From Cliona cf. orientalis (lineage: Eukaryota; Porifera; Demospongiae; Clionaida; Clionaidae): DNA of 64,000 nucleotides. The notes beneath the pieces are model-generated. The model was not told where the DNA came from. It ran no database searches and saw only the letters and a list, made by a program, of their open reading frames with translations. Positions 1 through 64,000 of the stretch are shown one piece after another (within the stretch, counting starts at the first letter, position 1; each line of letters begins with the position of its first letter). The stretch covers positions 22,070,058 to 22,134,057 of the forward strand of contig OZ005689.1 of assembly GCA_963930775.1 (NCBI GenBank). Reading direction: 5' to 3'. Position numbers and translations under genes: made by a program.

Positions 1-193
1 ATTAACCGCACTAGCCAGCCGTTGCCAGCGCTATATATACGCACTTGATCAATGGCGTCACTATGATATATCATCATGTATATATATAGCATATAGCCAT
101 AAATGGTTAAACGGCTAAAATACACCAAATCAGTTTAAAAAACAATAGAATGTCCAGATGGGATTTGCTCATCAGATCTGCAGAATGACATAG

Positions 194-238
<45 letters not shown>

Positions 239-1379
239 GTGAAGTAAGCGAGTGAAACAAGAAAGAGAGAATGGTGAAGTAAGTGAGTGAAACGAGAAAG
301 AGAGAGAATGGTGGGGTAAGAGTGTATGAATGGAAGGTCTGTATGCAATATGTTACTAGTAGCAATATCTACCTGTAGTGAATAAATCTGACTGACACAT
401 CAAGATTGGTGTTGGATGCAGTGCATTGATCCAAGATCTATACTCCAAGCCTGTTTAAAAAAAGATAGTCATTTATGAGATACATGATTCTCATCTTGGT
501 GCATAATACAAATTACCATGATATTATTATAGCACAAACTTTTGGTTAGTAAGGGCTAATAATTTGTATTGGGAAAGAAATTTCTGAATCAATTTCGCCA
601 ACAGGCAGAACTACCCTACAGGAGATAGTGGGAGCTAACGAACGTTATGGCATGTGCTCTTGCTCCAATGCTTTACTACTTCTGTCTTTGTCTTCTCCTT
701 GATCTTGTTGTACTAGGTAGCTATAGCCCCTCACTTCTAGCTCACTACGTACACAATTTAATCGGCTTTCACAATCTGGGAAAAAAGACGGCAGTTCTAT
801 GACAGGAGCACTACAGGATCAAGCAGGTCCCAGGGTATACATGTAAGTATGAGTACCAACTTCAAGCTCAGTTAGAGATCAAGAAAGAATGCAGAGGTAC
901 TACTAGTTGCTACTGCTTGCTTCACAACATGTAAAAATTTAATGTGATAAAAATTCAATACCAGCCGATAGGCATTGGTGGACTCGTGGTATACTTCACT
1001 TAGCAAAAGTATATTGATGCATATTACATATACCTGAGTCAATCCAGAGGGTTTGAATAACATCATAATTGCTACAAAGTCCTCGCCAGCTACAGTACAT
1101 GTAGAGATTGGTAAAATTATGATGATAGTAGCAATCATAATACTTGTTTAAATATACCTGAGTTTTTCCAGATTTCTTTTATACACTGAAACCAATTCAG
1201 ATAGCCACAATGTCATACCTATATTTACATGATCATCATAGTGACAGCAGGTGTTGTATACCCTGGCCAAATTGAGCTACCTTCGAGTAATATCATAATG
1301 CAGGTGAAACCCTCGAACCAGGCTTGCACATTGCTGCCGAACTGTCCAATATACATACAGATGGGCCTACATGATATGT
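1..1379. other. Gene-free stretch with a (GA)n microsatellite
   Basis: No coding region is supported. A perfect GA microsatellite lies at about 195-234, followed by a duplicated ~50-bp segment (GAGAATGGTGAAGTAAG type) to about 320. An open frame across it on the minus strand is only the translated microsatellite. The rest is AT-rich unique sequence in which I see nothing. Confidence 0.6.
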
Positions 1380-1859
1380 AGATACCTATAGCAAGAAATA
1401 AACGAGTGATAGTCTGGTATTCACGTTATCAGCCACTTACAGGGTTAGCCTGGCAGTGCCATGGTGTTTTAACCTCTACGATCCAACATGAGATACGCAC
1501 CGGGAATCCAATCTATTGAAAATAAAACTGTACACTACGTATATGTAGATACCTGAGCAAGAAATGAACGAGTGACAGTCTGGTATTCACCACTTACAGG
1601 GTTAGCCTGGCAGTGCCACGGTGTTTAAACCTCTACGATCCGACACGAGATACGCACCGGGAATCCAATCTGTTGAAAATAAAACTGTACACTACGTATA
1701 TGTAGATACCTGAGCAAGAAATAAACGAGTGACAGTCTGGTATTCACGTTATCAGCCACTTACAGGGTTAGCCTGGCACACGGTGTTTAAACCTCTACGA
1801 TCCGACATGAGATACGCACCGGGAATCCAATCTGTTGAAAATAAAACTGTACGCAACGT
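1380..1859. repeat. Three-copy tandem repeat, ~160-bp unit
   Basis: Three head-to-tail copies start at about 1380, 1547 and 1704, each beginning AGATACCT and containing ACGAGTGACAGTCTGGTATT and CCTCTACGATCCGACATGAG. Units are 167, 157 and 156 bp; length differences are small internal deletions (one copy lacks GTTATCAGC, another lacks part of GGCAGTGCC). Divergence is low, so the expansion is recent. Confidence 0.9.
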
Positions 1860-2887
1860 ATACAGTAGTTTCCTCGCTAAACACCGGCCGAAGAGATACC
1901 AGTCATGATCGATCACAGAGACTCAGGGAGAGAACTTGCCACCGAGCTGGTCAGAATTTGAATCCATGTAGTCACGTGTCGTGTTGCACGTATGCGTGTG
2001 CGCGTTATTCATTATTAATAAAATTATTAAAAATTTTAATTTTAATGGAAGCGCGCGCCGTGACAAGACTGCAAAATTTGGCGCGAACGTGTGACCGCGA
2101 ATCCTCGGCCAGACAATGCATGCTCGAGGACAGATGGATGCCTCTAAAGGAGTCCGGCGAGAAGAAAGCGCGAAATAGTATCAAGCAGAGACTACTAAAG
2201 ACAGCAGAACGAAGTTGAGCAAGTTCCACAATAATTATTATGAGTAGTAGTTCAGGAGCTTCAAGTGTGTTGTAGCTATACAGTGGCTGTATCATGTATA
2301 TATGTAGCATGCTTTGTTGTATACCAATGTTAATTATGCCCCACCCACCTACACAGGAAACTTGCAAGTGTACCAAACCAAGTACGCTTCATGAAAGTTC
2401 TCTGCTAGTATGAAGTTTATTGTCAGAGTTAAGTATTATATTCCTTGGCTACATGCATTAGTAGCGATGATAGTGGCAAAATTATGCTAGTTATGACAAA
2501 ATGTTGTGCTAAACATTCACAATGCATTGTGTGTGGGTAGAGAGAATAAAGTAAGCATGTTCAGTTGACAACAGCAGACTCTATTGCTTGTCCGTGGAAC
2601 AGCAAAATGCTACACCAAGTATTACCCCCCAAATAGCACCCGCGGTCGATGTCAGGAGGGGGGTGTGCAATCATCCGCCAGTGACAAGTCCTGCAAAAAG
2701 AACATCATCATCATCCTTACTTAGTATTTTAAGTGGAGGCCTAGGGTTGTACTTCTTTCATTCATTAGTATACTGACTCGCACATATAACTAGACACCAA
2801 ATTATGTGTAATACAGATCCTAGGGTGTGCTTCATTTTGAATTTATTATTGTGGAATACGGAATGTTATTACATGTGCCTAGTATTA
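1860..2887. other. Gene-free stretch, short open frames only
   Basis: Open frames of 60-130 codons exist (1835-2218 plus, 2005-2376 minus, 2588-2776 plus) but none shows a recognisable domain, splice structure or codon pattern. The 2040-2215 part is locally more GC-rich and could be a first exon or promoter of an unseen gene; this is not supported further. Confidence 0.4.
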
Positions 2888-3660
2888 CTAGCACTGTGGT
2901 TGGCTGAAACGGGTTTGGACAACAGTCTTTGAACCTGTGTACGGCTGATTACAAGCTGGTAAGCATAATATTTCCTAGTACAGTATGGGCGGTGTACATG
3001 TATGTTTGATCATATGTGTGAGGAATGTGAATTATAGGTAACAAACTAGCACTATAATTGGCTGAAACAGGTTTGGGCATTATGATAGTCTTTGAACCTG
3101 TGTACGGCTGATTACATGCTGGTATACACCTGTAATTTCCTGGTACTGTGTGTGTGTGTTTGATTTCATATAGAGGATGATTGAACCATAGGTACGTTGT
3201 GGTTAGCTAATTAAATCTAACAATAAGCTTTTATGTTTAGAACTAGCACTGTGGTTGGCTGAAACGGGTTTGGACAATAGTCTTTGAACCTGTGTACGGC
3301 TGATTACATGCTGGTAAGCATAATATTTCCTAGTACAGTATGGGCAGTGTACGGTTGATCATATAAAGTGAGGGATGTGAATGAATTATAGGTAATCAAC
3401 TAGCAGTATAATTGGCTGAAACGGGTTGGACATTATGATAGTCTTTGAACCTGTGTACGGCTAATTACATGCTGGTATACACCTATAATTTCCTGGTACT
3501 GTGTGTGTGTTTGATTTCATACTGATATAGAGGATGATTGAACCATAGGTACGTCATGGCTAGCTAATTGAATATATAAGCTTTATGTTTAGAACTAGCA
3601 CTGATTGGCTGAAACGGGTTTGGACAATAGTTTTTGAACCTGTGTACAGCTGATTACATG
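2888..3660. repeat. Alternating A-B-A-B-A higher-order tandem repeat
   Basis: Five monomers start CTAGCA at 2888, 3046, 3243, 3400 and 3595. All share GGCTGAAACGGGTTTGGACA and TCTTTGAACCTGTGTACGG. Monomers 1, 3 and 5 (type A) carry GTAAGCATAATATTTCCTAG; monomers 2 and 4 (type B) carry an extra ATTATGAT and GGTATACACCT. Spacing alternates about 157 and 196 bp, so the true unit is a ~353-bp dimer. The last monomer is truncated at about 3660. Confidence 0.9.
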
Positions 3661-4110
3661 AAACCAGGATGAATGAATGAATGAGGGCCTCCCCTCCCAT
3701 TAAATGATAATAATATGTATATGCTGATATGTTTCAAGATGCATAAATTATTGGTGTTCGTGTTTGCAGACTGCCATTCATACTTCTTCTCTAGGCACTG
3801 AATACATGACCCTCATCTGGGGGAAAATGCCTCTCGTTATTAAAACCTTGTTAGCACTAGGGGGTGATAGTGGGGGACTCGGTTAACAAGTCACTGCATA
3901 AATTTATCCGATGATCGGCATCTGTATGATCATGATGCTCAGACAGTGATAATTAAAAAAGTACGCTGGCTTGTCATTACCCGGTAGTACTACTAATTGG
4001 CTCATCTGAGTGCACTACAATAATACTGGTATACTATAAAATTTTACATACCATGGAGACTGGAGTCACAGATGATCAGTTCGACAATATCCAGGTAGAG
4101 AATAATCGTC
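3661..4110. other. No feature seen
   Basis: Unique AT-rich sequence between the higher-order repeat and the SINE-like segment. No domain, repeat or inverted structure was found by eye. Confidence 0.4.
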
Positions 4111-4385
4111 TTGCAAAGCAGGGACAGGTACTCAGAGGGTATTTCTATTAAGAGCACACCTATTCACAATAAGATGGATACTAAAACACTTAATGAATGT
4201 AATAGGCCGGCTTTCCGGCAAATCGGGCTGGATCATACCGTCATTGACTCCTGCGTGGATATAATGACAATGGTTGGTAGAGGTAGCTCAAAACATGGGG
4301 TGACTCGGGGGGGGGGGGGGATCGAACCTGACTCGGCAGAGCAGCCGCGTCATTTAATAGCTGAGCCTCACTGGTGGTGATCAGA
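4111..4385 (-). repeat. tRNA-like SINE candidate
   Basis: Read on the minus strand from about 4385 downwards, the sequence has an A-box-like GAGGCTCAGC and, after about 35 bases, a good RNA polymerase III B box GGTTCGATCCC followed by a C tract (4308-4322) and GAGTCACCCC. It does not fold as a complete tRNA because the acceptor arms do not pair and the T-arm is disrupted by the homopolymer. A tRNA-derived SINE head with a non-tRNA body down to about 4111 is the best explanation; the tail end is not defined. Confidence 0.4.
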
Positions 4386-4579
4386 TATCTTCTCTGTGAG
4401 TCTGACTGACGTCGACAGTATGCGTAGCGTCTGAATGCAAGAAAGATCTTCGTGAAGCGAAGGTAATGTCGAATTTTAATGTCATAGCTCCACGATGAAA
4501 CTATAACCTAGCCCCACCCCCTCCCAGCTGGAGGGAGAGGGCGGGGCTAGGACCAGCAGGGAATGGGAGGGGCAGGTAC

Positions 4580-4841
4580 TAGCTAATAAGGGTTTGATAT
4601 AAGCATTTATTTATAGCAAGCATATACCATATGAGATTGAAATAAGAGTGTTATTGACTCCAGCTTATACCCTCTAACAATATAAGAGTGTTATTGGCTC
4701 CAGCTTATATCCTTCTAACCATATAAGCTAGCTTAAAACAAGCTTATGTCACTATCACATATAAGCGGACTTATAACAGCAGAATAACAAACATATACTA
4801 CCATACATATACTAGCTTATACTCAGTTTTTTACAGTGTAT
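4580..4841 (-). mobile_element. Solo EnSpm/CACTA-like terminus with subterminal repeats
   Basis: The right edge reads, on the minus strand, CACTGTAAAAAACTGAG, the CACTG-plus-A-tract form typical of EnSpm/CACTA termini. Internal to it are repeated AGCTTATA / TATAAGCT words (at about 4668, 4709, 4727, 4740, 4760, 4813), two of them inside a duplicated TATAAGAGTGTTATTG unit at about 4644 and 4682. No matching left end is nearby, so this is a solo or truncated copy. Family assignment is inference from the terminus and subterminal repeats. Confidence 0.45.
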
Positions 4842-5239
4842 AATAGTGCTTTCTCCATTTGCACCGGATCTGTTCTATTCATACTCGAACAAACCATTGC
4901 CCGAATTTATTTACTTTTTATTTAACACCGAACGGCGATATTAATAATTATTTTGGGCCGTTCGGATAATTAGAGCAAGTACAGTAAGAAGACAGTCCCA
5001 CCTATCCACCCCACCTTCTAGTCATATAACACCGTCATAATACTGAATAGAATTGCTAACTATAATCACTATCACTGCCTATCTATGTAGACCGGCAGAG
5101 CTCAACAGCAGCAGCTCAGTCCTGCCTGAGGGAGCCCTCAGCCTTTAGCTGTCTGAAGACTCAGAGGGTCGAGAGAGATAGAACAGAGAAGGTAAATACA
5201 GAGTTATGAGCATACATACACAGACAATTTGACATGCAT
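4842..5239. other. Gene-free stretch with one perfect hairpin
   Basis: A perfect 9-bp inverted repeat CCGAACGGC (4928-4936) / GCCGTTCGG (4957-4965) with a 20-bp AT-rich loop is the only structure noted. No coding region is supported. Confidence 0.5.
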
Positions 5240-5700
5240 GTGATCGGATTTGGGAAAACACTCTGTAACGAATTTTTTCTGAAAATTGACTTTGATGTAT
5301 GGTTGATAAGCTCTACCATAGAGCTGATCCGGGTTCATATTTCAGGCCAATTGCTCGCTTCGTTGTGGAGATACAGTGCTTTGTTTGAGATTGTGCAACA
5401 CCCCCAATAATCAAGAAATTACACTCCAAAGGCGTTGCTATGCACGCGTATGGCATTTCCGCATACTACGTATGAACTGGAGATCCATTAAACGGCCCTG
5501 GGCGGGGCTGTTCGAAATGAATGTAAAGATCGAGCAAGGGTCAAATTTCGTTGTCTAAAACGACAGCCAATTATTCTTCAATGCCCAAGAAGCTTACAAG
5601 GTAAGCTAACTTACAGTAGTTCAATGATTCTAGCTGTATTTAGATAGGCCGCTGGCGGGAATTCTTATTAGCACCCATAGCAATGGGCTCCGGTGTCACA
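5240..5700 (+). mobile_element. Family-1 MITE, left half only
   Basis: Starts with the family-1 terminus GTGATCGGATTTGGGAAAAC and follows the full copy at 26223-26889 through GATAAGCTCTACCATAGAGC, CACGCGTATGGC and GATGCCCAAGAAGC, then stops matching after the conserved CCCATAGCAATGGGCTCCG at about 5690. The right half and right terminus are missing. Confidence 0.8.
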
Positions 5701-5814
5701 AAATTTTGGGTACCATGGGTTTCCCCAAAGCGTGGTGCAATGGCGGACTACTTTTTCATAATTATAGCACTATGCATGCATGCAGTGCGCATGGCAACAC
5801 TTGTAAGTTATCTC

Positions 5815-5911
5815 ATGTCTGCCACGTGGCAAAACCTGTAGGCTTTCTCATGTTTTGCCACGTGGCAAAACTTATAGGATTTCTTGTTTTACCGCATGGC
5901 AAAACATAAGT
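5815..5911. repeat. Three ~35-bp repeats centred on a CACGTG palindrome
   Basis: Three tandem units read TGCCACGTGGCAAAACCTG, TTGCCACGTGGCAAAACTT and TTACCGCATGGCAAAACAT. The first two contain the palindrome GCCACGTGGC, which includes an E-box CACGTG; the third has decayed at the centre. This could be a small regulatory array or just a palindromic microrepeat. Confidence 0.6.
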
Positions 5912-6557
5912 TTTCTCGTTTCTGTGCTGTATCAGCTAATAAAATCGGCAAGTTCTGACAGTGAAGGTGGTGCTAGCACCAGTGGACAGACAAAATGGCC
6001 AATATTGTCATAGGATAGTAGTAAGCACTGAGTTGGCTATAGACAATTATGGGAAAGTGAATTCACCTGGCTTATACCAGTTGAGACTGATGGTCTAGTT
6101 ACAGGCATGCATGCTGTGTAGGCTTTGTCAGCGACACAAAACAAAAATAAGTACAATCACTCACCTGTTTGGAACTCTACTCCGTGTATTTCTTTTCGTA
6201 AAGATGCCCTTGGACGTCATGCTAACAGTGATCAACATAAAAACAGTGGAACTTGAGAGCAACCGAGTTGCAGCTGAGAGAGATGGAGGAATTGCCTAAG
6301 CATTCCAATTACAAGTTACCATACAACATAAAGCTGTCAAGGGTGCTATGCAGTGTTTGTATTGGTTGGTAAATCTGAAGTTTCACACACGACAAAGTAT
6401 GGCAGCGCTGTGCAACATTATATGGGTTGTGACTACTCAGGTGGTGTAAGGACTGGGACGAAGTTTAATTTTTATTTTTCATCAATTTTGTTGCTTAATA
6501 TCTCTTTACCTGTATATCATATGTTTATGGAACTTGTTGCATAAGACACTTCAACCC
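5912..6557. other. No feature seen left of the MULE insertion
   Basis: AT-rich sequence with short open frames only and no recognisable domain. It is the left host flank of the Mutator-like element. Confidence 0.4.
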
Positions 6558-6566
6558 TCCCAGAAC
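6558..6566. repeat. Left 9-bp target-site duplication of the MULE
   Basis: TCCCAGAAC here is repeated exactly at 14975-14983, in direct orientation, immediately outside the two ends of the inverted repeats. A 9-bp duplication is characteristic of Mutator-like elements. Confidence 0.92.
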
Positions 6567-6651
6567 GGGTGTCTGTATTCGGTGGAATGGAATCATGGAA
6601 TGGAATGGTGGAATGGAACGGTGGAATAGTGGAACGACCACGCCCACCGGG
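6567..6651 (+). repeat. Left terminal inverted repeat of the MULE
   Basis: Begins GGGTGTCTGTATTCGG, continues as GGAATGG-type short repeats and ends CCACGCCCACCGGG. It is the reverse complement of 14877-14974 apart from a ~13-bp length difference. Confidence 0.9.
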
Positions 6652-8844
6652 AGTTGGTCCAAGTGCGCATGCGCGGTCTTCCTTCTATCCACGTTCTCGT
6701 GTGCTCTGAAAAGAAGGGTTGTTGAGTTGTGTATCTTCTCCCTGCGGCTCTTCTTAGCGTCATCATGGCATACACTGGGAAAGGAACAGCTCATAGTCCA
6801 ATTCTTTTGGACCCTACGCCATCTTCACCTGTCAAAGTTCAAGTTGGACAGCGATTTGAGTAAGTTGCTTGCAGCCATCATTTGCGACTACCTAGAATCA
6901 GCGACGCTTACATGGCTCGATAAGCCCTCTTACGTGTATAATATATGGATAGCTTTAGCCTATTTGTTTATTATTATTTTTTGGCATACAGATTGTGGCT
7001 ATGGCTGTGATTGTGTCTTAATTTAATCATTAATTGTATATGACAGGAAACTAGCAAAGTCGATCGCTTCTGATGCCGTCAGGGATTCAGACGTGGACTC
7101 CATGCCTTCTCCCACACCAAGGTAACCATATCCTTTCTTTGGTTGTATTTGTTTCTATGTTGGTGTGTGCATCCCCACTGATTTTACTATTATATTTGCG
7201 AGCAAATTTTATGATCAAGTATCGGATACCCCATCTGGGACCGTATAATTCACCCTGTTATCTGTGAATTCCCCCTGATCTGAGATATGTGTGCGAGGTC
7301 TAATCTCCAAGTTTATCCCCATGTGTTTTGGGGGGGGGGTGCATAGTTTTAGACAGTTGATTATAAATACGGGCAAACTGTCAGAGGAGTGTAACCACTT
7401 AGGTCTACCCTGCTCTGCTAGACCTCCATATTCTTGTAAAGTGCATGAGTATGATCAAGTTGTGTTTGCATACAGGGAGACTCCCTTGGTGATCTCTTCA
7501 CCAGAAGTGAGGTCTTCCCCAGAAATGAGGTAAGCTTTCTTTGAACATGATTTTTCTTTGTACAGCTGTTTAATGCTATGTGATCACTAATGTAGAGATG
7601 CAGATGAGTCAAGCATGGATTCTGAAGTGAAGTATGAAGCCAGCAATTCAGGTAGGTAGTCTTTGGGGCACACGGGAATATGATGATTAGCCCAGCCATC
7701 TGCATGCCTCTGTGGCATCAGTCCTTTCTGAAGCCTTAGAAGCAATGATTTGCTAAATTGTTCGAAGGTGTAGTAAAATTAATGGTGCAATTCAACTTTT
7801 ATAGTCAAATGATGCCTAAAATGTGATCAGATTTGCTCCTAAAAAATAAATAACCCTGTATATACTGCAACTATATTTTGTATTTATTTAGATTGTGGTA
7901 AGAGTATTGATACAAGCAGTGATGAGGAAAGCAATGAAAGCAGTGATGAAGACATGATGTAAGTGACAAGACATTCAAATACAATCCCGGAAGAGCATTT
8001 TGAACATGATAATTATGCTGCACCCCCTTTCTGCATGCTAGCATTGGGCAAAGCTGGGGAAGGGGCATATATTTGTGAGATCGTGACCATCACCAACTGA
8101 CAAATGCCTTAAGGGTGAGCGATCTCTCTGTACTTTTTTTGCCTGTTTGATGGGCAAGACTCAAGGAAAATGTGACAAGTATAGCTAGAATGCTAGCTGC
8201 AACTACTGTTTATTTTTATTTTGATGCTATGCTTAGTACCAGCTATTATTACTACTACCTACATGTAAAACTCGTAATTTCACGTAATACTATGTACATT
8301 GTTATACTTGGCTATTTGCAGGAATTCGCTTGGAGTCCCTATTTTTGAGAAGCCACCCTCCAAGTATTCGGCCATGAGAATAATGAAGATTCTGCTTAGC
8401 CAGTCACTTGATGAACAAAGAATAGCGTACAAGCGGCCAATAGAAGTCCAGTCATCCTCTACATTTGTCGTAGACCTAACAAAATTAGCCCATCCTGATG
8501 ATATAAAGAAGGACTCCTATGGAAGATGGTTACATAAGGGGTCTCACAATGACGTGTTCAGGTGCTCCTATGGCAAGGATGGTGATGTTAACATTGAAAA
8601 AACTGCTCCTGGTGCAACGGGTCAAAATGTGTATTATTTACGTCGACTTCACTGTGTCCATCCGTCTCATAGCGATTTCAGAAGGATCTTAGCATTTATT
8701 TGTGGTACGTCTAATGTATATAAATTACTGTCAGATATGATGAGCTATGATATTATGTATATTATAATATCTGAATTTAGCCAGTGCAGTGTTAGTAGAT
8801 TTTAAGATAAGTAGATTAGGACCTGATGCTGTTAGGAATGCAAA

Positions 8845-8870
8845 GTTTGGGGGGGGGGGGGGGGGGGGTG
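8845..8870. repeat. Poly-G tract in MULE intron 6
   Basis: A run of about 20 G at 8849-8868. Similar G or C runs occur at 4308, 7328, 11026-11047 and in several short elements; exact lengths are likely unreliable. Confidence 0.6.
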
Positions 8871-9784
8871 TATGAGTTGGTTGTGCCATGCCCAGGCTCT
8901 TTATGAAACGCTGCAGTGGTGCTGGATTTCACATGCAACTATTTTAAGCTTATGTGCTGGTGGTATTGTTTGTGTGTATGTGCATAGAATGTGTGCCAAT
9001 ACTATGATGTTGGTCTTAAGGTATTCAAATTCAAGACTCCACTGTATTGTTGTGTCCTTGTCTTTTGGTCCAAGTTCTCAGCATATCTTGAGAAAGTTCG
9101 GGTGTGTTACTGTCAAAAAATATCAACTTCCTAGTACACACTCTCAACCAGATATTAAACTTAGAGTGACCCCGTGATTTCCTGCAGTGCTCATAGGCCT
9201 TGCCAAATGATTCAAAGCGTGATGAAGCCAGTTTTACAAGTAGCTCAGATGCCTAGATTTCCAGCTTTTACGCTGACAGATGATAGACATAACCTATTGC
9301 TTTCCCCTTGTGCAGCATGCAAGGTCAGGATTATGAGGTTAAGGTGTGGGCCCCTTCCCCCTTAGGATTGACAGATGATAGTCATACCTGGACCCAGCTG
9401 AAGACCAATAGGTGGTTCAAAGTTTATGCTAAAATTAGTAGTGCTGGAGTTGGAGATTAGGTAGTATTAAACCTATTACAAAATTATATTCTTGCGCGAG
9501 TACATGATCGGTTTTTCCATAGTGGGTCACATCTGTAATATACTAACCATGCAATTCTGTTGGACATCTGGCAGCTGATTATTGTAGATAGCCCGAGGGT
9601 AGGTATCAGTGTGGATTATAACGGTCGGTCATTGGCTAAAATTCGATCAACATGGCTCCATGGCCGCCCAAAACACTCCTGGTCGGACATATGGCCACCT
9701 TACCATCACTTGCCAGTATAGTTTGCAATGCGCATGTGTTCTAATACTACTGGCAGACAGTGGTCGGTAGCTGGTGGATGTTAG

Positions 9785-10099
9785 CAAGAGTATATAATAG
9801 AGAGGGAGGGAGAGTGTCCTACTTCACTATGGATCTGTGTTACAACACTTTACGGGGGTCATGACCTTTATAATGATATTCACAGGCTTGAGGCCTCAGT
9901 CCTAGCCGTTTGTGGGCATGTAGCTAAACCTCATGTACTATAGAGCACTAATGCAGGTCGTTGCAGCTGCTATGTGATGTTGTAGGACAACCTGTGAAAC
10001 CACTTTGTATGTGAATATTATTACAAAGGTCATGACCCCCGTGAAGGGTTGTAACACAGGCCCATAGTGAAGTACCTCCTTCTCTATTATATACTCTTG
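9785..10099. mobile_element. Foldback element nested in MULE intron 6
   Basis: Two ~85-bp arms are inverted: CAAGAGTATATAATAGAG at 9785 and its complement ending at 10099, both continuing through CTTCACTATGG, GTGTTACAAC and CGGGGGTCATGACCTTT. The central ~140 bp is unique. ATGTTAG directly flanks both ends (9778-9784 and 10100-10106), giving a 7-8-bp target duplication. Non-coding; mobilised in trans. A hAT origin is possible from the duplication length but is not shown. Confidence 0.8.
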
Positions 10100-10410
10100 A
10101 TGTTAGTAGCAGTAGTTTATTTAGCACCCACTTAGCTTACAACTTTCACTGCTCTGTGCTGTGGTTTGTGGTAACTGTACCTCTGCAGCTGAACATACAT
10201 GTAGCTATAGCTGTATAGCTGTGCTTGGGCATGTAAGCCATTGCTGCTACCTTCCCTTGCAAGGACACTAGCTAGTCTTATATCTGACTGTACTACGCAT
10301 AGACATGTACAATGCATATAATGTCCGATCAACAGTTAGTGATGTCTGATCAAACTGGAATAATTATTTGTCAGATCATCAACAAAAAATATAATCCACA
10401 CTGAGGCACT

Positions 10411-10626
10411 GTATTTCTTCTAAAAATTCGGCCCTTCTACTTATTCGGCACCCTTTACCGAATGATTGAAAATAGTCTCTAACTTTCGGCAAAGGTCGTC
10501 ACGCATATATGCTATAAACGGGAATAGAATGCATGCGCACGCAGACAGAATGTTGAACATTAGCCTCTAAAAATTTGGCGAAGCTAAAGCAATATTATTT
10601 TCATGCTGAATTTTTAGAAGAAATAC
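10411..10626. mobile_element. Short inverted-repeat element in MULE intron 6
   Basis: Arms GTATTTCTTCTAAAAATTCG (10411) and its near-complement ending at about 10626 enclose about 170 bp containing further TTCGGC words. Non-coding MITE-like structure; no clear target duplication seen. Confidence 0.65.
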
Positions 10627-13600
10627 GGTATGTACCATAATTCCCATGGCTAACATGCCTCATTTTACCATTAATTATTGTTGGTAACTCCTCTTCATGA
10701 ACAAATCCTTCAGTCTAGTGAACTCGCTAACTAAAGTGGTATGAACAAGCTACCTAGCTCTTAAGTTAAACAGTGTCATGGCAAGTATTGATGGCCATTC
10801 GAGTGGTGTCAATTAGTGTATGTACACTTTTTGTACCTGCACACACAGTGTCTGTATTATATTGTTATGTGTACATGTATAGCTGTATTATAGTGTCATT
10901 GGATAATTACTTTACATTACATTATCAAGGGAATAATATTATAAGTGCCAGGAGGAAGCTAATCACACCTCTGTTACCTAGGATACATATATGGGATAAA
11001 GTACTAGTTTACCTAATTTCAACCCCCCTCCACCCCCCCCCCCCCCCAAAAAGGCACTAATTATGGATTATCCTTGTGCTGTACCTTTTTCAGATCACAG
11101 GAATAATCCACACCGTCTATGTATGGCCGTGTACTACTTGCCTAAGAATTTTCAACCACAACCAATGCCACATGGAAATCCTCGACACAACAAGCCATAT
11201 TTCTCAACACTTCCCAGCACAATGGCCATGATTAAAAATGAATCGAAACACAGTGGACCAAAGCAGGTTATAGAAAGTATTTCGTCAAGTATGGGTGGCA
11301 TTCTCTCAGCTACTGACATGTGTCAGCTGCCACGAAGTGAGCAACAAGTCTCTCAAGCTAAACGGCGATCTAAAAGAGAGCATGATTGCCAATGAGTGAG
11401 CAACCCTGATGATGAACTTGCTATTGTATTGCAGAAAGCATTCATGGAAGATAGCTCCCGGCAGTTTATTAGAGAAATACGGACACTTCGAGAGCCTGCC
11501 ATTGTTGTTTATAATGATCAACGGGTTACTGATCTGGTTCGTTTCTGCACCTGTGAAGAATTTGGTATTATGACTGTGGATCCCACCTTCTCACTTGGTG
11601 ACTTTGACGTGACGGTTACAACCTACAGACACCTACTCTTGGAGTGCAGACGCACTGGCAATCCTCCTGTGTTCATAGGGCCAACTATGATACATTATAA
11701 GAAAACATTTTCCACCTATTTGTTCTTTGCATCCACACTAGTTGGACTTCAACCTGAGCTCTCTCAGCTACGATGCTTTGGGACAGATGGAGAAGAAGCA
11801 TTGTACAAAGCCTTTCAGCATGAGTTTCCTGTAAGCTTACACCTGTGTTTCAACCATGTACGACGCAACATAAAGGCTAAATTGCAGGATTTGGCAATCA
11901 GCGAATGTACTAGTCAAGTCATTCTTGGCGACATATTTGGAAGAATGGTAGAGCTTCAGCACTTTGATGGACTTGTTGATGCAGACAGTGACGAAGAGTA
12001 TGATGCAGGTCTTCAGTCCCTATTCCAAAAGTGGGAGGGCTATGATGGTGAGGCCAAGGGTCCTCTTCATTCATTCTGTCGATGGTTTAAGTACTACAAG
12101 AGTGACTGTATTAAGCAGACCATGCTTCGTTCAAAAAGAAGACTGGCTGGGCTTGGTGATCCTCCTTTGGCGTTTACGACAAACGCTAGTGAAAGTATCA
12201 ACGCTTTACTAAAAATTCAAGTTCAACACAAGAAAAGTGATGTTCCCTTGTTTCTTGACAGGCTTAAATCTGCAATAGATGAGCAACAGAGAGACTTAGA
12301 GAGAGCCATAGTGGACAAGGGAAAGTACAAGTTCAAGATCGCTTTTGGAAATCTCGTGAAAGGAGAAAGTGAATGGTTTCTGAAAATGACTGCAATTCAA
12401 AAGCAGAACCATATCAAAAGGATAGGGAGTATGCCGCTTCCGTCGACGAAATCAACAGCAAGAAAACCGGCACGAAACATCAGTATCCACATGTCTGCAG
12501 TCCCGTGCACTTCAAAGACCATCAATGAACACAGCATGCAACAACAATCTGGAGGCCCAAATGAAGGAGCTCAAGTGCAGAAATACTCCATTAGCCAGCA
12601 GGCATTCAACGTGGAATCCAATCTCGCATCTAAGAAATTTCGAGTCTTAGAATGTGGCAATGAACAACAGCTCTTTGGCACTGAGTCAGAATTTCTGTCT
12701 CCAAAAGACATTCCGGTAAGTCAATCCAGTGCAAAGCGACAACTCTTCTGCAACGTTCCATCTACCTCAAATCAAGTGCAAAGGTCAAGTACACCGCAAC
12801 TCTTAGGTGCTCAATCAGGTGCTAGCTCTGTGCTGGATGGAAGCCAATACTGGGATTTGGAATTCCCGTTCACTTCACAGGAATGTAGTACTACTGAAGA
12901 AAGTCCCCTGTCAGTGTCTGTGAATTCTTTTTGTAGCCAAGTGGTAGTTCAGGAGCACATACTGACGGCCATTTGGAGAAAAGCAGCAGAATTGCTAAAA
13001 GAGGATGGATCTATAGTTGAAGCACCGGGTGGCAGTGGTTTTCTAGTCAAGTCGAATTCTCGTCCACGCCCACACCATATCACACTGAAGAAAAGTGGCC
13101 AATATTGCTGTGACAGTGAATGCCCAAACTGGCAGTCACTGGGTATTTGTTCACACTCGGTTGCGGCTGCGGAGAAAGAGGGTGATTTGGAGCCTTTTGT
13201 GGAGTGGTATAAAAGATCGAAAAAGCTTCCTAACCTGACCAAATTAATCACAACTAAAATGCCAAAAGGTAGAGGTCGCAAAGGAGGTACAGCTCCACCA
13301 AAGAAGAAAGCCAAGGTCACAAGCACAGAAAGAGTCCCTTTTTCTACAGTGTGTAAACTTTCTGGTGGACAAAATGAAGCTGAAACTCGGATAGATAGCT
13401 CAAGAGGTGGTTCTGTTGACGATGACGTACAGATATCGTCGGGTGAAATTCCTATGTATGAATTTCCGATGAGTGGAAGTGCATCAAGCAGTCAAACATT
13501 TTTACAAGGAACCTCATCCTCACTGTTGCCAACACAAGAACAGATAACGCATACACTGACCATATCTTCAGGCAGTAGGAGTCAGGCGTTGGCTGGTGAT

Positions 13601-14053
13601 AGCTTTCTCTCTCACAGCCTCTCTCTTCCCCATGGAAATGCAACAAGTGAAGGATACATATCTCAGTGTAGCTCTCTACCTTCGGTACCTCCTCCACTAA
13701 TACCCTGTACCACTAGCCCCACTAATAATTCTCCCTTCAAACTTGCTTTTATAGCTGGCAATATTTGTGTTTGTCGTGGATGCCGCCAAAGGTTTATTAA
13801 GCCACCTGTACCCCCAAACAACCTCTGTGTTCGTCATCAAGAGTGGCAAGAATTCACTCCAGCTGGTGCTTCGGTCCCTCAAAGGCGCTTCGGCAACGTG
13901 TACTACCATTGTAATGTGGCTTGCATCCTCTCGCGATGTCCTGGATTCACTCCTGCTATGCTGGTGATTCCACCCACAATTTTGGTGCAGCTGCTGCCAG
14001 TACACACAATGTTCCTCCAGGCACACATGCCAGGACGTCTCACATCCCAGTAA

Positions 14054-14876
14054 TGTCAGCCTTTTTTTTTGGAGGAGAGAGAATTGTGACTAACTTTGTG
14101 ATCACCTGCCTATGGTTCATTTTCTAGTCTTACCAAAAGAAGTAGTCCATTATAGTTACACTGGCACATTTCTATTGATGATACTGTAAAAATTATCGAT
14201 ACTGGTACCATTAAAAAATTTTTATTAAGTATGAAGTTGAGGATGCTGCAGGTTCTCTATAATATTATTATTAGGTCAAGTCGTACTTGTGCGTACGTGT
14301 GAGTATTAGTGGGTGAATGCCGATCTGCGCTTTTGAACGCGACGATCTATACCCGGTGGGACAGTGCAAGGCCTACAAGGTCTCTAGTTGGCTATTCTAT
14401 GTAAGTAGTACACGACAGTTAACGTTCCTTTCAGAGTGTGAACAGCGGCAGGGATGTCCATGGTATATAATTATTATACTGAAGATCGTATCTAAATTAG
14501 ATCCTAGTTGAAATTCTGTGATCTGATTGGTCAGGAGCAGGCCGGTATCTATTTCCCATTTAGATCCTAGTTGTAACGAAATCAATATCTACTGTGATCT
14601 GCAGCTGATTGATCAGGAGCAGGTATAGTATAGTATATCTATTTGCCATAAAAACGTGTACTAAAAATTTCCTATATATCATGAGAATCAAGTTATTTTA
14701 TATGGCCTTATCATAAAAATATTATGCAAGGAGAAATGTTGATTTTAAGCTGCAGGTACAAACAGTAAGGCCAGCCGTTTAAAGGAAATGCTACAAAAAC
14801 AATTCAATTTTTGATGCACATAATATTATTCAAGAACACACACATAGTACAAGGATGACTGTGCGTGCGCAAACAG
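14054..14876. other. 3' non-coding part of the MULE
   Basis: Sequence between the transposase stop and the right inverted repeat. It contains an imperfect tandem duplication at about 14500-14640 (GATCCTAGTTG plus CTGATTGGTCAGGAGCAGG). No further gene is supported. Confidence 0.55.
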
Positions 14877-14974
14877 CCCGGTGGGCGTGGTCGTTCCACT
14901 ATTCCACCATTCCATTCCACCGTTCCATTCCACCATTCCATTCCATGATTCCATTCCACCGAATACAGACACCC
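14877..14974 (-). repeat. Right terminal inverted repeat of the MULE
   Basis: Reverse complement of the left arm, ending CCGAATACAGACACCC. It is 98 bp against 85 bp on the left because of one extra internal repeat unit. Confidence 0.9.
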
Positions 14975-14983
14975 TCCCAGAAC
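14975..14983. repeat. Right 9-bp target-site duplication of the MULE
   Basis: TCCCAGAAC, identical and in the same orientation as 6558-6566. Confidence 0.92.
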
Positions 14984-15720
14984 AGTGTGGTGGTATGTTT
15001 GGCCACACCCATTAATTAACCGCAGTGCTATGGCTTGAGACATAATGGCATTCTTGATAAATAATTTGCAATAGGCGGCAATGAAAATCGCCTCGGATAA
15101 GACCGAGTGTAGGTTATTTTGGAGGTGATTACCTTCAGTAATATAATATCATGGGGGCCTGCTTTGGTTTGGTGCTACGGGCCAGAAAATCAAAATTCAC
15201 TGTTTCAACCGTGACTATTTCTTGCTATAGCGGTCCACTCATAGTTCAATCTAACTTGCCCTCGGGTAGATCCGTTATTTAGATAGTCTATGCCACGTTT
15301 ATGGTGGCTAAACACTCGAAAAGAGGGTTCTTCATCGCCGCTTCAGCTCTCCAGGATCTTTCAGCAACTCCTATGCGGCCATCGTTAATTTTAGTGAGCG
15401 TAACCACTATCACATGATAAATAATTATTGCGTGCACAGTATTTCCTAGTCCACACGGATACAAATCATATTGGCGGCAAAATTGACAACAAACTGAAAG
15501 ACAAGCTGTAAGACATCTATATTCTTCAGTATCAGAGCTGACTAATCTATCTTGAGGTAAGCTTGAATCTTGAACTGATGATGCTGCTTGTGAGCCTCCA
15601 CAAACCTGTTATTTTTATGTACGCATGAGAAAGGCTAAATTGATTAATAGATAGTTGCCATGGTCACTATGTAATACGGTTATATTATTCATATACAGTT
15701 AAACCATCTCCAGCAATGAA
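14984..15720. other. Non-coding flank upstream of the SAP-family pseudogene
   Basis: No coding region is supported up to about 15700. The stretch ending at the TTCATATACAG acceptor-like site near 15698 corresponds in position to the last intron before the coding exon of the intact relative at the right edge of the window. Confidence 0.4.
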
Positions 15721-18339
15721 CCAACACCCATCACTCTACAAATAAATTGTGGGTATGCAAGGGTGGCTATTAGGGAGCTCACACCATCAACAAAGTGACC
15801 TTGATCGATCAGTACGAGCCATAAAGTTTCAAGAGTTGCCAATAAGTTTTCAACCCTGAGCTATCAATTACTAGGGTCACTCTTTCAACCTGATGACAAA
15901 TGTAGATTGCCATTTAATAGAAAGTGTGACCCATTGTTAGAGATCCTGAATAGAAGTGGCATCCTGCAACAAAGCGATTGGAATACATATCCACATTTTC
16001 TGTTAACTGGAAATCTATCTCCAACACAAAAACAAACACATACTATTGCCAATTGCGTGGGGTGCTATCGTAAATATCAGGATTTACAAGAATCCTTTCC
16101 CGGGAAACTGATATTTATCCCACCATTGCCACTAGTACGACTTCCAGAAACAGGTGGTTCAAGTCAGAAAGATGAGAAGGATCTAGCGAGAAAGGTCCTT
16201 ACGGAGCTAAATGCTACATGGGAAGGCAAGTTTGAACACCTATTTTCTGTTGCGTTACCACAATATGTACCTGAAACCCAGTTGAGTATAAAGAAATCAA
16301 GGGCTGAAAAAGAGAGACAACTGAGCACAGAAGCGCAAGATTGCACAACACATCACAGAGCAGCTAAAGGAAAATGTGACTATGTCAGTTTTAGCTGAGG
16401 GAGAGTCACTATCAAGCTATAACCGAAAGCGACTAGCACTTTCCTTCCAAGACCCCGCCCCACAAGCTAAGAGAAAAAAGTCACTTTCTTCCAGTGAGCA
16501 GAATTTAAGAGGTGATGTTGATGGTGCAATGGATGAACTGAAAACCTTATCTGAGGGTGAGAGGATCAACTGGAGTGCAATGGCAAGGAAGTATCACATA
16601 CCACAAAAGAATGGTGGGAAAATTTTGAAAGACACAGCAGAAGAAAGGGGCATTGATATAAGTAAGCTGGATCAACTAATAGTTACACCACACCAGAGAA
16701 AATGTAAGAAATGCCTTCTGAGAGGAGAAATTTCAACCCCCAGTCTTCCAACCAAAGGAGAGATACTAGATAAAAAAATGAGGTTGGTTGAGTCAGGTGA
16801 GCTTACCATTGGAGAGCCATGTACCCTATATGTAATGCATCGTTAACACAGAGGAAGAAATTGAGGTAAGACCAACAGAAATCTGTGGTCGATAAATTCC
16901 ACTATTAGAGCTTCGAAAAAGGTTGCTAGACAAGCAACTTAAGTATATGCGTATTGGTAAGCGAAGAGTCAAAACAAAGGACGAGTTACTCCAGATGGCT
17001 GTCTGTAGGCTATCGGAGCTCACTTAGTTTAGATCCGGAAGCAGCGTTTACGGAGCTCGAGTCATATCTGAGTATCAGAAATATAGCTATGTGGCATGAC
17101 CACTCAACAATTTTAAGGACAGGCTACATCCTGTTTGCTGTGTGGGTAATCTACGACCCTATAGTGTTTTTTTACTGACGAGTATGCTAGTCTAAGTGGC
17201 CAATCAGTTTCTAACCTCCAAGAAGTAATTGAAGAGCCCTTAATCCTACATGATAGCTCCAAGTAGTTCATCCCCAGATGAACAGCTAGCTCTCGTCCCT
17301 GACAGGTGTGTGTCTACAAGACTTTTCACAACGTATAATATTGCAATCAGGGGTACAGGTTAGTGATTGCCTAAGGTTTTTTTGTGGGGACAAACCTGCC
17401 CAACAATTTGAAAGAGGCACAATTAGGTGGCAACTGTAAGTGTGGAAGTTGTGGGTGCTTAAGTTCACTTATGCAAGATCTTGACTACGCTCTTCAGTGC
17501 AAGAGACGAACACTAGCTAGCCTACAGCAATTCGTTTTAGCAGGTAAATTCGGGAATGCCCCTGAAAGTTTAAAACCGCTTGACGGGTTGCGATTTGCAT
17601 GCAGAATTACAAGCTCAGGGGATGCCTACTTCAGGAAAGCGTAAAGACGAGCTTCAAGCTGATCTCACTACTACTCTTAAAGGAGCTCAGAGAGTACCCA
17701 CACTACTGACCCAAAAGCAATCACAATCCCTGGCTGACTTGAACTTAAATAAGTACGAGGTACTGGATTGTGAACCACTACACGACATGAAGGGCCACCT
17801 TTTAAATCTCCTCCCAGAGATTCCCTTTATACTACCTTCAAATCTAAAAGAGGAGTGTCAGCTTATCTTGGAAACCACACTACCCAAAGGTATGGTATGC
17901 GGTGCCCTCCTAAGAACAGCTGCAATTAAGCCGTATCTTAAACTGCGTACTTACAGGGGAATCAACCAACAAATAATTGACCTCTTAGGTAAAATCTCAC
18001 ATTCTGTACCTCACTCACAACACTACAACGTACTCCTAAGGTGCTTCAAGTGTATAACTGTGTGTGGTTACACCACGAATTATGCTCCACCCTCTTTTCA
18101 AACCCTCGCAAACAAACTCTCAATCACTTATTCGGTGTGTACCTCCATGACTTGGTTGTACATGCACCACTTCAATATGAAGCAGTGTGCTTACGATCCA
18201 CCAATGCTGAAAGTCAGGAAGGGCTATTCAATCAAGTTAAACATATTAGTCTTCGAGCAACAAGCCATAAACCGGAAAATGTTCTGCCTACCATACTGCA
18301 GAGCTTACAGGCTAGAGGGAATAAGGGGGATACACAGCA
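15720..18339 (+). pseudogene. Decayed copy of an uncharacterised SAP-domain protein family
   Basis: Collinear open segments in shifting frames match the intact gene at 62751-64000: NCGYARVAI near 15750, a middle part (15907-16398) with C-x2-C near NCVGCYRKY, then RKRLALSF and INWSAMARKYHI...NGGKI (16376-16846) and IPLLELRKRLLDKQ (~16900). Further on are WHDHSTILRTGYIL (~17092), a Cys-rich C-x-C-x2-C-x-C cluster (~17430), a SAP-like motif LHAELQAQGMPTSGKRKDEL (~17595) and DCEPLHDMKGHLLNLLPEIP (~17766). SAP motifs usually bind DNA. At least five frameshifts or stops break it, so it is not functional. Its 3' end is cut at 18339 by a short hAT-like element. The overall function of the family is unknown to me; a DNA-binding or transposase-like role is conceivable. 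Confidence 0.75.
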
Positions 18340-18680
18340 CAGGGGCGGATCCAGGATTTATCAGAGGGGGTTCTTAGTTTACAGTATGCACACGAAGCAC
18401 GCTCGAATTTGTAAGCCGCGCCCACCTTGCTCATTGACCACGCCCATTTCTCGCTAGATTGTGTTTGGGGTCTTGTGATGTGCTCCAAGACTTCAAATCG
18501 ACCAAATATTCACTAAGAAACGGGTGAGCTAAAGACAAATGCTTTATTTCTGTAGCTAGCTGAAGGCAGGGGGTTCTATGAAGCCTGAATTTTACGCTAC
18601 TATACAGGCTAAGTACTAGACAGCTAGTCAGAAAGGGAGGTTCATCCGAGCCCATCGAACCCTCTCTGGATCCGCCCCTG
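18340..18680. mobile_element. Nonautonomous element with 5-bp target duplication (CAGCA)
   Basis: Termini CAGGGGCGGATCCAGG and CTGGATCCGCCCCTG are inverted; CAGCA directly flanks both sides (18335-18339, 18681-18685). Length 341 bp, non-coding. Termini starting CAGGG with a 5-bp duplication suggest the hAT5 type; this is inference. Confidence 0.85.
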
Positions 18681-18746
18681 CAGCAGTCAATAAGAAAACA
18701 GGATAGTATAGTGTCATCAGCAGCTAAGAGGCTTCCTCCCTTTGAG

Positions 18747-18890
18747 CAGAGTTACATACAGGATTTTTTTTTCTGGGGGGGGGGGGGGGGGGGAGAAATC
18801 TCACAGATGATTTACTTTGTACGTGTGTGTATGTGCGCTGCTGCCATGCGTACACATTATTTTCTAGAGGTCCAGCAAGTCAAATGTGAA
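18747..18890 (+). mobile_element. Truncated short element with GTTGCATACAGG-type end
   Basis: Begins CAGAGTTACATACAGGATTT, has a long poly-G tract (18775-18793) and TCTCACAGATGATTTAC, matching the left part of the full copy at 54347-54580. The right half is missing. Confidence 0.7.
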
Positions 18891-18985
18891 TAGTGGTAGT
18901 GAATATAGTATATGCGCCACCATAGCAACCATAGCATGTTAACAGCTAATTCTGACTCAAGCAAGTGTTAATTAACCAACACCAG

Positions 18986-19522
18986 TACCGTATCCTCCCG
19001 AAAATGAGCCCCCGCTTTTTTTGCAATAGACATGACCTAGACTTGGGAGGGGGCTTATTTTCGAATATGCACTTTCCCTCGAATATGAGCCCCCCTTGGC
19101 CAGTGGTTTACTAGCTGTTGTAGCTAAGAGCGGCAGCAAGATGACCTGTCAAGTAGACGGCAACAGACGACGATCGGCGGTGGGGAATGGACTTGTTGTT
19201 CCATGTGTGTACGTCTTCAGAGAAAAGCAAAAGCATCTTGACCAGCTCATAAGTATCTTCGCCAAGCTAGAAGTGCCATCATAACAGAATGACTTCAAGA
19301 CAGGCTTTCTAAACGCCACCACCATAGCTATACAAGATTCCTCTTTGTACTCGTAGTCAATTGAAGGGCGGGGTTACGTACGTACGTTTGTGCTCGCATG
19401 CACGTGTATATGCGTGTGCACTCTACTTGGTGGGAGGGGGCCTTATAATCGAGGCAAACATACCTGTGCAAGAACTTGACGGTCAAAGAGGGGAGGGGGC
19501 TTATTTTCGGGAGGATACGGTA
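18986..19522. mobile_element. 537-bp element with TACCGTATCCTCCCG termini
   Basis: Left end TACCGTATCCTCCCGAAAAT and right end GGGAGGATACGGTA are inverted repeats of about 27 bp. TA at both edges may be the target duplication (TA-inserting element). Internal copies of the GGGGGCTTATTTTCG word appear next to both arms. Short internal open frames (19096-19284) have no known domain. Confidence 0.75.
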
Positions 19523-19654
19523 TATGTGCATAATTTAAGTGGTAGCTGCTCACATGATTCACCATGTGCTCCAATTTTTGCTGCTGAGTGACAGGAACTC
19601 TCGTCTATTATCATCTCCAACTACCCCATCTACACTAGCTAGTGAACTATCACC

Positions 19655-21792
19655 ATGTCTTTATTAAGCTACTTCGGAAAGAAGAGTGGTAGTAGTACTG
19701 AATGATATCAACCACTGGCGCTTCATCATCAGATGTTGCTGAAGAGCCTCTGAGAAAAACAATTCAGTAAACTAACGGTAAGTGAAAAAAGGAAGCTTTA
19801 CAAGGCCAAACTCTCCTACAAGAAAGAGTGGTAAGAAGAAATATCCTTGGGTCTTCTGTGATGATCCTAGTAAAGGCATGTTTTGTATCACCTGCCAGAA
19901 GTGGGGTAAGCCTCCAGCAGGCTCTCGAGGTGCATGGGTGACAAGAGGAATCACAGACTGGAACCATGGTACTGAGCTTTTGAAGCAACATGCAGATTCT
20001 CAATGGTATCGAGATGCTGCAGCTACTGCTGCCATAGCAGAGCAAGCAGAGAAGGGAAGGTCAGTCCTAGAGCTCCACTGTGCAAGTGCTGCAAAAGAAG
20101 CTGCTGAGAGGAGACAGAGGAACCGAGACGTTTTGTTAAAGCTGTTGAGATCACTTTACTTCCTTGCTAAAAATCGAATCCCTCACTCAAGAACCTATTA
20201 GCAATTGGTTGAACTCCAAGTTACTAATGGAGACCAACTCCTCGAGCAACACATCAACCAACACCCACTAAATGCCCAGTACACATCAAAATTCAGCGCC
20301 TCAATGCTAATTGAAGCTATTGACACATGGATAGAGAGGAAATTGCTGAAAAGCCTCAAATCTAGTCCATACTTTACAGTGATGGCCGATGAATGTCAAG
20401 ATATTCTTCACAGGAAGAATTATCGATCTGCTTCCAATGGCTTATCGATGGCTGTCCAGAGGAGCATTATTTGACGACTTTACATGTGAAATCAACAGAT
20501 GCCGAGACAATCACTGCTGCAATAACAGCTTACAACAGTGAAAAGAATCTTGATTACCAAAAGCTTGTTGGGCAAGGATACGATGGGGCATCAACTTTCT
20601 CAGGAAGCAAATCTGGAGTTCAAAGAAGAATCCGTGTCCATGCAGCACATGCTCTTTACATCCACTGTTCTTGTCACAGGCTGCAACTGGCCTCTATTCA
20701 AGCAGCAGTCTGTTGACACCATTAAGATGTTTGGTACCATGGAAAGTCTGTGGAAGCTTTTTTATTACTCACCCAAAAAAGCTGAGGCTCTAAAGGATGT
20801 GCAGAATGTCTTAGGCTTACCAGAGTTGAAGGTTGTAAAGCCAAGTAGCACTAGATGGTTGTCACATGAGATGCATACGTGCCGTAAGAAAGGAACTTGC
20901 TTCTCTAATAATCACTCTGGACAACCTTTACAAAAACTCTGGTGATGCTGAAGCCTATGGCTTATCATTAGTGTTGAGCTCCTACAGTGGCATAGCTACA
21001 ATATTTCTACTGTCCGCTGTGCTAGATCTCGCTAAGCTAAACTGCTATATGCAGAGGAAGGCCAGACTTTAGTAGGCTGCCTATAGTGCTTGATGGTGTC
21101 ATGTGCGAGCTAAAGGACCTAAAAAAAGATGAAGCAGAGTGGTTCAATCTAGTCAAAACAGCCATTACTAACCTAACAAATGAGTATGGTATTACAATTC
21201 GATGTGCTTCAACTCGCACTGGCCATGCAATTGCAACAACCATGAGTGAATACCTTATTTCTGTAGCTATCCCTTACATTGACAATCTGATTTCCAACAT
21301 TAACGGTCATTTTTCTGATACTGCTGTGAAACTACTAGTCTCATCTTCTGTCTCTACTTCCATCTAATGAAGCCTCACTTTCTGAGTATAATATAATAAA
21401 CAAGTACAGGATTTGGTCGGGTTTTATGGAAGTGAAGTGACAATTGAATTTGAGGGAAACGCATACTCATCTTCACCTCTTATTGATGGTGACGAGATAT
21501 ACACCAAGTGGAGGCTATTCAAAAGGGCTCTTGCCAAAGAAACAAAAGCACTAACTGAAAGGAAAAAGCTAACAAAGCCACCAACACTACAGGAAGTTAA
21601 GAAGGAAGTGGAATCTACAAATGCATATACTGATATTTTCCCAGAGATATTCAAGCTCTTGAACATTCTTTGACACTTCCAGTAGGGACAGCAACAGTGG
21701 AACGGTCATTTAGCCGAATGAAGCTCATCAAGACATGTCTGAGAAGTATAATCAGTGATGTTAACTTAGCTAGGCTTATGCGATCACAATAG
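19655..21792 (+). pseudogene. hAT-type transposase relic, nearly full length, frameshifted
   Basis: Starts ATG with MSLLSYFGKKSG, a common opening of this hAT subgroup, and reads through a TTF/BED-like N-terminal part (KYPWVFCDDPSKGMFCITCQ, ~19830). Next come the DUF4371-like core (YFTVMADECQD ~20370; GQGYDGASTFSG ~20570; HCSCHRLQLA ~20664) and STRWLSHEM (~20850). It ends with the hAT dimerisation region (LPVGTATVERSFSRMKLIK, ~21680) and a stop at 21790-21792. At least six frame changes are needed. It was a cut-and-paste transposase acting in the nucleus; now dead. Terminal repeats were not found. Confidence 0.85.
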
Positions 21793-21856
21793 AGGGACCA
21801 GAACTGACATCGATCGATTTTAATGGAATTCTTGATGTTTTTAAGGAGAATAATCA

Positions 21857-21995
21857 CAGAATAATGCTGTCATGAACAACCGATATCTTTTGCTTGTGTA
21901 TGTTACTATTTATGCTGTATACATACATTATTATGGAATTCTGGGGGGAGGATGGGGGGATCCCAGTGCGCCCCCCTCTGCATGCAACCCTGTTG
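21857..21995 (-). mobile_element. Truncated GTTGCATACAGG-family element
   Basis: Matches the right half of the 54347-54580 copy: AATAATGCTGTCATGAAC, GCTTGTGTATGT, GGAATTCTGGGGGG and CAGTGCGCCCCCCTCTG, ending at the terminus GCATGCAACCCTG. Confidence 0.75.
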
Positions 21996-22179
21996 AGGGC
22001 ACCTTTGTGGAGTCAGATTTTATTGCTAGAAAGATCCCTAGTTAGCAAGCTCACTTACGAAGGATCTCTATGCTCCTGCAATATGGAGAGAATGTATGGT
22101 GGAAGTATGAAAATAATGGGTATCACTTCTTTGATTCAGACTCGGACCGCGCAAGCCAGTAACAGGGACCCACTTTGAG

Positions 22180-22860
22180 TCGTTTTTTCACAAGTACAGC
22201 TAATAGATATCGAAAAGCAGCATTCAGAGACATGGGACTCTATCATTACGAACAAAACCAAGCTACCATCACCCCACATCCATCTCGACAATAAGGATGG
22301 CAACTGTACTTGTCCAAGGTCTTTGTTAACTACCGACAATGCTGGATGCGATCCACAGACATCAGATGCAGATATGGAATATCACACCCCTCAAACTTTC
22401 CACATACTAGAAATCAATTCAACAGTAGCCACAACTCTCGATGACACCCAATCAAGCGGCACAAAACAAACCACAATCCTCCATCAACACCAGTCATACC
22501 TAACACCAATATTCCCTTAAGTGTATGCACTCCCAGTTCTAGTAGACAAATGCAGCCCATAACTTTATTTAGAACACAAGATAAAAACTCACTGTCAAAT
22601 TCATCAGAATCACCACCAGAGTCATTACCACCAGCACCAGAATCATCACCATCAAATGACACCGATGAGGAAGTTGAAGATGTTCTACTACATGAAACAG
22701 TACAACGCGAGTACCAAACTAAGGCAGGGAAATTTGAGAGATCATTAGGGAAAACTAGAGAATTGGGCCAGTTTGATAGGCTACGAGCTACAATAACAGT
22801 AAAATGCACCAAAAACAGAAGCGAAGCCTACTGCACTTCAAAAACAGCAGTATAAAACGC
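22180..22860 (+). other. Low-complexity open segments, origin unclear
   Basis: Two open frames (22323-22520 and 22550-22855) in different phases. The second encodes a Ser/Pro/Glu-rich stretch (SSESPPESLPPAPESSPSND) followed by a charged segment. No domain is recognised. It may be a remnant of a disordered region of a transposon or host protein. Confidence 0.3.
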
Positions 22861-22973
22861 AAACTGCATTTTTGAACACTCAGGTCATTGCTGTCAAGTT
22901 GGACTTAAAATTAAGAGTTAAAGCTTTTGAGAAAACATACTATCGAGCACACAGAGTATTCCCGAACAAATAT

Positions 22974-23363
22974 CAGGGGCGGAGAAATAGGGGGGGCAGG
23001 GGGGGCTTCAGCCCCCCCCCCCCCACTTTGGAAGCAAGGGGGGCTGAGCCCCCCCATTTTATCATATGCCCATACTACAAAATTACAGCAACATAGTTCT
23101 GTCATAATTCTAGGTGTTTGCAAAAAGTGCTAAAGTAAAAATTGCTACTAAAATCTGTCCAAAAATTGGTGCCAGATTGCATCAGAAACGCTCTCAGGGA
23201 GTCGAAATTTCCAAAATTTTCTGGGGGAGCATGCCCCCAGACCCCCCTAGGTGGGCTGTGGGCACATGCCCACAGCCTAACGGTTGTCACAGTACACAGT
23301 CAAAGGTCTGAGCCCCCCCCCCCCCCCCCCCCCCCCACTTTTGCTACCTGTTCTCCGCCCTTG
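22974..23363. mobile_element. Nonautonomous element with 5-bp target duplication (AATAT)
   Basis: Termini CAGGGGCGGAGAA and TTCTCCGCCCTTG are inverted; AATAT flanks both ends (22969-22973, 23364-23368). 390 bp, with long C tracts and GCCCCC-rich inner arms. Same terminal logic as the elements at 18340 and 33506 but a different interior. Confidence 0.85.
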
Positions 23364-23368
23364 AATAT

Positions 23369-23937
23369 TGAATATAAAGATGTACAAAAAAAAGCTGGAT
23401 CATAAAAAGAAGCTCTGCCAGTGTTGGAAGGATTGTATAGCAATATGAAACATTTTTTGCTACTGTATATTATTTTTATGTAGTCCTGTTTCCTCTTTCA
23501 CTCACTCACTTCACCCTCTCAATATGAATTTGAATTTCTGACAAAAACTAAGCTTTTACTAAACTGGGCACGCTTTCTCTCTTCCTCTCTATTTTCTCCC
23601 AGAGCCTCCCCCTACAATTTAGCCGCCTTGTTGCTTTACGCTACCTCTAAGTTACCTTAAATTTGTTTATAGGTAGATCATCAGTCCGGGGCACAGTCTT
23701 CTAGCCTGTTCTCCCCGCTGAGCTGACTCGCCACTTCAAATAGGAAGCAGAGACGTTTATAAACCATCCTTGAATCTCTCTTTGGCCCAAAGAATCTCCG
23801 TTCTCGCTACAAGCTCTTGCTGACTTCCACCCCTGACAAATAAGTCACTCCGAGTCTTCCTTAAGCAAACTTTTCAACGCCTTGTGGTTGCAACATTGGT
23901 AACCTTACCCTTACCGGAAGCGTGACGTTTAGGTGCA
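23369..23937. other. No feature seen
   Basis: AT-rich then CT-rich sequence with no recognisable coding, repeat or element boundary. Confidence 0.4.
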
Positions 23938-24265
23938 TTGCTCCAACGGCGCATGCATGTCCCAGTCCTTAGATTACCCGAGTACTTCAAGTATCTCAAC
24001 CAAGTAATCGCTATTCAACTTGAAGAGAAACAACTACGGAATGCTCTCTCTTCTGACTATTTCTTGCTACTGATTGATGATATTGCAGTAATAAATGAGA
24101 TGGTGATCTATGCTCGGTACATGCACAATGGAAGTGTGGCTACAATGTTCCTGAAGATCTGTGAACTCTGATGGCACAGCCAATACTATAAAATCATCCT
24201 TGCAGGAATTCATAACAGATAAAGGCCTTCCTGTTTCAAAAATGGTTGGCCTTGGTACGGATGCA
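23938..24265 (+). pseudogene. hAT/DUF4371-type transposase fragment
   Basis: The frame LSSDYFLLLIDDIAVINEMV...ARYMHNGSVATMFLKI matches the start of the DUF4371-like RNase H core (usually DG/DE-S/T-D at the first acidic residue). After a frameshift near 24170 it continues to MVGLGTDAG (~24240), the GTDGA motif, where it is interrupted by a CAGGGGCGG-ended insertion. Only about 110 codons survive. Confidence 0.6.
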
Positions 24266-24390
24266 GGGGCGGATAGGAATTTCAGTATGGTGGGGTCGTG
24301 GCAATAATGCACGCAAAGCATGCAAAATATTTTTGCGACCACGCCTACTTTAAATAACCACGCCCACCATTGCACCTCCCTGTTTATGCA
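24266..24390. mobile_element. Short CAGGGGCGG-ended insertion, probably partial
   Basis: Begins CAGGGGCGGATAGG inside the GTDG codons of the hAT relic, contains CACGCCTAC / CACGCCCACC words, and ends near CCTCCCTG at about 24388. No clear target duplication was found. Confidence 0.5.
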
Positions 24391-24815
24391 AAATCAGCAC
24401 ATTTGGACAAGGACTCAATAAGTGCATTAAATAATGGAAGGAATCACAATATACAACCAAAGGTAACTTCTACAGTCAAACTTTTAATCCATAAAATTAA
24501 TAGTGTAGCCTGGAATATCCTACGAGAATGTGCTCGAATAAAAGCATGCAAGACTTCGACTGAAATCCTCTCGCTATAGTGCATGGACATCACAGCAAGA
24601 TTGGATAAATGCTCTGAAGCCAGCGTAGACCTTGTATAAGTCTCCGTAGGTAGGAGTGAAAAAGACCTCTCATTTTCAGCACTTGTGACAGACTATTACA
24701 AGTAGACTGTGGATGTTTGGAAAAGAACCTATGTCACAAGAACCTAAAGCCAATAGCAGATTACTAGGAACACTCGCCACATTCACTGCACTTTCTTGTA
24801 ACCAAAGTGTTTGCC

Positions 24816-26160
24816 ATCGTCACAGTTCACTTGCAAGGGATATTGAACAGGGAAGATCTTCCTTCCAGTAGAGGAAATCATGCAAATGATCTGGCAATTG
24901 GACCCCGGAACTAGTCATCACTGATGGTACTAGGCAAAGAAGTGCACTAGCACGACTTTCATCACCATGGAACCTATCCTCCAACAGATTAATAAAACTA
25001 TCAATCAGTGAAATTATAACTACTTTCTTGTAGTATTCCTGTGGAGAAGCACTGGGAGTGTTGCTGCAGTTTCTTTGGATACTAGTTTTCCTGGGAACAT
25101 ACATTCTCAGTGGTACCAACTTTTTCTGCTAGCTTAAGAATTTCATCATACCATTGACAAAAAGTGGTATCAATGGTACTTCGAATAGCTTTCACCCTAT
25201 CGACAGTATCTACCATCCTGTAAGCTGAAGCTTTGCAGCAAAAGATTTCACTTCATCAAGGACATTTTTGGTGATCAACAAAACAGCGAGGGTCTGAAAT
25301 GAAGAGAGAGAAGCTTTAAACCCTTGAGCTTTCACTCTGGTATCACTGAACTTCCATCTGGAGAGCCTAACTGAGGATAGTCATGGCCTGAACACCAGCT
25401 CTCGCTGATGACATCACTGAAGCTCCATCATAAGACTGACCCTAAGGAGACTGAGGGATCAGAAATGGCTTCCAGTATTCTCCTCGAAATCAAGTCGGCA
25501 TTGGCTCTATCCGAGTGGAGGAAAGATAAGAGGCATTCCTTGATGTGGGGATCACGTGGTGATGATAGATCTACAACCCTCAAGCATACAGCAAGGATCT
25601 CCCTATTGGCGTAGCGATCTGTGGTCTCATCTGTTATCACTGTAAATGTGACCGGAATTGGGAAAAACCTCCGTAAGGGATCCGCACGCAATTCGTGCAA
25701 TGCACGTTTTTAGTAGCTCAGATCAAAATTTGTTAAAATCCAGATTTTGTCATATACATGTCGAACAACCCTTCTTCCTACTGTTGCCATCATCTACGGA
25801 GGCTAATCGATCTATACAAAGGTGAAATAAGCCTTCATTTTGACCTACCTAGTCGGCCCAGCTGCCGTACCCGGAGCCCGTTGCTATGAGTGCTAATTAG
25901 AATTCTCTACCTAGATACAGCTAGATTCATCAAACTACTGTACATTCACTCACCTTTTACTCTCGCGTCGTGATTTAGTCAACCTTTCCCCGATTTTGCA
26001 AGCGTAGATGTGAACAACTTCATTTTGAATTGTTTTACTGGTGTATTTAGCATTTTGTTTGGCAGTTAGGAGGTGATTGTTCAGAACGCTATCCCCCTTC
26101 GCCATGAGTTGCAGTGTGGCTATGAAATTTTTTATTGTGTATGATATATTTTGCAATAAA
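24816..26160 (-). pseudogene. hAT/DUF4371-type transposase relic, minus strand
   Basis: Reading down from 26156: KGDSVLNNHLLTAKQNAKYT and QNEVVHIYACKIGERL (26120-25965). A truncated family-1 MITE (25648-25964) follows, then VITDETTDRYANREILAVC with the catalytic-type D-E-T-T-D (25640-25560). Next are IRSTIDTTFCQWYDEILKLA (~25180), PRKTSIQRN and a downstream LIDSFINLLEDRF part (25110-24960). The frame changes several times and C-terminal parts are absent. The order of segments matches the animal hAT-like proteins related to ZNF862/ZMYM. It abuts the 3' end of the LINE at about 26160. Confidence 0.75.
25648..25964 (-). mobile_element. Truncated family-1 MITE inside the hAT relic
   Basis: Begins with the family terminus GTGACCGGAATTGGG and runs through GACCTACCTAGTCGGC and AATTAGAATTCTCTACCTAG in the orientation opposite to 26223-26889. 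It stops at the internal site AAAAGGTGAGTGAA, so the other half is missing. Confidence 0.8.
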
Positions 26161-26222
26161 TGCAGGGATACAATTGTAGCAATAATGCTAATGGTTAATG
26201 CATCCTATTATTAAAAGTATTT

Positions 26223-26889
26223 GTGACCGGATTTGGGAAAACCCTCCGTATGGGATTTTTTCAGAAAATTGAGTTTGATACATGGTTGATAAGCTCTACC
26301 ATAGAGCTAACCCGCGTTCAAGTCTTAGGCCGATCGCGCGCTTCGTTGTGGAGATACAGCGCTTTGTTTGTGATCGCGCCACACCCCCAATAATCGAGAA
26401 ATTACGGTCTAAAGGCGTTGCTATGCACGCGTATGGCGTTTCCGCATACTACGCGTGACCCGGAAATCAATTAAATGGACCTGGGCGGAGCCATTCGAAA
26501 TGAACGTAAAGATCGAGCAAGAGTTGAATTTCGTTGTTGACAAGGGCAGGCGATTGTTCTTAGATGCCCAAGAAGCTAAAAAGGTAAGCGAACGTACAGT
26601 AGATCGATGAATCTAGCTGTATCTAGGTAGAGAATTCTAATTACCGCCCATAGCAACGGGCTCCGTGTACGGTGGCTGTGCCGACTAGGTGGGTCAAAAT
26701 GAAGGCTTATTTCGCCTTCGTATAGCACGACTAGCCTCCGTAGAAGACGGCAACAGTTAGAAGAAGGGTTGTTGGACATGTATATGACAAAACCTGGACT
26801 TTGACAAATTTAGACCTGAGCCACTAAAAACGCGCATTGCGCGAATCGCGCGCGGATCCCTTACGGAGGGTTTTCCCAAATCCGGTCAC
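26223..26889 (+). mobile_element. Family-1 MITE, complete, 4-bp target duplication ATTT
   Basis: 667 bp with inverted ends GTGACCGGATTTGGGAAAAC and GTTTTCCCAAATCCGGTCAC; ATTT directly flanks both ends (26219-26222, 26890-26893). Non-coding apart from short frames. It sits in the last codons of the LINE. Other copies or pieces: 5240, 25648, 27701, 34074, 37249, 38841, 61490. The autonomous partner is not in this window; a 4-bp duplication is known for Sola1-type elements among others. Confidence 0.9.
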
Positions 26890-27701
26890 ATTTAGTGACA
26901 TTAGACTTAAAAGATTGATGAGAGTTACATCCACAAATATCACTAGGTAGATTATTCCATAAAGTTACAGTATTTGGAAAAAAGGAGTGCCCATGAGAGA
27001 AGGTCCTAAACTTGGGTACATTCAGATATGAGGAGCTGGCTAATCTGCTATTGTACGGGAAATTCTTTGCCCGAACAGGAGCATTCGGAAATTCTGTTAG
27101 TCCATTAAGGACTTTGTACAGGTGGCAAAGGCAAGTGATTATCCGTCTCTGGTGGAGAGGTGAAACTGAAGTAGCATTGAGGAGATCATCATAACTCAAA
27201 TCCCACGACTTTGTACAGACTCTCAGAGCATACTTCTGTACAGTCTCAACAATGTCAATGTCACCCTTAAGAGAAGGACTCCAGACATGCGAACAGTACT
27301 CGAGGTGTGGCCTGACATCATAGGGTAGATACAATTTCAGTAAGGTGTGTGGATTGGAATTATTGTAACAGTGCCTATACAGCATTCCAACAAGCCTTCT
27401 GGCCTTATTATAAATGTGACTGATATGAAGAGACCAGGATAGATCTGAAGTAATAGTAATTCCAAGATACTTGTAGATGGAAACCTACATCAGGATAGTA
27501 CCATCGAGCAAAAGAGGAGGTGGACATGACTGTGCGCTTTCTAGGTAACAACATGGTCCTGCATTTGGTCTTGTTGAAGCAAAGATACTTAAGAGATAAC
27601 AGTTTATACCCAGTTAACATCATCTTGGAGAGCAATATAATTTGCTGGAGTCTTGATGACTCTGTACAGAGCAATGTCATCAGCAAATAAACTCATAATA
27701 T

Positions 27702-28325
27702 GTGACCGGATTTGGGAAAACCCTCCGTATGGGATCCAAGCGCGATTCGCGCAATGCGTGTTTTTAGTAGCTCAGGTCGAAATTTGTCAAAGTTCAGATT
27801 TTACAACTCTTCTTCTAACTGTTGCCGTCTTCTACGGAGGCTAGTCGTGCTATACGAAGGCGAAATAAGCCTTCATTTTGACCCACCTAGTCGGCACAGC
27901 CACCGTACACGGAGCCCATTGCTATGGGCGCTAATTAGAATTCTCTACCTAGATACAGCTAGATTCATTGATCTACTGTACGTTCGCTCACCTTTTTAAC
28001 TTCTTGGGCATCTAAAAACAATTGCCTGTCGTTGGATCTTTACGTTCATTTCGAACGGCCCCGCCCAGGTCCATTTAATTGATTTCTGGGTCATGCGTAG
28101 TATGCGGAAACGCCATACTCGTGCATAGCAACGCCTTTAGACCGTAATTTCTCGATTATTGGGGGTGTGGCGCGATCACAAACAAAGCACTGTATCTCCA
28201 CAACGAAGCGCGCGATCGGCCTAAGACTTGAACGCGGGTTAGCTCTATGCTAGAGCTTATCAACCATGCATCAAATTCAATTTTGTGAAAAAATCCCATA
28301 CGGAGGGTTTTCCCAAATCCGGTCA
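27702..28325 (-). mobile_element. Family-1 MITE, complete, inserted in the LINE RT
   Basis: Opposite orientation to the 26223 copy. Ends GTGACCGGATTTGGG and CCCAAATCCGGTCAT; ATAT-type sequence flanks both sides and the LINE frame reads through GSDIMSLFADD if the element and one duplicate are removed. Length about 624 bp. Confidence 0.88.
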
Positions 28326-30214
28326 TATATCGCTCCCCTCGGAGGCAGCAGACGCAACATCATTTATGTAACAAATAAATAGCAATGGTCCAAGAACTGA
28401 TCCCTGAGGAACCCCAGAGTCAACTGGTAACACCTGTGACTGGCAACCGTCAACAACATGTTGCGTTCTACCTCTCAGGTAGCTTTCTATCCATCTTAAG
28501 AGGAATGGGTTGAGATTAACTTTTTCCATTTCTTGAAGTAGAGGAAGGTGAGGAACAGTGTCAAAGGCCTTGCTTATATCGAAAAACACAATACATACCT
28601 CAAACCCTTGATCAAGAACTCTGGACCAGTCATTCACCACCTTGATTAGTGCAGAAATGGTAGACTTGGATGATATGAATCCCCACTGTTTTGGTGAGAT
28701 TAGTGCACTGTGCTCAAGATGTTCGACAATAATTGTCTTAATATTCAATGATTTTACTCACAACAGGTAGAATTGATATGGATCTATAGCCAGATGGTAA
28801 GGTTTTAGTTGTGCCCTTAGGCACAGGAACGATTCTAGCTTGTTTCCAGGCTGAGGGAAAGACACCAGTGGATATCATAGAGATGTTAACGGAGAGGAGA
28901 TGCTAGCAGCAGTGCATTAATTTTCAGCATTTTAGCCAAGATCCCATCACTTCCAACGGACTTAGTGGTATCAAGATTAACAAGAAGGTAAAAACAACAT
29001 CCTCTGCGCAAAGCAGTTCTTCTGGACAATTCACGTTGTTCAAGGACTCAAATTTTCCAGCAAAATCACTGTTTTGCAAAGCAGGAAATTTGTGATTAAA
29101 ACAATTATAAAAATAACTATTTAGCACATCAGCCTTGCTAGCTCTTGCTTCAAATGAGACACCATTGCATTCGAGAGTTGGAATCAGTGACTGTTAATGG
29201 TTTAAACGGCAGACAAACTTCAAAAATTATTTGAGTTACTGGCTGAATCCATCTTATCAAAAAAGGATTGCTTACTTTGCCGGATCATAGAAACAACTTT
29301 ATTCCGCGGGAGTTATACTTAATTAATTCAGTCAGTTGGTTTTCCAGTGCGAGTGGCAACACGAAAGGAGTCTCTTTTCTAAATTTCTTTACTGATAGTG
29401 CTATTCATCCATGGAATATTCTTCCTGCACTTAATCATTGCATGAGGTACACAGATTTTCATCACTTGCAGAAACTATGACTTCATGGCTGCCCAGAACA
29501 ACTCAACATCAACAGGTAAAACCTGCTCCCACTCAATGGAGTCCAATAAATAACTCAGCTGCTTGATCAAAATCAGCAAGTGAATACCGCCAGACCTTTC
29601 TGACAATTGGTTTCGACTTCTTCCGATATCTCATGGGCACATGTAAATGAAGACCAAAATGATCTGAATTTAGAAGGGGAGGAATAGTAGAACACGAATC
29701 AATATTTACGAAGGGGGATACAAAATAAGTTGAATAAGAGTAGAACTATTGCATACCCTAGTAGGAACCTTAACAACTTGAGTATTAAAAAAAGTAATAA
29801 TAGATGATATAAAAAAGAGGGTGTAAAAAAGTCCATATTAAAATCACCAATAAGAAAAAAAGTTGAAGCTAAGGATACAAAAATATTGCACGAAGTATCA
29901 AATAAGGTGTCCAACAGAGTAAGGAGAGCTGGGAGGCCTATAAAACAGACAGGTACTTATATCAGAACCAGGGCTAGGATTTACAAAACAAGCAATATTA
30001 ATAACAATACATTCAAACTCAGTTGTTCCTTTAAACAGAATAGAACAAGTAAACAGACTTTTAACATAAATTAGAACATCGCCTCCATGTCTGGAGCGGT
30101 CTAAACGAAATGCAGAATAGCCCTGAATTGATATTTCACAATCATGTATAGTACTATCTAACCAAGACTGTGATCAAACGTCAGGCTTACGAACATATAA
30201 TCCTAAGCTCATCA

Positions 30215-31051
30215 ATCTTTGCCCCTATTGACGTCCTTAGTGGAAAAATCTACCTTATCATCCCGATGTCCCCAAAAAGCTAGCCCTTGCTTTGCTAGAA
30301 ATTCGACTGCTAAAATGATTTGGCTGAGAACATGCTTATTCTCACAAGCTTGTTGATCTCTTTCCCTCATCAGTCGTGATCTATGCGCTCACTAGGGTTG
30401 TTGTAATTTCGTAAGAGATCTGCTCACTCAGCTGCTCGAGATTGCATCACAGCACGATCGTGACATACAAGAATCCCATCCTTGCCAAGTGCTTTAGAAT
30501 TTATGGACTTGTATGGAGACAAAACTGAAACACCCGCTCGACTGCCCCATCCCAACCCATCACCCCCTGGCTGGTGGCTCGGGAAAAAGGATATAGTACC
30601 TGCAGATACCACCAGAAAGGAGAGCACTATATGACAACCACGGAAACTGATCTAGCCACTTCATTAGGAAAGAGACGTTCCAAGATCTCCCCATCTTTGT
30701 CACAGGATGAGAAGGAAGACAATCACTTGCAGATGGCTTTGAATGGAATGATAGATATTGCTTCTTTTGATCATCCGGAAGCTTGGTTACCAGTACACTC
30801 AGTCTGTCCCAGGAGCCATTTGCAGCTTGTACAAGTGTTCCTAGATCAATCTGCCCATCAGAAGTTGGAGTTACTGATTCAGTTGGTGAGGTGGAGGATA
30901 AAGTGGCACTGGAGGTAGCAGATGATTCCGAATGATCAGAGCCAGAAATGGAAGGGGATCCAAGATGTCGATGGCAAGCCAGTGGGCATTGTAGGATCAG
31001 GAGTGCTATCTCTAATACGTTGCTTGTCTGTCTCAACTCTGCAACATGCAC
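30215..31051 (-). pseudogene. ZMYM/TTF-type hAT protein relic, N-terminal part
   Basis: Minus-strand frames give a Ser/Thr-rich lead, then KWLDQFPWLSYSALLSGGIC (~30640), which matches the TTF-type zinc-finger entry region of ZMYM1-like hAT proteins. There follow GVSVLSPYKSINSKALG (~30520), RAVMQSRAAE (~30440) and, in another frame, LMRERDQQACENKHVLSQII and LAFWGHRDDKVDF (~30380-30260). Two frame changes occur within 800 bases. The expected downstream DUF4371 core and dimerisation region are missing because the LINE begins at about 30210. Confidence 0.7.
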
Positions 31052-31544
31052 ATAAATTAATATTATTATTCATGCTATATATTGTGTATATAAAACCACT
31101 TGTTACTCTACTACCTTTTGAAGAATGAAGTAAGTTGCATGCAGTCTCTTTCCATTGGTCTCTTTCTGCCTGCTAAAAAAACCAGTCTGCGTGTGGTGTG
31201 CTGAGCATGCAGCTGTATATATAATAGTCTTTACAAGTGGCCACTGGCTAAGGGAGCTGTATAAAGCTATACCACAACTAGCACCACAGCTGACTCTTGT
31301 GTGGTTGATAGTTGATTATTCATAGCTGATACCTTGTTCAGGATGCACCACTGACCACCGGGCACCGCCTGTTGGTTTTGGGTGAATATTCATACTACAC
31401 AGCTTGTCTGCTGCTAACCACACAGCAGCAGCTACTATGCTTAGCTATAGTAGGCCTTATATATAGGTGGGTGGGGCTGCTCATAATCGTTTTGGGGGGT
31501 GGGGGACGAGTTGCAACCCCCTGAACCCTCCAGATCTGCCCCTG

Positions 31545-32580
31545 GGATGGTGCCAGTGTAATGATTGGTAGACAGAATGGTGTGGCAGTAAGATTAAAAT
31601 GCCAATCCTTACTTACCAGCATTCGTTGTATCTGTCATCGCTTCGCACTTGCCGCTGCACAGGCTGGAAATGATATTGCATGTATTTGTGACAAATTCAA
31701 ACCAACCCTTTCCCATTTGTTTCATTTTTATCACAATAGCTCAGTGACAATGTCAAGCAATAGATAAGCTTCTTGAAACTCCTGAGCTAAAATTAAAGAA
31801 AACTGATACGAGATGGCTCTCGCATGACAGTGCCTGTCAGACACTGGTCAAAGTGTTTCCTGTGGTTTGTGTCAGCTTGTCCAGTGGCGGATTCAGAAGT
31901 GCACAGGAACCTCCCTTTGGGCTGCACCTAGCACTAAGAAGTATACTGGTTAGGCTAAATGGAACTCCCTTTTTGGCTACATAACTAAGAAAATTGCTGC
32001 TATAGCTCACCTTAGAATACTTTAAAAGAAATTTGTTCGAAAACAGATCGATTTGACTGGTAGGGCTGGTAGTTGGTCTTAAAAACGATCGAAATGGGCG
32101 TGGTTTAGCCCGAAAGTGGGCATGACTTCTTAAAATTAGCGCACGCTTTGCGCGCAATAGTAAATCAGAAGCCCCCTTTTAGATATCCTGGATCCGCCAC
32201 TGTTGTTTAGGGAAGCTGAGGAGAGAGATGCGCTTGCAGTTGGTCTCCACAATGTTGTGAGAAAGTACAACTTTATTGCATCTCTATATGATGTGTGACA
32301 TCTTGCCAACAGTCACATGCTTAAGTTGTACTTTGTAAGCATCATGCATTGATGTATCTCAGCTTCACTTCTTAGATACATCTAGCTCTGGAGCTCTTGT
32401 GCACATCTAAAGGACCACAGTCAAACACCCTGGACTTTGATTTGCAAAATTCACTTGCAAGTTGTGAAGTAACTGTGACCCCAGAACTGAAAGATCAATT
32501 TGATACTAGAGTGTATACCCCTTCTTTTATCAAGCCCCTTATTACCCATATCAAAGAGAGGCTTCCTGATACTTGAATTA
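31545..32580 (+). pseudogene. hAT/DUF4371-type transposase relic, middle to C-terminus
   Basis: Starts at the GTDGAS motif (DGASVMIGRQNGVAVRLK, ~31548), then CICHRFALAAAQAG (~31630), DTRWLSHDSACQTL (~31806), a break by the element 31882-32202, then EAEERDALAVGLHNVVRKYN (~32213). A remote ELLCTSKGPQSNTLDFDLQ / ITHIKERLPDT segment follows (~32390-32570). Plus strand, opposite to the ZMYM-like relic beside it, so these are separate insertions. The N-terminal half and final dimerisation region are absent. A CAGGGGCAGATCTGG-type end abuts its left edge at about 31548. Confidence 0.65.
31882..32202. mobile_element. Nonautonomous element with CAGTGGCGGATTCAG ends
   Basis: 321 bp, inverted ends CAGTGGCGGATTCAG and CTGGATCCGCCACTG, flanked by TTGTC (31877-31881) and TTGTT (32203-32207), a 4-of-5 match to a 5-bp target duplication. 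Inserted in the hAT relic. Same group as 18340-18680. Confidence 0.8.
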
Positions 32581-33081
32581 CCGTAGACTCGGGTTAGTAA
32601 GTACATAGCTTATTGCACTAAGTGGTAAGGAAATATGTGCTTATTAGAGAACCTTAATTTAGCACCTCCCATCCGTACCGCCTACGTTCACGTTTAGTGC
32701 AGCTCAGCTGGAGCACTGGAGCCATGATGAGTGTCGATGCCGAAGATGTGGCAGTTTTTATCCACGAAAGCGAGAGGGCATCACATTTACAAAGAAATGT
32801 GGACTCCGTCAGTATGAGAACTTCTTGTTCAACAAGAGCTGGAGAATCCACATAATTGTCATGCTGTGTGCATATTAAAATCATCCACGACTGTGGGCCA
32901 CGTTTCGTCAAGAACTCTCTTTAGTATTTTGGTTCTTAAGTCATGGCGGCACAATCTCTTGTGAAATTACTGGGCACAAAAACGTGGGAAGAGCTACCTG
33001 TACATGTGCATGTGCATGACTAAACTGTATACATACATACTTACAGACAGACAGTATGATAAAGAGCTACACAAAACAGTC
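32581..33081. other. No supported gene
   Basis: A plus-strand segment near 32715-32870 reads as a Cys/Arg-rich stretch (ECRCRRCGSFYPRKREG) and could be a decayed zinc-binding region, but no start, splice site or family match supports it. Confidence 0.3.
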
Positions 33082-33505
33082 TCAGTCTAGTCCACTGATG
33101 GTATCTTCACTATCAACTGTGTAGTCTTCAAGGCCATTCAGGTTGATTTTGTCATCTCTAGAGCCATCTGGAGGTACAGATATTCCACACTTGATGAAAG
33201 AGCCAACGACCATCCCCACACACCACCAACCCACTTGGTATTAAGCACTTTACGTTCACTCACATTTATCGTCCCTTGTACGTAACTGTCCAAATTCTCT
33301 TGCAAGTGTTTAGCCTGTCTCTCAACAGCAGCTTTGAAAGGAGCGTTAAAGACCACGTCAGCAGGTTGGACGATACTTGTAGTACCAGCTGGTACATAGA
33401 CAGGGTACGTGTTGCACTGCTCTTTAAGGCAATCTTGAATTGCCTGTTGAGCTTTATGGACGTCCAGTGCAAGAAGCATGTGACCACTGCACTGCAGACT
33501 GGCTT
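33082..33505 (-). pseudogene. pogo/Tigger-like DDE transposase, C-terminal fragment
   Basis: Minus strand: MLLALDVHKAQQAIQDCL contains the L-D-x-H catalytic-type motif of DDE_1 transposases. It continues with PAGTTSIVQPADVVFNAPFK and NVSERKVLNTKWVGGVW, and after a frameshift near 33230, SFIKCGISVPPDGSRDDKIN and the stop at 33082. The order and spacing match the second half of the catalytic domain and tail. The upstream half is cut off at 33505 by a nonautonomous element, and beyond 33880 the remainder is not recognisable. Confidence 0.8.
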
Positions 33506-33880
33506 CAGCGGCGTAGGCAGAGTGGGGAATTGGGGGCTGAACCCCCCCCCCCCCCTTTGTCATCAGCCATAGTGGGCGTGGCAACAGTTAACATTAGCTT
33601 CCTTGCAGTGAGTACTCTGTGAATACTGCATTTATACTGCTCCAACTCTTACATCTTAACAATTCATTTCAGCTGTACAAATCCATACCTTTCAGCGCTT
33701 GAAGCACGGTGGTGTATAAGAACTCGCGCAAGCTTAGTACACTCACTATACTTCAGCTTAGGGTTCGAAGTTCAATAGTGCAATCACGTGATCCTAATTA
33801 GTGGGCGTGGCCAAGGCAAAAGTTTTCACACACATTGTCAAGCCCCCCCATGCATGCTCAGAATCCTGGCTACACCCCTG
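33506..33880. mobile_element. Nonautonomous element with 5-bp target duplication (GGCTT)
   Basis: 375 bp, inverted ends CAGCGGCGTAGGCAGAG and CTGGCTACACCCCTG; GGCTT flanks both sides (33501-33505, 33881-33885). Contains a poly-C tract (33541-33556) and GGGCGTGGC words. It interrupts the pogo-like relic. Confidence 0.87.
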
Positions 33881-33885
33881 GGCTT

Positions 33886-34073
33886 TTTCACTGTTGGATG
33901 ATCCACTCCCTGGGCTTCACTGTTGGATGATCCACTGACGCATTATCTGTTCATCGCTCCTGGAAACTTACTGGGTCCTTAAAATATGAAAATAGGGACC
34001 CGAGTCCCCATTTTTATATGAAAATGGTGACCCCGGATCCCCAATATGGGGTCCCTATTTTCATATGACATCG
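33886..34073. repeat. Short duplication and an 85-bp hairpin
   Basis: A ~29-bp unit containing TTCACTGTTGGATGATCCAC is duplicated at about 33888-33942. At 33984-34068 arms ATATGAAAATAGGGACC and GGTCCCTATTTTCATAT are inverted, with further CATATGAAAAT copies and GGGTCCC words inside: a possible very short foldback. Confidence 0.6.
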
Positions 34074-34206
34074 GGTATGGCAGCTGTGCCAACTACGTAG
34101 GTGGGTCAAAATGAAGGCTTATTTCGCCTCTATATAGCACGACTAGCCTCCGTAGAGGACGGAAACAGTTAGAAGGGGGTTGTTCTACATGTATATCCGG
34201 TCACAT
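34074..34206 (+). mobile_element. Family-1 MITE, right-end fragment
   Basis: Matches TAGGTGGGTCAAAATGAAGG through ACAGTTAGAAG and ends ATCCGGTCAC; an internal deletion removed the sequence just before the terminus. Confidence 0.78.
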
Positions 34207-34504
34207 ATAACTTGGCATAACAAATATTATATACATATCTTTCAATGCAGGTACCCATTCTGAGATGACGAAACATGCGTTTGTCTGTTCACCATGCACT
34301 ATGAACAACCAAAAAGATTGATATTTAAAAAATAGTGGTATTCCAAGGAGGTATCCGGCTGCTCATATCAAAGAGTCCACACCATTGGTCAACAGCACCA
34401 TTAACGGGTCATGTGACTACATATCAAAGGATGGATATGATTGGTGAGGTCACGACGGGTGGACCTAGAGCATCACTGCAGCAGTACTGGAGTGTACAGC
34501 TGAG

Positions 34505-35300
34505 GTATGGCTACACAGGGCAACACAGTACTTGGATAGGCTACGCAGGGCAACATAGTACTTCGGTAGGCTACGAAGGGTAACACAGTAATTTATTATT
34601 GCTACGCAGGGCAACATAGTGCTTGGGTAGGCTACGCAGGGCAACAGAGTACTTTGGTAGGCTACGAAGGGTAACACAGTACTTCATTATGGCTATGCAT
34701 GGCAACACAGTACTTCATTATAGCTAAGCAGGGCAACACAGTACTTGGATAGGCTACGCAGGGCAACACAGTACTTTGGTAGGCTATGAAGGGCAACACA
34801 GTGCTTTATTATGTCTACGCAGGGCAACACAGTGTTTGGATAGGCTACACAGGGCAACACAGTACTTTATTATGGCTATGCAGGGCAACAGTACTTTGGT
34901 AGGCTACGAAGGGCAACACGGTACTTCATTATGGCTACGCAGGCCAACACAGTGTTTGGATAGGCTACGCAGGGCAATACAGTACTTGGATAGGCTACAC
35001 AGGGCAACACAGTGCTTCATTATGGCTACACACGGCAACACAGTACTTGAATAGGCTACGCAGGGCAACACAGTGTTTGGATAGGCTACACAGGGCAACA
35101 CAGTACTTGGATGGGCTACACAGGGCAACACCATACTTCATTATGGGTACACAGGCAACACAGTACTTCATTATGGCTACGCAGGGCAATACAAGATTTG
35201 GGTAGGCTACATAGGGCAACACAGTACTTTGGTAGGCTACGAAGGGCAACGCAGGATTTGGGTAGGCTACACAGGGCAACATAACACCTTATATGGCTAC
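34505..35300. repeat. Minisatellite, ~31-bp unit, about 25 copies
   Basis: Units follow GGCTACGCAGGGCAACACAGTACTT with a spacer TGGATA, TTGGTA or CATTAT, in irregular order. The unit is not a multiple of three, yet long open frames occur on the minus strand (LPCVAYP, VALCSLP repeats), because units vary between 30 and 33 bp. I treat these as by-products, not genes. Confidence 0.92.
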
Positions 35301-35574
35301 ACATTATAGGTGACAGTGATGACCCACCATTCAAAATCTGCACAAAATACTATAGCGATGCATGTTACAGTAGTGACTACTTCATTTTTGGAGATATATA
35401 ATACTTAATACTCTACAAACAGTTGTTGGATCGCTAGTTGCAATCGATCCTTTTTTCTTGATAAAAGTAACTATAACAATATTATAGGTTAAAGCTGTTG
35501 TGTTTCTCAGTCTATCTTCTCACAGCTTCCTCTTCTGTGTTAGGTAATGCAGTCTCTAAGTCTATTATGGACAT

Positions 35575-35822
35575 GTGGCAGTCCCAGGTAGAAATCAAAT
35601 ATTATTCCTAGTCAATTTTGACCACTTTTTTGAATTTGAAGCTTCATAACTCAGGAATGGTAGCATCCCAGAACTTCATATTTAGTTTAGAGATACTACA
35701 ATCACCTTAGAATAAGTGTCTAAAATTTAGGACTAAACGATCAAGAGATATTAAAAATATAATTGATTTAATTAACCCAATTAAAAACGGAATAATCTTC
35801 GATTTCTACCTGGGACTGCCAC
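35575..35822. mobile_element. 248-bp MITE with 4-bp target duplication ACAT
   Basis: Inverted ends GTGGCAGTCCCAGGTAGAAA (35575) and its complement ending at 35822; ACAT flanks both sides (35571-35574, 35823-35826). AT-rich non-coding interior. Confidence 0.85.
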
Positions 35823-35826
35823 ACAT

Positions 35827-37248
35827 GCAATTGAAGATCAAGTTCACATGACATTGTAGTGGTTACCATCGACATTGTCACCCATCACTTCATGATCATG
35901 TTCAGTTCCTTCAGGTTCATCACCTTTATAATAATTGGACCGGTGACCACACCATAATGCTAATTGTGATGAATAACCTTTCTATTGTGGATTTCGCAAG
36001 TGCGAACTTGTTTCTTGAAAATCTGATGTGCATGCCTCAGCGCCTTCAGGTTCATTACTTCCATGTACATCTATTAATACCAGTATACAGATTGAGGTAA
36101 GTATGTATTTTGGTGCGTTATACTAGCTATACTTTCTTGGATTTTAATTAGTTACTGTAATGATACCTGCATCTGGTGCATTATCGTAGCAGGTTGGACT
36201 GTATCAATCGAAGATTGTGAACCAAATCCCACGTCTTTTCCGCCATCTCTTGCTGTCAGGGGACTACCATCCAAGCCTATACCATTAAGGCCAATGTTTA
36301 TTTTCTTCTGGAATTTATGTAAGGTAAGGTTGCAAATCAATGAATAATTATTCCCAACAAGAGACCCACATACATACATACTAATTATTAGTGTGCATTA
36401 TATTCTGTACACTATTCTAATTAGCCCTTGTAACACTTGAAGCTCACCTGCACCATTAATAATATTGTCTGGACCTGGTAAGTTGGAATCGGTTTCCTGT
36501 TCAGCAGTTGAGCCCAATGGAAGTTCAGGAACTGCAGAAACACAAAATTTAATAATACAGTGAGACTGCATGTATAATATTATTATGATTTAGACCCTCC
36601 CACTTACTTGGTGGATTTTTCTCTTTTTATTTTGCAACTCATTGAAAGCATTAAGGGTACACTATTACATTCAGAGAATTTGAAATGATTGTTTTAGCTC
36701 ACCTTTACGCAATAGTTCAATGGTTTCTTCTGGAATGCACTCTGCTTCAATATGAAGCATTTATATGGTACTATGTTTCCCCCAGTACCTTTTCATGAAT
36801 GCTTGATCAAGTCACCTTTGGAAGAAGCTTTGAGAAAGCGTTGCTTTGAACGCTTACCCAAGCCAGACAATCTAAATGCTGTCTAGTGCGTGGACGCTGA
36901 ATTTGCTGAACCCAATTTCTGGCATTGCATTGATAAGAGGAACAGCTTCAGTCACTCAAATAGCTATGCAAATTCCCAAATGACATGCCGTGGTTATATC
37001 TACTGATGCAATCTGCAATGCCTAATGATATAGTTATGCAGCTTCATACTATGTATGCACCATTCACAATAAGGGCCGAGTACCCTAACCCAGAAGGAAA
37101 TGTCTAATATCTCAAGAATGGAGTTATTGTACGTGCTGTACCAATAATTGCCAAAACTTTAATTTTCAATGTGCATTTTGTACAGACCGAGTTCATTTAA
37201 CACATTTCAAACATCGTTTCAACATTTAGGGGCTATGTCAACATTAAT
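35827..37248 (-). other. Possible exons of an unidentified minus-strand gene
   Basis: Two GT-AG-bounded segments join in phase on the minus strand: one ending at 36703 (PEETIELLRK) and 36531-36448 (PELPLGSTAEQETDSNLPGP). A third open segment at about 36311-36168 (KINIGLNGIGLDGSPL) lies before another donor but does not join in phase, and near 35830-36070 two related DEPEGTE / NEPEGAE segments occur. The fragments are acidic and without a known domain. It may be a small host gene or a decayed one. On the plus strand near 36785-36880 a short PVPFHECLIKSPLEEAL frame is unrecognised. Confidence 0.25.
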
Positions 37249-37351
37249 TGTGACTGTCTCTGAGAAAACCCGGCATATGGGATTTTTTGTGAAAGTTGAG
37301 TTTTATGTATGGTTGATAAGCTCTACCATAGAGCTAACCCGCGTTCAAGTT
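37249..37351 (+). mobile_element. Family-1 MITE, left-end fragment
   Basis: GTGACTGTCTCTGAGAAAAC then GATAAGCTCTACCATAGAGC and CCCGCGTTCAAG; it stops at about 37351 and is followed directly by a CAGTGGCGGATCCAGG terminus (37360), the start of a truncated element of the 5-bp-duplication group. Confidence 0.72.
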
Positions 37352-37861
37352 TCAAAATCAGTGGCGGATCCAGGGGGGCACATGCGGTCGCTAGCGCGAG
37401 CGGCGGATGCTAAATGCAAGACTAGCTCACGAACAATGTCTCTTTATCTGTTCTTTGCCAAGGCGTCGAAATGGAGTGACCTTCCTGATCCCAGTGGACG
37501 TCGATTAGCTCCACTACGATCAAGGGGAAGCCAGTGATGCTAGCGTTACTGTATAGTGCGAGCGCTAGCAGCTGCGCATGTGCACAATCTCCCACAGCAA
37601 GCATACGAAATTAAAAAATACGAAAATTTATTCTAAGGGTATTTTGGTCAATCATACGAAAATTAGCACCAACGAAAATTTCCCGCTATATGGTATGAGA
37701 AGGAAGACGTTTGCTAGGAAGCAAGTACAGGAGCGTCTAGTTTGTTTTGATGATTGCAATAGCCTCTCTCTACTTGCATCTTGTTGGGTCGTCTACACGC
37801 ATGATATGGGTCAAGGAAAGAAGTAGTACGTGGCGGGAGCAGGTGGTGAACTGGCTTGAGA

Positions 37862-38755
37862 ATGTCTCGTTCTACATTTCTTTATCTCTGTGATGAGCTT
37901 CGGTCTGGTATTGAAAAACAGTACATCATCATCAGAAGGGCTGTATCCACGGAAGAAAGAGTCGCTCTAAGATTGTGGTTCTTGGCTACAGGAGCTGACT
38001 ACAGGACAATTGGTCACTAGTTTGGAGTGTCCAAGTCTACCATCTGTGTGGTCACAAAAGAGGTGTGTGTGGTGATTGTTGAGCGTTTGCTACTGGAGCA
38101 CATCAAAATGCAAACAGGAACAGCTTTGAAGGTAGTCATCGATGGATTTAAGAACAATTTTGGTTTCCCGCAGTGTGCTGGAGCAGTAGATGGTACCCAT
38201 ATCCCCGTTCTATCGCCTCAGGAATATCCTGCGGACTATTACAACAGGAAGGGGTGGCATTCAATTCTCATGCAGGGAGTGGTGGATCATCAAGGTCGCT
38301 TTATTGATATTAACATCGGTTGGCCTGGTAGAGTCCATGATGCCAGGGTTTAAACTCGAGCCTTTTCCAGAAAGGTCAAAGTAAGACATAACTTTCAGAC
38401 TGGAAAGAAATGAGAAGTGGCAGAAATATTCCCCTGGTACTCCTTGGTGATCCAGCATACGTACCCTTTGCTGCAGTGGCTTATGAAAGCCTTTCCAGAT
38501 AATGGCCGTCTCTGTCAGTAGCAAAAGCACTTTAACTACTGATTAAGTCGAGCTCGAGTTGTGGTGGAGCATAGCTATGGCCGCTTAAAAGGACGATGGC
38601 GCTGTTTGCTGAAACGATTGGACATAGCTATTTGTGATGCGCCCCAAGTCATTGTAGCTTGTGAATGTATGCAAGATGCACGGGGACACTTAATAAACAG
38701 TGAATGTGAATGGAAGGAGTTTGGAGGCAAGAGAGTGTGTGTGTGCTTCAGCTAG
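37862..38755 (+). pseudogene. PIF/Harbinger transposase relic (HARBI1-like)
   Basis: From the ATG opening MSRSTFLYLCDELRSGIEKQ the frame reads a helix-turn-helix-like part (STEERVALRLWFLATGADYR) to GH-stop-FGVSKST, where CAG or similar has become TAG at 38018-38020. It then gives the DDE core: GAVDGTHIPV (first D), HQGRFIDINIGWPGRVHDAR (second D), a frameshift near 38345, LLGDPAYVPF and, near 38562, EHSYGRLKGRWRCLL (the third acidic region). Harbinger transposases of this kind are about 350-400 residues; this one covers most of that in three frames. Terminal repeats with a 3-bp duplication were not found. Confidence 0.85.
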
Positions 38756-38840
38756 TTTAGCTTCAATCCTACCAGAAGAAAGTGCAATAGATATAAGTAA
38801 GGCATTTACAGAATAGTTCTCCCACTGATACTCAGACATA

Positions 38841-38960
38841 TGTGACCGGATTTGGGAAAACCCTCCGTATGGGATCCGCGCGCAATTCGCATTTTTAGTA
38901 GCTCAGGTCAAAATTTGTCAAAGTCCAGATTTTGTCATAATATACATGTCGAACAACCCT
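38841..38960 (-). mobile_element. Family-1 MITE, terminal fragment
   Basis: Starts GTGACCGGATTTGGGAAAAC and continues to TTTTAGTAGCTCAGGTCAAA and ACATGTCGAACAACCCT, corresponding to the right end of the full copy; the rest is missing. Confidence 0.8.
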
Positions 38961-38984
38961 GATGTGGATTAGATAATCTGGATT

Positions 38985-39720
38985 AGCTGCATTTACACGT
39001 ATCTGGATTCCAATCCGGACTAAAGGCCTAGTGTAAACGGGGCTGTAGTTCGCAATCCAATGATACAGATATGGATCAGGATTCATAGCAGCAATTTTCC
39101 TGAGGAGAGCAATGTGTGGAGCGCTGTCAAACACTTTTTTTCAGTCAAAAAATGCGACACATACATCCAGCCCATTGTCTAAATGGGTGTGCCAGTCATT
39201 TATAGCAGTGACTAAGGCTCCTGTGGTAGATCTTCCCTTCAGGAAACTGAATTGGGAGTTAGATAATATAGGATCAGTTGACATAGTTGAACATAGATGC
39301 TTCAAAAATAGTGAATGTACATGCCTTTCCAGCACCTTACTAAGAATTGGCAACAGTGATATCGGTCGATAGTTACATTGGATCATTCACTTGTCCTAGG
39401 AATTGGAATAATAAGAGCATGTTTCCACTCGGTAACTCAACCTGCTGCAAGGAGATATTGAACAGTTTGGTAACTGCGGGTGCAATGCTCGCTGCAGTCC
39501 CTGGGGGGGGGGGGGGGGGGGAGGAAGATCCGTTGGGATTTCTGAAAAACCCACTTCAGTGTGAGGGAGGGACTCCAGTGAGAGAGGGGTAGTGCATGAT
39601 TGAAGCATGCATTGTGCAAAGAAACTATTTAGCATATCGGCCTTTTCAGAGCTCGAGTGCGCCACAGCAGAAGTATCGTTTACAGTGCTGCAGAGCAAGA
39701 GAGTAGATTTTTACCACTGT
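38985..39720 (-). pseudogene. LINE fragment, linker to early reverse transcriptase
   Basis: Minus strand: SSEKADMLNSFFAQC (~39640), PLSLESLPHTEVGF, a poly-C disrupted stretch (39501-39521), then NYRPISLLPILSKVLERHV (~39370), FLKGRSTTGALVTAINDWHT (~39240) and VCVAFFD...MFDSAPHIALLRKI (~39150-39090). These are the first reverse transcriptase motifs of a jockey/CR1-type LINE. It lacks the endonuclease and the F/Y-A-D-D region and has several frame changes. Confidence 0.78.
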
Positions 39721-40205
39721 GGTTTTTGCAGTGTTTTGTGGTTAAACTTGCATGTACCTTCATTTGATTTGATACCCAGTTAGGTCAATGGATGGACTAT
39801 CTACATATGCAGTGGAAGGCTGATATCACCTTCTATATGACCTCAGCATGCAAGAATGGCCAAAAATTTCCGATTCTTATGTTAGGCACAGTTGATTATA
39901 GTTAAGAACCATGATTTGAATTGAAGATAGACACCAACTAGATACATCTCTGTGCCAAATAAGAACAAAGAGTCACAGAGATATTCACCGAAATAGCCTA
40001 AAATAATATGGTCTATTTACGTTAGGCACAGAATCTTGCATGCATGAAAGCTTTAGTTAAGAGTCAATATTGTGCTCTATGCATCCTTATGCATTAACAA
40101 TCCTAGTGTAGATGTGGAACTGCGAATATGTTGCAGGAAACACCCACTCCAGAAGCAAATATTTCCGCCGGTTGCTCCAGACGGGTCGAAGTCTGCCTTG
40201 ATGAC
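39721..40205. other. No feature seen
   Basis: Unique sequence with no recognised element; GTTAGGCACAG occurs twice (39883, 40022) about 140 bp apart. Confidence 0.35.
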
Positions 40206-40211
40206 GTATGC

Positions 40212-40260
40212 CCAATGTATGTATGTATGTATGTATGTATGTATGTATGTATGTGTGTAT

Positions 40261-40290
<30 letters not shown>
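40212..40290. repeat. (TATG)n then (GT)n microsatellite
   Basis: About nine TATG units followed by GTGT repeats directly abut the left copy of the long direct repeat. Confidence 0.9.
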
Positions 40291-40297
<7 letters not shown>

Positions 40298-41249
40298 AGA
40301 GAGAGATTTACGTGGACTGGTTATATTTGGACTTGCTGTAAGTCATAGCAGAGGCAGCCTCAACATTGCACATATGTTTTGCTTAATGCATGTGATTAAG
40401 TTGACTTTAAGACAATTAATTTTTATAAAAATTTAATTGTACATAGTGATAAGCAATAATATTGTTATTTTAATTAAGCTAGTTGAGTTAGGTGATGGCG
40501 AGGCTGCCGGTCATCAGGGGAGAACCCAGTCTGATCCTCACCAGCCACAGGTTTCGGTCCCATTAATCTCCCGACCTGTGGTCAGCTACAGAAAGGGCGG
40601 GACCACTCCCCTACGAGGAGTCCTGTTGGGGGATATTTAGATATGTCTTCTCTTCTCCGTTTCATATTATCACGTGTCCAGACTTAGGTGTACTGTTTTC
40701 AATTACGTGTTCGGTTGGTGTACACGTGATGGGTCGCACATGCAGTTTCTTACTATTTGTTGTGTGCAGAAGCGAGTATTGTGATGCTTAAGAGGTATTG
40801 TAAGTAAAAGATTTTTAGGTAGGCTGTTAACTCTCTCCCCATATCCCATTACCAAGTTATTTTATGGATTCAAGCAGATCTATTTTCACTTTACTAACTT
40901 ACTTTCCATTGTGAGGCTTGGACAGTCTATATTGACATGTACTTTCTTAGCTAAGCCAGCTTATTGGACCATGTGATTTTAATCATATGCGGTGTTGGGG
41001 CCAGATGCTAATTTGTGGGATACAGCACTACATTTCATAATGTCTGTCAGTTGTATTTTACATAATTATACTCTTGTACTGTGTGTATGTGCATGTGCAT
41101 GTGTTTTGTGTATGACTCTGTTTCGCATTCTAATGCTTACAGTGGGTCATGACAACACTCCTAAGTGCAGTGTATGCTGTGTATGACACTGTTTCGCGTT
41201 CTAGTGCTTACAGTGGGTCATGACAGCTTAATGTGTGCGTGTGTGTGTG
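40291..41249 (+). repeat. Left copy of a ~1-kb direct repeat
   Basis: Matches 46901-47899 almost throughout, from GTGTTTGAGAGAGAGATTTA to CATGACAGCTTAATGTGTGC followed by GT repeats. Shared blocks include CTGCCGGTCATCAGG, ACAGGTTTCGGTCCCATTAA and CCCCATATCCCATTACC. The right copy has an extra ~37 bp near 46984. It could be a long terminal repeat of an element spanning 40291-47899, a Penelope-type pseudo-LTR, or a segmental duplication. No primer-binding site, integrase or matching target duplication was recognised. Confidence 0.85.
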
Positions 41250-41449
41250 ATAAAAAAAAACCCGAGGGTGGGGAATGGGATCCCCACCCCCAGGGGTGAT
41301 CCCATTCCCCCCCCCCTCATTCCCTTACTATTTCTATCCCTAATGTAAGATATCCCGCACATGCACATGCATGTATTAAATCTATAAGGAAAAAGCAACA
41401 TGAATGTGAGAACAGAGCATATTGTTGGCATGGAATGAAACTATCAGTG

Positions 41450-44220
41450 AATTGGATTAGTTAGGTGAAGTGGCCTGCATTGACATTGAGTCCGGACGGT
41501 TGCACAGCTTGCAGAGTTTTTATCCAGTAACTTTCTAGTTTCTGGAGTTCCTGGAGAAGGTTGGGGTTATTGGGTTCTACCCAGTCGATAGCTTGTACCG
41601 ACAAGTTGTCTATTGAGTGGTCTGGAAAGTTGAAATGCCTGCTGATGTAAATTGGTTTGTTATTAAAGATATTTGTTATACTTATGATGATTAAGCCTGA
41701 AGTTCAGCTGTCTGGTTGTTGGACCCACATACTGTTTGCCACACTTGGTACATGTTATCACATAGATGAGGTTTGATGATGTACAGCTAAAACTGTGCCT
41801 AATGATATAGCTGCGGCTAGTTTCGGTGCTTTTGACGAGTCGGCTGCAATTGAGGTGTTTGCAAGTGGCACAGCGATGATATTTGCAGCGTTGAGTTTTG
41901 GTGGTTGGTTCTTTAAGTTTGGGTAGTAGACCATTTGATGTGCATGTGGAGGTATGATAGGTGTTGAGAGATGGTTTAATTTCAGTCAGTTGGTCTTCTG
42001 TAGGTATCAATTTAGCTTGAACTAGCTCATTTCTGAGAGTATGGTGTCTGAGTGCAATAATGCGTGGGGCAGATACTACGTTTTGCAGACTTCTGTAATT
42101 CTCTAGTACAAGGAGTTTGAGGTGTTTGAATTGTGGGAGTAGAAGGCACTTAAAAATTGATGGATAGAACTTCGGAGGTGGAGGCTTTGAGGCATGAAGC
42201 AGTTTAGCTCTGATTTCATAGGGGACAGTTTTCATCACTTTGTCTATCAGTCTTGCTGGGTAGTCCCTTGCTAATAGCCGATTTTCAGCAGCGTGGTCAT
42301 AGTGGTGTAGTTTTCTTCTATGGTGTTGGTTTGTACGTATCTGACCAGTTCACCTGCGATGATACCTTATATACTGTTTTATCGTGGTTTGAGGAATAGT
42401 GCAGGTATTGGTATAGGTTGTGGGATTTTTGACAGGTTCTTGTATCCAATATGTTAGTAAATGGAAACAGGGGGCCTTTGTAAATGGTCAGATCGAGGAA
42501 ATCCACAGATAATGATGAGAATTGGTATGTGTATTCTAAGGCTGGATTGAAGTTATTTAAGTTGAGAAAGGTGCTTAGTTGTGTAGTGTGTGTCCATACT
42601 ACAAATATGTCGTCTATGTATCGGACTAGTAGGAGTGGACCTTTGGATTGAGTGTGGAGAAATCTGCGCATGATGACGGACATGTAGATGTTAGCTACGG
42701 TGGGGGAGAAGGCTGTTCCCATGGCAGTGCCCTTGATCTGGTGGAATATCGTGGAGGCAAATTCGAAGAAGTTGGAGTTGATACACGTGTGCAGGAGTTG
42801 TATTATGAAATTTGGGTTGAACAGGAGAAGGTGTGGTTTAGTACACATCTCATCATGTATGATTTGTAGCATTTCGGTTTGTGGGATGGATGGGTACAGG
42901 CTTTTAACATCCACTGTTGCTAGGATGGTGTCATCTGGAATGTGTAAATTCTGTAGGGTTTGTGATAGTACTGTTGAATTGTGGAGATAGTCTGAATAAG
43001 ACTGGGCTAGTGGTTGTAGGATGTGATCGATAAGTTGGGCTGTTGGTTTGAGTATCGAGTTGCACTGTGTGACTATGGGTCTGACTGGAGGGACTTTGAT
43101 AAACTGCTTATGTACTTTGGGGACACCATAGAATTGAGGTACTTGGGAGTTGTTTGGCTCTGTTGTGAGAAATTCATACAGCTTGTAGTTGAAACCATGA
43201 ACTTGTGCCTTGAAGTTGATGACTGTATTCTGGAGCTTTTTCATGATTTCTTCTTTGAGAAAGTGGGTGACTGATACATATGTATTTGTGTCAGATGTTT
43301 TATGCATACATTGTTATATAGTCATCTGTGTTTAGGATTACGATGCCTAGATTTTTGTCTGCAGGTTTGATGGTTACCGTGCTTTTCATTTGTTTTAGTT
43401 TTCTAATTGCTACTTTGTGGTTTTGTGTGACATTCAAGGTGGTGTTTGTGGTTAATAATGGTAATTGTTCATTTAGGTTATCTTTGGTGAGTGCTATATA
43501 GTGTTCTAATGTGGTTACTCCTGAGAAGAATTGTACGTGCGATGTCTTTCTTACCGTTGGGAGGAATTTCATGTGCCTTTGAATGTTGGCTGTAGTGCAT
43601 TCAATAGTTGATTGTGGAGGGGGGGTAGTTGTTTATACTTGGTGTTGTAATATTTTTGTCGTAGTGATTTTGCGAATGTGTCAAATGCTTGAAGAATGTG
43701 CTGGTGTAGCTTTTTTGAGGGCAATGTGGGGGTGGGTACAAAAGATAGACCTCTGTTTAATAATTCTAACTCCTGGGAGAATGTCGTACTGCTGAAGTTG
43801 TGTATTGTCAGGGCAGTGGTGATGGACTGGAGGGGCTCACGCATAAAAAAGGATCTTGTTTGCTTTGTTTGCTTGTGGGGCTTGAGTTGGGCATTTCCGT
43901 TTTGGCCGTCTCCTCTTGTGGATAGTGGGTGGAGTAGAGGGAGATTGCTCCTGTGTTATCTTGGATTGTAATTCTGGCAAAGGGGTGTGGTTTTCTATGC
44001 CGTTGTCCAGGAGCAGTTTGTTGAGGAGCGTTTTAATATCTTCAGGTGGCAGTGGTAATGTGCTGAGGTATTGCTCTGCCTGCGTGAGAATACTGGCTAG
44101 TTTAGATTTCAGTAGACTTTGTTCGATGATGTTGCTGGTGATTGCCTTCTCTAATTGTTGAAAGAAGAGGTCGTTCCAATTCTTTCGGAATTCTTCCATG
44201 AGTGCAGGCTTGAGCAGCTT
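41450..44220 (-). pseudogene. Penelope-like element: RT plus GIY-YIG endonuclease
   Basis: Minus-strand segments in order: N-terminal coiled/charged part (MEEFRKNWNDLFFQQLEKAI, 44199), LRQKYYNTKYKQLPPL, KPADKNLGIVILNTDDYI (~43350), then a long RT frame 43307-42318 with FYGVPKVHK, ATVDVKSLYPSIP, GTAMGTAFSPTVANIYM and RYIDDIFVVW (catalytic Y-I-D-D). Last is 42238-41663 with a Cys-rich HRCATCKHLNC stretch and a GIY-YIG-type LIYVITCTKCGKQYVG near 41760. This RT plus GIY-YIG order is diagnostic of Penelope-like elements. Four single-base frame changes (near 43840, 43570, 43305 and 42330), one at a run of six T, make it inactive. The gene lies between the long direct repeats. Confidence 0.9.
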
Positions 44221-44239
44221 AGGCTCAGAAGGGTGCAGT

Positions 44240-44414
44240 AATGGCTAATTTACTAATTAGACTAAATTTGATACATATTTGACTGTCAAATAGTATAATA
44301 TACTAGTTGATAGCTGTTGAAATATCAATTATTATCAAGCAGAGAGTATAATTTGTCTAATTTGTATATTTTCATTTATGTATTGTATAATATTGTGTCA
44401 AACTTGTCAATTAT
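44240..44414. repeat. AT-rich arm, inverted copy left of the satellite
   Basis: TTTGTCTAATTTGTATATTT here is the complement of AAATATACAAATTAGACAAA at about 45255-45280. It is an inverted, diverged copy of the AT-rich repeat found right of the satellite. Confidence 0.6.
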
Positions 44415-45150
44415 ATGTTTAAACGCCTGGACCCCCCTGCCAAACCCCCTGACAAACCGTAGTTTTGTTTAAATGCCTCGACCCCCCTGCCAAACGTAAT
44501 TTGTTTAAACGCCACTACCCGGTACCTCCTGACAAATCGTAGTTTTGTTTAAATGCCTCGACCCCCCTGCCAAACGTAATTTGTTTAAACGCCACTACCT
44601 GGTACCCCCTGACAAACCGTAGTTTTATTTAAATGCCTCGACCCCCCTGCCAAACGTAATTTGTTTAAATGCCATTTCCCGGGACCCCCTGACAAACAGT
44701 AGTTTTGTTTAAAATGCCTCGACCCCCCTGCCAAACGTAATTTGTTTAAATGCCTCGCCCCCCCCTCCTAAACGTAATTTATTTAAACACCACTACCCCC
44801 TGACAAACCGTAGTTTTATTTAAATGCCTCGACCCCCCTGCCAAACGTAATTTGTTTAAACGTCACTACCCGGTACCCCCTGACAAACCGTAGTTTTGAT
44901 TAAATGCCTCGACCCCCCCTGCCAAACGTAATTTGTTTAAACGCCACTACCCGGTACCCCCTGACAAACCGTAGTTTTGTTTAAATGCCTCGACCCCCCT
45001 GCCAAACGTAATTTGTTTAAGCGCCACTACCCGGTACCCCCTGACAAACCGTAGTTTTGCTTAAATGCCTCGACCCCCTGCCAAACGTAATTTGTTTAAA
45101 CACCACTACCCCCTGACAAACCGTAGTTTTGTTTAATGCCTCAACCCCCT
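44415..45150. repeat. 80-bp satellite, about nine units, each two related halves
   Basis: Units follow GTAGTTTTGTTTAAATGCCT + CGACCCCCCTGCCAAACGTA + ATTTGTTTAAACGCCACTAC + CCGGTACCCCCTGACAAACC. The two ~40-bp halves are themselves related (GTTTAAA-GCC...CCCCCTG-CAAAC). Some units are shortened, for example near 44760 and 45095. Rich in GTTTAAAC and GGTACC palindromes. Confidence 0.93.
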
Positions 45151-45327
45151 ACTGATAATTGTAATGCATTTTGACATTCCAAATTATACTGTATATTGTC
45201 AAATTGCTATATATTTTATGTATCAAGTTAGTATCAAGTTTATCTAATTATACAAAATATACAAATTAGACAAATTTGACACCCTCTATACGCTATAGTT
45301 GAGTTATGCATATGTATTATTGTATAT

Positions 45328-45478
45328 GTTATAGTTAGACTATAGCCTTGAGTGGTTTATTTGAATTGTACGCGAGAGGCGGGCATTTAAACCACGAGGC
45401 GAAGCCGAGTGGTTTAACCGCATGCCTCGAGCGTACAATTCAAATAAAATTAATCACGATAAGGCTATAGTCTAAGTG
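45328..45478. repeat. Long hairpin (foldback) between AT-rich repeats
   Basis: AGACTATAGCCTTGAGTGG and TTATTTGAATTGTACGC on the left pair with GCGTACAATTCAAATAA and AAGGCTATAGTCT on the right; the centre carries GGTTTAA / TTAAACC and GAGGCGAAGCC words, so most of the 150 bp can fold back. Confidence 0.8.
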
Positions 45479-45494
45479 GCTTGTACTATGACCG

Positions 45495-45600
45495 CCAACC
45501 GTGGTATATGGAAGTTATACCACGGCTCTATGCCCATAGTAAATACACGCGTTATCTGCCAGCTGTGGTATATGGAAGTTATACCATGGCTGTGGTTACT
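45495..45600. repeat. Two hairpin units GTGGTATATGGAAGTTATAC
   Basis: CCGTGGTAT-atggaagtt-ATACCACGG at about 45499 and GTGGTAT-atggaagtt-ATACCA at about 45564 are near-identical 25-27-bp hairpins 65 bp apart. Confidence 0.75.
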
Positions 45601-46249
45601 CCACAGTTTGCACAGTGGGCAGACAGTGGTTTACATTGTATATACTGCAGGCGGTGCCTTTGATCTTTACTCTAGTCATAGTACAAGTATACTATAATGC
45701 AATTTGACATTCCAAATTATACTGTATATTGTCAAATTGCTATATATTTTATGTATCAAATCAGAGTCAAACTTACTATATTATACAAAATATACAAATT
45801 AGACAAATTTGACACCCTTTACACAGCTATACCTAGTTAAATTAATTACAGTATATATAGCATAATGCAATTTGACATTCCAAATTATACTGTATATTGT
45901 CAAATTGCAATATATTTTATGTATCAAATCAGTATCAAACTTATTATATTATACAAAATATGCAAATTAGACAAATTTGACATCCTATTACTCATGATTA
46001 TTTTGACAATCCAATGGTATAGTTTGTCAAATTATTATCTAATTAATGTATAAAATTAGTGTCAAACTTATCTAATGGTAACTGTACTATAGCTACCATA
46101 AAATTGACAAAATATACTGGCAAAATCAAGCTTTATCTTAATTTGACAAATCAAATGAGTGTAAAATACGTATAATATCATTGATAATACACAGAAGTTA
46201 TACACATGTAAAGTCAAATAGCATTTATAAGATAAAATTAGCCAAAACT

Positions 46250-46900
46250 GCACCAGTCTCCTTAGGCTGGTACTGCTTTGGGATCATCTTACTGATTTGG
46301 ATGTTTTGCTGGTGATCCAAGGTGGCTGTTACATTTTTGAGTGCTTCGAGACAGGCTTGATATTCCTTTGATTGTGCTTCCAGAAAAACACGTGTGTATC
46401 TGAGATTTTTGAATGACAGTATTAGTACTAGTATACTACATGTTTTACTTTTGTTAGTTATGTGTGGTGTATGCCATTGTGTGGTGTCTAGACTAATATG
46501 GATAGTAATTAATGTTATTATGTACGTGTGTTAGGCTTTACCCTTGATTATGTCAGGCTTAGATTAGATCCATCTCTAAGTATTAAGCATTTCCATCCCC
46601 ACATATTCTTCATTTCATAGACAATTCTAAGTATCCTTCCCTTCCTATATGCAGGTATATTGACCGTTTTTCTGCTATTACGTGCAGAGGTCAACCATGT
46701 CCCACGAATAGGGATGAGAATCCCACAACACATCCAGGTCAAAGGGACTGGAGCCATGGTGCCAGAAGTAGCACGTCCAGTATTCTCGCAGGGGGATCGC
46801 TTTTGCCACCAGCCACCACCCCAGGGACAAATTAATGTCACCGTACAGAACGCAGCTAAAAGCATAGCTCACCCCCCTACCCGCCAACTAGGTTGACGTT
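46250..46900. other. No supported gene between AT-rich repeats and right direct repeat
   Basis: Overlapping open frames on both strands at 46548-46896 (about 80-105 codons) show no known domain. One could be an internal remnant of whatever element the flanking direct repeats belong to. Confidence 0.3.
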
Positions 46901-47899
46901 GTGTTTGAGAGAGAGATTTACGCGGGCAGGTCATATTTGGACTTGCTGTAAGTCATGGCAGAGACAGCCTCAACATTGCACATCATGGGCCTATGAGTCT
47001 GTGTGGTCATGACTATTGTATGTTTTGCTTCATGCATGTGATTAAGTTGACTTTAATACAATTAATTTTTATAAAATTGTACATAGTGATAAGCAATGAT
47101 ATTGTTATTTTAATTAAGCTAGTTGAGTTAGGTGATGGTGAGGCTGCCGGTCATCAGGAGAGAACCCAGTCTGATCCTCACCAGCCACAGGTTTCGGTCC
47201 CATTAATCTCCCGACCTGGATCAGCTACAGAAAGGGTGGGACCACTCCCCTACGAGGAGTTTGGTTGGGGGATCTTTAGATATGTCTTTTCTTCGTTTCG
47301 TATTATCACGTGTCCAGACTTAGGCGTACTATTTTCAATCACGTGTTCGGTTGGTGTACACGTGATGGGTCGCACTTGCAGTTTCTTACTATTTGTTGTG
47401 TGCAGAAGCGAGTATTATGATGCTTAAGAGGTATTGTAAGTTAAGATTTTTAGGTAGGCTGTTAACTCTCTCCCCATATCCCATTACCAAGTTATTTTAT
47501 GGATTCAAGCAGATCTATTTTCACTTTACTAACTTACTTTCCATTGTGAGGCTTGGACAGTCTATATTGACATGTGCTTTCTTAGCTAAGCCAGCTTATT
47601 GGACCATGTGATTTTAATCATATGCAGTGTTGGTGCCAGATGCTAATTTGTGGGATACAGCACTACATTTCATACTGTCTGTCAGTTGTATTTTACATAA
47701 ATATACTCTTGTACTGTGTATGTACGTGCATGTGCATGTGCATGTGTGTTGTGTATGACACTATTTCGCGTTTTAATGCTTACAATGGGTCATGACAACA
47801 CTCCAAGTGCAGTGTATGCTGTGTATGACACTGTTTCGCGTTCTAGTGTTTACAGTGGGTCATGACAGCTTAATGTGTGCATGTGTGTGTGTGTGTGTG
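46901..47899 (+). repeat. Right copy of the ~1-kb direct repeat
   Basis: Direct repeat of 40291-41249; same orientation, a small insertion near 46984-47020 and a few substitutions. It ends in a GT microsatellite, like the left copy. Confidence 0.85.
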
Positions 47900-48289
47900 C
47901 AGTCGCTCGTGTTAGCTACGTACGGTATTACTGACATACCAGAGCGATTCTTTACCTTCAGAAACTAACCTTAACTTGTCCATAGCAATTTTTGATCGTT
48001 TGTATTGCTTTGTATGGCGCACGTGATACCAGACTAACGCCATCGTTCGTCATACCTTCTGTCACGGAGTGATGTTTTGTTTGATGCTTTGCACACCAGT
48101 ACTGCAGCTAAAAGTGCTATTTCTATTCATTGTAGGTCAAAACAAGTATGCATGCAAAGTTAGAAAAAATCTACTCTTTTGCTCTCTAGCACTGTACGTG
48201 ATTCTTTTTGTTGGTGTACTTTACTGCTTTCCAGAATTCCTTACAATTTTGCGGATTAAGTTGACTGAAGTATGTAAGTTATGCTTTTC
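47900..48289. other. No supported gene
   Basis: A hydrophobic open frame at 48069-48293 has no family match and overlaps the start of a LINE fragment; I do not call it. Confidence 0.35.
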
Positions 48290-49080
48290 TTAATTTGTCA
48301 CTACTTTGTTACGAAGATTTCGGTATCTGTTCCATACTTCTGAATCATAACTTGCTCGAGTCTTCTGGAAAAGGCGATTTCTCTTTCTCATCAATTGTAT
48401 TAGGGACTTTGATAACCATCGTAGGTTTCGTCGATTTGGTAGGAAGGCAGTTGGTATGCATCTTTCCATAACGTCCAAGAATATTTCTTTCCAGCGATCC
48501 CAACTTAGATTGATGTCATTCGGTTCCAAGATAGCGTTTAGGTCACAGTTTGACAACATTATAGATGCTAGGTCAAAGTTTGCATGAGCGTAACGCCATA
48601 CCTGTCTGCGTGAGGGATTCATTGACCTGTATTTCCTTACCACTCCATTGATCATGATATGAAGACCTAAATGGTCAGAGTTGCCAAGGGGTGGAACAGT
48701 CTTACATGAAATTGGATGCTCAGGAGAGGATAGCAATGCATGGTCAATTAATGCTTGGTGACCATTCTGTGAACAGTGTGTTGGAGCAGTATTGACTTGA
48801 CAAAGGGAGAAACAGTTGAGGATACAATACAACTGATGACATAGTAATGAGAGTGAGATAATACATCTATATTAAAATCCCCTATAAGGACAAGATTAGA
48901 AAAAAAAGTAATATCAAGAGAACTCAAAGTATCAAATAAAGTATTCATGACAGATACTCTAGATGATGGTGGGCGATAAAAATGCCTATTGTTGGATCCT
49001 AATGAACAGAAATACAAAGTAATTCAGTATCTGATCGCCCTTTTGAAAGTGTTTGTAGCAATAATCGTTTTTGCAATGAA
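48290..49080 (-). pseudogene. LINE fragment, endonuclease C-terminus and linker
   Basis: Minus strand: HFYRPPSSRVSVMNTLFDTL and FFSNLVLIGDFNIDVLSHS (~49010-48850), containing the L-I-G-D-F-N-x-D endonuclease motif. A frame change follows, then HQALIDHALLSSPEHPISCK and LGNSDHLGLHIMI (the S-D-H motif) and the linker to KRNRLFQKTRASYDSEVWNR (~48360). It is the same LINE type as 26160-30210 but a different copy. The RT is absent. Confidence 0.8.
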
Positions 49081-49654
49081 TATTCTTCATCACTTGGAGG
49101 AATTTCTACGTTTGCCTACTTAGTGTGCCACCACTTGCTACACCCTTCATAATCACTTTATCCACTCCTCCCCAGCATCTTTATTTGATCCATAGATCAC
49201 AGAGCAGCTAGGACAAACCGTCTTCTCTGCTAATGATACATTGATTATTATTAACTAACTTTGTTTGTTTTTTTAAGCTGTGGCTTGCCGTTTCTTCTTT
49301 CCTATATTATTATTATTATTGCAATTATTGCTTGAATATGAGAGCTACTCTGGCAACTTTAATTACAATGTGACAGTAATGTATACTGCGTATAGCATTA
49401 TGAGCAATAGATACTCATAAAATTTAATGACATGTAATAGCACCTTTGATAGGCTTTTTTGACTTCAAGTGAGTCAGCCCCGGCATATTATTATTATTAT
49501 GATTTCTTAATATGCTTAACCTATTAATTAATAGGCTTATAGGATCCGGAGCATGCTATAATTTTGAGCTAATTATGCATACACAATAATAATATGATTG
49601 TAGGTCAGAGTCACCATGCAAGGTATTCCTCATCATCAACTGGCTGTTAGCAAT
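49081..49654. other. No feature seen
   Basis: AT-rich sequence without recognised genes or repeats, left of a complete MITE. Confidence 0.4.
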
Positions 49655-49658
49655 ATAT

Positions 49659-50076
49659 GTGAGCGGATTTGAGAAAAGGGCCCACTTCGCGCATTTTCCG
49701 AAATTTCGTTTTAAATCGCGCATAACTTCTGAACTATAGTAGCTATGAGCTTCAGACTTGGAGCAAATATTCTTCAATCATTAGTCAACACTCGCTGTAA
49801 ATTGCGCGCCCCGCCCATATCCGGTATGGGCGTGGCGCCCGCGCGTATCGATCGCGTTTGAAATCGGCCGTTTTATGCCTCACTTCAAGCGTTCAGTGCT
49901 TTGGACAGGAGCTTAGTCAGACTCTCTAACGTTGGATATATTTAGTAGAAGGCCTGATCTGCTTACAAACCAAGCCAGAAGCCTAAGGCTCTTATAGTTT
50001 TTGTGTGGTGACAGCTTGAAAAGTGCCAAAAATTCGCGTTTTGCGCGAAGTGGGCCCTTTTCTCAAATCCGCTCAC
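49659..50076. mobile_element. Family-2 MITE, complete, target duplication ATAT
   Basis: 418 bp with inverted ends GTGAGCGGATTTGAGAAAAG and CTTTTCTCAAATCCGCTCAC extending through GGGCCCACTTCGCGC; ATAT on both sides. The terminus GTGA-CGGATTTG-GAAAA resembles family 1 (GTGACCGGATTTGGGAAAAC), so the two may share a transposase. A diverged full-length copy is at 58347-58735. Confidence 0.88.
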
Positions 50077-50079
50077 ATA

Positions 50080-50665
50080 TTATAGGGAAGCCAAAGATTC
50101 AGTTCTCCCAAGAGTAGTGGTAGCCTAGGCAACACATGTAATCTGTAGAGATTGAGGATCGCCAAATCACCACTCCCATGCATTACCACCACTAGATAAG
50201 CTATGGGAGAATGTCGACAAAATCAGACAAATTTCATCTATCAAATCATGTTAGTCAAGATTGTCGAAGATTTTCACCAGAGAAAATTAAGCAAAAGAAA
50301 AGATACTTTAACACTTAAAGGAACTGTGTCACGGTATAAGCGTATTTTTAGTAACGGAAGCCGGATGAGGATCCCCAATATTTAATCAAGAACGTGGGCG
50401 ATGCGGTTTTGTGACGTTGCGATCACGCCACTTGCTCGGGGCGCCCGTGCCTGGCCGGTTGGTTTAAGCGATCGGCCGCGTCCCTCGATGAAATCGACTT
50501 CGCGATGATACTAAACGAAGCAAGAAGGTTAGTTTAACGCTCCTTTCGATGTTTAGCCTTCTTTTTTAGGATTAGCTGCCATCATAAGGTGCCCTAGGCT
50601 CGCTCGATCGATAGCTATGGGCGTGGTACATGGCATGCGGTCGCGCGCGTGACGTGTTTCAACGT
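50080..50665. other. Left flank of the EnSpm/BEN segment, no gene
   Basis: Unique sequence, locally GC-rich at 50390-50530 and 50620-50670, with no recognised gene. A short open frame at 50203-50385 is not supported. Confidence 0.4.
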
Positions 50666-50679
50666 CACGTTTTGCGGCA

Positions 50680-51185
50680 TCTGGCAGGGATCTTGACAAG
50701 ACACATTCATGAATCTTGCATGAAAATGAGACAAGATTCTGGCCAAATGCTTGGCAGGTTTCTTGCCAAGATCCTTGAATGATTCTTACAAGATCCACAT
50801 AAGATACATGCAAGAACCATGCTGTAATCTTGCAGGCGTCTTGGCATACCCCTACAAGATTCTTGCATGATGTATGCAAGTAAGATATTGAAAATTTCGT
50901 TCTATGTACATGCAAGATCTTACAAGGCCCATGTAGGATACTTGCAAGAACCACGCTGGTATAAATCATGCAGGAATCTTGGCATGCCCCTACAAGATTC
51001 TTGCATGACTTATGCAAGTTACTTGGAAGTTTCACATGCAAGATAATGCACATGAAAGGAGAGTGTACACTGGAAATGTTTAATCAAAACAATGTGTGAG
51101 ACAGTTTATAACATAATACATAAACAGAACTGTAAGTAGTGTTGTGAGAGTCTCTACATACATGCAAGATCTTATAAGAACAGTG
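50680..51185. repeat. Left array of TTGCAAGAT / CTTGGCA words
   Basis: Imperfect repeats of CAAGATTCTTGCATGA, CTTGCAAGAACCA, AATCTTGGCATGCCCCTAC and ACATGCAAGATCTTA occur in both orientations; one ~130-bp block is repeated at about 50795 and 50915. The word set is the same as in the right array. Confidence 0.8.
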
Positions 51186-51392
51186 AGTTGAGAAGAAACA
51201 GTGTAAGTGATCTGTAAGTGATTTATAGGAGTCTACCATATGATACACAAACAAGAAACCTACCATATGATACACAAACAAGAAACAGTATAAGTGAGTG
51301 ATTTGTGAAAGAGTCCACCATAAATAATTATTATGATACACAAACAGATAAGTAATAAGTAGTGTGTGTGTCCATAACATGATAATATATAA

Positions 51393-52929
51393 TTATAAAC
51401 AGAATGGTAAGCAGTGTATGAAGTCTAAGCCTGCATTGGTGCATGCATGTCTTTGGAACTGTCCCGACACTTTTGATTTACCTTCTGTGAGAGGGTTCCA
51501 ATCATTTCCAAATCGCTTCTCTATTAGCCTTAACATCTCCACTCGCCCTTGCTCTAGTCCCGGTTTCTTGCTTTTTTTTGACTTAAAAAGGAGAGATACA
51601 GCCAATTCCTCCTTAGTAAAAAGTATGTTCAGTAGCTGTAGACCAAAGGAGTATGCATCCCTTGATGGTATTCGCATCACATTCACTCCATTAACCTGTT
51701 GGCAAAAAATGAGAGAATCCACATTACAATATATATCTGTTTTTATATAGGGGACTACGCGTAATTTCCCTAATGATAGATTACACTTACTATGCACTCT
51801 TCGTCTTCTTTCTTCACTCCTGCTGCACCAGCAATTCCAGCCGGTCCATTCTTCAGGATCTCCATCATTTTGACCATCATCTTTTCTATCTTTTCTATTC
51901 TACCAGCAAGGTTGACCAGCAAATCCTGCAATCAATAACAAAGTCTTTAGTAGGCACTGTACAAATTGTTGTAACATTATATGTACTGTACTTGCATGCA
52001 CAATGACTTATACAAAAGTGTAACACACTCACAGCTACATGTATGTATATACCTTGTCCACATCATCCAGACCAGAGCTTGCTGTGATCAAGGCTTCGTT
52101 GTCCTGGTTATCATCATCACATTTCTGTTTCTTGGATGATGGTTTGTCCTGAATAAAGATAGTCATGTCAATACACATGTAAAAAATCACAAGTCCAATT
52201 AATGCCCATCACAATGTAGGACAATGATAAATTATCTAGCTCCTTTTTAAAAATACTTACTTTTGCTTTTGCAAGGATCTCAGTCACATTCGTTTTGTCG
52301 CGAAGTCCTTCGTCGGACCCGGCAGGTCTCTTTCTGGAGTTGGACTTTTCCTTCCTAGCAGCTTTTGCTCTGGAAGGGGTCTCGGACACATTCTCATCAC
52401 ACCTCGCTTTCTTATTGTTTGAATTGTTTGTTGTACTAGCCTTGTCCTTCATGTGATGAAATTGGACAGGATATATTTTTCCTTTTATCTCCAACATCAA
52501 TTCGGACCCCTTCACTAAGTCCTCCTTGGTGAGGGGCTCACAGTCTTCTCTAGAGAGGTCCTTTATTTTCACTTGGTGTAGCTTGCCCGTCTGAGAGCAT
52601 TTCACAACAGCAGATCCTGGAATAAAATATATAAAAGGGTGTGATATACCACGGTACAGCACGTTGCTTGCTGCTATATTATTAGCTATAGTTCAATCTA
52701 CAGCTCTAAGTACCAACCAACTTTACTTACTGGTCATATCCAAGGTGATCTCTTCAAATCTAAGATCGAGTTGAGAATCCTTAAGTTTGGCAGGAAGCGT
52801 TCTCTGCCTAGATGGTTGCAGACGAGTGGGCTTGGGTGGAGATGGTGAGTATTCTTCGTTCTCGCTGGTGCTGAGATCTCGAGATCCATCACTTGCGAAG
52901 CTGGATTGTTCTGACATTGAATCCAACAT
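51393..52929 (-). CDS. BEN-domain protein, five exons, intact (362 aa)
   Basis: Exons on the minus strand: 52929-52731, 52616-52261, 52148-52053, 51925-51791, 51695-51393; all introns GT-AG, phases join exactly, 1089 coding bases with stop. The start ATG opens MLDSMSEQSSFASDGS. Residues 1-66 are Ser/acidic (STSENEEYSPSPPKP). Residues 67-185 contain a short folded-looking part (CSQTGKLHQVKIKDL, LMLEIKGKIYPVQFHH) and a Lys/Arg-rich stretch likely nuclear. Residues 218-262 include an amphipathic coiled segment (LAGRIEKIEKMMVKMMEIL). Residues ~263-335 form the BEN domain (YSFGLQLLNILFTKEELAVS, LEQGRVEMLRLIEKRFG). BEN domains bind DNA or mediate protein contacts in chromatin. Unlike nearly every other gene here it carries no lesion. 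It is divergent from the EnSpm transposase gene, sharing a 277-bp intergenic region. It could be transposon-borne or a host gene; no transposase motif is present. Confidence 0.87.
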
Positions 52930-53206
52930 GACTACGCAGTTAAATCCAATAAAAGTTGAAGAGAAGAGAGATCCTTGATGGTGCTTCTTGGAGGCCAGTC
53001 GAGAGCGAGATACGATACACGTCTATGCGAAGGTAGACTTTTATACAAGGTGTCAATATCGAGGTGGGAAAATTGCTAATTAAGCGATCGCGCGCGAGCG
53101 CTATATTATGCGCTATGCGCGCGCACACAATTACACGTACGTGCGATATGCCACGCCCAAGTTTGATACGTTTCTAAATGAAGCACAGTATTGTTCACCT
53201 ACACCG
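52930..53206. promoter_or_regulatory. Shared divergent promoter region (277 bp)
   Basis: It separates the ATG of the BEN gene (minus) from that of the EnSpm-type gene (plus). The centre is rich in CGCGCG (53085-53130, GCGATCGCGCGCGAGCGC), unusual for this AT-rich window. No TATA box is obvious. Coupled expression of both genes is inferred from spacing only. Confidence 0.5.
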
Positions 53207-56200
53207 ATGATGGAGGAGTCGACGCCGTCGAGACCACGAACGACGTATAGAAAATACCTTTGGGACCCATCCACGCCAGTTCCACACGCGACACTGTATC
53301 GCCATCAAAAGCGAACTACTGCTTCTGCCGTTGTTGATGAGGGTAAGTCGCAGTGCTTCGTTTAATATGATACTAGCTATACGGGTATTGGAAGTTACTA
53401 TTAATATTATTTAGATGGTCATCCAAAGCGTCGACAGGGAAGTGTTGATACTCTACCAAGTGCTGGTGTTACCGATGGTAAGCCTAGTAAAAAAAAAAAA
53501 AAAGAAACGTTTAGTGCATAGACATTTGTGTCGCCTTTTGATAATTTTTCTCACGTATTATGCAGACACAGAATTGTGCTCTTCTCTGCGAACATCCTCA
53601 GAATTACCATCCTCACTTACCCCTGATGAGACCCCCACATCCACTGGTTTGGCACTCTCACCACCAGGTGCTGGTGTTGACAATGGTACGCCAATTAAAT
53701 AAGTGGATTGATGTTTATGTATGACACTTCAATGATAATGATTTCGGATAAAATGCAGGTACTGATTCATCACCCTCTCCATCACAATCACAACCCTCGT
53801 GTTCAAGTTCCTCTCCTGATCTCTTTGCGTGCTCTTCCCCAGAACCTACAGCACACACCTCCCCTGATATGCCAGGGACCCCATTTAACACTGAGATTGC
53901 TGATACCTTCCTTCAACCAGTGTATTCAGATGCCAACATCACTGTGTGTGGAGCCTATTGCAGTATTATGCAATATGTAACAGCAAACAAACTCACGTAT
54001 GCCGCGATTGAAGGTCTACTGAAGCTATTGCAAGTACTGTGCCCGTGTCCAAACAGTCTACCCACTACCTTGTACAAGTTCAAACGCTTTTTTCAGCAGT
54101 ACAGCTCAGGTTTTGAACAACAACGTGTTTGCTGTAAGTGCTTTGGATTTCTTAGCAGTGGAGAGGTGTGTTCCGCCCGTGTTGATGGGGAGAATTGTTC
54201 GAAATCCGGAATTTCCTGGTTTACTTGTCCATACGCCATTTCAGAAGCCATTTCAAACGATTCTATCCAGTAAGTCCCCCTTGAATGTTTGTCATGTTGT
54301 TAGTACATAAATTACCCCCTACTTTAAGTCCCTTTAAGACCTACATCAGGGTTGCATACAGGATTTTTTGCGGGGGGGGGGGGGGGGGGGCGATCTCACG
54401 GACGACTTACATATGTATATGCGCCGCTTCCATGCATATATACTAGTAAATAAATCACACAATAATGCTGTGATAACAAACGATTTCTTTTTGCTTGTGT
54501 ATGTAATCATAAATGGAATTCTGGGGGGGGGGGGGGGGGGGATATCCCAGTGCGCCCCCCCCCCTCTGTATGCAACTCTGTACATGTATGCACATTAATA
54601 AACCATGATTCATCGCTGTTAATGAATTAACCTTCCTTAACATTTACACACAGACAACTGGGAGTACCTTCAACACGCTCCACAGCTCACAAGTGATGGA
54701 TTACTTCGTGACATTTGGGATGGCACTGCACTTCGAGGGAAGATAGGTGAAGGGAAGTTCTACTCAAACTCACAAAACCTAGGATTAATGCTATCCACAG
54801 ATGGAATTTCTTTGTTTAAGTCTTCACCGGCTGACCTCTGGCCTGTGTACTTGGTGATCCTAAACCTACCTCCTGATGTCCGGATGAATGCGCAAAATGT
54901 TGTGTTGGCAGGCCTTTGGTACGGATCCAAAAAGCCACCGATGAATCTCCTACTAGAGCCGATTATGGAGAAATTAAGGCGCTTTAGGATGCTTGGAGTT
55001 ACCATAGAAACTCCACATGGCCCGGCTACTTATCGTGCTAAGCTTGAATTGGCAGTCTTTGACCTTCCCTGCCAAAGCTCCTGCTCTTTGTTCAAAGCAG
55101 TTTAACGGGAAATATGGATGTTCTGTTTGCCTTTATCCAGGTGAATATTTCAGAAGACGACGCATTTATCTTCCAATACAGCATTCGGAGCGAACACATG
55201 AATCAGTTGTGGCTGCTGGTCGCTTGGCGGAGCTTAAAGGTGATGCTGTCCGTGGTATCAAAGGTATTTCCCCCTTGTCTAGATCACTAGACCTTGTTGA
55301 TGCTGTACCAATAGACTACATGCACGCAGTCTTGGAAGGAGTAACACGTAGACTTCTTCACTACTGGTTCCTTCCAAAATATCATACTGGGGTATATTAT
55401 CTTGGCTCAAAGCTAAAAACAATTGACACACTCTTACTGAGGCAGCAACCACCTCACGAGTTAAGTCGTCCCCCCCGTTCACTTCAGAAACACCTTAAGT
55501 ATCTTAAAGCCTCAGAGCTTCGTACATGGCTTCTATTCTACTCACTCCCCTTACTGCTTGATAACCTTCCTTCCCTCTTTTTCCATCATTACGCTCTTTT
55601 GGTGTGTGCCATGCACATTCTGTTGCAAGACAACATTACTTTAGCTCAGGTAGATGCAGCAGAAAGTATGCTGGGTGATTTTTGCAAGCTTTTACCCGAG
55701 CTTTATGGACACGAGAGCTGTACTTCCAATGCCCACCTTCTTTTACACTTGCCAAAATATGTACGTTTGTGGGGGCCGTTGTGGACCCATTCACCATTTG
55801 GGTTTGAAAATAAAAATGGCCACCTCAAACGATTCTTTCATGGCCGTGGCAACATAGTCCCACAGCTTATGTTCAACGTGGATGTTGCTTACACATTACA
55901 GCTGGTTCACCATAATCTTACACAAATGGAAAGTAGTGAGACTATAGCTTTTCTCAATAAATCAAGCCGACTTGCACCACGCTTGAACATGTCAAGAATT
56001 GGAGAACACACCTACATTGTAGGTCCTTGCAACATCAAAACACCAACACATGAAGAGAGTATCGCTCTTGGAGGCAGTGAACCTGTGCCATGCTTTTTCA
56101 AGCTCTTTAAGGATGGTGTGGTGTACCATGCTTCAACTGGTGTCAACTGTCGAAAACGAGACAGTACTGTGTGTTGCTTTCAAACCACCGATAACAAAAC

Positions 56201-56357
56201 CCATTTTGGACGTATCACACTCTTTGTGAATAGCCTTTCCCCACTCGCTCTTGTTCGTGAGTTTCGTCAGCCTTCACAGTCAATGTTACAGCAAGCTGGA
56301 CCTCCCTGCCGAGCAAGGTTAGCAGTGTACAAGGAATATGACTTGCTAAGCTCATAG
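53207..56357 (+). pseudogene. EnSpm/CACTA TNP2-like transposase, nearly intact
   Basis: Exons: 53207-53342, 53415-53477, 53566-53695, 53759-54269, 54654-56357. The first three introns join in phase. Exons 1-4 give a Ser/Pro-rich N-terminus and a Cys-rich part (CCKCFGFLSSGEVC). Exon 5 carries the TNP2-type catalytic region: LSTDGISLFKSS, LPPDVRMNAQNVVLAGLWYG, YGCSVCLYPGEYF, DAVPIDYMHAVLEGVTRRLL, RTWLLFYSLPLLLDNLP, and the DUF4218-like SNAHLLLHLPKYVRLWGPLW. Two problems: a one-base insertion at CCC 55067-55069 shifts the frame (DLP then AKAPA), and the exon 4/exon 5 junction as drawn is out of phase by one, perhaps a missed exon or second indel. The intron before exon 5 holds a 234-bp short element. 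So it is a very recent pseudogene, or intact with sequence errors. Confidence 0.8.
54347..54580. mobile_element. 234-bp element, 5-bp target duplication TACAT, in an intron
   Basis: Inverted ends CAGGGTTGCATACAGG and CTGTATGCAACTCTG; TACAT flanks both sides (54342-54346, 54581-54585). Two poly-G tracts (54373-54390 and 54523-54541). Copies or pieces at 18747, 21857 and 60662. It sits in the last intron of the EnSpm-type gene, so it inserted after that gene arrived. Confidence 0.88.
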
Positions 56358-56745
56358 TTGTAGACGAAAGTTGTATCGCTCCCCTCCTTGCCATTCCAAT
56401 CAAATTCATTCAGAGCAAGGTAGTTGTAAAAAATCAAGTCTGTACATACATAGTTAAACAACCAAATCAGTTTGAACACCATTAATATCATTATTGTCAC
56501 CAAATATTTGAATGTCTGTCATCCCCATGTTACTAGTTCGAACATCACCTCTTTTTAATCAAGTTGGTGTGCTTGTTAAGTTCATTGTGTACAAAAATTT
56601 AATAATATATAAATTTTATTAATGACAAGACTACAAAGTATGCCTAGTGGGCATCATGAGCGCGCGCATATCTATGTAGCAATTCAATGAAATATACTGC
56701 GCATATGAAGACTTGTCAGATGTGGCATTGTTCTCAGCAAGAATC
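56358..56745. other. 3' flank of the EnSpm-type gene
   Basis: AT-rich non-coding sequence with several AATAATAAATTTT-like stretches that could serve polyadenylation (for example near 56600). No further gene is supported. Confidence 0.4.
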
Positions 56746-57330
56746 TTAGTAGTTGTCCCTTGTCAAATCTTGACAAAGGCTCCCCGTTTGACTTGGAAGA
56801 TTTATGTAAGATATGGCATGCATCTTGGCAGGAATCTTACTAAGTGACCCTTGTCAAACCTTGACAAAGGCTCCCCATTTGACTTGCAAGATTTATGCAA
56901 GATTTGGCATGCATCTTGGCAGGAATCTTGCTAAGTGTACCTTGTCAAATCTTGAAAAAGGCTCCCCATTTGACTTGAAAGATTTATGCAAGATATGGCA
57001 TGCATCTTGGCTGGAATCTTACTAAGTGTACCTTGTCAAATCTTGATAAAGGCTCACCATTTGACTTGAAAGATTTATGCAAGATATGGCATGCATCTTG
57101 GCAGGAATCTTACTAAGTGTAACTTGTCAAATCTTGACAAAGGCTCCCCATTTGACTTGCAAGATTTATGTATGACATGGCATGCATCTTGGCAGGAATC
57201 TTACTTATTAATTCTTGACAGAGACCACCAATTAGACATGTAAGATCATGGAAAGATAAGGTAAGATTCTTGGCAAGATCCTTGTAGGCAAAATCTTGCC
57301 AAGACATCTTGCCTCCTCTTGACTAGTCTG
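56746..57330. repeat. Right array: ~91-bp tandem units of TTGCAAGAT / CTTGGCA words
   Basis: Five units start at GGCTCCCC near 56778, 56869, 56961, 57051 and 57142. Each contains ATTTGACTTG(C/A)AAGATTT, GGCATGCATCTTGGC, AGGAATCTTACTAAGTG and CTTGTCAAATCTTGAC. Degenerate words continue to 57330 next to the candidate element end. Confidence 0.9.
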
Positions 57331-57373
57331 GCATAATCCATACAAGATCCTGCAAGGTATTTTTTATAGGGTG

Positions 57374-58200
57374 AGTTCAAGTTGAATTCTTACAGAGGTG
57401 ATCCTATGAGTCAATGTCCTGATAGTTAACATCATGCAAAATTGCTCTTGTAAGAATTTGAATTGATCTCGTGTACACACCGTATGTACAAACGTGATGT
57501 CACAGTTCTAAATGCTGCACACCTGGTAAGGATGGGCATGGCAAAGAGCACATGTAAGTGGATATGCACAGTGTATTAAACAGTAGCTTTGTAAAGTCGG
57601 GATTAAAGGCTAACAAAGTGGGACAGCGGGACACAGCAGCAGAATTCAGTACTGTTCCGCCTAAATCGGGATGGTTGACACCTGAGTCTTACCTAATTTT
57701 GCTACTGGTTTTAATACTTCACTGATTATGCATAATAATAATTACTGTTATTGCATAGTATAGTATTGATTTCGTGCAAAAGATTATGAATTTCATTTTG
57801 AGTTAAAAGCAAGGTACACTGACTATAATACTGCACGAGGAAATTCACATGGCACACCTATAATTATAGGGGCAGTCGAAGGTCATTACCTAACATTCCG
57901 TGCGAAGTTACATAAAGTTACATAAGAATAAAAGAAATCATTTATAGCAATCATGCACTCATTAATTGTATGATCCATGATCATAAAATTAGAGTTTTTA
58001 TAATATAATACAAGCAAGAGAATAACACAAACATCAAATTAAAAATCGTTTAACCATAATATTAAATGTTGTCATAGATAGTGCAATGAAACAGTGTTCG
58101 GAGAAGATAAAGATCTAAGTTACATGAAAATACTAAGACCAATAAATCAGCCCCTCTGGATACACCCCTTTGATAAAATTAATAAAAATTACATGACCGA
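57374..58200. other. No feature seen
   Basis: Unique AT-rich flank to the right of the EnSpm-type segment; no genes or elements recognised. Confidence 0.4.
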
Positions 58201-58340
58201 AGGGACCATTGGGGATTTTTTTTAAAAATTGAGTTTTTGGCATGGATTAATAGGCAATGATAGCCTTATGTGTGCTGAATACAATGGTGCAAGTTGCATA
58301 TAAATCACAAGTCGAGTTATGACCATTTTTATGCACACGG
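58195..58340. mobile_element. Degenerate family-1-like MITE end
   Basis: CATGACCGAAGGGACCATTGGGGATTTTTT followed by ATTGAGTTTTTGGCATGG loosely parallels the left end of family 1. It is too diverged to define limits. Confidence 0.35.
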
Positions 58341-58346
58341 GTATGT

Positions 58347-58735
58347 GTGAGCGAATTTGAGAAAGGAGTAACTTCACGCAAAACGCGATTTTTTGTCACT
58401 TTTCAACCTACCACCATGTCAAGCCAATAAGAGCCCTAGGTTTCAGACTTGGTTTGCTAGCAGTTTGGGCCTTCTACTTCACAGATCCAATGTTAGAAGT
58501 CTGAGCAAGCCTCCTGTCCCGAGTGGTAAGCCGCCAAAGAGGGGCATAATTTTTTGAACGAGATCAACATACGCACTCGCCCCACCCATATTGGAGGTGG
58601 GCGGGGCTCACGAATTACAGCAAGTGTAGCAGGATGATGAAAGATTATTCATGCCAGGTTTGAAGTACATAGCTACTATGGTTCCAGATATATAGTTTTA
58701 AAACAAAAATTCGGAATTTTCATTAATTCGATCAC
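58347..58735 (-). mobile_element. Family-2 MITE, old full-length copy
   Basis: Starts GTGAGCGAATTTGAGAAAGG and ends AATTCGATCAC; the interior matches the reverse complement of 49659-50076 (AAGAGCC-TAGG, TTGGTTTG, GGGCGGGGC, CATAGCTACTAT). Flanks ATGT and ATTT may be a decayed 4-bp duplication. Confidence 0.78.
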
Positions 58736-58739
58736 ATTT

Positions 58740-60584
58740 ATCGATGAAAAAATTAAATCAGACCTCTTGGATCCTGCCCCTGTCATTATTCCAAAATTCT
58801 TTAATTATAAATCGATTAATGGAGTTTAGTCTATGACAACCAACAAAGTGTTTCCCCGAGTCGTAATATTTATCACTTCTTACCGTATAAATACCAGCAC
58901 CAAGTTGTTACAGTAGTCTTCAGAATCAAAAATCATGACAGAAAAGCTGACTATAAAGCTATCTGTAAACAAACTTTCGAGCTATGCCTCGATCAAGCAG
59001 TGTCTGGTCTGGAATTCGAGAGTTTGACGAGTTCAATGGGCACAAAACGGAGTGCGTGCTTTAATTAGTGGGCGTGGTTTCCGGTCAAAAAAATTGTCGC
59101 GGGTTTTGCGTGCAATCTTGTCCCTTCTTTTTTAAAATCCTGGCTACGCCTCTGGTAAGTACTACAATTAGAGCACAAACCCTCGGCACGTTGCATGGTA
59201 TTAACATGCATTGAGAGTACCAGTGGGTATAAAGGGAAGCTACTATATTTTGCCTCGTCCCCAGTACTTTATAGTTGCAATGTTGCACCTGTAGAAAAGG
59301 GTAAAGGATCGACTGCACGAGTACTTGGGGCGAGGCTAATGCTATAGCACAGCAGTGTTCAAGGTTTTATGGCTCACAGCAACAACCTTGGCAGGGTTGT
59401 CCCCATGAAAATTTTAAGGCATAATTATTATAGTAGGGCATAGCTTGGGCGGAGACTGTGGCCACATAAAAGCTTATGGATTAGCACGATTCCTACATCA
59501 AAGAGAATTCTGTACTGACGGCTTGTCGGGCCGACATGCCTTAGGCATGCTGGGGAGAATACTGCCTGGTGTGTTCAACTCATGGCGGTGCCTATATCAA
59601 GTCAGCTTCCAGCCTCCTTGGGGACAATGACTATCATACCAGCCAACAAATATATTATTGATGAGACCTGCTTCTTATGTAATCATTCTCCAATGGTAAA
59701 CATATTCAAGTTTAATCTACAATATATATCCCACCTTAGTATTACCGTGTAGCCGTATGGGATTGCCATACATATATATGCGAGTAGGAAATCTTGGCTG
59801 ATTTTAATTTGGCGGTTGTAATATAGACCACCAAGCTGCTAAAATTTTATTCCCCGCCAAATTTTCCGGCTATATGATATATCAGCCAGTGTATAACTAG
59901 GATATTTTCCCTCCCTGAGGGGTACAAGGGAAAATACGATCCATATTTCCCTCCCTCTGGCTATTACTTAGACCAATCAGAGCCATTGTTTTATATAGTT
60001 CACACAAGCAGTCACATCATCATACCTACTATATTTGTGTATGCATCAGCACAGTGCCACTACTGATTGCACCATGGTTGTACTGAAACGCATGCACAGT
60101 AGTTGACACTAATCAGGAACCAATTAAGATAGTTATCGCTCAATCTGGCAGTTCTACCATGTGGCAAGTTCAACTGCAAGTGAACTGTACCAGTCTCATT
60201 AGCCATTGCCCGAGTTTGTTGAACAGTGAAATATTTGTTTTCAAAGCTACCTGACTGTCTTCTGTTCACGGAAAGCTGAAGCATTGGTTGATTCAACTAG
60301 CCATGGTTCTGTGACTCAAGCCATCCGTCATTAGTTGTTTCTTTGCTGATTTGCTTTTACTGTGCAACTCTTTTCTGTTCAGAACTATTGTTGCTAGGTT
60401 AGAACAATTGTTGCTATGCATGTAGACTATGGTGCATGTGACAGCCAATCAGGTTGGATATATAAGTTATAGCATGGTTCCCAGGTATTTATGGCGACAT
60501 AAACCGCCTTTGGACTCGGGTTGGTTTACTCCCTGGACCAGTACTATAACTATAACAAAACCAACAAACTGAATGCAAATTAAT
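58740..60584. other. Gene-free stretch with scattered element ends
   Basis: Contains a CTGGCTACGCCTCTG terminus near 59153 (end of a 5-bp-duplication-type element whose other end was not found), isolated ~80-bp matches to the 60.6-61.3 kb repeat (58800-58865, 59640-59735), and paired TTTTCCCTCCCT words near 59908. No coding region is supported. Confidence 0.4.
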
Positions 60585-61265
60585 GCACCCCTCCACACCC
60601 CTAGGCCCTGCCCCTCTTGTACAATGTCATATCCTTCTGTAATATTTCTCGGATGATAAAGGAATGCATACAGGATTTTTTCTGGGGGGAGGGGGGACCT
60701 CATGGATGACTTACATTGTGCATATATATGCGCTGCTGCCATGCCTGTACTAGTATTTTAATTAAATAAATCACAGATTAATGCTGTGATGAACAAAATT
60801 TATCTTCTTGCTTGTGCATGTAATCATATTATTAGTTTATTAATTTTGTGCTGTATACTATTAGTATGCAACCGTGATTAATGGACTTTAGTCTACGACA
60901 ACCAACAAATTAGCCCCTCCAGACCCCTGCCCCTTTTATGCAATGTTATATCCCTTTGTAGTTTTCCTCAGATGTTAAATACATTAGTGGAGTTTAATCT
61001 ATAACAACAATAAATAATTAATGAGCCCCTTCAGAGCACTGCCCCATTTATAATCATTGGCCGATGGTGAATACATTCATGGAGTTTAATCTACCTACAA
61101 TAACAAACAAATTTTAATTTAGTGTCTCCAGACCCCTGCTCCTTTTCAGATAGTAAATAAGCTTACTACAAAAATTAATGAGACTTGGATCCTGTCCCTT
61201 TTTGTAATCATTATCCAATCGGTGGAGATTTATCTACAACTAACAAATTAATGACCTAGTCCACA
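60585..61265. repeat. Degenerate tandem repeat, ~110-bp unit, about five copies
   Basis: Units share CCCTCCAGACCCCTGCCCCTTTT, ATCATT-TCCGATGGTAAATACATT and TGGAGTTTAATCTACAACAA-CAACAAATTAATGAG in varying states. Copies begin near 60590, 60913, 61022, 61130 and 61185. One unit is interrupted by a short element at about 60662-60882. Confidence 0.7.
60662..60882 (+). mobile_element. GTTGCATACAGG-family element inside the 110-bp repeat
   Basis: GAATGCATACAGGATTTTTT with a G tract, CTCATGGATGACTTACAT and CGCTGCTGCCATGC match the 54347 copy; the end reads GTATGCAACCGTG. Both ends are altered and no clear duplication remains. Confidence 0.7.
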
Positions 61266-61489
61266 TCCATGCTCCATCGTATACAATCAACAAAAAAACC
61301 CCAGGTGCCCCTTCACCTTGTTCCTACCATTTTGCAAGATTCTAAAGATATTCATAAACCCACCTTAAAAAAACAGCTTCATCAGCAAAAAAATAATTTT
61401 AATATTAATTCGTTAATTTAGAAATACGTACAAAGGTATGTATCGTGCATTGCGTGATACTGTGATTGTTCACTCAATAAGCAGACTGG

Positions 61490-61612
61490 TTTCGCAACGA
61501 AGCGCGCGATCGGCCTAAGACTTGAATGCAGGTTAGCTCTATGGTAGAGCTTATCAACCATGCATCAAACTTAATTTTCAAATCCCATAGAGGGTTTTCC
61601 CAAATCCGGTCA
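61490..61612 (-). mobile_element. Family-1 MITE, left-end fragment
   Basis: AACGAAGCGCGCGATCGGCC, AGCTCTATGGTAGAGCTTAT and the terminus CCCAAATCCGGTCAC; about 120 bp remain. Confidence 0.8.
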
Positions 61613-62750
61613 CATGTTTCTATAGGAAGTCAAGCATTTGCAATGTCCGCCCACGCGCTATGTGAGGGGCAGGGCCATGCGCACACAAACTCAGTGCTGT
61701 TAAGGACCGTCTCATACTAAAATTTCATTCTTTCTCATTGATATTCAGATGCTTGTTGAGGAGAAGAGAATCAACTAATGGACTCTATTCAAGTACCATA
61801 TGAAACTTCAGTCCAACCTCTCTTGGAAGAATAATTTATTAACCGCAATTAATTTATTATTGTTAAGTTATTAAGTAATTAAACCACGCCCTCTCAAAGC
61901 ATAAATGCAGATTTCCAACATTGTTCCACCAATTTTTTGTGAACCTTAAGTTGATTTATAGTAAATATAGTTTATAATGTTTAATTTCACCGAGGGATAT
62001 TCATCAACTACGAGTAGATAGGATTTTATTCGCAGTAATGTTGGTTTCTTAAGCTTTGACGGCCCATATTCCCGCATATATCTCGAGCTTACGTTAATAT
62101 CTTCGCTTATCCCTCGGTATATTTATTTAAACTTCTTCGTTAAACAGTATTTTGGTATAGACGGGAGAGTATTAGGACTGGAACAATGTTGGAAAAGTTC
62201 GAGTCACTTTTTTGCTATGCTCAACTGCGACTGTGCGGCCTTCGAGCTAACGATTACATAACTATCACATGACCAGGTTCAAACCGCTAACCGCGCGGGA
62301 AATTGTGTGGTCTAGGGAGCAGCTGAGCGTATGCATCTTCTTATTGCATTTTCGACCAGCTCGTACGGTGGCCACACAGTTCCTGGAAGCCAACATCCTT
62401 CAACCTAGTAAGCAACCAACGGAAGTTGTAGTATACATAAACGTGAATATTTATTATCATAGAGAGTTAGTACACTAGTGTGTTATGGTGTGTCTATAAC
62501 AGAGAAGTACAATGCTAAAAAAATTTAATAATTATTGTGCATGGCTGATTCAGGCTTCTTTCTTCACGGCTTGCAAAGTGACAGTGATTCATACTAGGAC
62601 TGCATTCTGTTCTCTGGCCAGGTAAGGACTCGAGTATCTCAACACTGCAGCTACTGTACACCTGAGGGGAGTGTATGGGGGGGGGGGAGTGATGTATGTA
62701 GAATGAGAGAGAGAGAGATCATACATTATTAATTTTAATTTCCTTACAGT
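61613..62750. promoter_or_regulatory. Upstream region of the SAP-family gene
   Basis: No coding region is certain. A TTTTCTTACAG-like acceptor (TCCTTACAG at 62741-62749) directly precedes the ATG at 62751, so an upstream non-coding first exon probably ends before about 62620 (CCAGGTAAGG at 62619-62628 is a good donor). A poly-G tract and (GA)n lie in that intron. Confidence 0.5.
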
Positions 62751-64000
62751 ATGTCAGCTATCAAGTACGTCGGCCTTCAAGTGAATTGTGGGTATGCCCG
62801 CGTCGCCATCTATTCTAATTCACAGCCAACTAACGGGGGTTGCCTATCGCGTAAAGGCATAGACAGAGAAATGAGAGCACTATCCTTCCGATCCCAATTT
62901 AGTGGGGTTCCAAATTATGGCATACCGGAAAATTACTTCAAGGTAAACCCAACAAACAAGCTCAGTCCATTTGACAAAGCTTGTGACAAAATTCTAGATG
63001 GATTTAAGTCTAAATGGAGTAATGATCGTGGTATCAACAAAGACGCCTACCTGAGCAGGTTCTCAGAAGCGAAATGGTCTGAGCTTACTAGTACTGACAA
63101 ACAACGTCATAGTCTAGGTAGTTGTGCACGATGTTTTGAAGTGCACCAAATGTATCAGGAATGCTTTCCACTCAAGCCTCTCTACCAGCCAGCATCGGTT
63201 GTATCTATCGATCGAGAAGCTTTAAAACGACAGGGAACAAAGAGGTTTACCAGAAAGGCTCTATCCGAACTGAATACGATTTATGAGGAGGAAGCAAGCA
63301 CATCCTTTACTAATGCATTAGTGAAGGATAAATCAATAGGGTTGGAGGGGATAAAGAGCCAATATGAGAAAAAGAAGGAGAGGCGAAAAATCCAGCGTGA
63401 ACTAGTACAAAAAGTGAATGAAAGCTTTGCTGAGAAAGCCACCATCACCCTATTGACAGAAGGTGAGTCTAAAAGAAAGTACCACCGAAAGCGACTAGCG
63501 CAATCGTTTACAACACCCGAGCTCAACCCACCACACCCAAAGCGGCAAAAGAAACACTCACCAAATTTTGAAAATGTTTCTTGGGATACGGAGAAGTTAG
63601 AAAACACCCTCCGCAACTGGCCTCCTAGTAGTCCAATCAACTGGAGTTCTGTTGCTAGACAACACAATATAGAGGGTGGCAATGGTGGGCAGATAGTCAA
63701 AGAATTTGCTGCAGAAAAGGGGATAAATATAGCTCATATACAGAGCTCAACACCAAGACGACAAGTCATAGCAAGATCATCAAAAAAGCGCTTACCTGGA
63801 TGTGATGTGTCCATCCCTTCCAATCCACCAATTGCTACCATTGACAAAGAAATCCAATTGATGATCTCATCTGGCCGATTTACCCTGGGGGAAGAATGCG
63901 TGCCCTACAAATTAATCAAGTATGTACCAAAACATGGTAAGATAGTGCAAGAAGAGATACTTATCAAAGCACGCAAGATTCCTCTCAGAGATCTACGTGA
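62751..64000 (+). CDS. Uncharacterised SAP-family protein, N-terminal 416 aa, runs off the edge
   Basis: The frame is open from the ATG at 62751 (MSAIKYVGLQVNCGYARVAI) to the last base, without a stop, so the gene continues beyond the window. The ATG follows a consensus splice acceptor. Seen features: a Cys pair in SCARCFEVHQ, a long Lys/Glu/Arg helical stretch (YEKKKERRKIQRELVQ), basic clusters (KRKYHRKRLAQSF, HPKRQKKH), and a predicted small domain INWSSVARQHNIEGGNGGQI, which recalls a helix-turn-helix. The 15720-18339 pseudogene is collinear and predicts what lies beyond: a Cys cluster, a SAP motif and a CEPLHD-KGH motif. It resembles lineage-expanded hypothetical proteins of early-branching animals, from memory only. 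Function unknown. Confidence 0.82.
   Translation, partial: MSAIKYVGLQVNCGYARVAIYSNSQPTNGGCLSRKGIDREMRALSFRSQFSGVPNYGIPENYFKVNPTNKLSPFDKACDKILDGFKSKWSNDRGINKDAYLSRFSEAKWSELTSTDKQRHSLGSCARCFEVHQMYQECFPLKPLYQPASVVSIDREALKRQGTKRFTRKALSELNTIYEEEASTSFTNALVKDKSIGLEGIKSQYEKKKERRKIQRELVQKVNESFAEKATITLLTEGESKRKYHRKRLAQSFTTPELNPPHPKRQKKHSPNFENVSWDTEKLENTLRNWPPSSPINWSSVARQHNIEGGNGGQIVKEFAAEKGINIAHIQSSTPRRQVIARSSKKRLPGCDVSIPSNPPIATIDKEIQLMISSGRFTLGEECVPYKLIKYVPKHGKIVQEEILIKARKIPLRDLR

Follow-up and report, generated by a model that had tools for sequence, protein, structure and literature searches.

The window, a 64,000-nucleotide stretch of the genome of the sponge Cliona cf. orientalis (contig OZ005689.1, positions 22,070,058 to 22,134,057), carries at positions 50678–57371 what, judged from sequence, is the decayed relic of a two-gene animal DNA transposon. 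The element from which it descends was almost certainly a single CCCTA-ended unit, inserted with 2-bp target duplications, in which a gene for a TNP2-type DDE transposase and a gene for a BEN-domain protein are divergently transcribed. Movement as a unit, parallel distances of the two proteins and purifying selection on BEN all point to this reading. We further regard as probable, at a clearly lower level of confidence, that the BEN protein has a TNPA-like role in transposition. The initial annotation had proposed a CACTA-superfamily transposon with its own BEN partner gene at 50666–57373; the limits found here lie within a dozen bases of those coordinates, and the pairing of BEN with TNP2 inside delimited ends supports the proposal.

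A search of the whole genome (217 Mb) with Transposase_21, TNP2 and BEN exon 5 yielded three near-identical copies of 6.8–6.9 kb, termed K1 (C1:24.26 Mb; 6799 bp), K6 (C6:4.60 Mb; 6862 bp) and K11 (C11:3.11 Mb; 6850 bp). Each starts with CCCTATCAGATGG and finishes with TTTTTTATAGGG, giving ends of the form CCCTAT...ATAGGG, and each is bordered by a 2-bp target duplication, TT in K1, TA in K6 and CA in K11. K6 and K11 are approximately 100% identical over 6.84 kb, with K1 at 99.6%. Both genes are open in K6 and K11, encoding a TNP2 of 892 aa and a BEN protein of 355/352 aa, and K1 has a stop codon in TNP2. The sequences flanking the three copies differ, which rules out duplication of a larger segment as their origin. 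A duplication of 3 or 4 bp was also considered for K6 and rejected, as TAC/GTAC fits K6 alone and 2 bp fits all three copies.

When the K6 flanks are joined with one TA, the reconstructed empty site has junction-spanning matches of 78–95% identity at five further places in the genome; two of these were read base by base, one of them having TATA where K6 has TACA. The element with both genes was therefore inserted as a single piece. Nothing beyond the window itself speaks for BEN being a host gene with a TNP2 relic as its mere neighbor, and we give that account, which the delimited copies refute, practically no credence: the gene is multi-copy and resides inside the ends and duplications of independent insertions, in addition to the evidence of the empty site. 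The initial annotation had named a single-copy host BEN gene and element ends that exclude BEN as findings that would overturn it; in this genome the BEN gene occurs in multiple copies and the ends include it.

Outside gaps, the window copy is 98.8–98.9% identical to K1, K6 and K11 in alignment; its leftmost 46 bp are missing, and with them the left terminal repeat. The CAC...GTG ends first suggested for it are ruled out by the delimited copies, which show CCC...GGG with 2-bp duplications. What is left begins with a BEN-side subterminal TCTTG/CAAGA array (50678–51060, the inner limit being approximate). The BEN gene follows on the minus strand, with its ATG at 52929 in exon 1 (52731–52929). 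Exon 2 (52261–52616) encodes a small N-terminal region that is conserved in the homologue P0001 (VVKCSQTGK...GKIYPVQF) and for which a Pfam search gave no convincing match. Exon 3 occupies 52053–52148, exon 4 (51791–51925) encodes a helix-forming segment (LLVNLAGRIEKIEKMMVKMMEIL) for which a helix is predicted at residues 3–24 of the homologue P0128, and exon 5 (51393–51695) encodes the BEN domain. This five-exon model is supported by P0001, as that homologue is intronless and covers the equivalent of exons 2–5 in a single frame; P0001 probably derives from a transcript.

As described initially, the two genes are divergent, with 277 bp between the ATGs at 52929 and 53207; this shared intergenic region (52930–53206) is presumed to act as a bidirectional promoter. 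The TNP2-like gene, on the plus strand, consists of exon 1 (53207–53342), exon 2 (53415–53477), exon 3 (53566–53685), exon 4 (53759–54269) and exon 5 (54654–56485), the last of which contains the Transposase_21 core and had its end placed by alignment to intact copies. Beyond it, the TNP2-side subterminal array (56714–57371) includes a 91-bp tandem repeat at 56737–57205 and ends in TTTTTTATAGGG. Comparison with the three near-identical copies revealed damage to both genes. BEN, initially taken to be undamaged, has one frame-breaking indel inside the BEN domain of exon 5, near 51.5 kb, by which the last part of the domain, including NQKCRD, is lost. TNP2, initially considered nearly undamaged, has three frame-breaking indels, near 54.19 kb in exon 4 and near 55.07 and 56.36 kb in exon 5.

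Delimited copies were also found in two further subfamilies. Subfamily A (C1:33.28 Mb, 8217 bp; C6:4.95 Mb, 8049 bp) starts with CCCTAGTAAAAA and subfamily B (C12:7.97 Mb, 8504 bp; C4:5.94 Mb and C19:3.77 Mb, 7100 bp) starts with CCCTAGTGAAAAAT, and matching 2-bp duplications border all five copies. With these included, BEN lies inside the same kind of ends in all eight delimited copies, as the initial reading would have it. At 99.97% identity to each other, the C4 and C19 copies occupy different sites and have in common a 1.4-kb deletion that removes about 73% (computed) of the 607-aa TNP2 open frame and leaves BEN in place; they are likely a BEN-bearing derivative moved in trans. Genome searches with 220 bp of the left end gave four places for the K type and four for the B type, thus both families are low in copy number.

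Domain, ends and duplications place the element in the cut-and-paste CACTA/EnSpm superfamily and, within it, in the animal "TRC" branch. Pfam identifies Transposase_21 in the window TNP2 (E 2.1e-12) and in the intact K6 protein (E 2.1e-13; 50.4 bits versus a cut-off of 28.6). K6 TNP2 contains D, D and E together with C(2)C and H(3)H, within the motifs STDG (327), FDLPAKAP (415), GCSVC (434), AHLLLH (639) and FGFEN (661), and the columns matching these motifs show little or no variation across 14 homologues; the assignment of individual D and E residues as catalytic is putative. In CMC transposases, which have D, D and E, the C(2)C and H(3–4)H motifs lie between the second D and the E (PMC12730594), a pattern that the K6 protein fits. 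Terminal repeats starting with CAC, a feature of the CACTA/EnSpm superfamily, are absent from the eight delimited copies, all of which start CCCTA. The general end consensus is CMCWR. Terminal repeats starting with CCC (DeMarco 2006) and 2-bp duplications, the latter seen in all eight copies and at the K6 empty site, are those of animal TRC elements and thus indicate the TRC type (PMC1636069).

As described in the available portion of PMC1636069, SmTRC1 of Schistosoma mansoni and its relatives have Transposase_21 and CCC-starting repeats in common with our element, seven of 14 copies of SmTRC1 show 2-bp direct repeats, and one TRC, apparently from Tribolium, starts CCCTAG like subfamilies A and B. 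SmTRC1 has one predicted ORF with splice variants, certain of which lack the transposase domain, and that portion of the paper, in contrast to the situation here, mentions no divergent BEN gene. Maize En/Spm (TNPD plus TNPA), Tam1 (TNP1) and soybean Tgmt* resemble the element in their TNP2-type transposase and subterminal word arrays, and in plant CACTA elements a second element-encoded product is shown or presumed to bind the subterminal words; these elements differ in having CACTA ends and 3-bp duplications, and the sections of PMC2613891 consulted mention no BEN domain. BEN and the transposase are products of one element, as with a TNPA-type binder, but BEN has a gene of its own, on the strand opposite to TNP2, whereas maize TNPA arises by alternative splicing of the transposase transcription unit. 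TNPA and TNP1 show little similarity and both are held to bind subterminal repeats (PMC2613891); unrelated end binders therefore have a precedent, and BEN in that role would be another independent solution. Harbinger/Nuwa elements likewise encode a transposase and a separate DNA-binding protein (Myb/SANT), with a transposase of another superfamily and a different DNA-binding domain (PMC12730594).

Genome-wide, TNP2 matches form at least 109 clusters and BEN matches at least 36 loci, counts that are lower bounds from the best 94 of 254, 104 of 272 and 110 of 319 candidates. A BEN match lies within 25 kb of 18 of the 20 best TNP2 clusters (≥140 bits) and within 10 kb of 16, with none beside the other two, bearing out the suggestion that other TNP2-like copies would have a homologous divergent BEN neighbor. 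Every pair found within 25 kb is divergent, and chance neighborhood was rejected on the 18/20 pairing and this uniform orientation. At least two of the remaining 89 TNP2 clusters, some of them short pieces 40–50% identical, have BEN within 25 kb. Fifteen of the 36 BEN loci have no TNP2 match within 25 kb, two of them being the C4 and C19 deletion derivatives, and two further TNP2 searches, compared by eye, placed none beside these 15 among the matches listed. In a distant TNP2 type of this genome that has no BEN, the corresponding divergent position is taken by a different ORF.

The association appears to extend to other datasets. Between the best 120 of 363 TNP2 relatives in the protein database and 110 BEN relatives (108 with contig size), at least seven contigs are of exactly equal size, all longer than 4 kb, versus a mean of 0.1 and a maximum of 2 in an offset control. 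By their equal size, these seven contigs appear to carry both a TNP2 and a BEN relative. Named relatives include Halichondria panicea for TNP2 and Ephydatia muelleri for BEN. Distances between TNP2 proteins parallel those between BEN proteins, with a Mantel r of 0.83 over 16 pairs, five of which rest on co-location inferred from equal contig size (0/9999 permutations as high). The correlation was 0.78 without the near-duplicate (15 pairs; 0/9999), 0.64 within the main clade (13 pairs; 10/9999) and 0.74 within this genome only (10 pairs; 3/9999); nearest neighbors of the two proteins agree in only 8 of 16. Over BEN exon pieces of 55–56 codons, pN was 0.07–0.23 and pS 0.62–0.89 (near saturation) in nine comparisons, values indicating that the exon is under purifying selection.

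These results bear on whether BEN might be mere cargo, taken over from the host and carried along with no benefit to the element. BEN genes do occur beyond the transposon clade in the same genome (25 Pfam matches), and EnSpm relatives are known to carry accessory genes, with TET/JBP genes in fungi as the example given in the available text of PMC12730594. However, the constant place and orientation of BEN in every pair found, the parallel distances, purifying selection and the retention of BEN by TNP2-deleted derivatives make a mere passenger very improbable.

That the protein belongs to the BEN family is shown by Pfam BEN, a BANP profile match and the predicted fold. Pfam BEN scores were 16 bits for the window protein, 22.2 for the full-length protein of an intact copy, just below the cut-off of 23.2, and 25.5 for the intact copy's domain alone; a broader profile reached BANP only at E 0.019. 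Both the profile and the fold single out BANP as the nearest protein of solved structure; it is a host transcription factor not presented as a transposon product in the excerpts available of PMC10206803. Its preferred AAATCTCG/TCTCG partly resembles the element word ATCTTG/TCTTG, and its helix 5 touches bases directly via S313 and R316 (PMC10206803). DSKCRT of BANP aligns with NQKCRD of the element with K, C and R kept; the base-contacting serine and the adjacent threonine are absent from element BEN. NQKCRD is invariant across 18 homologues, and variants in this genome are NQNCRD and KQKCRD (two subfamilies) and NQKCLD (another).

The first and last 500 bp contain, respectively, 21 and 21 occurrences of TCTTG plus CAAGA in K6, 14 and 10 in copy A33, 8 and 17 in B12, and 8 and 18 in B4. 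Shuffled sequences averaged 1.4–1.8 (1.6 and 1.8 for K6), and none of 1000 shuffles reached any observed count. Crowding at both ends is thereby seen in three divergent subfamilies, confirming that both genes are flanked by arrays of the same short words. Element interiors have 1.9–4.7 occurrences per kb, above shuffles in B12 and B4. An unprompted ranking of 6-mers placed ATCTTG/CAAGAT first in K6, second in A33 and first in B12. ATCTTA equals or outnumbers ATCTTG on the TNP2-side flanks of some other subfamilies. Candidate end words for BEN are ATCTTG/TCTTGNCAAGA.

Maize En/Spm requires a second protein that recognizes the element ends. By analogy, the BEN protein would bind the ATCTTG/TCTTG words packed into the two ends, contacting them with the helix that finishes in NQKCRD and possibly dimerizing by way of the helix before it. 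It would then gather the two ends or present them to the transposase, as TNPA does in maize En/Spm, and like TNPA may also control the promoter of its element. Conservation and co-movement would be indirect signs that transposition requires BEN. Points against this reading are the BEN loci and top TNP2 clusters that lack the partner gene, the scarcity of BEN beside the other TNP2 clusters, the partial likeness to the BANP site, the variation in helix motif and end words, the modest BEN and BANP profile scores and the limited agreement of nearest neighbors. A less favored but plausible alternative has BEN acting outside the transposition complex, as an element-encoded regulator at the ends or promoter that represses, activates or protects from silencing, in the manner of host BEN proteins that recruit chromatin factors. 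Recruitment of chromatin modifiers is what host BEN proteins mostly do (PMC10206803), TNPA also regulates its own promoter (PMC1636069), and the 277-bp divergent region is common to both genes. The words, however, fill both ends, whereas only one TCTTG and no CAAGA occur between the ATGs of K6, a distribution suggesting that the job of BEN is at the ends.

In searches of openly licensed PMC papers, judged from listings and from text of PMC5704228, no report was found of a BEN partner in a CACTA/TRC element, and the literature consulted, as available, named no DNA-binding partner of known fold for the animal CACTA branch. As an end-recognition partner, BEN would provide a testable two-protein system in animals, tie a domain of chromatin factors to a transposable element and offer a possible source of host BEN factors. 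More speculatively, BEN could be the obligatory second transposition protein of a whole branch within the animal CACTA transposons, reading ATCTTG, with some BANP-type (TCTCG) host factors descended from such partners; we consider this unlikely. The varying BEN helices and end words constitute a natural experiment on co-evolution between DNA-binding specificity and its sites. Several divergent relatives seem to have a further intron that splits the BEN domain.

Two deletion derivatives of subfamily B, at C19:3.77 Mb (stretches L082/L083) and C4:5.94 Mb (L080/L081), retain BEN and both element ends after losing most of the TNP2 core exon. The two derivatives are 99.97% identical and occupy different sites. 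A lone subfamily B left end, comprising the first 202 bp at 98.5% identity, was also seen (L096, C18:4073350-4074950); no right end was found within approximately 1.55 kb of it.

One BEN subfamily (L087-L091; C6:62.5 kb and C1:3.36, 18.45, 24.37 and 34.89 Mb) carries NQKCLD in place of NQKCRD, the motif ending the putative DNA-reading helix of the BEN domain. In both TNP2-side flanks examined for this subfamily (C6:67 kb and C1:3.38 Mb), the end word ATCTTA is prominent. This pairing is possibly a case of changed specificity, with a pattern across subfamilies that is not clean.

The searched genome contains 25 further Pfam-BEN matches, only one with a TNP2 cluster within 25 kb. Several are multi-copy and lie in long open frames, with frames of 520-728 aa at C1:29350131, C1:37291144, C14:6093989 and C4:4003935; such matches may represent another BEN-bearing repeat. 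A distant TNP2 type (L085, C1:9998500-10008499; a further copy lies on C3, L086) has minus-strand ORFs in the divergent position (L085 3091-3510 and 2-286), where no BEN was detected. The one divergent ORF tested had no Pfam match. Perhaps a different partner gene occupies this position, as though elements of this class exchanged their partners. Many short TNP2-like pieces of roughly 40-50% identity to the query, including C1:7125540, C6:5997274 and C1:25010503, also had no BEN detected, and may belong to a sister group that is decayed or has many exons.

The near-identical full-length copy at C6:4.60 Mb is inserted within a member of another repeated sequence, uninterrupted copies of which (L094, L095; C10:3.63 Mb, C6:4.64 Mb) represent its empty site. 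The window element is flanked on both sides by a repeat bearing GTGAGCGGATTTGAGAAA and inverted arms (49655-50080 and 58343-58519), the two members being mutually inverted and approximately 8.3 kb apart. Similar words occur in the right flank of the full-length copy at C1:24.26 Mb, and the repeat is probably a separate small family.
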